From the NCBI RefSeq assembly GCF_000264995.1, contig NW_006767438.1:62001-126000 (forward strand): 64,000 nucleotides of DNA. The letters run 5' to 3'. The notes under the pieces were generated by a model. It did not search any database and was not told the DNA's origin. It saw nothing but the letters and a program-made list of their open reading frames with translations. Positions within the stretch are counted from its first letter, which is position 1; every line of letters starts with the position of its first letter. The stretch comes from Punctularia strigosozonata HHB-11173 SS5 (Eukaryota > Basidiomycota > Agaricomycetes > Corticiales > Punctulariaceae). Positions 1 through 64,000 of the stretch are shown one piece after another. Made by a program: the position numbers and the translations under genes.

Positions 1-1121
1 TTTTGCACATCCTTTGATTTGTTCCGTATCTAGTTCGTCCTGGGCGGAGACCCAAAGCAAGGCCCAAGATTTCCAGAATGTGCTCCTCAGTTGTGTTCTC
101 CCTGCAACGTGAATCGCTAAATCTCTATGAGCCCAGCTCCCGTGATATTCGCGTGTAGGGTGCGAGGGTGCGTCAAGCAACTTGTTAATCCAGTCGTTCC
201 ATATTCTTCGTCGGTGCTCCCTATAAGATGGGATGCGCGAGACGGCAGTAAGTGACCAGAAAATCACTTGTATCGAAGTGCGAGCTGCCAGACCCAGGAC
301 GGGATGGATGAATCTTTTTTGTATGAAATCTTTGACGTCGATCAACAGCCATCCGGTTGGAGTTTTATACGGGCACGTATCGATGACCACTGGTAGCGCG
401 ATAGCAACTATAGCGCAGGCGAAGGTCAGGGCTACAGCCGCCGTTACTACAACAGCGACAGTTGTATTCAGCGGCCATAGAAGGATAACCAACCCTATGA
501 AGAAGAAAAATACAGAGAGCTGGAGGATTCCGGGTAGAGAAGAGACGATCGTCTGTACTTTCCATCGCTCGAATTGGGTGTATCGATATTGTCGAAGTGG
601 AACAGCGTGTGACGGAGGCGTTACATTAGTCCACAGGATGTATTGCCGCAGCCATTGTTTCGCGGAAATGCCCAATAATGCTGATCCAAGGGAAAGGACG
701 AGGCTCATGAACCAGAGCGCGTTTATGGCTACCATGGAGGGTGACACCGCAGGAATGCTGGTCGCAGCAAAAATTTCAGATGTCGACGGGAGTGACAGTC
801 GTTCAACTATACTCCTGGAGAGATCGAGGGCTATCGCCGTTGACATAGGTGTATTGGCAGGCTGAAGTTGCGTATAAACCTGAACCAGAAAGGAGGTGAG
901 GACCGCAGAGAACAGGCCAGCCTGCAGATGAAGGAACATGAAGCGTGATGTCGCATACGGATATAGCGAAGGTGCATCGCACCAGTATCAACAGGCTGTC
1001 TATGTCTCCTGAGTGACCAGTGATCATAGCCTCGTCGTGCTTCTTCAACCGCTCATACACAGCTGCCCATTCGCTGTCGTTCTTGATCTGGGACGCTGAG
1101 CTGCCGCTGGAATCCGGCTAC
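1..1121 (-). CDS. DUF6535-type membrane protein, 3' end beyond the window
   Basis: Function is not known for this family, which is expanded in Agaricomycetes and has a conserved N-terminal block with several membrane helices. On the minus strand the exon at about 1121-1000 reads NDSEWAAVYERLKKHDEAM and then GDIDSLLILV, the usual entry to the domain. After a short intron the next exon (from about 900 downward) reads AGLFSAVLTSFLVQVYTQL, then INALWFMSLVLSLGSALLG, and a helix pair ending in VVIDTCPYKTPTGWLL. The frame stays open to base 1, so the C-terminal part is missing from the window. An in-frame stop just upstream of the first exon sits beside a plausible acceptor, so at least one more upstream exon exists. 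I am fairly sure of the family, less so of the exon edges. Confidence 0.75.
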
Positions 1122-2229
1122 CGTGACCATCAGTGAGATATTCCGAAGATTTTAGATGCAGAAATGTACTAAATGTTGAAATATAGGACCTGGAGACACT
1201 GAAATGTTCCGGTGCGGGCGGTCTCGGTCGCCGTGGCTGGAATGAACGCCAAGTCTCGGTGTCAGATCAGATAGTCCCTGTGTAGATAGTCCATGTACAG
1301 CGTAAGCTATAGTTTGATTTCCGTCGAGGCGTTGCAGCTGAACATACCAGTCCGAGCCCTGGTAACGACTGCAGCTGCAGAAACGGTCATTTTACTGCTG
1401 ACCATCAACTATAATCTGACCATACCTCGGTAACGTTCGTCATGGTAGTGCACAACGTCTGTCCCCTTTACCAATCAGAACTGGTCGTCGCTCTGGGTCG
1501 TGATAGCTCGATGACGATGGCGGTACCCGGAATCGATATTTAGACGCCTGCGGATTCTGATGTACAGGCAGCTTGGGATAGGAAGGTCCTGGTTTCTGAT
1601 TGATTTTGCTGGCTATTCATATCCAGACAAAGAGAAAGTGGCTCGAGCGTCATGTAGGGCCGGCACATGTTTATACTATATCGTAGGCCTTCGTCGACGG
1701 ATCGCTGTCGTTCAAGCTACAGATGGGCAAGCGGAATTTCAGTTTCGATCTGTCGTCATCTATATCCTATTATCTTTGTATTTCTGTTGAGGATTCGAGG
1801 ACGGTCCATCATAAGTGCCGAGGTATACTGGTCTTTGAAACTTCAGATCTTCAGGTGGGGTGACGACAGCTCAGAGGCAGAGCAACTCGCGTGATCCCGC
1901 TTTCGTTGTCAATGTCGCTGGTGCCCTTTGCCTTCACGAATCACTACATTATCCTCCACGCTACTTTCGTCGCAGATAATTCAGAATCGCCCGCCTCGCC
2001 TCGCTGTGCTCATATTCAGTCCTGGCACCCTCGCATCAGCTTTTGTCCATCGCCATGAGATGCGCTCTCCATTCGCGGCGACGAACGCGTGCATCAACCG
2101 TCCGGCATTCCCACCACGAGATTCTTTCGCGCGCGGAAGGGAACATCGAAGGCGTATATAGGGCCCACCCGACGGCGAGATGAGGGAACGACGCCCTCGA
2201 GGACTAGTTGCCCAGCGTCGAAGAGGACC
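1122..2229. other. intergenic region upstream of the PNGase A gene
   Basis: I see no supportable gene here. Open frames are short, lack family motifs and overlap each other. The right end holds the promoter of the next gene, including a TATA-like box. Confidence 0.5.
2155..2161 (+). promoter_or_regulatory. TATA-like box of the PNGase A gene
   Basis: The sequence TATATAG lies about 75 bp before the chosen ATG at 2230, a usual distance for a fungal core promoter. It is the only such box near that start. Confidence 0.45.
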
Positions 2230-4421
2230 ATGCGAGCTTGGTTTGCCGCCTGTGCGCTGTCGGTCACCGCGTTGGCCGCCCGTGCCGCCGTGCTGGTCGA
2301 TTTCCAGGTTGCGCAGCCGCCTCCGCTCCCCAGGAATGCCAAACAATGTACCGTGGAGATCCTGACGTGCGTGGGTCGTTCATTATCTCGTGCGGGGCGC
2401 GAACACTAACTCTCTGCACGACGATCTGTCCATCAGCCGTACGTTCGGGTTCTCGTTTGGAGAGTGCGTCGGCGTTACTGTTGCGATCTAACTTCCTCGA
2501 CTGATCTCCGCCATCCCCCAGTCCGGAAATAGTTCAGTTTACGTGCGTGGGCATCGACTCCACCCTCTGCTCGATATGCTCGCTCACCTTCCACGCACAG
2601 ACCCCCTACCGATTGCGGTCCGGTGGGCTCATGGGCTGGAATCGAGCTCAACTTTACCGTCACGTCCAACGGGACCCAGTTCGACCGCCTCGGCATCTTC
2701 ACCTTCCAAAACGTCGAGAGTACGAGTATATATGACCGACTTCGTTCCGTTCGTTAACGGCCTCTTTTCCAGTCTGGAGGACGTCCACACCAGAGCCAAC
2801 TCGCGGCGACGGCATTATCTGGACCTACCTCAAAGATGTGACCCGCTTCCTCCCGCTGTTCTCCAAACCGGGAACATTCATATTGCAGCTGGATAATCTG
2901 TTGGAGACGGGTCTGGACGGCCAGTATGCCAGTACGTGGACGTCGTTTCGAATGTATCTGGGCATGAGCGCTCACACCCCACTCAGCAACCCTGCATGCT
3001 ACCTTCTTCGCGTCTTCTGCCATTCATCCACCGGCGCCTAGGGCCAACACCATTATCCCCATATCCACCTTGGCCAACAACACCGGTAACGATGCGTCAG
3101 TGCCTCCCACGTTTTCCGTGCGTACCAAGTCCCTCGTAGCACGGCCGTCTCTCTCATATTTCTCCACACAGCTGAACGTGACCGTACCACGCAACGCGAC
3201 CGCGATCTACGCGGAGCTCATCGCCTCCGGCAACGGCAACGAGGAATTCTGGTACTTCAACACCGCCGACGCCTTCGTGAACGACCTGCCCCCGGGGTTC
3301 ACCTTCCCGGACGGGCCCTTCCGCGAAGTGCGGCTGCTCGTCGACGGCGTGCTCGCGGGTGCCGCGTTCCCGTACCCGGTCGTTTTCACGGGCGGAATCC
3401 TGCCCACGGCCTGGCGGCCGATCACGTCCTACGGCGCGCTCGACCTGCCCTCGTACTTTCTCGACCTGACCCCCTTCGTGCCGGTACTTACCGACGGCCA
3501 GTCGCACACGATCTCGCTGGACGTGGCGAGCGTTGAGGACGATCGCGCCATCAACCAGAACTGGTTCGTATCCGGGTTGCTGCAAGTCGTTGAGGATCCG
3601 TCCGGGAAGCCGACGACGGGGAATATCACGCTGTACGACGCGCAGCCGTTCGCGGTGGGCAACTCGACGGGTAGTTTGGGCGCCAACGGGGATTTGAACG
3701 TGACGGTGACGGCGAGCCGGAATGTACATATCGAGTCGGAAATCATCAGCGGAAGCGGGGTCAAGACCAAGGTGGTGTTCACGCAGAACCTGGAGTATAC
3801 CAACCTGCAGCAGTACCTTGACAACTTGAACATCCAGGTCTGCTTGCGTCCCTTCCTTGTTGATGGTCAACGACTGACCTCAGTCCACCGTATAGAACGT
3901 GTTCCAGACGGCGACGGGCAAGGTTCTTTCGACCCACAATGGCATCCCGGTCGTTATCGATGACTACTCGTTCCCATTCAACGTCAACATCACCTCTGCC
4001 AACGCTGCGGGTACAGCCTGTACGTTATCTCTGTTATCTCCTCTGCTCTCTTATTCATTCGCGTCGTGCAGTTACCGCGGATTTTGATCACAGCTACAAC
4101 CGCCAAATCCTACCCGCCCCATTCATATTGGGCTCCACTATCCAGGAACGACAGCTCGCGGGCGGCTTTTTCAACGAGACGCCGTCAGGCAACACGGGGA
4201 ACGGGACGAGCACCAACACGTTCTCGTACGTGGATACTGCGGGGAATACGTACGACCGGGAGGTGAGCGCGGTGAACAACAACATCACCTCGGACCACCA
4301 GGGCGGCAGCCTAGCGCCAACGGCCGCTACGCGTTTCCCGGCGTTTGGGCCGTTACAGCTGAAGGGCTTCGACGCGCAGTTCAGGATGCCGGGGGACAGG
4401 AAGGTCACTGGGCGGGGATGA
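2230..4421 (+). CDS. secreted peptide N-glycosidase A-like amidase
   Basis: Peptide-N4-(N-acetyl-beta-glucosaminyl)asparagine amidase A removes N-glycans from glycopeptides in the secretory pathway or outside the cell. My model has nine exons: 2230-2366, 2437-2463, 2522-2542, 2601-2719, 2773-2931, 2987-3117, 3172-3837, 3896-4019 and 4072-4421, giving 577 residues with no frame error. The N-terminus MRAWFAACALSVTALAARAA is a signal peptide. Family blocks follow in order: FTPPTDCGP, NGTQFDRLGIFTF, then WRTSTPEPTRGDGIIWTYLK followed by DVTRF, and GQYATTLHATFFA. The long exon 7 carries the second jelly-roll half with several NxT/S sites. Two exons are only 27 and 21 nt long, and they restore the conserved block before FTPP. 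The TATA-like box at 2155 supports the start. Confidence 0.9.
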
Positions 4422-5223
4422 GCGTCGCGCCCCCGCACCCCGCGCAACGCCCACGCACGGCTCTCCCCCATACCAACCCGACTGTTAGCGGCCGTTGTCA
4501 GGCTCGTTCGACGACCCGGAGGAATTATAATGTTCGTGCTCGCTCTAGAACGGCTCCGCGTTGCGTGCGTTGCGGTACCGACGACGCACGAGACGCACAG
4601 TCAAATGTCTTGTCGACGATTTTGCGTTCGTGCCCCGCAACTGGGGGGAATGCGCGGTTAGCGGTGTCCGGGGTCTCCGTGCGCATATCAATTCTGATTT
4701 TCCGTTTACGGATCCGGGGCGAGAACGATCTGCAGTTGCCCGTTATCAACGGTGGTGACACACCTGCCGGAACAGGAAGGGGCTGACGGTGAAATCGAGA
4801 GATCGATCGTGGGCGCAGAATCTGATCTGCGCACGGAAAGCCTGTTTCTGCGTGATCTGGATTTGATCCTTACGGCACGCATCAGTGAGCATCAGTGGCG
4901 ACCGCCCTCTCGCCGGTGTTCTTGCACAGGCTGCCTGCTACGTACGCATACGTATCGTATACGGCACCAATATGTCTTCACGATATCGGCGCATAGGCGC
5001 ACTGCTTGTGGCGGATGCTACTTCTCCCGTACTGCACGGCCGTATCGTAACCAAGCCCTGAGAGGAGCTCCAGCTTCCGACCGCGCCCTGACCTTCCAGC
5101 CCGCGGATTGATCCAGCGCGAGTTACGCCCATCGCTGAAAAGGTACCGTGCGTAGTACGGACTCTGCATTCGAAAACCCGCCTCCTCCTCCTCCTCTAGC
5201 CCTCCTTCATCCCCACTGCAACG
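4422..5223. other. intergenic region, PNGase A to O-methyltransferase
   Basis: Both neighbours point right, so this holds the terminator of one gene and the promoter of the next. A C/T-rich stretch with CTCCTCCTCCTCCTC lies just before the start at 5224, as often seen upstream of highly expressed fungal genes. No gene is visible. Confidence 0.5.
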
Positions 5224-7048
5224 ATGTCCCCCTCACCCGTCGACGCGGTCGCCGTGGCCGAGCAGCTGCTCGAGCTCGTCAAGAAGCGCACCACCTCCCC
5301 GCCCGACAGCACCGAGTTCTACGATGAGGGCCTCGCCATCCAGGCCACCGCGGACAAGTACGACGCCACCCTTGCCTTCTCCGGCCCCGTACTCTCTCAC
5401 TGACGCGATGGTCCTGACAGATTGTTGCGCACCGTCATGGGACCCCTCGAGTACACTGCGCTCCTTGGAGGTGCCGTCCTCCCATCTGCCTGATGGCCCG
5501 GAAGCAGAGAAAGTCTAATGATAGATGTATGGGGACAGAGTCGTGCCAGGAGAGCCAGGCCCTGTACTTTGTGACCTCGTTCGGGATCGCGGACATCATC
5601 GGCGACGGTGCGCTCGGCATCGCAGAGATCAGCGAAAAGACAGGCGTGGACACGCAGTTCCTCGGTATGAAGCTCGTTTCACGCATGCTCGTGTGCTGAA
5701 ACGTCGGATTGCGACAGGCGTGGTGATGAGCTGCATGCTCGGCCGTGGCTACTTTGAGGAAGTGGAGACGAACGTGTACCGCAACAACGAACTATCCGCC
5801 GTGCTGCGCGACGACCACCCCGACTGCATGAAGAGCGCCATCGGCTTCGTGTGCGTATATCCTTCCGCATTCGACCGCGCTTCTTCCTCCTTTCGCGCTC
5901 TTCCCGCGGTCCCTTTCAATTGAGAGAATCGGGAGAGGGGGTACCTTCTACTTCCTTTCCGGGCACTGTAGCCATCTTACTTCCCGATCTGGGCTTCTTG
6001 CCCCCCCCCCCCTACCTTCTGTCTCGCGATATCCGTTTGTCTGGGTCTGTCCGCCGATTCGCCGATCTCACGCCCTTTCCTCCTCATCCAGGGCCGACGA
6101 GGGCTACAAGGCGGCCTCCCGCCTCATCGACGTCGCCAAGCTCCGCGGACCGTCCGGCTCCGCCGACGTTTCCGCCGACGCAGGCAAGGCGCGCGTTACC
6201 GGCACGAACCTCGCCTTCGGCTTCGACTGCTCCGTCTTCGACTGGATGGCCAAGCCCGAGCAGGCCTGGCGCGGCGAGCGCCTCGGGCGCGCGATGAAGC
6301 AGCTCCACGGCATGGCGAACCAGAACGTGCCAAAGGGTGCGTTCTCGTTCAGGTATTGTAGGAGCCAAGGAACAAGGAACTGATGATGGGGACGCGCAGA
6401 CTACGCGTGGAACGCGCTCAAGTCCCCGATCGTCGACTGCGGTGGCGGCATCGGCGCGCTCGAGATGGCGATTCTCAAGGACGAGAAGAACCTTAATCTC
6501 GAGTTCACCATCTTCGACATCCCGCAGACCGTCGAGAACGCGAAAAGGGTACGATGCGCGTTCCTGGCCGTTATCGCTCTCTCGTTTCGCTGATATTGAT
6601 TTGTTTTGCCATGCAGGCGTGGAGCGCGCTCCCCGAACGCTCCGCCTCCCGCGTCTCCTTCGCCCCGGGCAATTTCCTCGCCTCCAGCCTCCCCGACACC
6701 GGCATCCCGCTCGGCCGGCCGACGTACCTCATCCGCCACGTCCTCCACGACTGGACCGACGCCGAGGTGCTCGCCATCCTCCGCAACGTCCGCGCCGCGC
6801 TCGCGTCCTCGCCCTCCGAAGGCGTGCCGGTCGGCGAGCGCACGCTCGTGGTGTGCGAGATGCTGCTCCGGCCCGACTCGAGCCGCTTCGTAAGGACGAC
6901 GAGCATGCAGCTCCTCGCGCTCAACAACGGCATCACGCGCACGCTCGATGCCATGCGCGGCTTGATCGAGCAGGCGGGCTTTGTCGTCCGGAAGGTCCAC
7001 AGCATGCGCGCGGTGGACTCGATCATCGAGGCCGTGGTTCCGGTCTAG
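5224..7048 (+). CDS. SAM-dependent O-methyltransferase, plant COMT type
   Basis: It likely transfers a methyl group from S-adenosylmethionine to a hydroxyl of a small aromatic compound. I model seven exons: 5224-5357, 5421-5470, 5539-5664, 5718-5850, 6092-6336, 6400-6548 and 6617-7048, summing to 422 residues. The N-terminal dimerisation part includes LLRTVMGPLEYTALLGESCQ and ALYFVTSFGIADIIGDGALG. The SAM-binding glycine loop reads SPIVDCGGGIGALEMAIL, and the block RHVLHDWTDAEVLAIL carries the histidine used as catalytic base in this family. The protein ends IIEAVVPV. Intron 4 (5851-6091) is long for this window and contains a run of 12 C. The gene lies 7.7 kb from a quinone-type synthetase on the same strand, which makes a role in tailoring its product possible but unproven. 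Confidence 0.88.
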
Positions 7049-7949
7049 ATGGTGTGCTCGAGGTCGTTTCGGAATGGAAATGTAATAGAAAAGAACGGGC
7101 TTCTTGGGTTCTGTATCAGTATGGAATGATAGTCAGAGTGGGTGTGCGATCATGATGATGGTTACTGTGTCTGTTTGTGGGGCGATACTCTCAGTGGTGC
7201 GCTTGCGAAGTCGGTGCTATCTTTGTCTCCCCAGGCAGACTCTAGAGCGTGAAGACAGTCGATCTGGTGATCATGCTCGCAGGTCGAACGATGTGTGAAC
7301 TCTACTGTTTATCATGGATCGCAGGTGTCGGGTCTATCTAGTAATTGAGCTGTTACCGCAGGCTACCGTGCATACCCTCCCGCACGTTCGTCGTCGACCA
7401 CATGTGCCGTTAGACGGACGAACGCTTGATGCCAATCCCCCCTCCCCCTGCGCGAAAAGATACGCGAAGTGACTGATACCGGGATCAACTCCTGGTTGCA
7501 GATCACAGTGCACTTCTGCGGCTCCGTGTCTTCCTCTGTTGCAGATCGGAAGGTGTATAGAGCAGGCCGATGGTGTGGTACCCGCCCGGTCCTTGATGTA
7601 TAGATGCCTCATCAGCACCGTAGGGCGACGACGATGACGCGACCGATATCACAAGTACCGGTCGCGCCTTCGGACGCTGTCAGACGTCGTCCAACTGAGC
7701 GTCCGTCGCGCTCGTCACCGGGATCGGAGATCGAATTTGCCACGTGAGATGATCATCGGCCGGAGTGCAGCAAGAGGAGCGTGACAAACGTCGGACAGGG
7801 TGACACGCCACGGCACACGGGGGCCGGCGGAACAACGGCGCGGCAGCAATAACAGAGGTCAAGATTGCGGGGTATGTACAGCTATTAATAAACCTAGGGA
7901 AGACAGAGCGATGCGAGGAGTAACGATGTGTGCGTGTCTATGAGGCATT
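7049..7949. other. intergenic region between convergent genes
   Basis: The O-methyltransferase enters from the left and the hemerythrin-like gene from the right, so both 3' ends lie here. I see no further gene, only short unrelated open frames. Confidence 0.5.
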
Positions 7950-8788
7950 TTAGGACATGGCGTATGGCGCGTACTTCCAGTAGCCGGAGTAGCGCTTGGC
8001 GAGCATGTAGGGGATGACCACCTTGCGGAGCATCCAGGGCATGGGCGGCCAGGAGTCCTTCAATTCCGGAGGAGTGTGGCTGAAACGGTCGTGAGTCAGC
8101 CCGGAGACAGGGGGTCTTCCTCGACATGGCGCTGCAACGTACCTGCGCATGAAAGGCACGAGCAGGAAGGGGTCGCCGTGCGATTTGGCGTGCTTATCGA
8201 GCGCGAGGTTCAGGTCGAGAAGCTCCTTCTGGTCAAAGTCCTTCATGTTCTCGGGAGCGAGATGCGCCACCTCCTCGTCCAGGTGCTGGTACTGAGACAG
8301 GGGATGTCAGCGCCTTATCTCGCGATAACGTTGGAGCGACCTACGAGCGGATCCTTGAAGCCGGTGACGATCGCCTTCAGCTCCGCGGCGTCAAACTTGG
8401 ACGGGTCCGCTTTGGCCGCGGTCAGCTTCTCGGTCAGGGTCTGGAGCGAGGAGTGGATAAGCTTGTGCTGCTCCTGCTCTTGCGAAAAGTCGAGTTTGCG
8501 GTTCAGGAACGGGAACACAACCTCCTCTGGAGAGCTCCTCGTCAGCATATCGGGCGCCTCAGGATCATCAATCCGATCGCAGGAACCAGGGCGGTACTGA
8601 CCCTCCGCATCGTGGTGGCCCTCGATAGAGTCGACCCAGGCCTGGCAGTAGCCGATAAAGTTCTTGAGGTCGTCGAGCGGCGGGTTGTCGAGGTGGGAGA
8701 CGATGATGTCGTACCCAAACTTGAACGTGTTGTGGGCGTGGATCATGTTGTACTGGAGCATCTCCTCGACGGGTTGCTTGGACGCCAT
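7950..8788 (-). CDS. hemerythrin-like HHE domain protein
   Basis: Hemerythrin domains fold as a four-helix bundle that holds a non-haem di-iron centre binding O2 or sensing iron or redox state. Four exons (8788-8602, 8526-8345, 8291-8143, 8079-7950) give 215 residues in frame. Candidate ligands fall in the usual order: H17/H19 in NMIHAHNTF, the pair H58-H59 with E62-E64 in EGHHDAEEEVVFPFL, H83 and H87 in EQHKLIHSSL, and H126/E130/H133 in YQHLDEEVAHLAPE. The C-terminal 60 residues are rich in W, P, Y and K and may be a family-specific tail. No signal peptide is seen, so it is likely cytosolic. It is divergent from the seven-helix gene at 9437, with 648 bp between the starts. Confidence 0.85.
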
Positions 8789-9436
8789 GGCGGGTAAGAC
8801 GGTGGTGGAGGAGGTGAAGGCGAAGGCGCGGATGCGTGTGGTTGTTAAAGAGGAGAGAACACGTTGCAGTAAGCAGTAATAAGCGCGTCCGCCCGCGCGA
8901 AATTCCCAAGAGAAGGTGTTCCAGACGAGCCCGCGCCCGCGCGTTAGCGAGCCCGGGGCCAATCGCGGCCGCGCCGTTTGCATCACGGCCCACGCCGACG
9001 AGCGGTCTGATGCGCCTAATCGGGCGAATGTCCGCGCGTCACGGAGGAGCGTTCGCGTGCGCTCGCGTGACCGGCGGGTGACCGGAGGTGACGGCGGTGA
9101 CGGGTGGTGCCCCGATGATTGTGGCTGTGGCGCTCCGCCTCCGCCTGTTGGCATCACCGACGCACGCCCTGGTCGTGATGCAGCTGCTGCACGAACTCGG
9201 TCGTCCATGCGTCGTATCGCCCCCAGAATCAGGCCTGATAAGTCGTCCATGGCGCGAACACCTCCTCATTAATAGACTCTCTGCCTGGTGCAGATCCTTC
9301 CACTCCCTATCCAGGGCCATTCGTTCGGCTTCCCCGACCTGAGATCCCGCAGCGCTCTCAGCGTCCAGTCCAGGCCCTTCTCTTCCTTGTCTATACATAC
9401 TCTTCCTTCGTTCCGACTTGTCTTCTTTTTCTTACG
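8789..9436. promoter_or_regulatory. shared divergent promoter region
   Basis: This 648-bp stretch separates the start codons of two divergent genes. It is GC-rich, with pyrimidine-rich DNA (TTCTTTTTCTT) just before the right-hand ATG. Long open frames here on the minus strand continue from the hemerythrin gene and have no domain of their own. Confidence 0.5.
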
Positions 9437-10703
9437 ATGCCCGCCCTCTCCAACTTTGTTCGCGACGCTGCCGCAGCCGCCGCCCAGGCGCCTAACGCAT
9501 CCGCCCCGAATGTCGCCCAGATCATCCTGCCGCCAGGGCTTACTCTCGCCCAGTACGAAAACATGCAGTACTACGCCGTCGCGATCGCGATCTGCGTCGC
9601 CTGCGCGTTTGCGCTCGTCGGATGGGACTAGTGAGTGCCGTTGCTTTGATTGATCCGGGGACGCGCGCCCTAACCCGCCGATCTTGGCCAGCGTCGTCCT
9701 CCTCCGTGACGAACTCAAACTTTACCAGACCAGCAGCAAGCACCTGTGGAAGCAGCCCGCCACATGGGCGTGAGTAGTCTATCACTTCCCCACGCCCGTG
9801 CCGTTACTGATCGACGCCGTCTCCCTTCTCAGTTTCATCGTTCTACGATACTCGGCCTTCGTGTCTACCCTTTCCGCGCTGTTCTTCACGTCGATCCAGT
9901 CGGATCACTGCCAGACCGCGGTGATCGCCTCCCAAACCGGCGTCGTCCTCGTCGTCGCCTCGGCCGGTATCATCTTCTGCAGTCGCGTCGCCGCGATCTA
10001 CGCCAACTCCAAGCCGATCATCGCCCTCCTCGTCTTCCTCTGGGGCTGCATGGTCGCCTGCTGGGTCGCCGTCGCGTCCCAGTACAGCGCAGTCACCGGG
10101 CCCGCGACGCCCTTCGGCTCCAACTGCCAGATGGCCGACATCGTCTCCTGGGCGCCGATCTCGTACGCGTCCCACGTCGCGTTCGACGTCATCATCCTCG
10201 TCCTCACCGTCGCCAAGCTCACCACCAACGCTGGCGGCGGCTTCGGGGCCCACAAGCAATCCGCCATCAGCCGGCAGATCTACCGCGACAACCTCTTCTA
10301 CTTCCTCGCCACCACCGCGACGAACATCACCGTGCTCTCCATCCAAGCCCTCGACGACTCGTACGCGCTCATCAAGCCGACCGCCGTCCCGTTCTCGACC
10401 GTCATCACCGTCACCATGGCCCAGCGCGTGTACCTCAACCTCAAGCTCTACCACACCCGCGCCCAGCGCGTCGAGGCCGGCCTCCCGCCCTCGTTGCCCT
10501 CTCACTCCCAGACGGCGTCGACCGGCAGCGCCGTCGGATACCCGCCCCGCCCGCCGCACGGTCCCTTCGTCGTCTCCCACATGGCGGAGAACGGTCGCCC
10601 CGGCGTGCCCTACCATGCTCGCGTGCAGAGTGCGGACTCGATCAAGAAGGGTTACCCCATGACGCCTGCCATCTTTGTCCAGCGTGAAACCCTCGAAGGA
10701 TGA
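9437..10703 (+). CDS. seven-helix membrane protein, DUF6533-like
   Basis: Function is unknown; proteins of this kind are abundant in Agaricomycetes and have a receptor-like topology. Three exons (9437-9630, 9692-9769, 9833-10703) make 380 residues with matching phases. Seven hydrophobic segments can be picked out: YYAVAIAICVACAFALVGWD, FIVLRYSAFVSTLSALFF, GVVLVVASAGIIFCSRVA, IIALLVFLWGCMVACWVAV, SHVAFDVIILVLTVAKL, FYFLATTATNITVLSIQAL and FSTVITVTMAQRVYLNL. The region around the first helix, with WDYVVLLRDEL and then VLRYSAF, resembles the DUF6533 pattern, but I could not compare it. A polar tail of about 85 residues follows the last helix and is probably cytoplasmic. Confidence 0.75.
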
Positions 10704-13700
10704 ATCACTCGCGCCAGCATTATATATTTATAGCTTTATTTATGTTTTTTATCATCGGTGGCAGGCCTAATCCCCCGCAGTGTATTACAGTAGTTGACTC
10801 TTGGAAGACGAAGAAGGCATGTAATGATATGCTGAACACGCGATACTTCTTTTTTTGTTTTATACACGCAATGGAGACGTGGAATGGACTTCGCAAGGCA
10901 ATGTCGGCGCTGCCATGTCCGCCGAGAGCGGAACAGCCGTGGCAATTCATAACGTATCCTCGACAAATGTCCTGAGGCATGAGAGTCGAGCAGCAGTCAG
11001 CGCAGCGCCCATGGCAATAGATACAGGTCGGTAAGTATCGGCGCCACGGTTAACTGATAGTATAGGCTTTTCAGGCTAAAAGCGAGGCAGATCCTCGCAC
11101 GCGGGGGAGATTGAGTGGTTTGGGACCCCTCTCGCGGGAGCAGACCGCCCATGGCAGTAATGTATCTTCCTCGTGCGGAAGCATCCGCTGCGCGCGCAGG
11201 CGGCAGGGCGCAGGCAACCCCATATCGATGACCGCCCGGGTGTGCAGCTCGTCGCCGGTTCGCTGCCAACGGCGGAGACAGAAAGGACGTATGAGTGTTT
11301 GGAAGAACTACGGTGACGGCCACAGGAGTAAGATACGCCGACAACGGAGTGCCACGACAGCGCCAGCTCTCGTCGCGATGAGTCAGACGATCGAGGGAGA
11401 TCCCATGAGGCAAAAACAACACGGCGGGCTAGATCGTCCGTCGGTGGTGGAGGATGAGCGCTGAGCGCTGAAGATCGGGATGGAGGCAGAACCGGCTAGA
11501 ACGTCCAACAGAATGGGACAGCAAGTCCCAGAAAGATTGTTGTATTATGAGATTCTACGCCTCCATCGCGCCGATGGCTTCAGTGGTAGCGATCGACCAG
11601 CGCAGCGGTGGGCGGGGTATAACCATCGTCCGGCCAGTCGACGTTGCGTCAGGTTAAGCTTGACGAGGATCCAAGGCGGGAATGAGTGGAGCTGTGCGAT
11701 TTTCGTTATGAATACTCACCGCGTCGCGATAAGGTAATCCATGCGACCGACGCTGGCCGACTTTGGCGGTCTGCCGACTTACGTTCCTGCTCGCGAGCAG
11801 AACGAGGACCCCGTAGAGCATGAACGACCCTGCCTTGGCCTCTCTCGTAGCGCCAAGAGACTCTCCATCGCAGATTCGTCACCACAGTCGACAGCACGTC
11901 AGCGCGCAGGCAGCAAGGATGCATACTTACGTCGCCCCTACCGCGCGCGATACGCCCCAAGACGCCACGCACCGCTTGCGCGACGACGTACATAACGCAA
12001 CGGCGCTATTAGCTGACTGCAATGGAACCGCCGGAGGACCGATACGCTCCGTGACTGAACGTCCGCAGCGGTCGCAATTCGAAAAACCCTCGCCGCCGGG
12101 TAACAGAGATCGCGACCAGGATCTCTTCTCAGATTATGCGGAGGAAACGCAAGCTTTTTCTGCCGATGTACCCCGTCGCTGTTGCGTCGGATCCAGGGTG
12201 GGATCGCAGCACCGAGCGAGGATATACGTACGGCGACTTGAGTCAGACAGAAGAGAGCGCTCAGCCCAAGGTCGGGTGAGGCGAGCGCGAAGCCGGCGGT
12301 GCGGCGGCGCGACGGCCGTCTGGACAGGCTCCTATGACGATGCGGGCTCATGGGCATCGGCAGAGAGGGAGCTTCGTTCGAGATGTACGAAAGGGATAGG
12401 CTTGGCGGAGACACATGACAAATGGGCATAAGTGCGCGCGGCGGAAGGTGAGTATAGATAGGGAAGGAAGGCTTACTTCCGGATGCCGCAGGGATCTGGC
12501 TTCGCGCGCGTGGTCCGAGAACCCCCAACGCCCTAAATAAGGAGACTTCGTTCGCGCATTATTGGAACGAAGTCCGAAGCCCTGAGCATTTGAGCTCTGA
12601 GATCACGGTGGGCGAATCGCTGCCCAGGGCGGTGGTGGTGGATTATCCTTCAGAAAAAGACGAGGGGAGACGATCGAGAGCTCTGGGATCCAAACGGATG
12701 GCGGCTCTGCTGGGACCCCATAGCACCAGACTCGATACATGCCGGTGATCTGTGTTGAACGAGGGACATTCGTGATAATACCCCGGAACCGGAGCTATGA
12801 CGAGGCGCAGATGCAGAGAGATAGGCAACCTACGAATTGGCTAGGGATCGCATCGGCATTTGTTCACCGTCGGGCATCCGGATTGTATAGAGTCACCGTA
12901 GAGCGTGCGGTGGTGTTGTCACTCCGACTCTGCTTTAGAGCGCTGGTCCAATATATTTGCCAAGGAAACGGACGTGAAATACGAACATACGCACGCAGCA
13001 AGGCGACCCACGACAGCATATCGTAGCATCGCGGGATCTCTGCTTGAACGCAACGGAATCCCGGCCCGGGCTTCGCGGGTGCAGAAGTCGTAATTATCAG
13101 TATACCGTCCTATCGCGCCGCGCGAGTTGGGTAATTTCAGCTCGCGGGGCTAGAACTCGGCGGGCTTCGTCGCTCCTTATTCGGTGCGGTCATGGGAGTC
13201 AGAAGATATAGCAGAGGAAGCGTAAGGGGCAAGGTGGGTTCCTCTTACCGCAATTCAGATCGCAGTATGAATTGGCCATGACGAGAAGCCCAGAAGCCTC
13301 GAGCGCCTTGCCCTTCCTTCGCCGGCGTACCTTTTACGGCCGTTCGCGCACGAATGGAAAACGGGATTTTGTGCGTCGGTGGGTGGGGGCGGCTTAGATG
13401 GTACGCCGACGCGGGCGCGATCGAGCGTGGTGGTATCATGTCGTACTCGTCAAAGACGGCCTATCCGTTGCCTGCGTATAACGTGCCGTCGCGATTCAAC
13501 GCAGGGAAAAGCACGTCGACCCTGAGAGTCTCTGGAGCCTGAAGTGGCAGCGCGACTTCCGGAGTCGAAGAAGGCTCGTATGTCGATGATTCAATCATGA
13601 CGCTTTGGGCACTTCGCGGCGTGCGTTTGCAGTAAGAAAGATGGTGAACGGGGGCATAATGCCCTATCTGGTGGCGTCTTGTTGTAACCCACGCATATTG

Positions 13701-14755
13701 CGGCTCTCTAAACAGGGTGCGCGCGCGGATCGACCGCCGGTCGATCTGGTTTCCGCGCCGTGAGGGGCGCAAGGCGAGGAAAGACAGTTGCGGGGTCTCT
13801 TTCTCTCTTCTCGTCGCGTTCACCGAGGTGCCGATCGGGATACGCAGGGTCGACAAGGAGCAGCACGCTGGATACGGTTTGGGTTTTGCCTTCGTGTACC
13901 ACAAGATCTACTGCGTGCAATCTCGTCGGCCAGAGCGTGGGGGCGGGTCGATATTGCGCGAGTGAATACGTAGCTTTGGTGCTCGTGATCTGGGGCGCGA
14001 ATACGTAACGCGATTTGTATTTCGGACAGCTATCATGCCGTCGTTCTCATGACGGGGTCGGACGCAGCCGTCGAAGAACAAACTCGGTTAGGCAGACTTA
14101 CCGCCGAGGTCCGTGTTGAGCGTAGCGCGCGGGTACGTATGACTCCCATCGGGTGCTTTCGCGGAAACGCATCAGAGAACATACGCATACGCGACTTCCG
14201 TAACAGGTCCCGCGAGGAAGCAGTAATGGTACGGGGCTGAGCGGTTGGGGGATCTCTGGGGCCACGCCGACTATCACAGACGTTGTTTGATGATCTTGGG
14301 TTGCACACGGCTCGACGGACTCAGGAAGTTCGATGGGGCGATGCGGTAATTGGGACCGTGCGATTCGCCCGCGAAGGCAGACGTTATCAACGTGGCGGTG
14401 ACGGGTTCGGTGGGCGATGGAGCTGTCCGGGGTCCCGGGGCGCGCGGCTGCTCTGTTGGGATCAGCCAAGGCCCGGTAGGGCCGCAGCTTGCGCTATCGT
14501 CCGTCCGGGATGTGCGCCAGAGGCGGGGGTCGGGCGAGAGGCGCTATCGAGCAGTGCGATCTCCATGGCAAATAGCGGACCCACGTGGACCCGGCCCCGA
14601 GAACCACCACCATCCAAGGCACACACCACTTCGCCCACCGGCGAGTCCAATAACCAGCCGGCCATGGTACATATGAGGGCCCTCCTCCTCCGTCTGCCCA
14701 GCACGCCGACTGCCTCAACTGCAGCCCAATCTTTCCGTCCTCCTATCAACCAGAC
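10704..14755. other. 4-kb stretch without a resolved gene
   Basis: No frame holds a convincing long exon. On the minus strand between about 11.7 and 12.5 kb there are several strong donor-like sites (GTAAGC, GTACGTATAT, GTAAGTATG, GTAAGTCGG, GTGAGTATT), and a short hydrophobic piece SFMLYGVLVLLASRN at about 11.8 kb ends exactly at one of them. This could be an intron-rich membrane protein gene with short exons, a decayed gene, or chance. I could not join the pieces. The right end holds the promoter of the synthetase at 14756. Confidence 0.35.
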
Positions 14756-17700
14756 ATGGCCCACGCTGCCACCCTCCCCGACCTCCTCCGCACCCGCGCC
14801 CGCGCGTCCACCAACTACATCGGCTTCCTCGCACCCGGCGACGCGCCCTCGACCACCCTCTCCTACGCCGACCTCTTCGCGCGTGCCGAGCGCTATGCTC
14901 GTGGCCTGCTCGCCTCCGGCCTCCAGCCGCATGCCTCCGACGTCGTGCTCGGTGTCTTCGAGGACCACGAGAGCTACGTCCTCCTCTTCTGGGGCTGCTG
15001 TCTCGGTCAGTGCAAACTTTGCTGCTCTCGTTCAACTCGCCCGTCTGCTGACGCCGCTGCTTCTCAGCTGGCATCCCATTCTGCCCGCTCGCTGCGCTGC
15101 ACCCGGATCCCAAGCGCCAGGCGGACCTTTTCGCGCATCTCCAGTCGCTCTTTGACGGCCCGCTGCTCGTCACCTCGCCCGCCCTCGCGGAGACGGTGAA
15201 CGCGCTCGCACCGACGCTTAAAATCAGCACCCTCGCCCAGCTCGACGCGAGCGAGGACGCCGCACCGCTCCCCGCGAGCTCGCCTTCGGCCGAGGAGCCC
15301 GTCTGCTACGTCCTGACGTCAGGTAAACGCGCCTTTCGTTCCCGAGGTCCGAACCGTTCGCTCACGGAACATCCCCCGCAGGCTCGACGGGCAAGCCCAA
15401 GGCCGTCTCCCTCAGGCACTCGCAGATCCTCGCCGCCTGCGCCGGCAAGAGCGCGCACCACGGCACCTCCGCCTCCTCGCGGTTCCTCAACTGGATCGCG
15501 TTCGACCACGTCGCGTCCATCACCGAGATCCACGTGCATGCCCTCCTCGTCGACGCCGTGCAGTATCACATCTCGCCGACGGCCATCATCGTCGACCCCA
15601 AGTCGCTCCTCGACCTCTGCTCCAAGCTCGAGATCACCTACTCCTTCGCGCCCAACTTCCTCATGGCCCGCATCCTCAAGGACGACGCGATCGCGCCCCT
15701 ACCGCCGTCGCTCGACCTGTCGCGTCTGTCGGCGTTTATCTCCGGTGGCGAGTCCGTCCCGATGCCTGTTGGCGTCGCGTTCGCGGATTTGCTCGAGCGC
15801 TTTGGAGCCAAGCGGAACGTCCTCCGCGCCGGCTTTGGCATGAGCGAGACCTGCGTAAGTACCCGGCGAGCAGCAAACGTCCCCAGGAGGTTTATTGATC
15901 TATTGGCAATCACAGGCCGGCTCTATCTACGACACGACGGATATCCCGCGCACGGTCGACCCTGCAGGCCCCGCCTACCTCAACCTTGGCACCTGCGTCC
16001 CGGGCATGTCGATGCGCGTCGTCTCCGCCACCGGCGGGCTTTGCGCTCCTGGCGAACCCGGCCAGCTGCACGTATCCGGCGCCAACGTCTTCACGCACTA
16101 CGTTCGCAACCCCTCCGCGACTTCCGAGGCGTTCACTCCGGACGGCTGGTTCGTCACTGGCGACCTTGGCTACCTCGACGTCTCGGGCCACCTGCACATG
16201 CTCGGCCGCGACAAGGAACTCGTCAACATCAACGGCGCCAAGGTGTCTTCCAAAGACGTCGAGACTTACCTCGATGACGCGAACCTGCCCGGCGGCGCGC
16301 CCGACAACCTGACCGCCGCGCCCGTGCGCATCCCCGGCGCGGACACCGAGACCTACCTCATCTTCTACAAGCGCGACCTGGCCGCGGACGAGGACCTGTC
16401 CCCGATACGCGCTCTGAACGACGCGATCCGCGACGCGTGCACGGTGCTCATCTCCGCCGCGCCGCACGCGGTGCTCCCGCTCCCGTCCTCGAGCTTCGTC
16501 GCCACCGCGCTCGGCAAGGTCTCCCGCGCGCAGCTCGCCAACGCCTACCTCCGCGGTGACTACGCCGCGATCGAGGATAAGTTCAAGGCGGCGGCCGAGG
16601 CCGGCGAGGCGCTCGACCTGACGGACCCGATCCAGGTGCTCGTGCGCGACGCGGTCGTGGACGTGCTCGAGCTCTCCCCCGGCGAGATCACGCACGCGAC
16701 GAACCTGTTCGACACCGGCGCGAGCTCGATGCACCTCATGCGGCTCAAGAAGGTCGTCGAAGAGCGGATGGAGATGCACGAGATCCCGACGATCGAGCTC
16801 CTCCGCCGGCCGCGCGTCGGCGCGCTCTGCGCCTTCCTCGCCTCGCTCCGCGACGAGCGCGCGGCCCACCCGCGCGAGGCGCACGTCTACCAGCCGCTCG
16901 TCTGCCTCGAGGCACAGGGCTCGAAGCCGCCGGTGTTCCTGATCCACCCCGGCGTGGGCGAGATCCTCGTGTTCCTCAACATGGCGCACCGGCTTCAGGA
17001 CGACCGCCCGGTGTACGCGATCCGCGCCAAGGGCTTCGACTACGACGACCAGCCGTTCAAGACGCTGGACGAGACCGTCGCCGTGTACGCGGACGCGATC
17101 GAGAAGGCGTACCCGGCGGGCCCTTACTACGTCGCGGGCTACAGCTACGGCGGCGCGATCGCGTTCCGGATCGCGCAGCGGCTCGAGGCGAAGGGCAAGA
17201 AGGTGGAATGGCTCGGTATCCTCAATCTGCCGCCGCACATCCAGTTCCGGATGCACGAGCTGTCGTGGACGGAGGTGCTGTTCAACGTCGCGATGTTCCT
17301 CTCCCTCTTCCCGCCGCAGGCCATCCCGGCGACGAAGGCCGAGTTCCGGACGGCGTTCCCGGGGATCGCCGGGGGAGACGCCGAGCCGTCGGACCCGCTG
17401 TCTCCGATCACGTGGCTGCTGTCGCGCGCGGACCAGGCCCGGCTGGCGGAGCTCGATCTGCAATTAGGGGCGTTCACGCGGTGGATCAAGGTCGCTTACG
17501 AAATCAACCGGACGGGACGCGAGTTCCTGCCATCAGGCAAGGTCGCGGGGGCCCTGACGACCGTGTTCTGCGCGGTCCCGCTCGAGAGCATGGGCACCCG
17601 CGAGGAGTATAAGAACGACAGGCTATCGCAGTGGGTCGACTTCACCGGCCCCCACTTTGAGCTCATCGACGTCGACGGCGAACACTACACCATGCTTTCC

Positions 17701-19052
17701 AAGGAGAACTCTGCCAGCTTTGCCGACAAGATGCGCGACGCGATGCACCGCGCCGAGGACGTCGCGAGCAAGCCTGCTGCTGCTCCCGTCATCGCCGAGA
17801 AGAAAAACTTTGACGAGGTGCCCGTGATCGACTTTTCGCTCGCCGAGAGCGATCCCGCCAAGTACTACGAGCAGCTCCGCTTCGCGCTCGAGGACGTTGG
17901 CTTTCTGGTACGCGCCCGTCGCTGCTCTGCGTAATTGCAGTCACGGGAACGCTGACGATGAACCGCGCAGGTGTTCTCAAACATCCCCGGCTTCGAGCAC
18001 GAGTTCCAGACCGAGGTGTTCGACGTCGCCCGCAAGGTGATGAGCAAGCCCCAGGAATGGAAGGACTCGCTCAGCACGGCCAACTCGTACTCGCTGCGCG
18101 GCTACTTCCGCGCCGACTCGCTCCCCGGCGTCCACAAGGTTCGGGCGATCTGATTTCCTATCTCGGTCTTTCGAATCGGCATCCTAATATGGACATTTGC
18201 AGGCGTACGCGGAGGCATACCGATTCGGTGCCGACTTGCCCGCTCCTGGCGAGGAAGCCCCGTTCTGGCTCAAGCTCCACGAAGGTATGGGTCCCACTCA
18301 TGCGCAGCTCACCATCCGCAAACCACTGATGGCCGGATCCAGGCCCGAACCAGTGGCCCAAGGAGGAAGACGTGCCCCACTTCCGCGAGCGGATGAACGC
18401 CCTCTTCGACCGCTACCACAAGCTCAACATGGACCTCAACCGGCACATCTGCAACCTCCTCGGCCTGCACGAGACCGGCCTCGACGAGTTCTTCCCCGCG
18501 CCGACGCCCGAGTTCAACTCCGCCATCTGGCACTACTTTGCCTGCACCCCCGAGATCCTCGCCGACGCCAAGGCCAAGGACGGCTTCGTCCAGGGCATGC
18601 ACGAGCACCGTGACCCCTCGACGTTCGTCACTTGCCTCATCCAGTCCCGCCCCGGCCTCCAGGTCCAGAACCACCAGGGCGCCTGGATCGACGTCCCCAT
18701 GGTCAAGGGCGGCGTCGTCTGCAACATCGGCATGCAGCTCATGAAGCTCACCGGCGGCAAGCTCGTCGCCACCACCCACCGCGTCAACACGCTCAAGATC
18801 GACGAGGACCGGTTCACGATCCCCTACGTGCTCTCCACCAAGCTCGAGAAGGAGATCGTGCCCCTCCCCCAGTTCGCCAACCCGGAGGCGGCCAAGGCCC
18901 ACATCGTCACCAACCAGAAGATCATCGCGCTCCAGGGCATCAAGGACCCGCTCCTCCGCAGCGGCTACGCCCGCCTCAGCCTCATGCCCGCCGCCGCTTC
19001 GCGCCTCTACCCCAAGGAGTTTGAGGAGGCCCACCAGCTCGGCATCGTCTAG
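14756..19052 (+). CDS. NRPS-like A-T-TE synthetase fused to a 2OG-Fe(II) dioxygenase
   Basis: A-T-TE synthetases of basidiomycetes activate aryl-pyruvates and join two of them into terphenylquinones such as atromentin or polyporic acid. Seven exons (14756-15005, 15068-15322, 15382-15854, 15916-17907, 17971-18138, 18203-18284, 18343-19052) give 1309 residues. Adenylation domain: TSGSTGKPKA at 167-176, GFGMSETC to 326, and GKVSR with K527. Thiolation domain: LFDTGASSMHLM with the likely phosphopantetheine serine S597. Thioesterase: GYSYGG with S736 and a downstream GEHYTM histidine, H916. From about 956 an isopenicillin-N-synthase-like domain begins (VPVIDFSLAESDPAKYYEQL) with an H1162-x-D1164, H1219 iron triad and R1230. 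The Psilocybe cubensis polyporic acid synthetase PpaA1 is reported to have a similar but inactive dioxygenase tail; here the metal ligands look intact. Substrate is not deduced. Confidence 0.92.
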
Positions 19053-19533
19053 ACGTCCCGCCCATCCTTAAACGTCCACGGTGGCGTTGTATCTATTCCA
19101 AATCTACCATGTTGTCTTGTATGCTCGGAAATTGCTGTATCCTATTAGAGTGCTTGTACATATACGCTGTATAACGGATCTTGCTACTGAAATCAATTGG
19201 GTTACGTGATTCATCAATGAACTCCGAATGCATTATAGAACGAACGATGACGCAGTTCGGTTTCACCGTAATACGATTCATTGCCGATTCCGACGGTTTG
19301 CCTGAATGTATACATAACGAAACGATGCCGTTGTATACGTAGTCGTGTTCCATCTCAGTGTTAATCGAGACGGGCGATGTCCGTCGTAACACCGTCAATT
19401 CAATATACAGCCAGTTGACTTCCAGGGTAGCGCCTTCAATCGAGTCAGAGTTGTGGATTCTATCACTGCAACGTTTGGTATGGTACATAATGGGGTGACG
19501 TTATGATACATTTGAATTGTGCACCTAGGACCA
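19053..19533. other. 3' region between convergent genes
   Basis: This AT-richer stretch separates the stop codons of the synthetase and TRL1. It should hold both polyadenylation regions. No gene is visible. Confidence 0.5.
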
Positions 19534-22044
19534 TTAGAAGAGACCCTTGAGTCTCCCTTTGACAAACACCTTATCCAACGGAACGGCATTGACATCGGAG
19601 TCGCCGTTCCGCCACCGTTGTACTAGATCCTTCGCCTCCACCGGATTGACGTCCTTATCGCGTGTGCCGACGGTGATATGCAGCCGGCCCGCGACCTCCT
19701 TCGGTAGCTTGACCAAGAACGCCACGCCCTCCTCGTACGGATCCGGCACGTCCTTGGACACCGCGAGGTCTTCCACTGTGAGCGCCATTACGCGGTCGTC
19801 CCAAACAAGGTGGCCGAGCCGGAACGAGAACAGCGGCGGCTTTGTCGACGCGTGTAGTGTCGTACACCGACCCCATAGGTCCTTCTCGTGCGGGAGAGAT
19901 TTGGAGTGCACGATCGTGACATGCGGCCGCTTGGCGACGCGCTTCTGCTCGACGAGCTTGTCCCAGAACGCCCTGCCTTCCGCCGACACCTCCGCGCGCA
20001 CGATCGCGTCATCCACGACCTTTTCCACGTCCATCTCCGGCAACAGCCCAAAGTATCGCGGCGTCGAGGCGTCCTTCTTCCCCTTGTTCTTGTCGGGGTG
20101 CTTCACCGTCGGCGCGTACCCACGCGCGACTGTGAGGGCCTCCGCAATTCTGTCGTCGCTAGGAGGCGGTACGCCGAGCACGCGCACGCAGCCGTCGACA
20201 GCGCGGCGGAGCGCCTGCTCCGGGGTATCTTCCAGGCTCATCTCGATCGACACGTCGACCTCGTCATCCCCGAGCTCCTCGGAGCGCTCGAGGAACTGCC
20301 AGAGCACGTCTTCGTGCGCGCGCGCGAGCGGGTCTCCGCGCAGGCTCTGGTGGTTGTCTCCCCGCGCCAGGACGCGGTCGCCGCAGATGCGGTGGATCGT
20401 CGACGGCGGCTGGTCCAGCGCCCAGTTGAGCGCCATGAGCCGCACGGGCGGCTGCATGTGCTTTGTCGCGTCCCGGAGCGCAGTGCGGTGCATGCGCAGG
20501 TGGTTGTTTCTGTTTGATCATGAAAAAAATGCGTCGTCAACATGTGGACGGGAGGAGGCTCACTTGTCCGCGATGACGACGTCGTGGGTGCGCAGCAGAT
20601 TAACCACGTTCTTGACGAACGTCTGGCCCGCCTTTTTGCCCTGCACGTCGTCGCTCTGCGTGTGCCCGAAGCCAAACAGGTGCGAAAGCGCGACGGCGAT
20701 GCATGTTTTCCCGCATCCAGGTATTGCAACCGGCACAATGATCGTCTTCCCGAACTCCTTCTTCTCCTCCCTGTCATTCAGCCCGGCATCCGCGACCATC
20801 CGCGTAACCTCCTCCACCGCCGCCTCGCCCTTCTCGCTTTTCAAGTAGCGCAAGAACCGCTGACGGGTGGCAACGATACCCTTGTTGTTCTGGTATTCCT
20901 TGAACGCCGCCGGGTCCCTCTTGATCTCCTCCCGCACCCAGCGCACGTAAGCCTTCGTCTCCGCGCGCTTCATCTTCGACTTGGGTGGCTCCTTCCCGGC
21001 GAGGATCGCTCTCGTCACCTCGCGCCAGTCACGGTACATCATGTACGGCTCGTCGAATTTGACCTTGAAGAAGAAGGACGAGCCGGGCTCGTACGGCGAC
21101 CGGTCGCGCGTCGTGCGCCCGTCAGTGGGTGGCTCGGTGACGTGCGTCCGGACGACGAAGCCCTCGAGCGGCTCGCCGTTCCAAGACCCGGTCTTGCCGA
21201 TCTCGTCCGTGAACGCTTTCACGTCCGGGATGGAGCGCAGCACGGTGGACTTCGTCGGGATGAACCCCCATTCGTGCGCGAACTTTTCGACGGTCTCGGG
21301 CTGCTCGGTCTTAAAGTGCCGCGAGTTGGCGTTGAGGCCGTGAAGGTGTAATCCGGTGACTTCTGGACCGTAGGGGAGGACGTGCTCTTCGAAGGAGTCG
21401 TCGCAGAGCTGAGGGGCGGTGTCAGTGTGGGTGCACGCGAAACCCGATAAACAGGCGCACCTCTGCTACCGCAGTCCAGTTCTTCTCCCAGAGAGTTCGC
21501 GCGAGTTCCTCGGGCGCTTTGCCCTTCGACGCAAGGTGCTTATGTAGCCACTGTTCGCCGACTTTTGCGTGTGGCGAATCAACCGAGTGCTTGGACGTGA
21601 CGAGCAGCTTGTCTGCGGTGAGGGCGGCAATGAAGATGATGCATCCATTGGACTTGAGGGTGAGCGTGTAAGGCGAACCTGTATGCCTCTCGAGCGCAGT
21701 CCACTGTCAGTCGAGTCAGTTGATCCGAGTAGAAGGTCGCGTGCACAGCTACACACCGTGTTCCACGGGACCTCGCCGATGTTGAAGAACTTGTCGTATC
21801 CTCTGGCGACGATCTTGTACTTGTCCCCGATTTGACGCGTAAACAACCCGCGGGCAAGTGTCGGGAACGGGCTGGGAATGTCGTAGTATTTGAACTCGTT
21901 CATCTTCCAGCTGCTGATTTTGATCGTCGGGTCTGCGGGGGCCGGGTGTTCGGACGCGCGCACGAGCTTTCTGTTCTTATTCGAGAGCGCGTACAGATCC
22001 AAGACGAGCTGCGAGTCCTCTTCCGAGATGTGGGAGGCAGCCAT
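19534..22044 (-). CDS. TRL1: tRNA ligase with ligase, kinase and phosphodiesterase domains
   Basis: Fungal Trl1 heals and seals tRNA halves after intron removal and also joins HAC1-type mRNA in the unfolded protein response. Four exons (22044-21757, 21703-21461, 21408-20564, 20509-19534) give 783 residues. Ligase domain: LKSNGC holds the expected AMP-accepting lysine (K113), and LEGFVVRTH and FFFKVKF are later nucleotidyltransferase motifs. The kinase P-loop IPGCGKT lies near residue 407, with QSDDV after it. The phosphodiesterase part has the paired H-x-T motifs HVTIVHS and HITVGT near residues 655 and 736. All three domains look complete. I chose the start MAASHISEED; the frame stays open for about 90 codons upstream and contains a basic, S/T/L-rich stretch. 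Confidence 0.95.
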
Positions 22045-22863
22045 GGTCGTCACTAGTCGTCGTGGCAGGCTAGTCACGGTGGGTCGTAAGAGCGGGCGCA
22101 AGCCCAGTAAGCTTGTAGTACGGACTGTTATGGTGATAGTCGTGCTCTCGAGCTGAGGCGAGCGAGGGGGTTGTGTATGTTTTTGTGGTTTGTCGTAGAT
22201 GAAGACATGATCACTGAGTCGCGTATGCAGCGTGGCGGCACCGGAAGTCGAATCATCCGACGGAGTCTGTATCTTCAGTATCCGATTTGAGGACCGGTGA
22301 AGGGCTTTGCGTCCAACCACGGTGACCCACCACTCTCCGGACGCTACAAATCTATGCTATACCCAAATATCTGCAGCAACATTTCCCGTCAACAACAGGC
22401 GAAACCCACTGAGACTTGCATATGGGAAAGTGGCGACATCGTTGACTACTTTGCGGCGAACGCAGACCGACTCTGGAGCGGGTATATTCATCATCAACCT
22501 CAGAAGCCGCACTCGGTGGATATTCCAACGACCCAATCATGATGTAAACCTTGCAGAGCTGAACGCATACCACCTATTCCCATATCCTTTGCTTCCGCCG
22601 AGTTAAGCTGCTTCACGACGACCGGCGACCATCACTAGTCCTGTGAAATCGGAGAGGGCTGTGATTCGGGCCCGGGCTATTCTTTACTGGAATGCACGAC
22701 TGCGCTGCGATGCTATTCCCCTTCCGTCGGTACTGCATTGGAACGACTGTTGGAAGGCGTTACCTGCTCTTTTGCATTCTTCGGACTCTGCGGTCCAGCG
22801 GCTGGCCGCCTTACATTCTTCGTCTGCTTTTATTATACTCGCTTTTTTTTCCGTTTGCGCTAT
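22045..22863. promoter_or_regulatory. divergent promoter region, TRL1 and DUF3433 gene
   Basis: The two flanking genes are transcribed away from each other. The only notable coding potential is the open extension of the TRL1 frame up to about 22320. TATATGGAGGAG sits directly at the right-hand start codon, so the promoter of that gene lies to its left. Confidence 0.4.
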
Positions 22864-25800
22864 ATGGAGGAGCCCAGCCAGCTCGGACTCAGACACGAAC
22901 GACAAGACTCTAACTCGGATTCTGACTCTTCCATTTCTTATATTGACACTCCTCTTCTGCCATCGGTCGGCAAGCAATCGAGTGAGTATCTCCTCCGGTG
23001 CACGCTACCAGTCATCACGACAACTGATGCTGGTCAAAGCCTTCAGAATTTCCTGGCGCTCTGATGGGCCGGCGGAAGATGTTATCGTAGAGAGGCCCCG
23101 CGCCATCGCCGAAGACGCCCGATCGGAGTCTACCTCCAATCTACTGAGTGTGGGGAGCCAACGATATGTTGGTGCGTGGCGTAACATGTCCTCGTACCCT
23201 GTCATTCCTCACAAAGTACCCAGAGAAACAAGTCTATTACGTAGGTGACCGCGACCTCCAACCCTGGCAGCCGCGGGTCTTTCACTGGACCGTCTTCGCT
23301 ACCCTCCTCATCACGTTCGCCACGCTCATCACGCTCTCTGAAATCTTCATCCACTTCTCGATACATGTCCACGATGGCTTTCCCGTACTCCCCCGTGCAC
23401 TCGCATGCATCCCAGTCATCGTGGCTCTTGTTCTGGGGATGATATGGCACATGCTCGATCTTGAATCGCGCAAGCTCTCTCCGTGGGCACCGATGCGTCG
23501 CGAACCGCAACCGGCTTTTGCAAGCGTCCTGCTGGACTATTTCAGCCCTGTTCTCCCCCTGCGGCTCGCGCAAGCGGTTCGCCATCGGCATTGGTCCGTC
23601 GTGCTAACCTCCCTCGGCCTTCCCCTCGTCGCCGCTACGATCGTTATCTCCACCTCCATCTGGACCACCCACTCTACCACGCGTTTTGCCCCGGAGCATC
23701 TTGCGATTACATCTACCCTGAATACGTCCAGGTTCGACCCGACTTCGACCGATCAGACCTACCTCCACCTCTTCCTTAGCTCCCGCTCGTCCGGTTCCGA
23801 GATACCATGGACGGACGCTGTCCACGCAATTGACTCGTTCGCTCCGGTTACGCGTGTCCCGCCGCACACTCCAATACAAGGTCTAACTAACGGAAGCCGC
23901 GCCGACCTCGTGTGCCAGGCAGCGTCAGCGAGTTACGCTGGGAATGTGTCTATTGCGGATCCGCTGGATTCAGGGAAGAAGGATGTTAGACAACAACAAC
24001 TGATCGTGACAGCTGCGGGGTGCACTCAGACCCATAATTTCACGATAACGTCTGGTCAAGTGGCCTCTGGTGAGCGTGATGGGCCCCTTCCAGATAGCGT
24101 ATACACTAATGCAGATCCGCAGCACCTGTTCCCTTCGGATATGTTCTCACCCAATCATGTAGCAGCTCGAGCATCAGCACGATCCTTGTCCACGGAGCCC
24201 TGGCCGACGGCTCCCTCTCGAGCCTGTTCGCGGTGTCGTGCGCACCAACTTACAATACCACCATTCTACGCGTCCTCGTCGATTCCACCACCCAAACCCT
24301 GCTCACCTCCCCTACTCATCTCACCTCCTCTCCACTTTCTTTCCCCCAGGGGTCGTCTCTACTCGTCTCCATGGATTCCGCCCTCGCCTCCACGACTGCC
24401 ACATACTGGACCCACACGAACGGCACCACCCCCGTCGATGACTCGCACTTCCTCCGTCGCCGCGATCCATTCACGAACTGGAACGTGACACCGCCCTTCT
24501 CGGCCAACCTGACCTACCCGGGCGACTTTACGCCTTGGTTTCACCTCCTTGGGCACGCGCTCGGGTTGACAACGTCCGACCTTACCGACGACAACGATCT
24601 TACCCTCCAGTCCAAGACGCTCTTCGCGATGCTCTGGCCCTCCTTCGCGCGCACTGAGCTCTTCTCTACGCCCGCGTCCGGCACGCCGCTCCAATCCGGT
24701 TCCGTACAGCTCACGCAGAACAGGCTCTTCGCACGAACTGGGCCCCTCCGCGCCATCGAAGCCTGCCTCGCCGCGCTCTTGATCCTCTCGGCGGCGCTAT
24801 ACCCGCTCCGGCCAGCCCCCAGGCTCCCACGCGACCCAGCCTCCCTCGCCTTCTTGCTCGGGCTGATGCAGACCGGCGAGGACGCACGGGAGGCGATGCG
24901 CTACACGAGCACGTTCTCGAGCGCGATGCTGCGCGACTGCATGACGGGCTGGCGGTTTGCCGTCCGCGGGACATCATCCGGCAACGTCGCGATGAAGGCC
25001 GAATGGGACCCGTCGGAGACATACGTGAGTGCTCGTCTTCCCTCATCTGTCCTACAGCTCTGGCTGATCCCGGTCCCTTCAGCACGTGGTTTCACAGCAT
25101 CGTGAGGCGGCGCCGACGTTCTGGCGTCCGCTCATGCTGCACCCCGTAGCGACCATTTTACTCTTGTCTGCGATAGGTGGGATCATTGCCGCACTCGAAG
25201 TGACCTCCCTCGTGAGCGACCGACGCGGCGGATTTCGCGGGACCCTCTCTCATAACCTTTGGACGTATGCGGTTCCCGTCATTCTGCTTCTCCTCGGCAT
25301 CGTCGTGCTGCGCATCGTCTTTGCCTTGTCCACTGTCGAGCCATTCCAAGCTCTCACCAGGGACCCACTTCCAGCCAAGCGTGCTCTGGGTCCCTTCGGT
25401 TTCACCACCACGCCACTGTTCGGACTTTGGACTGGCGTTTACAGGAGACAATTTGCGGTCGCTGTTGGTGGCCTTGGGCTGCTCTGGCTTCTAGCGTCTG
25501 GGGTACTGACTGCGCTGTTGTTCGTCGAGAAGCACCCGCAGATCGCGCAGCAAGTGGACCTCGCGCTGATCAACACGTTCGTGGATGTTCCCGAGTTCTC
25601 TGCAGACCAGCAAAGGAATGTGGCCGAGCAATTTGTGCTTTCGGAGCTCCCCGGCACGGCTGTACAACTTCCACCATGGACGACACGATATCAGGCTATT
25701 GGCCAAGTGAACCTGAGCTCCGCTGCGAGCCATGCGCACCCCACAACGACGTTGGTGGCACCCTTACCTGTCCTTGAGGCGGAGTTGTCGGACTGCGTCT

Positions 25801-26794
25801 CCGTGAACCCAGCGGATTTCTCCATGTCGCGCGATGGCGTCTTCGCCGTGCCGTCTCGTCCGGGGTGCGACATAGGCAACGCCACCCTATTTCAACCTGG
25901 TTTTCGTGGCTGGTTCGGCGCTGCAGTCCGCGCCGACTGCGTTGGCGGCGTGATCGGAATGATCGGCCGGGTCGGCGGCGACGGGTCCCTTCAGAACACG
26001 ACGATGGTGAAATGCAATAGCGGAATGAGGAGGTGTGTGCACTTGCATTGACGTTGGCAATAGTTGCTAAGCGCACTTTCGTATCGTTCAGGGCATCCAT
26101 GCAGGTGACTCTAGCGCTTGGACCGGGAGCAAACTTCACCATCGAGCATGTCGATGCATCTTCCGCCGTCGACATCCATGATTACCCTTCAGTTCTCAAC
26201 GATACGAACTTTTGGCCTGCGTTCCCGACTTACATGGACACGAATACCAGTCACTCCTTCGATGGCTTCATGCAGACGATGACGCTCTCGCAGCAGAATG
26301 TCCCCATCGATGATTACACGAACCCGCAACAACTCATCGAAGGTATGCAGAACCTCTGGTCCGCCTATTGGGCGTACTGGGGGTCCGCGACGGCGCGCAC
26401 GCCTACCACATCCGGGACCGACGCGCTCACCGCGAACCTCAGCTTTTCCCGTCCACGCGTCGTCCAAGACCGCCCGACAACGCACATCGTGCAAGCCTTC
26501 CTGGGTGCGCTCCTGGTCTGCTTGATCGTGAGCGCAGTGATGGCCAGGGGCGCGGGGTCGGTGCTTCTCAAGGCGCCGTACTCCATCGCAGCGCAGATGA
26601 GCCTGCTCGAAGGCAACAGGTTGGTGGACGACGGCGTAACGAGCGTCGTAGCGTACAGCCCGCAGGACGAACGGAGCACGATCCGGCGGCGGTGGCCAGA
26701 GAATCATCTGGACGGGTACTGGTTCAAGCTGGGATGGGTAGACATTTCTGAAGGGATGCGAAGATACGGGGTAGACGTCGTTCCTCGGCCATAA
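22864..26794 (+). CDS. large membrane protein with two DUF3433-like units
   Basis: The function of DUF3433 proteins is unknown. They are large fungal membrane proteins with repeated helices and extracellular loops. Exons I support: 22864-22981, 23040-23171, 23224 to about 24060, about 24165 to 25024, 25083-26032 and 26092-26794. The first unit begins LQPWQPRVFHWTVFATLL and the second FWRPLMLHPVATILLLSAIG, the repeat expected of the family. Long loops with many NxT/S sites (NTSRF, NGTTPV, NLTYPG, NDTNFW) separate helix groups, and VQAFLGALLVCLIVSAVMA is the last helix. The joint near 24060-24165 is not solved: the usual donors there are in a different phase from the acceptors, so either a weak donor or a small frame error is present. 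The exon 2 acceptor is also weak. Confidence 0.75.
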
Positions 26795-26963
26795 CAGGTT
26801 CGCTATGGATGATGTTCATTCTGTACACTACATAATCTTCACTAGCTATACATATTAATCCTATAGATACAGCGCCCCGGACTAATGATACATCAGCCAA
26901 ATCGTCTAGAAGTGGTGCACAGAAAGCGCGATAGTTCGTGTACGACCTTGTCCATCATCGAAA

Positions 26964-28501
26964 CTAAGGCACATCACCGATATCTTCTACCAGATCCCAG
27001 CCATCTTCGTCGACTTCCGGGATTTTCTCGTGCTTTCGGCTGGGTTTTCTCGTCGCAACCGGGCGCCTCCTCTGTTTCGCTCGAGGATTCGCTGTCATCG
27101 CTTGCAAGAGTTGAGAAAAATCTAGAGGGAAGGAAGGCGGCGTCGGCGCCGGCAAAAGCGGTCGTGTCTCGTGTGAGCGCCTGTGATGATGAACGTCAGC
27201 GGCTGACGGTGGGCAAGAAAGGAGAAGAACAAACCGGCCGAGATCGGGGCTGCAGCACACAGCCCACAGGTTGCTGAGAACGTCACCTGCTTGCGCGAGG
27301 GGCACATCAACAGATTGTGTATGCGCCAGATAGCATACGTTGTAGAGGAGCATCGCAAACGCGGTGGAGAACGAAGGAGAGGTCGGAGCGGCGTCCGGGT
27401 CCTGTTCTACGTATGATTCCGATAGAGTCTGGGTGATGGGTGGTCGTTGAGACGTGGAGTCCAGTGCGCCTGGAGTCCCTGGCGCGGGAGAAGGAGAGGA
27501 GGAAAGATGCAAGGAGTGCTTGGTGAACCACCTTTAGACGACAGCGATCAATGCTAGTATTCATTCGGCACGCTGCATGCTTACTTTGCCCAGCTTCCGG
27601 TTTCTGTCCCTTTTATGGCGCCAATCCAAGGTTGACCAACGCCCAGTTTCTTCCCGCTCCAGGTGATCTCGAAAGGTAGTTTCACGCCCAGGTAGAAAGT
27701 GAGCAGGCTTAGAAAATGGACCGTATGCGTGATCACAGCGTTTATGTGCTGCGGGGGGTACCCTGTCCAGAGAAATTCAATCCGAGCACTCAAATGACCC
27801 GTGAACACGGGTACGTACGTCTGATGTCCCCGGGCACGGGCAGTATGAGGTCGCCGATGGTCCATTCGCCCTTGGTGCCGGCCTTGCCGGCGATGGGCGG
27901 GCGCCCCCCGACTTCGACGACATGAAAGACCTCGACTAGTTCCTGCACGAGCCCGGAGCGCGCCCGAGCAAGTGTATCTGAGAGGCTGAGCAAATCACGG
28001 TTCGTCTGTGCGATCGAACGGCCGAGGTCCTCGTCCCTGGAGAGCGGGACGATCTGCGCCTGGCCGAGAACGCGACGGCGCATATGCAGGTTGTCGCGGA
28101 GCGTGCGTATGCGATCCCTGGCTGTTGTGAATGCGGACGACGCGTCAGCACGACGTCTTATAAGGCGAGACGAGTTTATGGATACGCACTACGTTCATTC
28201 TGCCTCCGGAGTTGTGCCAGTCCGTCTTGAACTTCCTTCACCCTGTCTTGCGCGGCTGACACGCCCGCCTTCCAGTACCGCCTTTCCTCCACATACCCGA
28301 GCAGCTGCTCCGTGCGGGCTACCTGATCGTCTCGTTCCTTGGATGCATGATTAATCTTCGACCTATAATCGCGTAGGCTACATGCACCACGTTCAATCCA
28401 TCGTAGTACAATGACAGACAGGGGTAAAGATCATACTGTGTCTTTAGGCAAGTGACGCAGTAGAACTGTCGCTGCTTCAACTCGCAATTCTTGCAATCCA
28501 T
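26964..28501 (-). CDS. UVRAG/Atg14-family subunit of the Vps34 kinase complex
   Basis: Atg14 and Vps38/UVRAG direct the phosphatidylinositol 3-kinase Vps34 to autophagosomes or endosomes. Exons 28501-28437, 28362-28190, 28121-27819, 27762-27585 and 27531-26964 give about 428 residues in frame; a further in-frame 54-nt intron may lie in the last exon near 27205. The N-terminus MDCKNCELKQRQFYCVTCL is the family's paired CxxC motif. A coiled coil follows (KERDDQVARTEQLLGYVEER, then RVKEVQDGLAQLRR and RDRIRTLRDNL). The C-terminal part has LVQELVEVFHVVEV, INAVITHTVHFLSLLTFYLG and VKLPFEITWSG, all conserved in this family. The end is acidic, DEDGWDLVEDIGD. I cannot tell Atg14 from Vps38 by eye. Confidence 0.85.
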
Positions 28502-28739
28502 CCACACGGTTTGCAAGCGTTCTAGCTGTAGGACATAGACGAGGACGAGGACGAGGACACAGAGCAAGAGTAACAAAGGGAAGAAAACCAATCACGGCAC
28601 CTCAGAACCGCTTACAGTACTGACTCTGAGCCGATCAATTGTAGCCACGTGGGATCAGCCTCCGCTCAGAGCAATGAAATTACGGCTTGTTGTACTCTAC
28701 ACGAGCCTACAGTTGATCAATTCACGAGTATTTCAGTCG

Positions 28740-30483
28740 TTAATTGAGACCATTCGTCAGTAGCTCGAGGAGCCAAACCTCCAAGCCTCGCTCGTTATCC
28801 CTCAACTCGTAGAATTTCCCGTCGATACTGTCGCTTGTGCAGTATATAACGTCTTTGATTTCCCCGTCGCTCCTCAGGGACTGGATGAATTGCGCAGCGT
28901 GGCGATCCTGTCCAATATGACTGATTGAGAACATGACGGTTTTCGGTGCATATCCCGCCGCGACGATACGGCGTCTGCATTTCAGAATGGCCTTCTTGAA
29001 GGCGTCGCCGTCCGTGGGGGCACCATCCGTGATGGTACATATGAGGAGCGGACGCCTGAGTTGAGGGCCTCTCGGGTTGTCGAGGAGATTGTACACCAGC
29101 GGTCGCAGGATTCTGGTTTCGAGAACAGTTCCTGAAGGCGTTCCGCTGGTGGGATAAACAAGACGCATAGCGTTCTCGGTCTGTGCGGTATTCAGGTGGT
29201 CGTAAACCCTGGGGTGGTTGATGAACCGTAAGTGGACCCCCATGTCATCGGGAACCAGTATGTTCGCCACTCTCGTGATGCGCTTGACGATCTCCCGAAG
29301 CTGATCGAAGCGTGTCGAAGACAGATGATCGCGACGAGTCATGGAAGAGCTATCGTCACAATAGATGACAGGTTGATAGAGCGCGAGTCGAATGAGCCGC
29401 CGTAGGTTGTTCTCAGAACCGAGGTCGGTCTTCGGATCGGCGCGCGCTTTGCGCGCGTTCGCCGACAAAACGTCGCGAAAACTTGGATCCTGGGAGGTTT
29501 CGGGGACCTGCACCGGTGGGCGTCCTGTGCGGGAGCTGGGAAAGCTGATGAGCTGCCACTCTTGTTCCACCACTTCATCCGGATCCGCAGCTTTCTCCCA
29601 TGCTGGCGTCTTCTGGAGAGATACAGGAGATTCAGTCGCTATTTGCGGGAAGGCGACGCGGGAAGGTGCGCAATCGGACGATAGGGTTGCACCCTGCGGC
29701 ACTTCAATGTCATCGTTGTTCGACGGTATCAAGGCGAAACCCGTCATCCGATCGTCTGTAGGTTAAACATTAGTACGATACTAGGAGGATGCGTTATACA
29801 TACCGATATCGTGCAGAGCATGACCGGCGAGCACAGGAGCGAAAAGGTTATTCGGATCGCCTTGACGCTTCGTTTCAGCAGAAATCGGGCTTGCGTACTT
29901 CCTCGTACTTGCGTCCATCGATTGGTTTTGTAGACGCGATTTGACGTGCTCGAAGCCGACGACGCCGTCATGAGGCATTCCAGATATGTCGAGATTACGA
30001 TCTTCGACGTTATTGCGGCGCCTGCGGCGGCAACAGCGTATGAGACAGACGAGGGCTGTAAGATGTGGTATCACAGACGGACGTCGGGACATCAGACGAG
30101 GGTGCTTCCTCTAGGAAGTGAAGGTGGGACTACACACCGAGAAGTGCTAGCACAAGTCCGAGAACGCCGCCAATAGTGGCTCCTACGATAGTTCCAGTTG
30201 TAGCGTGATGATGATGCTTCACGGCTCCCGGAACGGTTGAAGTGCTGGTGGTATATGAAGAGCTACTCGCAGTCTCACTGCTAGGTGCAGTTGTCGCGAT
30301 TATTGGAGTGGACGTTCCGAGCGTATTCACTGTGGACGTTCCGAGCGTATTCAATGTGGATGTTCCGTCGCGGGTTTCCGTGGCGATAGAGACCAAAACC
30401 GACGAGTTTCGGGACGTGCATATGGGCTTTGAAGTGGATGTGATCCAGAGGATCAGATAAGATGCATTAGAAGCTAGAAAAGC
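28740..30483 (-). CDS. single-pass membrane protein with cytoplasmic vWA domain
   Basis: Not a family I can name. Exons 30483-30138, 30055-29804 and 29755-28740 join in phase; the 5' end and signal peptide are unresolved and may lie above 30483. The N-terminal part is rich in S and T with near-repeats of NTLGTST. A glycine-rich helix GTIVGATIGGVLGLVLALLG runs across the first intron into ALVCLIRCCRRRRR, a stop-transfer signal that should place the rest in the cytosol. The C-terminal 250 residues are a von Willebrand A domain: the metal site reads VIYCDDSSSM (D-x-S-x-S), with TDGAPTD later and a Rossmann-like alternation of strands. It could sense metal-dependent ligands inside the cell; no partner is suggested by its neighbours. 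Confidence 0.7.
30305..30366. repeat. short coding tandem repeat, about 24-nt unit
   Basis: GTGGACGTTCCGAGCGTATT is followed by a near-identical copy and a third, partial one (GTGGATGTTCCG). On the coding minus strand it encodes NTLGTST repeats in the S/T-rich outer region of the vWA membrane protein, so it is a candidate for length variation between strains. Confidence 0.7.
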
Positions 30484-30995
30484 CTGTTAGGACAAATCGT
30501 TCGAGTTGTGCACGTTCGAACATGCCATTGGTATCCAACGAAGTGAGAGTTGGGGTGGCAGAATCATATTCGAGTACGAGAGAAGAGTGCATGTCTGCCC
30601 TGCCGTCGTGGAGGCAATGCGTTATAACTGAACGACAGCATCTCTTGGATTTCTGAATCGAGAGAGAGGCGGCGAGGTGCGGAAGACAGCCAGAACTTTC
30701 CTAAGTCAGGAAGAAAGACAATGTTCCGAGGAGCCAACGCCAGCGTGAATATTCTGGCTCGCTCGTAAAGAACACGCTGCACCGCCAGTGCGAATGCAGA
30801 TGAGTTCAAACTAAATCTGGTGCGTTGCAGGCGTTCATCTACGCAAGAAATGGCGTGCTTTGGCCCGGATCGAGCAGCTCGCATCCTTTCAGAAGCCACG
30901 AGTATGTAGTAGCAAGCACGAGGAGCGTCTGCGGAGATCGAACGGTGCTCGAGTGGAGCTGAAAGCAGGCATGTTGTCGGACAAGGAACGTTATT

Positions 30996-31084
30996 TTATT
31001 CTTGATCCACCACAACTTGGCCTCGGGATCCCATACGCTTGAATGTCGCCATCGCAGCATCGATATCAGTGTATAGGTAAGTAC
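30996..31084 (-). pseudogene. C-terminal scrap of a medium-chain dehydrogenase
   Basis: After an acceptor-like CAG the minus strand reads YLYTDIDAAMATFKRMGSR and then GQVVVDQE before a stop. This resembles the end of zinc-type alcohol dehydrogenases and quinone reductases (a helix of the type DINEAFDRMKSGKVVGRVV). I could not find the cofactor-binding GxGxxG block or zinc ligands upstream, so this is probably a relic. The rest of 31085-31561 shows nothing I can support. Confidence 0.3.
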
Positions 31085-31561
31085 CTGATGATGGCGGGAT
31101 CGTTGCGTACCGGCCCTTAACTCGATCATCAGTGCCGTACCGGTTCTCGTAAGTATGTATGTTACCTATGAGGTCTGCAGGAATCGATGACGTTGGACTC
31201 CATGGTTCCTCGACAACAAGGGCGACGGAATCTTCCAGTCAGCCACGTGTGTCCCACGTGGAGGATGAGACCCGTATTTCCTCGGCGTAATCCAAAAGTA
31301 CTGTCCTCAGCAGGGTTCATGCTCATGCTCATATGCTGCCGTCCATGTCCACTTCAGTTTCTCAGAATGTACTCGGCATAGATACATAACACGGCGGGAA
31401 AGACATTGTAACGGGCACCAGCGAGATTCAATTCTGGGGACTTGATCAGCGCACAGGATCATGGCCGTGTCTTCTCATGACTGCATGCCGACGCATTTTT
31501 GGATACACATGCGGCAACTGCGGGGGGTGCACCTACCATCTCATCTTCATTCTCTACCACC

Positions 31562-33163
31562 ATGACCGCCCTCTTCAAGTTTTCTTTCGTGGTCGCCGGA
31601 CTGACCTCTCTCGCCTCCGGCGCGTCGCTCAAGCTGGCCAACAACTACTCCGGCAACGACTTCTTCAGCGGTATGTGGTTCAAACACTTGTCATCAGGAT
31701 GGTTTGGTCAATGTGCGACAGGCTTCCGATTCAACCAGTCTCTGACCGACCCAACGAACTTTGGAAACATTCAGTGCGTGCTCCGCTTTATACCAAGACG
31801 CGTACTGAGTCGCCTTGCTCCCTATTAGCTATGCCAATCAATCCGTGGCAACCGCCAGCAAGTTGGCGTTCGTCAACCCTGCCGGGAACGTCATCCTTCA
31901 AGTGGACAACACGACCTCGGACCCCGCCCCAGGGCCGTTCTCGACGTTCGGGCGCAACACCGTCATGATGATCTCGAATGAGCCCATCACCATTGGGACC
32001 CTCGTGGCGATGGACGCGACTCATATTCCGTTTGGGGTGAGTGTCCATCCGCAGCGCCTCGTGTAATTTAGTTGAATCTATATATAGTGCAGTGTCTGGC
32101 CCTCATTCTGGACACTGGACGCTACCAATGGGACCGACGAAGGCGGCGAAATCGACATCGTAAGCGCGGTCCGCAGCCCTCACGCGGATGTACGACTGAC
32201 ATCGGAGGTTCGTTCCAGATCGAATATGTAAACCAACAAACAACCAACCAATACAGCTTGCACACGCGGGCCGGGTACGCAATGGCAATACGTATCGGGT
32301 CCTAATGCACCGCCTGACATCGTTGCTTTGTTGACTAGATGCACATTGACCAACTCATCGTCCTTCCCGAGCTCGGGCAGCGTAGTATCTACGAATTGTG
32401 ACGCCGTCGACTTCAATGCACGTCCTTTTTGTTACTTCCGCCTTTCAGATGACTGATGGACCAAATAGGTCACAGGCAACCAAGGTTGTGTCATCGAAGA
32501 GAAGGCATCTACCAACTCCGTAGGGAAGGCGTTCGCGGCTAATGGTGGAGGTGTCTACGCCATGTACTGGACCACGGACGGCATTCAGCTCTGGTTCTTC
32601 GAGGCACGTCTATTCTTCGATGTCGTCGAATCTTACACGTAACCAATCCCCAACAGCGCTCCAACATCCCGTCGGATCTCACGAAGAACTCGCCCGACCC
32701 TTCGTCGTGGGGGACACCCTCTGCAGCGTACCCCGCACAGAGCTGCGACCCCTCCACCTTCTTCAACAACCGTCAAAACCTAATCATCGACACCGGTGAG
32801 AATGATTCTGTTCTCTCATGGTATGCTCTACTCATCGTTTCCCCGTCGTTGCCAGACCTTTGCGGCGCATTCGCAGGCAACGCCGATGTGTTCACGTCTT
32901 CGGGGTGCACGGGCCAGTGCCAGACCGTGATCAGCACGGCCAGTAATTACGACGATGCCTACTGGGAGATACAGTACATCAAGACCTTCAATACTCAGGG
33001 CAGCACGTCAGCCTCTGCCTCAGGCACGAGCACGGCAACTGGTGCGAACGGATCGGCCACCGGGACCAGTGGAACGAGCGCTGGCGACAGGAGTTGGAGC
33101 CTCAGCGCGCTCGCTGTCGCTGGTGCTGCGCTGGTCGCGAGTGTGGTTTTCGCTCGAGCGTGA
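31562..33163 (+). CDS. GPI-anchored GH16 beta-glucanase-like enzyme
   Basis: GH16 enzymes of this type cut or transfer beta-1,3/1,4-glucans in the cell wall. Nine exons (31562-31670, 31722-31773, 31829-32036, 32088-32159, 32219-32274, 32339-32421, 32476-32603, 32657-32795, 32856-33163) give 384 residues. A signal peptide (MTALFKFSFVVAGLTSLASG) is followed by YANQSVATASKL and CSVWPSFWTLDA. The catalytic E-x-D-x-x-E motif is assembled across an intron as GGEIDI plus IEYVNQQTTNQYSLHT. C-terminal cysteines (TDLCGAF, SSGCTGQC) lead to an S/T-rich linker and a hydrophobic tail (ALAVAGAALVASVVFARA), as expected for a GPI anchor. Intron 7 (32604-32656) appears to start with GC rather than GT; only this choice keeps the frame. 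Confidence 0.92.
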
Positions 33164-33391
33164 TCGTGGTCGTTCACTGTGTTTGCCGGGGGGCTTACTC
33201 GACTCGCACGGACTTCTGGGTCTTGATACTGTTATGGACCAAGTAGCTTAGATACCCTACTGATTGCACGCTTGCTTGGCATGCTTCAATAATCATGACA
33301 ATCTCTTGCCAACACGGAGAGCATCGTTGTATTGACTTGCTTAGCTATAGGGTAAGTACTCATGTGGCGCTCACCATAATCAAGAAGACAC

Positions 33392-34685
33392 GTGTCCGAT
33401 GCGTTTCCCATTCAGACTTGTCCGACTGCAATATCTCTGCAGTTATTTTCTTCAAATTTGCTATCTCTGCTCGCTGTGGCGTCCCAATATATTCCCATCA
33501 TCGTTCCGACATACGAATCCACTGCTGCGCTCTCGACCGCTTTTGCACACTCACACATCACCGTGGATTATCTCAAGCGAATCCCGCCAGAAATCTGGAA
33601 CTTCATCATCGCACTTATCGACGACGCGGACACCCTCCGAGCCTGTTCTCTAGCATGTCGGGAATAGATTCATGTCAGCCAGTCTCGGCTCTTCACCGAT
33701 CCCATCATGGACGTCGACACCATGACACATTCCGGCATCGACCGCATCTGCAGCATCCTGCGCGAATCCCCACATCTCCGCCCTTATATCACCGTTCTTC
33801 GCACCTTCGATATAACCATCGACTGCCAAACATTCGGACCGTGCAGCGGGTGATCTGCATCGCTGACAGCGGAGATGTCGTTTTCACTCTCGAAGAATTA
33901 TCATTAAGAGTTGGCGAATTCGATACCAACTCTGAATGGATGAACACGGCCAACACTCTGCTCCGAAACAGCGGCAAATTGCATTCATTCAGAGTCGCTG
34001 GATACTATGACTACTGTAGTTTTTCGACCGTAAGTTTGTCCCCTGTCCCCACCTACCTGCGAACCAAACCTATTCACCCGTTTGTCCCCTGTCCCCTTCC
34101 GGTTTTTTGCCCAATTACTGACCGTGGGGGACTCGTGGTCTGACCGTGTATTTAAACTGACCGTGGATCACTTGGCGAACTTCCCACGGGTCTGAACGGA
34201 GGGTGTCCCCTGTCCCCAGGGGGTCTGGCCGAACTTACGGTCGAAAAACTACAGTACTTCTCGGAAGAGGATGGCGAGTTTCATATCCAATTTCATGCTG
34301 TCGTCATGCTCACGAACGATGAAGATGCCCTGGACTTCTCAAATTCGAGTTCCTTGCGCAAGATTGCCGTAGAAACGATGCTTCGGACAGCTTTACCACT
34401 CAAATGTCTTCAGCATTTCGCGACTTCGATCGAGACGGTCAGATCACGCGCTCTCGGCTCTATCGAGCTCCAACTGCGCATTGTGGTAACACAAGAGCCA
34501 GTCTGGCTTCTCTCGGAATCATATTATCCGGTACTCCTTTCTGGCGGCTCACAGAGCTACGCGTCAGTTTTCCTGGGCCGTGGCGTCCATCAACTCTCTG
34601 CGACGTGGATGGTCTGATCGAGGAGCACCTGGGCCGTCTCAGAGAGCGGGGTGTGGTGGTTGTTACGCTACCCAACGGGTCCTGA
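33392..34685 (+). pseudogene. F-box protein gene, disrupted
   Basis: The F-box motif is clear: YLKRIPPEIWNFIIALIDD followed by TLRACSLACRE, as in the many Agaricomycete F-box proteins that act as substrate adaptors of SCF ubiquitin ligases. In-frame TAG at 33665-33667 falls where the family has a tryptophan. Further on, the frame shifts near 33840 (from ITIDCQTFGPC to VVFTLEELSLRVGEF) and again near 34480, after which the usual C-terminal pattern FWRLTELRVSFPGPW and LRERGVVVVTLPN appears. A 241-bp element with inverted ends interrupts it at 34014-34254. Some shifts could be unseen introns, but the stop codon argues for a pseudogene. Confidence 0.65.
34014..34254. mobile_element. MITE-like element with inverted ends and TA target duplication
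   Basis: The element starts CTGTAGTTTTTCGACCGTAA and ends with the inverted complement, differing first at about position 24. TA flanks both ends (34012-34013 and 34255-34256), as for Tc1/mariner-type insertions. It has no coding capacity, and inside it repeats of GTCCCCTGTCCCC and GACCGTG occur. The inverted end itself contains GTAAGTT, a strong splice donor, and the right end finishes in CTACAG, a strong acceptor. Confidence 0.8.
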
Positions 34686-34853
34686 GCAACGGCTAGTCAT
34701 CATCCGATGTACCCCTCGGGTATATCCCAGCCGAGTATTTACCCAGATGACGCAAGACATCTTGTCCATTCGTCGCAGTTCTCACCAACGGGTCTGTTCA
34801 CGCACTCGTACGCAATGCAATACTCGTGGTTCAAGATCACGGTCCAATATCCA

Positions 34854-35541
34854 CTATGCGCTGGATGACTCAGTGTCAGCACACGGCAGCCCTTCCCAAC
34901 CTATATATCGTGAGGAGAATTCCCGCGAATGCGCTGACGCAAAGTGCCAAACTACGGTACTCTCTTCAGACCCAGGCCCCAGTAACTTGGACGCGGCATC
35001 GGAGAGGTCAATGTCGGACCCTTTGCAGCTACGGCACCTGTCCGCCACGGTCGCCGTCACAGCCTTGCCTTTTGCTGTTGAGGCAACAAGGCATCAGGTG
35101 CGCGGAGAGCGGGTACAGGAAAGGGAACATACAGTTAGTGACGACGACTGTCTTGCCACAGAACGGCGAGGTTTTGCTGGAGCTGGCGGGCCTGCGCGTG
35201 CATTCGATGTGAGCGGGTCCGATGAATGGAGCTCGATAATCTCCAGATCTCAAGGCAATATTTACCCAAAGGATCGCTCTGGTAAGGCGACGACGCTTCC
35301 TTGAGCGTTCGAGGGCTGGCTCTTCCCGCATGCGCCATGACCGGGGGTAAAGAGGTGCGTTGTTGAACCACGGATACGTTAGGGGTGCTGTATAAGATAT
35401 CCGGGCCTTCACGAGCTGACCTTGGCCCTTGTGCGGGGGATTGTCCAAGGGTACATATTTGTCCACGGGGGCGGCGTAAGAGCATATAATTAAAGTCATG
35501 AGGGCGACGATAAGACGTAAAGAGAGTATAGAGCAGAACAT
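34854..35541 (-). pseudogene. decayed paralogue of the double-psi beta-barrel protein
   Basis: A signal peptide start is intact (MFCSILSLRLIVALMTLIIC then SYAAPVD). Pieces matching the neighbour at 36265-36848 follow in the right order: HLFTPGHGACGKSQPSN, SPFCGKTVVVTN and VTATVADRCRSCKGSDIDLS ending VVWHFA. The first exon and the FTPGHGACGK piece cannot be joined in one frame with ordinary splice sites, and the C-terminus runs on past the usual WHF end. I take it as a tandem duplicate that has probably lost function, though odd splicing is not excluded. Confidence 0.6.
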
Positions 35542-36264
35542 ATTGCAAGTGCTGGGCGCCAGGCCAGAGATGAAACGAAGTCGATGGAATATGAGGATGG
35601 AGCTCGCCACAGTGTCTGTCGTCGGTCGACGCAAGCTTAAATGGTGGTTAGTCCGTATTAATCTGCGTCCGGTATGCGACAGGTTCTGTGCCCCGGAGAT
35701 CGACAATGCAGCAATATCCCGTCTCGGAATACGAAGTTGCAAGACCTCAGTAGGTTGCCGTAGTACTGCAATCTTGACAAGGTGGTACCAAATAGGGTTA
35801 AGACCTCAACCTGCATATTCAGGGCGAAATCCTCGCCAGGGAGTGACCGAGAATGTCTATGGACTCGGACGCCAACGCGCCAACCATCGAGAATCGAGAC
35901 ACGATACTGCCGTATTGTCCGAGTCGGGATGACGGTACCGGGTTGTGCCTCCATCCGCTGCAATCGCAACCTAGCAGTTCAAGATATTTTCGGCCAACGG
36001 AGTACAGGCATGCTGCGGAGTCAAAACGCAACAGGGATGACGGCCATGCTCTTGGGAGAGGCGCACTGCTCTACGTAACGGCTGCTCTGAATGCATTGTT
36101 TGATATAGCATTCGCGCTCATGACCTGTTTTCATATATTTATACATACCGCGGACTTGCAGGATCATGACATTCCCTTTCCCAAACGATCTCCCGGAATA
36201 TGATCCCTTCCACTTATCACTCGACATCCGCCCGTACTTTTAGTCAGAGCACAGGGAGGTGTAC
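35542..36264. other. spacer between two related genes
   Basis: It separates the decayed and intact double-psi beta-barrel genes, both on the minus strand, and should hold the promoter of the former and the terminator of the latter. I see no gene in it. Confidence 0.4.
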
Positions 36265-36848
36265 TTAATCGAGGTGCCAGGTCATGCCGTGAAGCCGGCC
36301 GACCGACTCGTCCGCCAGGTCCTTGAATGCAGCAGGCGAGAGATCAAGGTCAAACTCGGCACAGCTAGGGCATTCATCCAGGATGGTGACCGTTGTGGAT
36401 TTCCCTTTGACTGTGCGTCGAGATGTGTTCAAGAATCATATACATAGCGGAAATCGCGAGGAAAGAAGACGCACAGCTGGCAGTGAGCTTCTTACCACAG
36501 ATCGGGTTCGTGTTCGGGTTCGCCCCCGCGCCGGGGAACGTTCTGTCATTCGAGGTGAGAATTCGCATGTATCGGCAGCACGAGACTCCGTCCAGATCTG
36601 TAGAGGAAGACGTACTTGAAGAATTGGCTTGACACGGCTACCATGTGGTCCGAGGATTTGCTGTTCTTCCCGCATGCGCCGAGACCCGGGGTGAAAAACG
36701 TCGCTGTTGGAGCGGCGATCAGAACGCGAGTTGGTGAAAGAATCATGCACATACCTTGGCCGGTGTGCTTCGCTTTGTTCACAGGAGCGGCGTGCGAACA
36801 CAGGATAAGGGCCATAAAAGCAACGATAACATGGATGGACCGAAGCAT
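36265..36848 (-). CDS. small secreted double-psi beta-barrel (RlpA/barwin-like) protein
   Basis: These small secreted proteins share the expansin and barwin fold; in fungi they are linked to cell wall or host interaction, without a settled activity. Four exons (36848-36755, 36703-36616, 36542-36475, 36410-36265) give 131 residues in phase. A signal peptide (LRSIHVIVAFMALILCSHAA) leads to ATFFTPGLGACGKNSKSSDH, then ANPNTNPICGKKLTASFKGK, TTVTILDECPSCAEFDLDLS and PAAFKDLADESVGRLHGMTW. The cysteine pattern and the Asp after the second strand are those of the family. The paralogue 0.7 kb away suggests a tandem duplication. Confidence 0.88.
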
Positions 36849-37616
36849 GTTAGCAAATGAAACGAGGACAGGCACCAGGCCAAGAAGAACGTCAGAGGGA
36901 ATCGAGGATGGGACTAGCCACGAAGGGATGCGGACGCTCGGAGATGGCTTATATAGATAATTTACAAGTTTCTCTGAGCGAGGCGGTATCGACGAGGCGG
37001 TACCGATTAGACATATCGAGCGCTTGCGCGTCGCTGTGCATCATTTGAGGCGGGATATCAAGGACCGCGGCGTCTAGAGCAGGTATGGCACAAGTGTAAG
37101 GCCGAAGAGTAAGCAAGATTGCCGCATGATTGCCACATCACGACGAAATTACTGCATTATCGAGGCGATGAGGACCGCACATCCCAGGATGGATGTGCTG
37201 GTCATCTGAGCTGTGTCTCAGGCATCGCACATCATTGCAGGACAGGGTTCAGTGGGTGCATCGACGATTCGCCAGGAGAAGGATGGTGGATTGAAGAAGC
37301 AAAGCTGCACAAAGCAAGCATGCGTGAGAATAATCCTGTTGACTCCCAGCACGTGATGCTAGCTGCGCTTTAGACTCGGCTCGTCGCCGTCCTGGACGAT
37401 AGTGTCGCGGGTAGGGTCCTGAAGGTGTGTCGTTTCTGCCGTGTCTGTTGGTGCTGTCCATCCGAAAATCTGAATCGCTGTTACAGTGGATCGCCAGGAT
37501 ATTTCCAGCTCGATCCGAGCGTATTCGCGGCCTGGACAAGGGCACCGGCCTGCGCCCGAGATTCACACTCCGACCTCGCCTCCCAGTCCCTTCGCCGCCG
37601 GAGGAACTGGCCAGAG
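36849..37616. promoter_or_regulatory. divergent promoter region
   Basis: The beta-barrel gene leaves to the left and the six-knuckle gene to the right. The frame of the latter is open for about 64 codons before the chosen ATG at 37617, but that part lacks any family signature. Confidence 0.4.
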
Positions 37617-40600
37617 ATGAGCAGCATGAGCGGCCCACCAGGCTCATACTATCCCGACTTCCCGGTCCCGGTCGCCTTCAACGCGTTCGCCAACCCCGCC
37701 GAGGCCGTCGCCGCCGTCGTCTCCAGCCACGCCCAGGGCATCAGCGCCGCCTTCCAGTCCTCCACCGCCGGCAACCCTCCGGGCAGCCATGGCATCGCCC
37801 CGTCCGCCAACGCCCTCCTCGACCCCCACAACCCCGACCTCGGCCCGACCAAGCACTGCAGCGTCCGCGGATGCAGCGTGCTCCTCAGCGCGAATGCCCT
37901 CACCAAGATGTGCGACGGCTGCCGCGAGCGCCATCGCGAATACGCCCTCACCAAAAGGCGCAAGAGGAAGGCGGAGAAGGCCGCGGTGTTGGCCGCCGCC
38001 GCCGCCGCCGCCGCCGCGTCTGGCAGCGCAGGCGGTCAAGTGGAGGCGATGGACATGGAGCCCGTGTGGGAGCCGCAAGCGATCGAGCCCGGTCATCCGA
38101 CGAGTGAGGCGGTCAAGGCCGTCGTCAGCCAGCTCGCGGGCATCGGTCCGCGAACGGTCAACCACGGTGACGGCGGCGGGGACAGCTACCGGTACCATGC
38201 TCGCGTACACCAGCACAGCGGCAGCCAGGAGCGTGCGCACGAGCACGAACGGCAGCAGGATCGCGATCAGGAGCAAGACCAGACGCCTTGGCTCGATCCT
38301 GCGCTCTACGCATCCCCCGGACATGCCCATTCGTCTTCCTCGGAGCTTGCGGGCGCGTTGACGCTGCCTACCCTTCACTCCCGACCGTCCCACTCCCCGG
38401 CTCATCACGGCCATAACCCGGCTTTCGCAGCAGGAGGGCACGCTCACGCTTACAACGACCATTCGCCGTCGCCCTTCGCGGATCACACCCCGGAACAGAT
38501 AGCCACGGCCGTCGCCGCCACTTTCGCCGCGGTCGCTGCCAATGCCGCCGGGAACCCGAACGCGCTCGCGGGGTCGTCGACGTCTACTTCGGCCGCGGGG
38601 AGCGCCAACAACGGGTCGAGTCATCTGCCCCCACGGTACTGCTCCGTGAAAGGCTGCAAGGTGCTCGTACCGGGCGACTACCTGTACAAGATGTGCGAGG
38701 TATGGTTCTGGCCCTTTGTCTGGTCACTCTGATCGTACGACGCTGAGCAAAACACCATGAATAGGCTTGTCGCGATCGGTATCGCAACTATGGGAATACG
38801 AAGCGAGCCAAATGGAAAGCGCAAAGCACCGCCGCCAGAACCCACCTTGCCCTCCTCGACAAGGTGCGCGAGGAGGAAGAGAAACGACGGGCTGAAAACG
38901 GGCTTGAGGTAGTTGGTACTGCTCCCTCAATGGACCAGCGCTGACCCTTGTTTCATTCGCATGATAGAGTCTGGGCACACTAGGCCTCGAGGAGCAGCGC
39001 GCCTGGGAAGAACGCGTGCTCCGGGAGCTCAAGATGCAGCTTCCGCCAGACGCTTTCGTATCTCCCGACCCTCCTCCTCCCCCGCCCCACGCGTCCGATT
39101 CCCTCGACGGTCAGAATGCGACCGCAGACCAGAGCATGCCCGGGTCGTCGACCGCGGATCACGATTCGTATGCTCAGGCTGGACCCTCCTCCGCGCCGAC
39201 GGCGATGGGGATCTCGCCCATCATCCGGATGTGCAGCGTGAGCCACTGCAAGGCGCTCCTCCCGGCCACCCACAAGTACAGGCGGTGCGAGGCGCACCGG
39301 GTGCAGAACCGGATGCACAGTCGGCTGAAGCGCGACCGGGAGATCGAGAGGAAGACGAAGGGGAACAGGGAGCTGATGGAGACGCTCGGCGGGATGCCGG
39401 GTATGGGTGGTGGTGGTGGAGGAGACGGGTCTGATGGGGGTGGGGTCGATCCGGGTATCGGGATCGGAGTCGGAGTGGGCGAGTGGGCGCTCGAGACGGG
39501 CGGGAACAGCGGGATGGGGAACCGGTACATCGTCGGGCGTGGATCGTCGACCGCCGGTGAGGATGGCGATGGCGCTGGTTCTTCGGCCGTGATCCCGATG
39601 GCGGATCCGCAAGAGCACCAACTTCCGCAGGAGTACGACGATCGCGGTGTGCCGATCCCGCCTGCGATACGTGGTGCGCGGCGGACGAACTTTGTGTGCT
39701 CCGTCGCCAAGTGCTTCAACCTGCTTAGTCCGCGCAGCCCGTGGAAGATGTGCGACGGTTGTCGGGAGCGCGATCGCGAGGTGCGGGGCAGGCTGGAGAA
39801 GCTGAGGAAGGAGGGCGTGGAAGTGTGCGCCACGCGGGGGTGCAAGGAGTTGCTTAGACTGAAGGAGATCAAGGGCGGGATCGATAAGTTGAGGTAAAGT
39901 CGGGTCGTGTTTTGTTCAACTGATCATCATGTTAATCAAATTCTCGTCACAGGTTCTGCGAGCAGTGTCTGAAGGCACGCGAGGAGACGGAGAAGGAGAA
40001 GGAGGAGAAGGCTCGGGCCCGAGAGGAAAGGGAACAGAAGGCGAAGGAAAGAAGGGAAGAAAGGGATCGGATGAAGGAGGAGAAAGAGAAGGATCGGGAG
40101 GAGAGGGTACGGGAAAGGGTGATGAGGGAGACGATCGAGCGTGAAGCAATCGAACGTTCAAGGGTCCAGAGTAGGACCTCGCAATGCGCTGAGGAGCCAG
40201 GAGGAAGCGCTAGCGAGGCATCGATGAACGACGATACCGGTGCGCTTCAGGGAACAGATCCCGCACCAGAAACGGACGCGTCCGCTCTGCCGAAGAAGCC
40301 GTCGCAAAAGGCCAGAGCGGCACTGAAAAGGAAAGCGGAAGTTGCCAAGTCGGACTCGGGAGTATCGTCCCCAGCGGATACAGGAGCAGCTGCGGCCTCG
40401 AGCAGCGAAGAGGCCTCTCAGGCCTCCGACGAAGGTGCTGCGTCTGCCACGCCGATCGTATGCATCCCTCGCGTCGTGAAACCGCCGCCTCCGAGCGGCA
40501 CCTTCGCGTACGGTACCTCGTTGCAGAACTCTCCGCCGCCTTTACCGCCTTTACCGCCAGCACCACCGCCTCCTGCGGCATCCGCACCACCTGTCTCCCA

Positions 40601-41643
40601 ACCGACCGCACCTCCATATCCGGTCACGTTCTACGCGCCACATCCGTACGGTATGATGCCGCCGTATGCCGTGCAAGGACCCAACGGAGAGACCTACCCA
40701 CCGCCGCACGCGTATCCATATGGATTTCCGATGCCTCCGCACGCGTTCGGGCCCCCCGGGTCACCTCCGAGCGCGCCGGCGGGGACCGCCCCTACTGGCA
40801 AGGACGGCTCGCCTTCAACTTCACCGCCGATGGTGTACCCACCATATCCGTATCCGTTTTACCAATACCCACCTCCTCAGCCCGGCGCGTCGACCAGGGG
40901 CTACACGGCGATCCCCTTGTCGCTTCCTACGGCAAGTTCCGACGAGAGCGCGAAAACCAAGGCGTCGACGAACGCGGCAGAGGTGCAATGGAGCCCATTC
41001 GCTCCGCAACCGGTGTCGGCCTTGCCCATGACCACGCCTATACCTACAGGCGCGTCCGCCGGTACGACGCATGGTACCGTCGGCCGAGGCCTGATCTGGG
41101 CGGAGGTGTGTGTATCGCCTTCGTATTTCCCCGCGGTTGCTCACTCAGACGATAGGTGCGGACTCAGGAGAATCAGCCCGAGGACAAAGACAAGAACAAA
41201 GCTGGGTCCCGTGAAAGGGCGAAAAGACGTAAAGTGCTGCTAACCGACGAAGAGGCGGTCATCGAGCAGGCCAGGATCATGGCCGCCAGTGCGCAAGCAG
41301 CGCCAAAAGCACAAGACGAGACAACTGCTACTGAAGACGTGCACGGAGAGATGCCCCCTGAAGATGCTGCGGCGTCCACGACGTTCGATGCGCCTTTTGA
41401 GGACCCCTCGGCCACGAAAGAGGAGACGGTATGTGCTCTGCTATATATATTACCCGGGCGTGTCTCATACTATTCCCGCAGCATACTTGTGGCAACAAAT
41501 TATGCAGTCGACCTTTGCCAGCGAACGCCGTCGGTACGCTCTGTAACAAGTGCAAGGCGCGGCTGAAGAAGCGTCAGACCAAAGCAAAGCAAAAGTTCCA
41601 CTTGGAGCCGAGAAGGGCTATCGTCGCCACCCCGAGCACATGA
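37617..41643 (+). CDS. protein with six tandem C-x4-C / C-x2-C knuckles
   Basis: I do not recognise a described function. Six exons (37617-38699, 38765-38908, 38968-39893, 39953-41105, 41156-41428, 41482-41643) give 1246 residues. Six times a pattern C-x4-C, 12-22 residues, C-x2-C, basic tail appears: CSVRGCSVLL with KMCDGCRERHREY; CSVKGCKVLV with KMCEACRDRYRNY; CSVSHCKALL with RRCEAHRVQNR; CSVAKCFNLL with KMCDGCRERDREV; CATRGCKELL with FCEQCLKAREE; and CGNKLCSRPL with LCNKCKARLKK. In the third the last Cys is His. This looks like repeated zinc binding. Between knuckles 5 and 6 lie a highly charged coiled coil (E/K/R-rich) and a Pro/Tyr-rich segment. Basic stretches such as KRRKRKAEK suggest a nuclear protein, perhaps nucleic acid binding. 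No catalytic motif is seen. Confidence 0.8.
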
Positions 41644-42038
41644 ATGCGAAAAAGTGCTGTAACTTATTTTTCAAATATGATTGGTCGCGCGCTGTAACAT
41701 CGATTTGATTAACGGTTCGCTTTCTGCTACTTGCCCTCTGGGCCAAGTAGCCTATTTGATTGTGTAATTTTGAGAGAAGACGGAAAGTGCGGTTGTCCTA
41801 AAGCTTCAAGCTTCACCTGCCATGTACACCTCGCTTTGCCTCGCTTGTGGAATTCTGCTGAAAATCTTAACTCTTCGAGAGGGGGTCGATCTGATTAGTT
41901 ACACGTGATGATTCCGTGTGTTGCCAGAGGCAACCAATCGCAGTCTGACCACCACGCTTGGTTCACACGGTCTTCTGATCCCTGTGACGCGGTCGAACTT
42001 GTGTTGCTGCAACGCGACATGTATCTTCCAGCCCGACT
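41644..42038. other. short intergenic region
   Basis: Terminator of the six-knuckle gene and promoter of the roadblock gene. It is AT-richer than its surroundings. No gene is visible. Confidence 0.45.
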
Positions 42039-42598
42039 ATGGCATCTGTAGTGCGTTGGTTATGTTATACTGGCAGGCTCTACCTAAATTGACTTCTTGC
42101 AGGCCACCCAACCCACGTCCGCGGTGTCCTCTGTACCCGCCTCTCATTTACCAACACCACCCGAGTTGGAGGCGACCCTGAGCATGCTTTCAGCACATCG
42201 ATCTGTTCTTGGGTACATTCTTTTATCAAGGCCGCACAATGAACATCGGACAACGACGATTGCGGCTAGTAGCAACGCGCGTGTAGAGGAAGGGGCTGCG
42301 ATCATCCGACATTCTGGCGTTATATTCGAAGGCGAACAGGGTCGAAAGTATGCGAAGGCTATCGCCCGAATCGTAGAAAGCGTTAGGGAAGGTTTGGACG
42401 ATGTTGGTGGCGAGGTATGTGTCTGCTCGCTCCCATTCGAAGGTAGGACGGTGCGCGCTCTGCTCACTTTACCGCATCTATCAGGATGAGATCCGGTTCA
42501 TGAGGATACGGACAAAGCGACACGAGATCATGATTTCTCCTGGTGAGTCCGTCGACCGGAGCGCGATGCATATGACTAACCTGGCATCTCGTTCTTAA
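42039..42598 (+). CDS. roadblock/LC7-type dynein light chain
   Basis: Roadblock light chains dimerise and bind the dynein intermediate chain. My model has a 9-nt first exon (42039-42047, M-A-S), then 42103-42414 and 42485 onward. The match is clear in LEATLSMLSAHRSVLGYILL, IIRHSGVIFEGEQGRKYAKA and FMRIRTKRHEIMISP. The last beta strand usual for the family (a hydrophobic string like LLIVIQ) is not found: reading on gives GESVDRSAMHMTNLASRS and a stop at 42598, while a GTGAGT donor at 42543 could lead to an exon I cannot identify. The C-terminus is therefore uncertain. Confidence 0.75.
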
Positions 42599-44706
42599 TT
42601 GGGTCGACTTCATCGCGGCGCCCTGTGGACATGTCAACGTCTCCGCCTTCGATGTCATAACACTGGGGAAGACGAGCGTTACCTGTTAGCCGTACTACAC
42701 GATCCCACCACTTGATAACGGCGTGATGGCAATCGTTCGTGGCAGATACCCCATAGGTTTTGGCGCTTGAACATGTATACACACCAACGGCGACTGACAC
42801 TTGCCAAGTTGCAATAATCCTCACATGGGCGATCTTTTGGGATTCCTTTTGGGCTGAAACGTGAACCCTGCATTTTATGATTTGGGAATGCATAGCTGAC
42901 GACTTGTGAACGTTCGCATGGCTTGCGTCGTGTTTCAGCGTGCCCTGACTTGACTGGTGGCAGGTTTGCGCCATTAAAGGTATCTTTGAGCAAGTCCTCG
43001 GGGAAAAAGTCTCCGTCTTCAAGGCTGTCGCCAACGCTAAACCGCTCCCCGTTCCAGTTTTGCCAATTTGAGAATCTATTGCTTGATGACTGTCTCATTC
43101 ATCTGTAAGACAAGTCATGCGATCTCCTCGGGCCAATGGCACTCATTTGCAAGTTTAGAGAGGGTACACACGATGTTCTCGAGCGGCGAACTTGATAAGC
43201 CGCTCGGTCTCGAGCCCTCCCCCACGTCTGCCCACTGCCGTCGTGCCTATGTGGGTTTGGATTCATACCCGCGAAGGAAGAATTATACCGGCTATCGCTC
43301 CAACGGAGGGCTCTTGACGGTTGCTCGTCGAGAACGGTGACGCAAGCTATGTTCCGCGCCTGATAGCACTGGCACGCTCTTACCATGTGGGGTTCTCGTA
43401 GCGCCGTTCCTGCGCCGCCCACGCTGGAGTGCAGGCGGGAGCACAAAACGTTGACAACCATGGAGATCGCGTACTGAGTACCGTTTACGTTACCTGCGCG
43501 CTGGCTTCGAGGGTGGATATGTTTGACAGTGCCTGAGGAACGGACCCATCGCACCTTGTATAGGCAAGCTCGAAAGTCTGCTTCATCGGCGGCCAACGCG
43601 GCCAACACGTATATAGCATCAGATCGCGAACTGTCGGAGCATCCGTGCTTCTCGAAGTCTTTGACGGTGAAGACGCCGTAGCGCGGCTTCTCTCCGGCCA
43701 ACTGGCAATCTCTCTCTGCGAGCTGTTAATTCGCGGCTCGCCAGGCGACGTCACGGTTGTTGGACGGTGCGACCGACACGTGTTCCTGCGAAAATACAGT
43801 CTACACGCCTTCCGCAATGCTGTGGACCGTTGATGTCTTGCCACGCGTATGCAATATCGCTATTCTGGTTAGTTCATTCTCTGAAGATTAAGGCAGAAAC
43901 GCGGGAGCTCGCACTGCTTCTCATTGCCAAAAACTTTTGCGAGCCTCTGCAGCAATATTCGGGTCCCGTCATGACATATATCGTTGTTGTATGCTGTGTT
44001 CTCGGCGACAGAGAGGCCTAACGCATCTGTCCTCACAGATGCAGATAAACCCCGTCCAATAAGGGAAAAGAAGACAATAATGAAGTAAAACCGTTTCTCA
44101 GGTATGGACCCCGCACAGTCCAGTTACCAGCAAAGGCGCTCATGGACCTGGACTCCGGTGTATAATATTGCACTTCCCCGTACAATGTTCGACGGGAAAC
44201 CCCGTCCGGCGAGGCATGCTGTCGAGCGCAAGGTTGCCGAGGTACCATTGCGTATGGCTTACCTGGTTTCGGGAACTCCTCAAAAATCCTGCTAGCACCG
44301 ATCGACATACGAGAGATCGACAGTCGACTCATGCCGTCAGCGTAAACAAGGGCCCGTGTCTGATTGATGGCCGCATGACAATATGGGGTGTATACAGTAT
44401 CACAAGAAAAGAAGCTCGCTTTTTCGGAATGCGTGGTGACCTGTGACAAGACAATTTTGACCTGCCTCGAGTTGCCAGCCGCTCACGACATGCCCACCTT
44501 CCGAGTATGTTATATATGCCCTCTTCTATCCTGTCCAGATGCGTCCTCTTGCTGCCTCGCTGTGTGGCGTTTGATCCCTCATCGAAGCGCCCTAGCCCAT
44601 ATAATTCCTTGGAGATCCTACAGCGCCCTAATCTGCATCTCAGATCAACCTCACCCCCTCACTCGCGACTTCGCATCACCGCCCAAACCCACAACTGCGG
44701 TTGGCG
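42599..44706. other. 2.1-kb stretch without a recognisable gene
   Basis: Moderately long minus-strand frames (43701-43099 and 43098-42679) share no motif I know, and their codon use is unlike nearby genes. A piece DAIYVLAALAADEADFRACL near 43.6 kb looks protein-like but stands alone. It may be a decayed gene. Confidence 0.3.
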
Positions 44707-45919
44707 ATGGCATATCCCTCACGGAATACCGAGAGCTGGCAGACGTCTCGTGCTAGCCGCTCGCCTCAGGGCAGTGCCACTGGCACGTTCATCGCCCATG
44801 ACCCACCTCGGTCCATACGTCCATCTTCTAGACGACAAACCCCTGACGCCGTCACTGAAGTGGAGGAGGACTCTTGGAACCTGATCCCTTACGTTCCGAA
44901 CGTCGCTGGTGGCACCTCAGCCAGCACGAGTCCGTCTGGAGGGTTGTTTCTCCGCTCGCCCACCCCGCTCAAGTATCAGAGAGCCATTCAGGCTTGCGAT
45001 CAGTGCCGCGAGCGCAAGGCTAAGGTCAGCCTAGCTCGTGCACAATTTCTCACTAGGCTTACGCTTACTAGTGCACGGGCTTTCAACCAACCTGCGGCCG
45101 TTGCGAGTCCAGGGGTTTACTCTGTACTTATTCTCCCTCAGAGCCTAAACGCAAGGGCGTGGCCCTTGCTCGAACTCGCGGACGGGAGAGCCCTCACAGA
45201 GCGACGTCTTCGGAGGCGACCGCCCAACCAGACATCAGCATAGGACGCTACGGATCTCCCGAAACGGCCATGTATGCATCTGCGGAACAGTCTGATAATT
45301 CGTACACGGAGTTTGGTCACTCCTCTGCGGGGCAATATTCGAGCATGCAACCTTCTGGTTATGCCATGAGGGATCACACTCGCGGGGCCGGAGGTCCTCA
45401 GTACCCTGTAGGCGTTCAGTCGCCTGTCCGCGGGGCGCAGATGCCGTCTTACTCAACCTCCCCTCCTTTATCCTCGGCCAACATACCTGGTTTGAACTAT
45501 GCAGGGACAGTAGGTTCTTACAGCTATCCTTCCATCCATGCACCACAGCCGCGGCGGGATGCATCAAGGCGGTCATTCATGCAGCGCTCATCGAACAATG
45601 AATATTACGACCCTCACACTACTCAACAGTACTCAGCGGTGTTCAATACCACATCTGTTCCTCCTACACACCAGCAATTCGTATCATCTCCGTTGCCGGG
45701 TGGGATAGTAGAAAGCCCAAGGTACGTATGTTTGCATTATACGAGCGCGCTCGCTTATTCAATCCTTTCACCGCCAGCGACCAGCCAACTCCAATGCTGC
45801 ATATGCCATCCGATACCGTACCAGTGAATGTCCCCGAGGCGCGATCATCGTCAACTCGGGCACCGACTGCGACAGCTTACTACGGGTACTACTCCCATGA
45901 CCCAACTCGGCCTGCGTAA
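44707..45919 (+). CDS. small Zn2Cys6 transcription factor
   Basis: The binuclear zinc cluster binds DNA triplets, usually as a dimer. Three exons (44707-45024, 45072-45721, 45778-45919) give 369 residues. The cluster is built across the first intron: ACDQCRERKAK then CTGFQPTCGRCESRGLLC, the exact C-x2-C-x6-C-x6-C-x2-C-x6-C spacing. A basic linker (EPKRKGVALARTRGRE) follows. The remaining 220 residues are rich in S, Y, Q and P, with no visible fungal-specific middle homology domain, so this is a short form. Its targets are unknown. Both neighbours are unrelated housekeeping-type genes. Confidence 0.88.
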
Positions 45920-47189
45920 TACGAGATTCCAGACCACTTCGAGCAGCGTTTAGGTCGCTGCGTTACGCTCCAGTTTGGGCCATTCTGAAACGGTTTCTGT
46001 ATTATGCCCTCATTTGTGCGTTTATCCTGCGATTGTTTCGGACGACAGGTTTCATATGATTGCCTCAAGTGTGTATATATAGCCGTAGGATCGTGATAGC
46101 ATTTCTGGCCGTTTGGGACACGTTACAATACTATTGCATTGGGGACTGGTAGCCATGCACGTCTCCGAATACTGTAAAGGCTTATGTCAAAACGTCATTT
46201 GCTCATGTCATTACATCAGGCACAAGATTACAAGCTGTCACCCAAGCCAAGGTTGCTTGGTGTCGGGAACAGCGTGAGAAGTCGAGATCATCGAGAGCGA
46301 TCTCTTTGTCTCCGGTCGGAACAATGAGTATGCCCAGAGAATATCTGACGTGAGACAGCATGTATACGCAATACCTGCTTTCACGAGTATTGCATGACAA
46401 CGCCTGGGTGTTGGAACCAACAATAGCACGAGATCGCGCCCGGTGAGAGTAAGCTTATCTTCGGCTTTTCGCGCAATCGACGTCGCCGGTCTATATGAAT
46501 TTTGTCCCCAAATATGAACGCGATCCACCCAAACCCGTAGCGGCGTACCACATCAGGGTACAATCGAAGGAAGCGCTTGAATGAAGTACCACCGGAACGT
46601 TTTTCATTGCCATCGTGGTGCGAGGGCAGCTTCGACCATGCTGAAGCTGCGGACATTCTAGTTGCCGGCTGGATCATCCAGTGCGATTTTCTCAAGCGCC
46701 GGAGCAGCCGTGACGCAGAGAACAGCGAGGAACCTGAGTACGAGACCACGACACGCGCCGAGGGATCGTCGTATTACAGCATCCTTCGAGAAATCCTCGC
46801 GGCGTGAAATGACTCTTCGTGGCTGCTTCGGAGCCATCTGGCTCACGCACAGTTATAGAATTCGTCACAATTATGATCGCGGACATTGAGAGGTATAGGC
46901 TTCCAAGCCGAGTGTCTAGAGCGCACGAGACATTCACGGGGAGACCAGGCGAAGTCAGGCTCGATATCCAGGCATTCTGTCGGAACAAGCGACATCTAGG
47001 AACGGCTCAACGCTGTCGCAGTGGGCTCCTTGAGTGGAACCCTTCGACGGAAGGCTGATTGCCAATTGGAATGATAAGTAACTGGACAATGTCTAAGTCA
47101 CAGTGCACCTAATTCAGTCACGTGACCATGGGCATACGGATACACTGCTATGCGCCCCGGCTGGCAGACTCGTCGACGACGGACTCATC
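45920..47189. other. 1.3-kb stretch with unassigned coding-like pieces
   Basis: On the minus strand near 46.5 kb a piece reads FKRFLRLYPDVVRRYGFGW and IAFIFGDKIHI, and near 46.75 kb LVLRFLAVLCVTAAPALEK. They look like real protein but lie in different frames and match no family I can name. VPS29 begins at the right end. Confidence 0.3.
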
Positions 47190-48272
47190 ATGGTCCTCGT
47201 CCTGATTATCGGCGACTTACACATTCCTCACCGCACGCATGATCTTCCTGCCAAGTTTAAGAAGCTACTTGTTCCAGGTTTCGTCACTGTGGCCCTCCCT
47301 CTTACTTGACCCTGAGTCGGCATTCTGCACAGGGAAGATACAACAGATTCTGTGCACGGGAAACGTTTGTGACCGGGAAACATATGAATGGCTGCGGACG
47401 GTTGCTGTAGGTGGCGACGTTGCTGTAGTACGAGGGGACTATGATGAGGTGAGCGCAATGCACTCCGCTCTCTCTGCGCATACCACCTGGTACCCGTATC
47501 TCATCCCGATTCCTTGTACCTGTATCCTAGTTCTTCATTCACTTCTATCCCACATGGCAACGCGGCTGACCGCTGTGTTCCTCCTGGCACACTTACTACA
47601 GTCGCCCGCCTTTCCCCTTTCGCATACCGTCGTGCATCAGGGCTCGCCCATACGGATTGGGGTTATTCACGGCCACCAGTGCGTAACTTTGATACATTGA
47701 CCCACATTAGATGCTACATACATTCCCTCAGGTGTATTCCCGCAGGTGATCTTGACTCTCTGAATGCCATAGCTCGCCAAATGGACGTCGACGTCCTCGT
47801 TAGCGGTCACACTCACACGTGAATCTTTCCAGTTCACCTCGTAGTCGGACTATTAAAAGACCGTCATATAAAGCTTCCAGGCAGTCGAGTATGACAACCG
47901 ATTCTTTGTGAATCCTGGGTCAGCCACTGGTGCTTGGAATGGAAATCAAGACGCGTGCGTTACGTTCACCGGGTTTCCTTTCGGATAATCCTTATGTCAT
48001 ATCGTAACCTATACAGACCAACCCCTTCCTTTGCTTTGATGGACATTCAGGGCCCCGTCATCACGACGTATGTGTATCAACTTATCGAGAATGAAGTACG
48101 CGTCGAGAAGGTCGAATTTCGGTTAGTCCGTTTGATGATATTTTCTTGTTATCGTAATGACTTCCAATGCAACAGGAAGGACAACGATGCACACAAGGAG
48201 CTGCCTCGGAATCCCCCGTCAATGCCGCAGAACATTCCCCAGAGCCCCGCAGCTGCTGCTAGTGGATGGTAA
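47190..48272 (+). CDS. VPS29: retromer subunit Vps29
   Basis: Vps29 is the metallophosphoesterase-fold subunit of retromer, which returns cargo from endosomes; it acts as a scaffold rather than an enzyme. Seven exons (47190-47277, 47333-47448, 47602-47678, 47732-47818, 47874-47954, 48017-48121, 48176-48272) give 216 residues with all phases matching. Family blocks: [84 protein letters not shown] and [19 protein letters not shown]. The tail ([20 protein letters not shown]) extends beyond the core. The fold-specific Asp, Asn and His positions are present. Confidence 0.95.
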
Positions 48273-50144
48273 TGCTGAAGCAGGTAGCTCGTGGTGTCCA
48301 CATGCACACATATACGCATTGTAATGATACCTTTCTGGAACATGGCAAACTTCGGCCTTAGCACAGGTCAGAACGGAAACAGCCCGAAATTGTGTCGTAG
48401 CGCGGTTAATTGCTGCGTTACTGGGACTCAATCGTCGCATCAGGGATTATGCGAGGCGGCCATCGCGGTGGCGGCTCATGCTACAATTACGACTTCTGGC
48501 TCGAAAGACGACACGGCACGCCCCCAATCCCGATACTTCTCCAGCCATAATGACGCTAAATCTTGTCAGGCGGCAGCAAAACTCAGATCTGATGCACCTG
48601 CTATTAAGAAAGAATCGAATCGTTTACGGACCGCGTGCAAAGTACTCACTGGTGGCGCCGCAGTAAGGCGTTTAACCCGGCCCAAGACACTCGTTTAGGA
48701 AGGCCGGTACCGAGTGCTCGTACGAAGTATCCTTACTGTCACGCTCAGGAAGGCGTCGCACTTCACCGTGATGCTCTCCGCTGCTCATTCAGGATGAACC
48801 CTGACTCGCATACACGTTATGGTATGAGTTATCTCGCACTTCGCCGACCAGGTACTCTGAAGTCGACGGTCATTCGATCCATCTGGCCTTCTTCTTGGCT
48901 CGCACCGCTCGTTCATGTTTCTAATTTCGAAATATGGGCATCTATCATTCGAGATATCTCCGTGAAGACCGGGGCTCCGCGGCGAGCCTGAGATGCGATT
49001 TTCCGTTCTCCCCGACTGCCGCCTTTCCCTCCTTTGGTCTTGAGCGTTTGGATCAGTGGTACGCAGGGTGTGTGGATGTCATGACTTCGAGGTTCGTGAG
49101 AGTGTGTTCCGCGCCCTTACTTGTCTCATAGGGTGCACTGGGATTTTCTGTCGCAGTGCGAAGATGCAGATGGGTCATGCTGTTCAGCGTACGGACTTTC
49201 CACCCCACTGCTCTTCGCTACCGCGGAGACGGCTATCTAGCTACATCGCTTGCGACGCACCACTCATCTCGCTTCTCGAGCTCCATATGAGAATTTCGGA
49301 TCTCCTACGCCACCTCGCGCTCTCAGGGAATGCGTATCAGACGAGTCTACCGAAGTCCGGATGAAGGTGCGCCGGGTGGACCATCTTAGCCGTTCGTTCC
49401 TGCATTTGTTACTAGTTTCTTACGTGGTCCGTAGATCCGCTCATAGGGTTGACACGCGAGTGACAACGAGGTCTGAAGAGAGCGGATGTCAGATTGTTTC
49501 GTTCGGCTGATCTCTCGTACGCTTTACCTCTTTGGCGGGTGTCAGCGCATCTGCAACATGGGGCGACTCGCCTGACACGATCCTAACCGTGATCAGGATT
49601 GAGAACGGGCGTCGTCGCACACTAGTGGTTCTGGAGGACGGTGCGGTTCACCTTTTAGTCTTATTTTGCCGGCTGCGAGTAGTAATGACAACTATCCGGA
49701 CGCGGGGCGTGATTGTCACCACTTAGCCGAATGATGAGCCCCTGAAGCAGCGATGAAGCCTGAACCTCATGAATGACTTCCGGAGTGTGCATGAATCGGT
49801 GTAGGTCATGCTAATCCTGGTTTATTGCGAAGGACGCAACGCCAAGAAACATTATGCATGAGTTTCGCGGATCATTGCGTACTTTACAAGCTGGAGCAAT
49901 TTCGACAAAGAGCTAACTCGTCTGTGCGCAGCCAACATCGTGGGGAGAGATCGTCGCTTGTCTTTGAAAAGAAAAATCTGCATGTACTCACCATTCGTAT
50001 GACCCCACGATATGCACACTATAACAAGCGAGTGATGTAGGCCTCACAACAGGGCGGTGTGAAGCAAACCGGAGGGCGAGTTGCCAGTGCATTGATTGTA
50101 CATAGTGAGCGGCGATGTACCTGATATATGATAGCTGGAAATTC
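48273..50144. other. 1.9-kb stretch without a recognisable gene
   Basis: Only short open frames without motifs, and no repeat or transposon ends that I can see. The right end holds the 3' side of the MDM35-like gene. Confidence 0.4.
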
Positions 50145-50516
50145 TCAACTCCGTGTTTGGGAGGATGAAGATGACTGGATTAGAGGGTTCTCCTTCCTAG
50201 CCTGAGCGAGCATTTCGTCCAGGCCGCGGTCAGAAACTGCTTTCTAGGAACAACGCATCAATAGAGACCGTAACACGTCCTCCGAGAGACTTACAGAAAT
50301 ACATTCTCGGTAGGACTGCCAGACCTTTCCGCACTTCTCCTCGTACTCGGCTGTCTTCTTCTTCGTCCAATCCGAATACGCGTCGTTCTTGCCCGAGGCG
50401 TTTGAGGTTGCTGAGGCTGCGACGGCAGGCTCGAGGTAGCCCTCGAACCAGGCATTGAAGCAAGCATCATACGATTGTTTGAGTGGTGTGCACTCGGGCG
50501 AGAGACTGGATGCCAT
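50145..50516 (-). CDS. MDM35: Mdm35/TRIAP1-like twin CX9C protein
   Basis: Mdm35 and its animal relative TRIAP1 sit in the mitochondrial intermembrane space and partner Ups/PRELI lipid-transfer proteins. Two exons (50516-50295, 50243-50145) give 106 residues. Both CX9C motifs are visible: CTPLKQSYDAC and CGKVWQSYREC, separated by the helix FNAWFEGYLEP and a family-typical linker. The tail (DEMLAQARKENPL) is polar. There is no presequence, as expected for a Mia40-imported protein. It is divergent from the MCC beta gene, with about 240 bp between the starts. Confidence 0.9.
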
Positions 50517-50759
50517 CTGTTATGGCTGGCCAAGTAGCAAGTTGAGCGTGAATTTACGTCGGAGGTGCGATGACGGATGCTTCCCGGCAATCACCGGCAG
50601 TCGGCTTAGTCACATGGGCTTGTTCCCGAAGCTCCGGCCGGAGAATACAGCCACCCCCGCGTCACCCCGTTCTATCGAGTCTTGTCTACGATCTCTGCTC
50701 CCCTCAGGCTGGCATCAGGAGCGCGTGCTAATACGACTGTGTCCAACTCAACTTTGCCT

Positions 50760-53515
50760 ATGAAGCGGCTGCAAACATATCTGACTTATCCTGTTCGCGC
50801 AACGCGCACCGGACGCGGCAGTGCAATACGAACGCTAGATCCATTTGCAGCTTGCGGAGGCAAGGGACATGCCCTGCATGGCGCACTGCTCAATGGAATG
50901 CAACATATATCAAGGCGCAGCTATTATGCATCTGTACTTCCCTCATTGATATCGCCAGCATCGCCGGAATTCACGCGGAAGAAGGAGAGCATGGACACGT
51001 ACGTTGGCGTTCAGCTACCTTCTTCCGCGACTCATCCCAAAGATATAGCCTTGTGAGAGATTTAGAAGTAAAGTTCCAGGAAGTACACGGTGGCGGCGGA
51101 CAGAAAGCGCTTGATCGGATGCGAGCGAAGGGCAAGCTCATACCCCGCGAAAGGTTTGTCATTGTCTATAATTGACGCGTTTGCTCCTTCTGAGATACTG
51201 AACCTATTCAATCATCAAGGCTGGCAGCACTTCTCGACCCATCTTCACCGTTCCTTGAGCTGTCGCCCCTTGCTGCACACGAAGTTTATACGAAGGGCAA
51301 CGGAACCTGGGACAACATACCAGGGGCAGGTATCATAACGGGGATAGGTCAGAAGCATTCCTTTATGTCCCTCTGGCGCTTCTGATACGCTCTTCCTCTA
51401 CTGGGATGAATCCGATGATCATCAGGCCGTATTGCTGGTCGGGAATGCATGATTGTGGTCAACGATGCTAGTGTGAAGGGAGGCAGCTATTATCCATTGA
51501 CAGTGGGTACACGCCATCTCAATGGAACCGTCCAGTTCACTGCTTTGGCTCAAAGACGATCTTCTGGGACAGGTTAGAAAGCATTTACGTGCTCAGGAGA
51601 TTGCACGAGAACATGGATTGCCATGTGTATACGTAGGTAAGGCTTGACGCATAACCAAGCTACCATTCATTCTTCAATGCGTGTTTGGAACAGTCGAATC
51701 TGGAGGCGCCGCCCTGCCTCACCAGGCAAACGTCTTTCCGGACAAGGAACACTTCGGTCGAATATTCTATAATATGGTATTATATCTTGAATGTGGAGGA
51801 TTCCTTTTCATTGCTGATCCGCTGCTATCAGGCACAGATGTCTGCGCTGGGAATACCTCAGATAGCGATCGTACATGGAATCAGCGTTGCTGGTACTACC
51901 TTCCCTTCACTGTCCTACCCTTCTCAGTCTTGATGCGCACTTAGGTGGAGCATATGTCCCCGCCATGGCGGATGAGACAATTATTGTGCAGAACCAAGGA
52001 CATATCTTTCTTGCAGGCCCGCCATTGGTCAAAGCTGCCACTGGCGAAGTAGTGAGCACCTTTGCGCGTGCATATCTTAATATTTAAGCTCACGATATTG
52101 CAGGTGGACGAAGAGACTCTTGGAGGTGGCCTCATGCATGCTTCTGAGTCTGGCGTCGTCGATCACCTTGCGAGGGATGACGAACATGCAATAGCTATTG
52201 CCAGGGGAATCGTGGGCGATCTAGGGCCTGCGCCCCCTGAAGCAACGGTATGCTGCGACGTACAGATCATTCGTCTGAAGGCTCATCATCTCTCATTGAT
52301 AGCCGGATGCGCCTCCGGAGCCACCCTTGTACTCGCCTGACGAACTGCATGGCATTGTGGGTACGGATGTCAGACACGTGAGTGTCTCTTACATGCTCCG
52401 GCCGCACCCAGCAACGAACACATGATCTCGCAGCCATTCGACATGCGAGATGTCATCGCCCGCATTGTAGACGGAAGTCGCTTCCGAGAATTTAAGAAAG
52501 AGTACGGATCTACCATCGTCACTGTCAGTTCAACTAAGATATCCCCGCCGGTACACGCATTCACCGCTCAATACAGGGTTTCGCTCACATACACGGGTAT
52601 CAATGCGGAATCATCGCCAACAACGGCATCCTGTTCTCTCCGAGTGCACTCAAGGCGGCGCATTTCATTCAGATGTGCTCACAACGTGGAGTCCCTCTCG
52701 TGTTTTTGGTCAACGTGACCGGTGAGATCCGCTCTGCTTATTGACCTGGCTTCCATCATCCGTCTTCCTTTCATCGTTGCGTCGCGGAACGCACGCGATA
52801 GTCTCGTTTTCGTACACGCCCATGCTGATGAATGATATGCACAATAACAGGCTATATGGTCGGTTCCAAAGCAGAGAAAGGTGGGATCGCAAAGGACGGT
52901 GCGAAGATGGTTCGGGCGGTCGCGTGCGCTGACGTCCCCAAGCTCACCGTCATCGTCGGCGGGAGCTTTGGCGCGGGTAACTACGGCATGTGTGGGAGAG
53001 CCGTGAGTCGCACATTCATCCTGACCGTGTGGCGCGTTACTGACCCCGATATGAACTTGGCAGTATTCTCCAAGATTCCTGTGGATGTGGCCGGTACGTT
53101 ACATATCGGGTAGGTTTGATAGCGACGTCCTCGGACTGACCGAGGACTTTGCCGGGTAGAATGCGAAGGTATCGGTCATGGGATCCGGGCAGCTGTCCCA
53201 AGTGATGACCTCCGTCTCCAAGTAAGCCGTTCTTACATACTATAAGAGGATATATTGCGTATGTGACTCGTGCCCAGGGATCCCGCACAGCATGCCTCGC
53301 TCAAATCCGAGATCGAGGCCCAGTCGACGGCGTACTACGCATCTGCGAGACTGTGGGATGACGGGATCATCAAGCCGACGGACACCCGCGACGTCCTCGG
53401 ATTAGGCCTCGCGTTGTCGAAAGCGAAGAGGAACAATGAGAAGCGAGCGGGGACCAATAGCATTAGCACAACCTGGGACGGACAGGGCGGAGGATTCGGT
53501 GTATTCCGGATGTAA
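50760..53515 (+). CDS. 3-methylcrotonyl-CoA carboxylase, beta (non-biotin) subunit
   Basis: This subunit carries the carboxyltransferase that moves CO2 from biotin to 3-methylcrotonyl-CoA in mitochondrial leucine breakdown. Sixteen exons from 50760-50998 to 53278-53515 sum to exactly 600 codons. The N-terminus is basic with no acidic residues at first ([20 protein letters not shown]), fitting a mitochondrial presequence; a second Met before [13 protein letters not shown] is an alternative. Family blocks: [120 protein letters not shown] and [20 protein letters not shown]. The end GGGFGVFRM is typical of MCC beta rather than propionyl-CoA carboxylase. Exon 14 (53064-53093) is only 30 nt. Confidence 0.95.
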
Positions 53516-54006
53516 CAAATGCAGGACAGTCCTACGAATCTGATCACGGCGAACTCTCGCGCTCGCCGGTGGGTGTGCAGGACATGATTGGTGTCTCGAA
53601 GCCTGGATACTGAGGTTTTCGCATTTGCAACTTCGTATAAGTATCATGCATTCGTCAGTTTCTGCGTCCTGTTCGTCCATGGGCACAAAATCTTGCAATC
53701 AATATATCCGAGTCCATCTCCCCATGCATTGACCCTGTCTCGTCGTCCATGTTATCCGTATTCCATATTGATGTATGCGCTTGAGGCAGTAAGGTACATG
53801 TAGCGCCCCGTCAAGTCATGGGCGTTCTTTGCGGTGAATCGCCGGACCGCGTGACCGGGCGTGACTACAACTGTGTCCTTGACGCGTCTGCGTCTTTCCG
53901 CGTTTTCCGTCTCGTGTTGAGCTGGGGGTGACCGGTTCGCGAAACTGGGCGGAGAATCCACCTGGAAATCTATACCTTGATGCAAAAAGACCACTAGGAC
54001 AGAACT
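53516..54006. other. intergenic region, MCC beta to HUS1
   Basis: Both genes point right. No coding evidence is seen. The promoter of HUS1 should lie in the right half. Confidence 0.45.
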
Positions 54007-55285
54007 ATGCGTTTTCGCGCGACTGTCGATAGCTTGCCCACCTTTTCACGTATGTATGCGCGCCTCGACCATCACAATCCCCGTCTCACGCGCCCATATT
54101 CCCTCAGGCATTATACAATCCATAGAGAAGCTACAGAAGAAGTGCATTATCAAGTTTACGGAGCCTGACATCTACATCATCTGCAACAATGACGTGAATG
54201 AGGGTGGAGTCCAAGTTTGGTCGTACGTCTTCCCTCGCGCCGTGTTCCTACATTGCGACTCACAAGCTATCGCTGTGCACAGGCAGATACGAGTCTCGTC
54301 TATCTTCACCGACTATCGAATCCAGTCTAATTCCAACAATGAAATTACCATGTCAATCGCGACCGAACCGCTCCTGGCTGTCTTACGAGGCGTCTCCTCC
54401 TCTATCGCATCTATGGATCACAATGACATAGTGATGAAACTGGCGAAGAAGGACGATAGGGCAGTGTTGCAATTCGAGGTCCTTCAATCTCATCGCCCCG
54501 CTGCACGCGACCGCTAGCTTATGGACGAGCAAGAATATAGATAGCTGGTTTTTCGCGCTCGGCAAAGTCAATAACGCTTGCCCACCATGTTCCCATCGAA
54601 GTCATGAAACCTAGTGACGTGGCCAAGCTTAAGGAGCCGACGTGCCCCGAACCGGATGTAAGTGATGCGACGTTTATGAGGGTTGTTGTCGTTAACTTCT
54701 TCGGATAAGATTCACCTCATACTACCGTCCCTGACGAAGCTTCGTACGGTTATCGAACGACTACGTCCGATGGCAGAGATTCTCACTGTCAGTGCAAATC
54801 GCTCTGGGGACTTGCAGGTAGGCTTCCTGCCATCTCCGTCGATGTTGATCATGACTAGCGGCGCCAGCTGGGAGTTGAGACTGATACCGTGAATATCAAG
54901 ACGGCATGGTCAAAGCTCGTCATACCTGACATGGGTAAGCATGCTGCAGCACTATACTACGGAACATGAATGATGAGCCGCAACCAGACCATCAATCCTC
55001 CCAAGACCCAGCCGTGCTCGCAGCTCGTAATCGGGATCCAAAGAAGATGCACAGCGTAAACGTCTCCGTCCGAAGTTTCCAGAAGTTCTTGAACAGCCAT
55101 GTTGTGTCGAGTACCACGATCGCATGTGGGCATCTCCTTCAGCTCTGGGTTGTTTCAGGACTTGATCATCCATCGTCACAGGTCTCTGTGCCCGACATTG
55201 CATGATCCTGTATGTTTACATAGGCGACGTCACCGACGCCGGTGGCGTGCTGACCTTCTACCTTCCCGCGATCCTCAATGATTGA
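54007..55285 (+). CDS. HUS1: checkpoint clamp subunit Hus1
   Basis: Hus1 forms the ring-shaped Rad9-Rad1-Hus1 clamp that is loaded at DNA damage to activate checkpoint kinases. Eight exons (54007-54049, 54108-54222, 54283-54478, 54568-54657, 54710-54817, 54868-54934, 55012-55125, 55182-55285) give 278 residues. Conserved blocks: MRFRATVDSLPTF, IEKLQKKCIIKFTEPDIYII, GGVQVWS, VSSIFTDYRIQSNSNNEITM, DIVMKLAKKDDRAVLQFE, HHVPIEVMKPSDVAKLKEP, LILPSLTKLRTVIERLRPMA, ILTVSANRSGDLQ and GGVLTFYLPAILND. Exon 6 begins directly after CCAG at 54867. The last 28 bases overlap the end of a gene on the other strand. Confidence 0.92.
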
Positions 55286-56550
55286 ACCGGGCTCTCCACT
55301 TGCCGTGTCCGGATGACCTTTAAGGTGGCGTAAGACGGATTCCTGGGAAGGCTAGAGCGCCATGGGGTACGTCGCACACTGCTAGGAACAATTCCTTCAG
55401 ACCATGCTGATGACGCGAACTGCGGCTTACTAGCCTGATCTCGGATTTCGCCAACTTCTCGCCAAGGGCCGCGTCCTCCTTCAATGCAATTCTTCCAATC
55501 CTCAAAGGTCGCTTCGCCATCGTACATGCTCTGCTCCATGAGGACGAAACGCGCGCCGGTGCGATCGGCACTCGCCACTCGAGAAAGCTCGTTAGCCATG
55601 CGCCCCGCTTGCAACGCTGACGGATTACCGCGCGAAGGGATCCATGGTTGGACATAGATCCGCCGCAAGCGGGGGAGGAGCTCGGCTTTACGGGCGAGGT
55701 ATTGGACATCCGGTTGCTGTAAGACCTTGTTTGGGATGCGCAGCTGTGCGTAGAGCATTTCGCTCAGCTGTCGCGCAGACGATATATGCGTGAGGCGGAG
55801 GTGTTCCAACAAGGATTCGTGGTTGCATGTACGACTTGCCATCCAGTCCCAGAGGTCTCCGGCGTGCACCCTGTGCGCGATAATGTGGAGACGTCGCAGG
55901 GCCGGCAGGGATCCAGGCGCGAAGCAGCTCTCGCCCCAAATGACGAGATCGTTCAGTAGAGGGAATGGCATCGCAACGGCGTCGTTGAACTGGAATGGAC
56001 CTATGCGGATGACGAGGAGGCGAACGGTCGGAGCGACGGCGGTAAGGATCGTCATGATGGCGGACTTGAGCGCGGTTACCTCGTTCCCGCTGTCCCCGCT
56101 ACTTTGACTCTGTTTCCGGCTCTTGGTCAAAGCCGTGTACATCCGGATCATCGACGGGCTGCTCCGTCTTTGCTCTCTGGTGGTGCCCCGCACTTCCGCC
56201 ACTGAGAGGAACAGAGCACCGATGTGAGGCGCCCTAGGATGAGGGTGGCCGTTCCTGGTCTGTACCTTGGCATACTTCGTCCTGAAATAGGTAGCGTAGT
56301 GGATGATATCCGCCGAGCCGGACACGGCCAACGACTGGCCGAACTGGCCGTGGAAGGGACGCGATAGCTCGTGGAAGAATTTAGACACAAGCGAGAGCGA
56401 ATAAGCAGCAGAATAGCTGTCGCTGCATGCAAACTCGACAATGAAAGAGATGATCTCAGTAGGCAACTTGTCCATGATCGAGGCGGACGTCAGGTTTGTT
56501 GAAGTCACGGCATGTGTCGGCCGTAGCATTTCCCTTACAGCCGTTTTCAA
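55258..56550 (-). CDS. F-box-like protein, single exon
   Basis: Likely a substrate adaptor of an SCF ubiquitin ligase. An uninterrupted 430-codon frame begins MKTAVREMLRPTHAVTS; the F-box itself, MDKLPTEIISFIVEFACSD then YSLSLVSKFFHELSRPF, starts about 25 residues in, so the second Met is a possible start. The middle part has leucine-rich strands (VRLLVIRIGPFQFND, FPLLNDLVIWGESC, LPALRRLHIIAHRVH) typical of this Agaricomycete family. The last 60 residues look less conserved, and an unseen intron near 55430 could change the end. As drawn, it overlaps the HUS1 stop by 28 bp tail to tail. Confidence 0.75.
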   Translation of the reverse strand: MKTAVREMLRPTHAVTSTNLTSASIMDKLPTEIISFIVEFACSDSYSAAYSLSLVSKFFHELSRPFHGQFGQSLAVSGSADIIHYATYFRTKYAKVQTRNGHPHPRAPHIGALFLSVAEVRGTTREQRRSSPSMIRMYTALTKSRKQSQSSGDSGNEVTALKSAIMTILTAVAPTVRLLVIRIGPFQFNDAVAMPFPLLNDLVIWGESCFAPGSLPALRRLHIIAHRVHAGDLWDWMASRTCNHESLLEHLRLTHISSARQLSEMLYAQLRIPNKVLQQPDVQYLARKAELLPRLRRIYVQPWIPSRGNPSALQAGRMANELSRVASADRTGARFVLMEQSMYDGEATFEDWKNCIEGGRGPWREVGEIRDQASKPQFASSAWSEGIVPSSVRRTPWRSSLPRNPSYATLKVIRTRQVESPVQSLRIAGR

Positions 56551-57497
56551 AAATCATGAGCGCGGCATCGGAACGAGATGCGCGTCGTGAATGACCCCAA
56601 AGCTGGGTTTGCCGCCAGTTCGACGACGAACTCTACGATGATGCGCCCTAGGATAGCATGGAAATGATCAAAATACGCGTGAGGAGCTCAGAGGATGATT
56701 CTGAGGAGTGGTAAACATGATATTCAAAGGAATTAACGAGCAATTTCCCAGTAGCAGGCAAGGATAGCGTCAGCGAATGTAAACCATGATTATGGACGCT
56801 ACATCCAGCAAATCTGGACGCAGTCCAGCCTCTGTATGATCAAATATGTGTCCCAGGAGTCTACCGATGTTTTCGACAACGAGATGTTTGGGAACTCATC
56901 GTCGACTCGTCATTGGGGAGCATTGTGTAAGACCCTTATACTAGGGTTACTGCCAGCAGCAGCATGGTTCACTGAGGGCAACCATTGTACAAGTGTACTG
57001 CTCCAAATCAAGGTGTAGCCCGCTATCAAGAAGATCCCATAGGCGAGTGGAAGTTGACAGAACGGGTGAAAGACAATCCGCCGGGAGCATCAAGTTGAGG
57101 GAATCAGAAACCCCCAGAAACATTGCACATCGTATCTCGAGCTCAAAATCAGGCTAACCTTTGGCTCCCTTATGCTCGGGCACTCCTCAGACAACAACAG
57201 CAATACGATCCCGTCGAGATGCCTGAGCTGGCTGACCTCCTGAGCTCGCCGGCATCGCTGATCTGGCGGTGACCCCACTTTAGGGTCGTTCACGACGCGC
57301 GTCTCGTTTCTGGTGCCGCGCTCATGATTTTTGAAAACGGCTGTACCACGGTCGCCAGCACCTTGCCAGCACCATCCAATACCGGAGTGAATGAACATGG
57401 CACCCAATGAGGCCCTGCTCGAATGGCCCGCCCTAATCGTTACACATAATATCCTCACACCTTGATACTTTCGACTGCATCCTTGCTATTTTACTGC
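56551..57497. other. intergenic region, F-box gene to aldo-keto reductase
   Basis: The F-box gene starts at the left edge and the first reductase ends at the right edge, both on the minus strand. I see no gene here; frames are short and without motifs. Confidence 0.4.
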
Positions 57498-58976
57498 CTA
57501 CGGACGGATAGGCTCAGGCCGTGGGTCGCGATCCAGGTGTGCTATGGCAGCCACGAATCGAGGGTAATTGGTACCGTCGCCCTGTCGAGCAGGTAAACCA
57601 AGACACGAAATGGCACAAAAATATAAACTCACGATCATAGTGGTTGGGAACCCGGGATCAAATGGAACAATGCTCTCTAGATACTCAACGTGTTCCGGCT
57701 TCAAAGCGATGTCGAGCGCCTCAATGTTCTGATGCAAATGTTCGACCTTGCGACCGCCGACGATGGGGAAGACGTGAGGGGTTTTCTGCATCAGGTACGC
57801 GATCGCGACTGCATCCTCGCACACATCAACGAGATATCCCATCGACGACGCGTTCGGCACGCACCCGCTGTGATGTGCTGGGCACCCACTTCGGCGGCGA
57901 CCTTCTCGAGCGCCTGGGACATCTTCCGCTCGTCTTCCGATCGTTCCCAATTCGGGTTGGAGATCGTCCTGCCCTTCTCCCCTGTCTCTCTGCGACGCTG
58001 CTCTTCCGCGTCCGTGCGGAGTTTACCCGCCGCCAAAACGTTCCACGGCGCGAGGGCCAACCCTGAGACGTCGTCAATTCATGTCTTCGAGCTTTCAACT
58101 GGACGACGATCTGACCTTCGGAACGGCACATCGGAATGATCTCCCGTTCGAACGACCGTTGCATGACGTTCCATGCACCCTGGTATATCACGAAGGGCGT
58201 CTTTCCGTTGTATCTGGCGTATTGGTTTGCCTTGACAACGACCCAGGCGGGCGTGTCAGAGATACCCTATCGCATCTCTCGTCAAGATCATCATGGCAAG
58301 ATCGTCGCGAATGAGCACTCGCTAGATAAAGGACTTTTCGGGCCAACACAAGGGCATGGAGGCCGTCCATGACCTCCTCAACGCTTGTGTCCCAATCCCA
58401 CCAATGCACGTAAAGGATGTCGATGTACGAGGTCCTGAGTTTCCGGAGAGAAGCCTCCACGGAGACATGCATCGACTTCACGTTGTTACCGGTATAGTTT
58501 ATTTTCTGCGCGATCGAAGGGTCGCGATACTTGAACGATGAGGAGTACTATGGGGAACACATTAGTCTGTTATCGCGAGCGGAGTATACTCAAGGGCCAG
58601 GAGCACCTTGGTGGCAACGACGATCTGGTCGCGGATACTCCTTTGCTCCATCCACTCTCCGATGATCTCCTCCGAAGACTCGTCTTGGCTACGTGTAAAT
58701 CGAGATTCATCGCACATGAAGCAAGAGATCCATGAATTTCACTCACTAGTTGTTCGCGGTGTCGATGAAGTTTCCGCCGGCATTGAAATACGCATCGAGC
58801 AGCTCAAAGGACGATTGCTTGTCCATCGATCCCATGCCGAGCTCCGCCCACTTGTCGCCAATGCTCATCGCCCCGAGCTGGATCGGTGAGACATGTACGC
58901 CAGCAAGAGGGCTTAGGCGGCGATACCGCGCGAGCTTGGTCGGAGGGGGTGGTAGTTCTTTCCACAGACGAGACAT
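57498..58976 (-). CDS. aldo-keto reductase, aryl-alcohol dehydrogenase type (copy A)
   Basis: NADPH-dependent reductases of this class convert aromatic or aliphatic aldehydes and alcohols; in wood-decay fungi related enzymes reduce aryl aldehydes. Exon 1 (58976-58747) starts [20 protein letters not shown] and carries [10 protein letters not shown] with the active-site Asp; the Tyr is completed across the first intron (Y-Q-D-E). Exon 2 (58688-58607) ends with VVATK (Lys), and [17 protein letters not shown] holds the His. Later blocks are [57 protein letters not shown] and [20 protein letters not shown]. It ends [10 protein letters not shown] at 57498. Its sequence and splice sites closely match copy B. 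Confidence 0.9.
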
Positions 58977-59647
58977 GACACGGGGGGTAATATCCCGGCG
59001 ATACCGATGGACGGGGCGGAAGACGAGATAGTAGGCTCGACATCAGATCCTTATGATAGTCTCAGTGACATCATGCTGGATGTACTCGTATATGCAGGAC
59101 AGGCATCGCGATTGTATTCTTGACCGTGGACGCCTCGCCCGTGCTCCTGAGCCCTTCATCGTGACTACCTTGAATTTCCCGTATCTCCTCGGCTTGTGCT
59201 ACGTGTATGTTATAAATGCAGAGACGGCGAGTGCTTCGGATTGGTGAACGAGCTCACGAGAAGCGCGCCTTGCGAATTGGCGACCATGATGACACTCAAG
59301 TCGGATACCTGCAGAGCAAAGCTCCATTAAACGGGGATGTGTGTGGATAGATCCCAAGTTCAGTGAGTGGTACTGCACAATCTGTGTACGCCATGGCGGA
59401 TAGTAATATTTCGCGTCCGCTGTCGCAACAAAGTAAAGCTGAGAAGGTGCTCGGCAATGCCCGGAGGTTACCGTAAGGTCAGTCATCACATGCCCATTTC
59501 GTGCCAAAAAAAACATCTGCAGTGCAGTCATACAACTATCATTACAACCAGCCCGTCGATGGCGCCTCAGTAAAGCGCAGCGAACCAGGCGACACAGCCC
59601 CCGACGAGCTCCTTGGGCTTTCGATAGAGAGCTATAGGGGCAACCGT
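58977..59647. other. spacer between tandem reductase genes
   Basis: Terminator of copy B and promoter of copy A. No gene or repeat end is visible. Confidence 0.4.
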
Positions 59648-61133
59648 CTACTGCGACGGACGGATAGCCTGAACCTGCGGGTCCTTGTCCAAGTGCGCGT
59701 TGGCGTATATGAACGGCGCGTAGCTGGTGCCGTCGCCCTATAGAATGACGGCGTGAGATCGCGTCGGAAGGAAGGCGACGAGGGGGAAAGATGTGCTCAC
59801 GATCATGGTGTTCGGGAACCCAGGGTCCAACGGCACGATGCTCTCGAGGTACTGCAGGTGCTCGGGCTTGAGCGTGATGCTGAGCGCCTCGATGTTCTGG
59901 TGCAGGTGCTCGATCTTCCGTCCGCCGACGATGGGAAACACGTGCGGCGTCTTCTGCATCAGGTACGCGATCGCCACTGCACCGCGATCGAAGACGAGCG
60001 GATATCATCAGCACACGCGCGAGCGCGAGACGGGCGAGGGTCCGACTGACCTGCGGTGATGTGTTTCGCGCCGACTTCGGCCGCGACCTTCTCGAGCGCC
60101 TTGCACACCTTCTTCTCGTCCTCGGTCCGCTCCCAGTTGGGGTTGAACGTCGTCCGGCCCTTCTCGCCCGTCTGCCTCCGCCGCTCCTCCTCCTCGTCCG
60201 TGCGGATCTTACCGCCGGCGACCACGTTCCACGGCGCGAGCGCGAGGCCCTCGGAGCGTGCCATGGGGATGATATCGCGCTCGAACGAGCGCTCCATCAC
60301 GTTCCACGCGCCCTGGTAGATCACGAACGGCGTCTTGCCGTGATCACGCGCGTACTGGTTCGCCTTGGACACCACCCACGCCGGCGTGTCGGAAACACCC
60401 TGCATCGTCCCGACGCACGTCAGCGTTCGACTCTCATCTTTTTTTCCAACCTCCGACGCGGAGGAGTCGGGAACACGTACCAGGTAGAGGACCTTGCCGG
60501 CGAGGACGAGGGCGTGGAGGCCGTTCATGACCTCCTCCACGCTGGTGTCCCAGTCCCACCAGTGCACGTAGAGGATGTCGATGTACGACGTGCGGAGCTT
60601 CTTGAGCGAGGCCTCGACCGAGATGTGCATCGACTTGACGTTGTTGCCAATGTAGTTGACCTTCTGCTGGATCGTGTCGCTGCGGAGCTTGAACGGCGAC
60701 GTGTACTAGTGCGGCAAGTAAAATCAGTATTCCATCCGATTGCGAGTAGGCTAGGAGTTGGTACCTTGGTGGCAATGACGAGCTGGTCGCGGATGCCCCT
60801 CTTCTCCGCCCACGCTCCGATAATCTCTTCGGATCGCTCGTCCTGGCTGGAATATAACGAGTCAGCACCGATGATCGCCAAGCGTCGCGCACGAATGAAC
60901 ACCGACTAGTTGTTCGCCGTGTCGATGAAGTTTCCGCCCGCGTCAAAGAACGCGTCCAAGAGCGCGATCGACGACTTCTCGTCCATGGCTCCCATTCCGA
61001 CGTCGTGCCACTTGTCGCCGATGTTCATCGCGCCGAGCTGGAACGGCGAGACGTGGACGCCCGCGATCGGGGACAGGCGGCGGTAGCGGCCGAGGTTGGT
61101 GGGGGGCGCAGGGGCGGGCTTGAAGAGAGACAT
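59648..61133 (-). CDS. aldo-keto reductase, aryl-alcohol dehydrogenase type (copy B)
   Basis: Tandem relative of copy A with the same order of blocks: [49 protein letters not shown] (Asp, with Tyr across the intron), VIATK (Lys), [20 protein letters not shown] (His), [57 protein letters not shown], and the end [13 protein letters not shown]. Exon 1 is 61133-60907. The coding DNA of copy B has more G and C at third positions than copy A, so the two have drifted or differ in expression. Substrate is not known. It is divergent from the membrane protein gene at 61836. Confidence 0.9.
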
Positions 61134-61835
61134 GGCGGGTGTTGACGTTGGTGTTGGTGCTGGTATGTAGTGCTAAGTGGGATCCGCCTCGAGCGAGCGG
61201 TAGAGACGACGATCGGTACGATGCCCTTTTATCATGTTCGAAAAAGGGCTGGCGTCATTGCAACGGTGACATTTAGTCATGATAGTGGGTAGTGAGACTT
61301 TTGACCCACCCAAATGGACTCTGGCCGTGCACACGTATCGAGTCCGGCAGCCTCGCGAGTTCACGTCTGCCGTGCATGTTCGTTCGCAGCTGTTCGCAGG
61401 GAACGAAGACAGGGTCCGTATTACAGCAGATTGCATATCGATAGAGCGTTCAATAAAGTCTGTGGTCGCCATGGATCAGCTCAAGAAGGGTCGGTCAAGC
61501 TCGCCGGTGGAGCATCAGGCAATGGAAACACTGAACTGCGCTGAAATACAGCTGAAATACAGCAGAAAATCAGTGCCCATGAGGCATCTGCATTACCGAA
61601 GCACGTCGGTTGCAGAGCTTCGTGAGGGACAGGATTTTTCGAGCGCTCTATCGATATGCACTTGCTGTAGTCATACACGCGTCCGGCAGAGCGGGCACAG
61701 CCACATCCTCGTCCTGGCAGAGTCCCTCGATGCAGCCCGACTCGAATGTCGTGAACAGCGACGACGGCACCCGCAGCGCATTCACTCGGATATCATGGGT
61801 ACCCGTTTCCCTGGTGAGTATGTAACACATTGACG
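61134..61835. promoter_or_regulatory. divergent promoter region
   Basis: It lies between the starts of reductase copy B and the gene at 61836. A short direct repeat, CTGAAATACAG twice in a row, lies near 61545. No gene is supported here. Confidence 0.4.
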
Positions 61836-62966
61836 ATGTGGACGCTCTTCTCTTACCGGGCTGCGAAGGCCGCGGTGACGGTCGCCTCCATCGCCTTGGA
61901 CGTCTTCCACTTTCGACGACATAAACCCGGCCGGTCACGCTCGCTCAAGCCAGGCCCGGGGGATGCGTCTGGCTCCTCGTTGCGGACTCCGGGCTCTGCC
62001 CCGTCGCTCAAACACCTAGGAAAGCGGCCCGCCATGCAGCAGCAGACGCGACGGAGTATCGGCGGCAGCGCCCCTCCACCGCGCAGGACAACCTCTGTCC
62101 GTCCACGTGCGGCACCCAAGGCTTCACCTGCCTCCGCGCCTCCACCACCGATACCTGCACCCGCCCCCCTCGCGACCGGCTCTCGCTTGAGCTGGCAGGG
62201 ACTGAACTCGACGTGGAAATCGCTGCTGTACCACGCGGACGACCAGCCCGGACCGGCGCACGTCGACCCGACGCTCAACAACTACTTTGGCGCCTTCAAG
62301 GCCTTTGGGATCGCGACCGCCGCCGTGTCGCTGACGGCCGCGATCGGCGTCGTGGGCGTGATGAACGCGCTCGGCGTGCACGACGTGCGTGAAAAATAAT
62401 GATGCTCGCGATCACGTCGCCAGAAAGCTGACCGGCATCTCGGAATTCGATAGACGGAAGAGTTTGCGGAAGAGATGCGATCCAGGCTGCTGAAGGCCAT
62501 GCCCGCCCTAGCCGAACGCTTGCATCGCTTACCGGATCCGGAGACGGACGACAAGCCTCTCAAGCCTCTCTTCCGGTCCCCAACCATGACCGAAGGCCGA
62601 CGCGAAGGTGGCCCTACGCCGTCTTCGAGTGATCTACCCGCTGTTGTATCTGCCAGTCAACCTATCGTATACTCTGCCACCTCGGAGGACGACGTTACCT
62701 CCCTGAAGGTCTCGTCGTGGATGTCCTGGCGGCCGTGGAAGACGACCGATCGCTCGTCAAGCTCGGCGTCAGTTGTCTCGCCCAATTCAACAGAGGAGGT
62801 CGTCGACAGACGAAACCCACCACAGGAGCCTTGGACGTGGGCAGCTGCCGAGGCGCGGCTCACAGAGGCCTTCCAGCGCGGTGGCTTATCAGCCTGGGCG
62901 GACGCCGTCAAACGCGAGGCCGACGCTGAAGGCAGGCTCGAGCGGCGCAAGAGGGGTCTCGAATAG
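61836..62966 (+). CDS. uncharacterised single-helix membrane protein
   Basis: Function unknown to me. Two exons (61836-62384, 62454-62966) give 353 residues. The N-terminal 110 residues are basic and rich in P, A, R and S (MWTLFSYRAAKAAVTVASIA at the start, RRHKPGRSRSLKPG later), which could be a mitochondrial targeting sequence or a disordered region. Then comes a compact conserved-looking block: LSWQGLNSTWKSLLYHADDQ, DPTLNNYFGAFKAFGIATAA and the helix AVSLTAAIGVVGVMNALGVH, followed by DTEEFAEEMRSRLLKAMPAL. The tail is polar, with repeated W (SWMSWRPWKT, PWTWAAAEARL). The block around the helix gives the impression of a basidiomycete family, but I cannot name it. Confidence 0.75.
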
Positions 62967-63198
62967 ATTTCACAATCTATAGCGGCATATCCGGGCCCTC
63001 CCTCTGCTTCTGGCTTATCTGGTAGATCGAGTCGTATACATTCCATGGAAGTCGGTCGCCATGTATGGTACATTGGTTTTTGTCTGTTGAAAATTCACGA
63101 GGGAGGCAGACGACGGCATAGGAAGCGATCGAGGCTTTTTTTTTATTTTAGCGAAGTCCGTTTCTCCAGAACGAGCTGCAACACCCTTGCGGACTATT

Positions 63199-64000
63199 TC
63201 AGTCCGTCTCCCCGAGGATGAGCTGCAACCCCCTCGCGCCCCTAGGCACGAATCTACAGTTGAACGATTCTGGATGGCTGTTGGCGGCATTTGCACTCAA
63301 TCGCGCGAAGGGAACAATGTCACGGATGAACCCACGTCATGAAACCATCCGTGAACCGCTCCTGCACCGGAATCGGCTTTCCCGCTTCATCCAAAGCAGG
63401 GGATATATCGAAGCACGCCAAGATCGAGGCGATAGTGACAAACAATGTGTTGTTGGCCATGTATCGTCCGGGACAGATCCTATAACCATGATATCCAGTG
63501 ATAGCAGCGTGATTCGTGAATATGATCTTACCTCCTACCGTAGCCAAATGCTCCACGCGGGAAGCCGGGAGGAACGTCCTGAAGATTTGGTCGCAGGAAT
63601 CGATCGGGGTTGAACGCGTCCACATCTTGTCCGTACGTGTCCTTGTCTCGGAATATAGCCCTGATGTTCAAGCGACCTTGACGGGACACCGACACCCAAG
63701 ATTCCAATGCACTACTCACCATACATTAGGGATCAGTGTCGCGCCTTTGGGGATAGTGTACCCCCGATAGATGATGTCCTCCGATGCGGTATGCTCCTGC
63801 CCAAGCGGTCCCACAGGCGCCCAACGATGCACCTCATTGATAAGCCGATTTGTGTAGGGCAAGTTGTGTCGGTCCTCGAACTGCGGTAGTCGCTCCGAGC
63901 CGACGATCTCGTCGATTTCCGCCTGCGCGCGGCGTTGTGTGTCAGGGTACAGCAGCATCGCAAGTACAAATGTGTGGAGCACGTTGGCGGTCTATGAAGA
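63199..64000 (-). CDS. cytochrome P450, C-terminal part, start beyond the window
   Basis: A haem-thiolate monooxygenase. Exons from the window edge to 63720, then 63660-63532, 63479-63324 and 63277-63199. The visible part starts in the I-to-K helix region (TFVLAMLLYPDTQRRAQAEI). The K-helix ExxR is EVHR in LINEVHRWAPV, followed by YRGYTIPKGATLIPNVW, the PERF-like FNPDRFLRP, and the haem loop FGYGRRICPGRYMA, split by an intron after the second R. The end is FNCRFVPRGARGLQLILGE. The style of the motifs fits the basidiomycete families related to O-methylsterigmatocystin oxidoreductases. Membrane anchor and oxygen-binding motif lie outside the window. Confidence 0.9.

Follow-up and report, generated by a model that had tools for sequence, protein, structure and literature searches.

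Organization of the locus

The window, meaning the whole 64,000-nucleotide stretch of DNA analysed here, corresponds to bases 62001-126000 of contig 6 in a genome of 33.6 Mb. Between positions 14756 and 19052, its forward strand carries seven exons predicted to splice into a chain of 1309 amino acids with no internal stop. Translation of these exons bore out the single 1309-codon frame proposed in an initial annotation, with the start, stop, and length that it had claimed. The six introns, all GT...AG, measure 58-64 bases (15006-15067, 15323-15381, 15855-15915, 17908-17970, 18139-18202, and 18285-18342) and separate the following exons:

14756-15005, + strand, exon 1, GT-AG splicing
15068-15322, + strand, exon 2, GT-AG splicing
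15382-15854, + strand, exon 3, GT-AG splicing
15916-17907, + strand, exon 4, GT-AG splicing, encodes residues 327-990
17971-18138, + strand, exon 5, GT-AG splicing
18203-18284, + strand, exon 6, GT-AG splicing
18343-19052, + strand, exon 7, GT-AG splicing, encodes residues 1075-1309

Along the chain, the successive Pfam domains are AMP-binding, PP-binding, Thioesterase, DIOX_N, and 2OG-FeII_Oxy. All the domains of the fusion previously proposed, in which an A-T-TE synthetase is joined to a dioxygenase, are thus found in one polypeptide:

14756-16542, + strand, adenylation (A) domain, residues ~1-535, in exons 1-3 and the start of exon 4; end approximate
16642-16839, + strand, thiolation (T) domain, residues 569-634, Pfam PP-binding E 3e-5, carrier Ser597
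16858-17757, + strand, thioesterase (TE) domain, residues ~641-940, with Ser736, Asn763, and His916; limits approximate
17758-17808, + strand, TE-D linker, residues ~941-957, in the exon 4 frame, which is free of stops and introns over 15916-17907; limits approximate
17809-19052, + strand, dioxygenase (D) domain, residues ~958-1309, isopenicillin-N-synthase-like 2OG-Fe(II) dioxygenase with H1162, D1164, H1219, and R1230

Exon 4 spans the late A domain, T, TE, and the start of DIOX_N, and a frame of its own base composition would stay open by chance with a probability of about 7e-7. Because the joint between TE and D sits within this single exon, no assumed splice site is needed to connect them. 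Third-position GC content differs little between TE (0.923) and D (0.943), whereas the 17 codons taken as the linker have 0.706. An erroneous joining of two neighbouring genes is highly improbable, as no stop or intron interrupts the joint and as a cDNA has been cloned for ppaA1 of Psilocybe cubensis, whose predicted product has this set of domains too (PMC10316625). At the level of the gene model, the A-T-TE-D fusion is real.

Genomic context

The neighbourhood was surveyed by a Pfam scan of 40 window fragments selected from among the longer reading frames, an approach from which short or heavily spliced genes may escape. The following genes were recognized around the fusion gene:

2231-4420, + strand, upstream, PNGase A-type glycoamidase gene (PF12222, E 7.2e-63 on 2968-3960; limits by eye)
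5224-7048, + strand, ~7.7 kb upstream, O-methyltransferase gene (Methyltransf_2, E 6e-12 on 6497-7045; limits by eye)
7955-8788, - strand, upstream, hemerythrin-domain protein (PF01814, E 8e-11; exons joined by eye)
19537-22356, - strand, closest gene on the downstream side in the scanned set, a fungal tRNA ligase split over three reading-frame pieces
38-42 kb downstream, two aldo/keto reductase fragments (Pfam), possible tailoring genes

A membrane protein gene, recognized by eye only, also lies upstream, and DUF3433 fragments lie downstream. The O-methyltransferase is a candidate tailoring partner. In the 40 fragments, Pfam recognized no P450, FAD monooxygenase, or aminotransferase. There is no clear cluster, and the neighbourhood therefore gives no hint of the product beyond possible methylation.

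One search of the genome found no second copy of the synthetase; its eight matches outside the locus are fragments of 28-42% identity. The same genome encodes a manganese peroxidase that matches a solved manganese peroxidase with an E value of 1.7e-151, which suggests that the host is a white-rot basidiomycete.

The A, T, and TE domains

Pfam AMP-binding covers residues 31-388 of the A domain (E 9.2e-41), whose best solved relatives are McyG (4r0m) and 6ulx/6ulw, and Pfam Thioesterase covers residues 665-767 (E 2.7e-24). The 25 NCBIfam matches listed for exon 4 all fell below cut-offs and were of a general adenylate-forming or NRPS/PKS type; the D domain had none. The A-T-TE core is 38% identical to two bacterial synthetases. 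It was compared with the best 80 of 354 bacterial relatives, in all 80 of which the carrier Ser597 is aligned with serine; S736 and H916 of the TE domain are likewise found in 80/80 of this set. The third TE residue, position 763 in an NLPPH motif, is Asn in 75 and Asp in 5 of the same best 80 of 354. Other TE families have a catalytic Asp at the place of this Asn. Furanone makers are among the bacterial relatives that share the A and TE residues, so that the product of the TE domain does not follow from the positions compared.

Residues V212, A213, I288, and G290 occupy columns of the A-domain code, as assigned by motif. In GrsA numbering, V212 would be the first code position and I288, placed by a LITAG-like motif, the fifth. 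At the fifth, the best 80 of 354 bacterial relatives have Ile (43), Val (36), or Leu (1). With V212 first and I288 at position 5, the chain carries the pattern of a PpaA1-type polyporic acid synthetase (Val first, Ile or Val fifth), insofar as the motifs assign the columns correctly. Ile or Val at position 5 has been tied to phenylpyruvate, and Asn to 4-hydroxyphenylpyruvate (PMC10316625). This position is not strictly decisive: swaps in PpaA1 and NPS3 merely relaxed specificity, and a swap in CorA was without effect (PMC10316625).

The dioxygenase domain

The D domain matches DIOX_N at residues 961-1081 (E 1.5e-14) and 2OG-FeII_Oxy at residues 1156-1236 (E 2.3e-12; 2.2e-13 for exon 7 alone). 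Among solved structures it is closest to 9ovh (E 7.2e-25) and thymine-7-hydroxylase (T7H; 5c3p, E 2.4e-17), and TropC (6xjj, E 4.1e-13) comes next among distinct solved molecules. Residues were compared across 16 relatives, a small set hand-picked for spread that combines 12 bacterial sequences (two from Pantoea) with 4 of 44 solved chains. The bacterial members were drawn from a tblastn search of plasmids (E 1e-10; 171 records, 12 used), in which identity reached at most 31.7% among the 30 of 171 matches listed. When prokaryote genomes were scanned with D alone, no relative could be confirmed.

The initial annotation had placed H1162, D1164, H1219, and R1230 at the iron and 2-oxoglutarate sites, and the alignment agrees: these residues, together with Y1138 and N1201, match all 16 relatives. 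The 2-His-1-Asp iron triad is present as in every relative compared. In the RxS motif for 2-oxoglutarate, the Arg is R1230, and the Thr reported two residues further on is also there (T1232; Ser in 16/16). Other positions depart from these relatives. V1236, six residues after the Arg, stands where all 16 relatives have Phe; F1139, after the HY pair, replaces a Pro found in 15/16; M1204, after NxG, replaces Asp or Glu in 15/16; and S1166, after HxDx, replaces Gly in 13/16. P1165 has no counterpart among the 16 relatives, of which eight have an aromatic residue in this column and eight do not. Since the column varies in this way, the missing aromatic is weak evidence when taken alone. As read from the alignment, the metal core of D is intact and its surroundings are altered. 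A single-sequence structure prediction of exon 7 alone (residues 1075-1309) gave a mean pLDDT of 38.8 and a pTM of 0.26, too poor for viewing the pocket or for a search by fold.

A possible stand-alone relative of D is encoded in the same genome, on contig 3 (2801831-2805199), with 37% identity over D residues 2-121. Identity across its matches is 35-37%, in the N-terminal part only. About 1 kb downstream of this match, a frame reads R-Y-S-I-P-F-F, with the Ser and the Phe, and we infer that the match and the frame belong to one gene.

Comparison with PpaA1 and PpaA2

The closest parallel is PpaA1 of Psilocybe cubensis (PMC10316625). PpaA1 has the same A-T-TE-D order and a near-equal length (1333 versus 1309 amino acids). 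Its iron-motif residues H1186, D1188, and H1243 are intact, in the pattern HxD(x)nH, and P1189 and V1260 replace two aromatic residues that are crucial for substrate binding in T7H, V1260 lying at the position of T7H F292 (PMC10316625). Each of these five numbers exceeds by 24 that of its counterpart here (H1162, D1164, P1165, H1219, and V1236), and in each chain the Val is followed by 73 more residues. The two D domains are therefore identical at all five comparable residues, these being only the residues named in PMC10316625. Pro and Val are both shared with PpaA1 and each is absent from its column in all 16 relatives, which suggests common descent.

The two enzymes also differ. PpaA1 has Val302 at code position 5 in place of Ile288, and the spacing from carrier Ser to HxD is off by seven residues. 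Eight and nine introns are predicted in ppaA1 and ppaA2, compared with six here, and Psilocybe cubensis has both genes, compared with the one copy found in the present genome.

PpaA1 had been named earlier as the one precedent for such a protein. The architecture justifies the comparison, but PpaA1 is not a sole case, as PpaA2, also of near-equal length, is a second protein with the A-T-TE-D order, the expression of which yielded no product (PMC10316625). The earlier account had also implied that an intact iron site sets the present protein apart from PpaA1. This contrast fails because the two D domains agree at all five comparable residues, and PpaA1 too has HxD...H (PMC10316625).

The role of D has been addressed by experiment in PpaA1. 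Polyporic acid is formed with or without the domain (PMC10316625). The Asp1188Ala and His1243Ala variants, a triple exchange, and a protein lacking D altogether continued to yield polyporic acid along with phlebiopsins, the latter being products into which the Aspergillus hosts convert polyporic acid by themselves, and fusion of the PpaA1 D domain to CorA changed nothing (PMC10316625). That the PpaA1 D domain is inactive was deduced from these unchanged products in Aspergillus hosts, and its authors wrote that the function of D deserves more study (PMC10316625).

Proposed function and alternatives

The gene model, the domain order, and the catalytic and pocket residues, all of which are observed, are best explained by a PpaA1-type A-T-TE-D synthetase that probably converts phenylpyruvate to polyporic acid, with D most likely adding no oxidation of the quinone; it is the substrate, the product, and the lack of effect of D that we infer. 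In the proposed mechanism, the A domain would activate phenylpyruvate by adenylation, and the T domain would hold it as a thioester on Ser597. The TE domain would then condense two such units through two condensations of the Claisen/Dieckmann type and release polyporic acid. The D domain would most likely be a passenger in polyporic acid formation, with the core that its family uses for iron and 2-oxoglutarate retained and the substrate pocket altered, two of the changes being common to PpaA1. Of the interpretation first given to this locus, the fusion, the four residues, and the PpaA1 precedent stand, and the intact iron site as a difference from PpaA1 does not.

It is possible, if clearly less probable, that D is an active enzyme or a metal-binding regulator whose substrate, for example a tailored derivative of polyporic acid, is absent from Aspergillus hosts. 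The metal triad and the Pro and Val changes are common to PpaA1, from Psilocybe (Agaricales), and to the manganese-peroxidase fungus studied here, and ligands should tend to disappear from a dead domain; that three metal ligands should be kept in two separate fungi seems odd for such a domain. That both proteins combine this metal site with this altered pocket is the single intriguing point of the analysis, and the PpaA1 authors' call for further study of D points the same way (PMC10316625). Against this reading, there is no positive sign of turnover, only two sequences are concerned, and the tailoring candidates among the 40 window fragments scanned are limited to the O-methyltransferase and the aldo/keto reductase fragments. 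A narrower version is somewhat more speculative still: D might function as an oxygenase whose pocket is unusual, and two or more fungal lineages might have retained it along with its iron site for a native substrate, either derived from polyporic acid or carrier-bound, that Aspergillus lacks.

That D is an active 2OG oxygenase which oxidizes the quinone of its own chain to an undescribed product, as first suggested, is unlikely. In its favour, six residues are shared with all 16 relatives, T1232 is a conservative replacement for Ser, half of the relatives likewise do without an aromatic residue in the P1165 column, and the similar third-position GC contents of D and TE are consistent with a maintained coding sequence. 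However, P1165 and V1236 are the same substitutions as in PpaA1, F1139, M1204, and S1166 deviate from residues that are near-invariant among the relatives, and mutation or removal of the PpaA1 D domain caused no visible change in Aspergillus, nor did its fusion to CorA (PMC10316625). Because the PpaA1 iron site is also intact, the pocket substitutions are shared, and further near-invariant positions are changed, an undescribed oxidized quinone would not appear to be favoured over the PpaA1 outcome by any of the evidence assembled here.

It is equally doubtful that the A-T-TE core makes something other than polyporic acid, such as atromentin, a furanone, or an indolyl quinone. The TE residues S, N, and H are common to bacterial synthetases, which make several different products. 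In addition, the position 5 rule is a correlation, and the swaps in PpaA1, NPS3, and CorA did not show it to be decisive (PMC10316625). On the other hand, I288 is the state found in CorA (Ile298), and PpaA1, which has the same architecture, makes polyporic acid (PMC10316625).

Relation to other known systems

The fusion protein is best read as a further synthetase of the PpaA1 kind, and it extends the A-T-TE-D architecture to a second lineage, Psilocybe being the sole other in the literature searched. No such synthetase outside Psilocybe was described in that literature, from which subscription papers were mostly excluded, or in the matched passages of PMC12105029, PMC8403587, PMC9047271, PMC9603100, and PMC11046786.

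The polyporic acid synthetases CorA of Terana caerulea and HapA1/HapA2 of Hapalopilus rutilans share the A-T-TE core but lack D, and CorA also shares Ile at code position 5 (PMC10316625). Atromentin synthetases, such as NPS3 of Serpula lacrymans, follow the same A-T-TE logic, but they lack D and carry Asn in the fifth code position (PMC10316625). The bacterial A-T-TE relatives, mostly from Streptomyces and Burkholderia, have the same catalytic residues at ~34-39% core identity. In contrast to the fungal fusion, 79 of the best 80 of 354 reach a stop within 40 codons past the matched core, and the remaining one runs into a contig end, leaving its C-terminus unseen. A search of these 80 loci with D gave one match only, at E 0.66. 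Thymine-7-hydroxylase (5c3p) and TropC (6xjj) belong to the sequence family of D and have the same iron ligands and 2-oxoglutarate arginine, but they are stand-alone enzymes of 27-28% identity with aromatic residues in place of Pro1165 and Val1236. As the metal ligands and the Pro and Val changes recur in the present protein and in PpaA1, the purpose of the fourth domain can be tested by comparing both enzymes, native hosts included.
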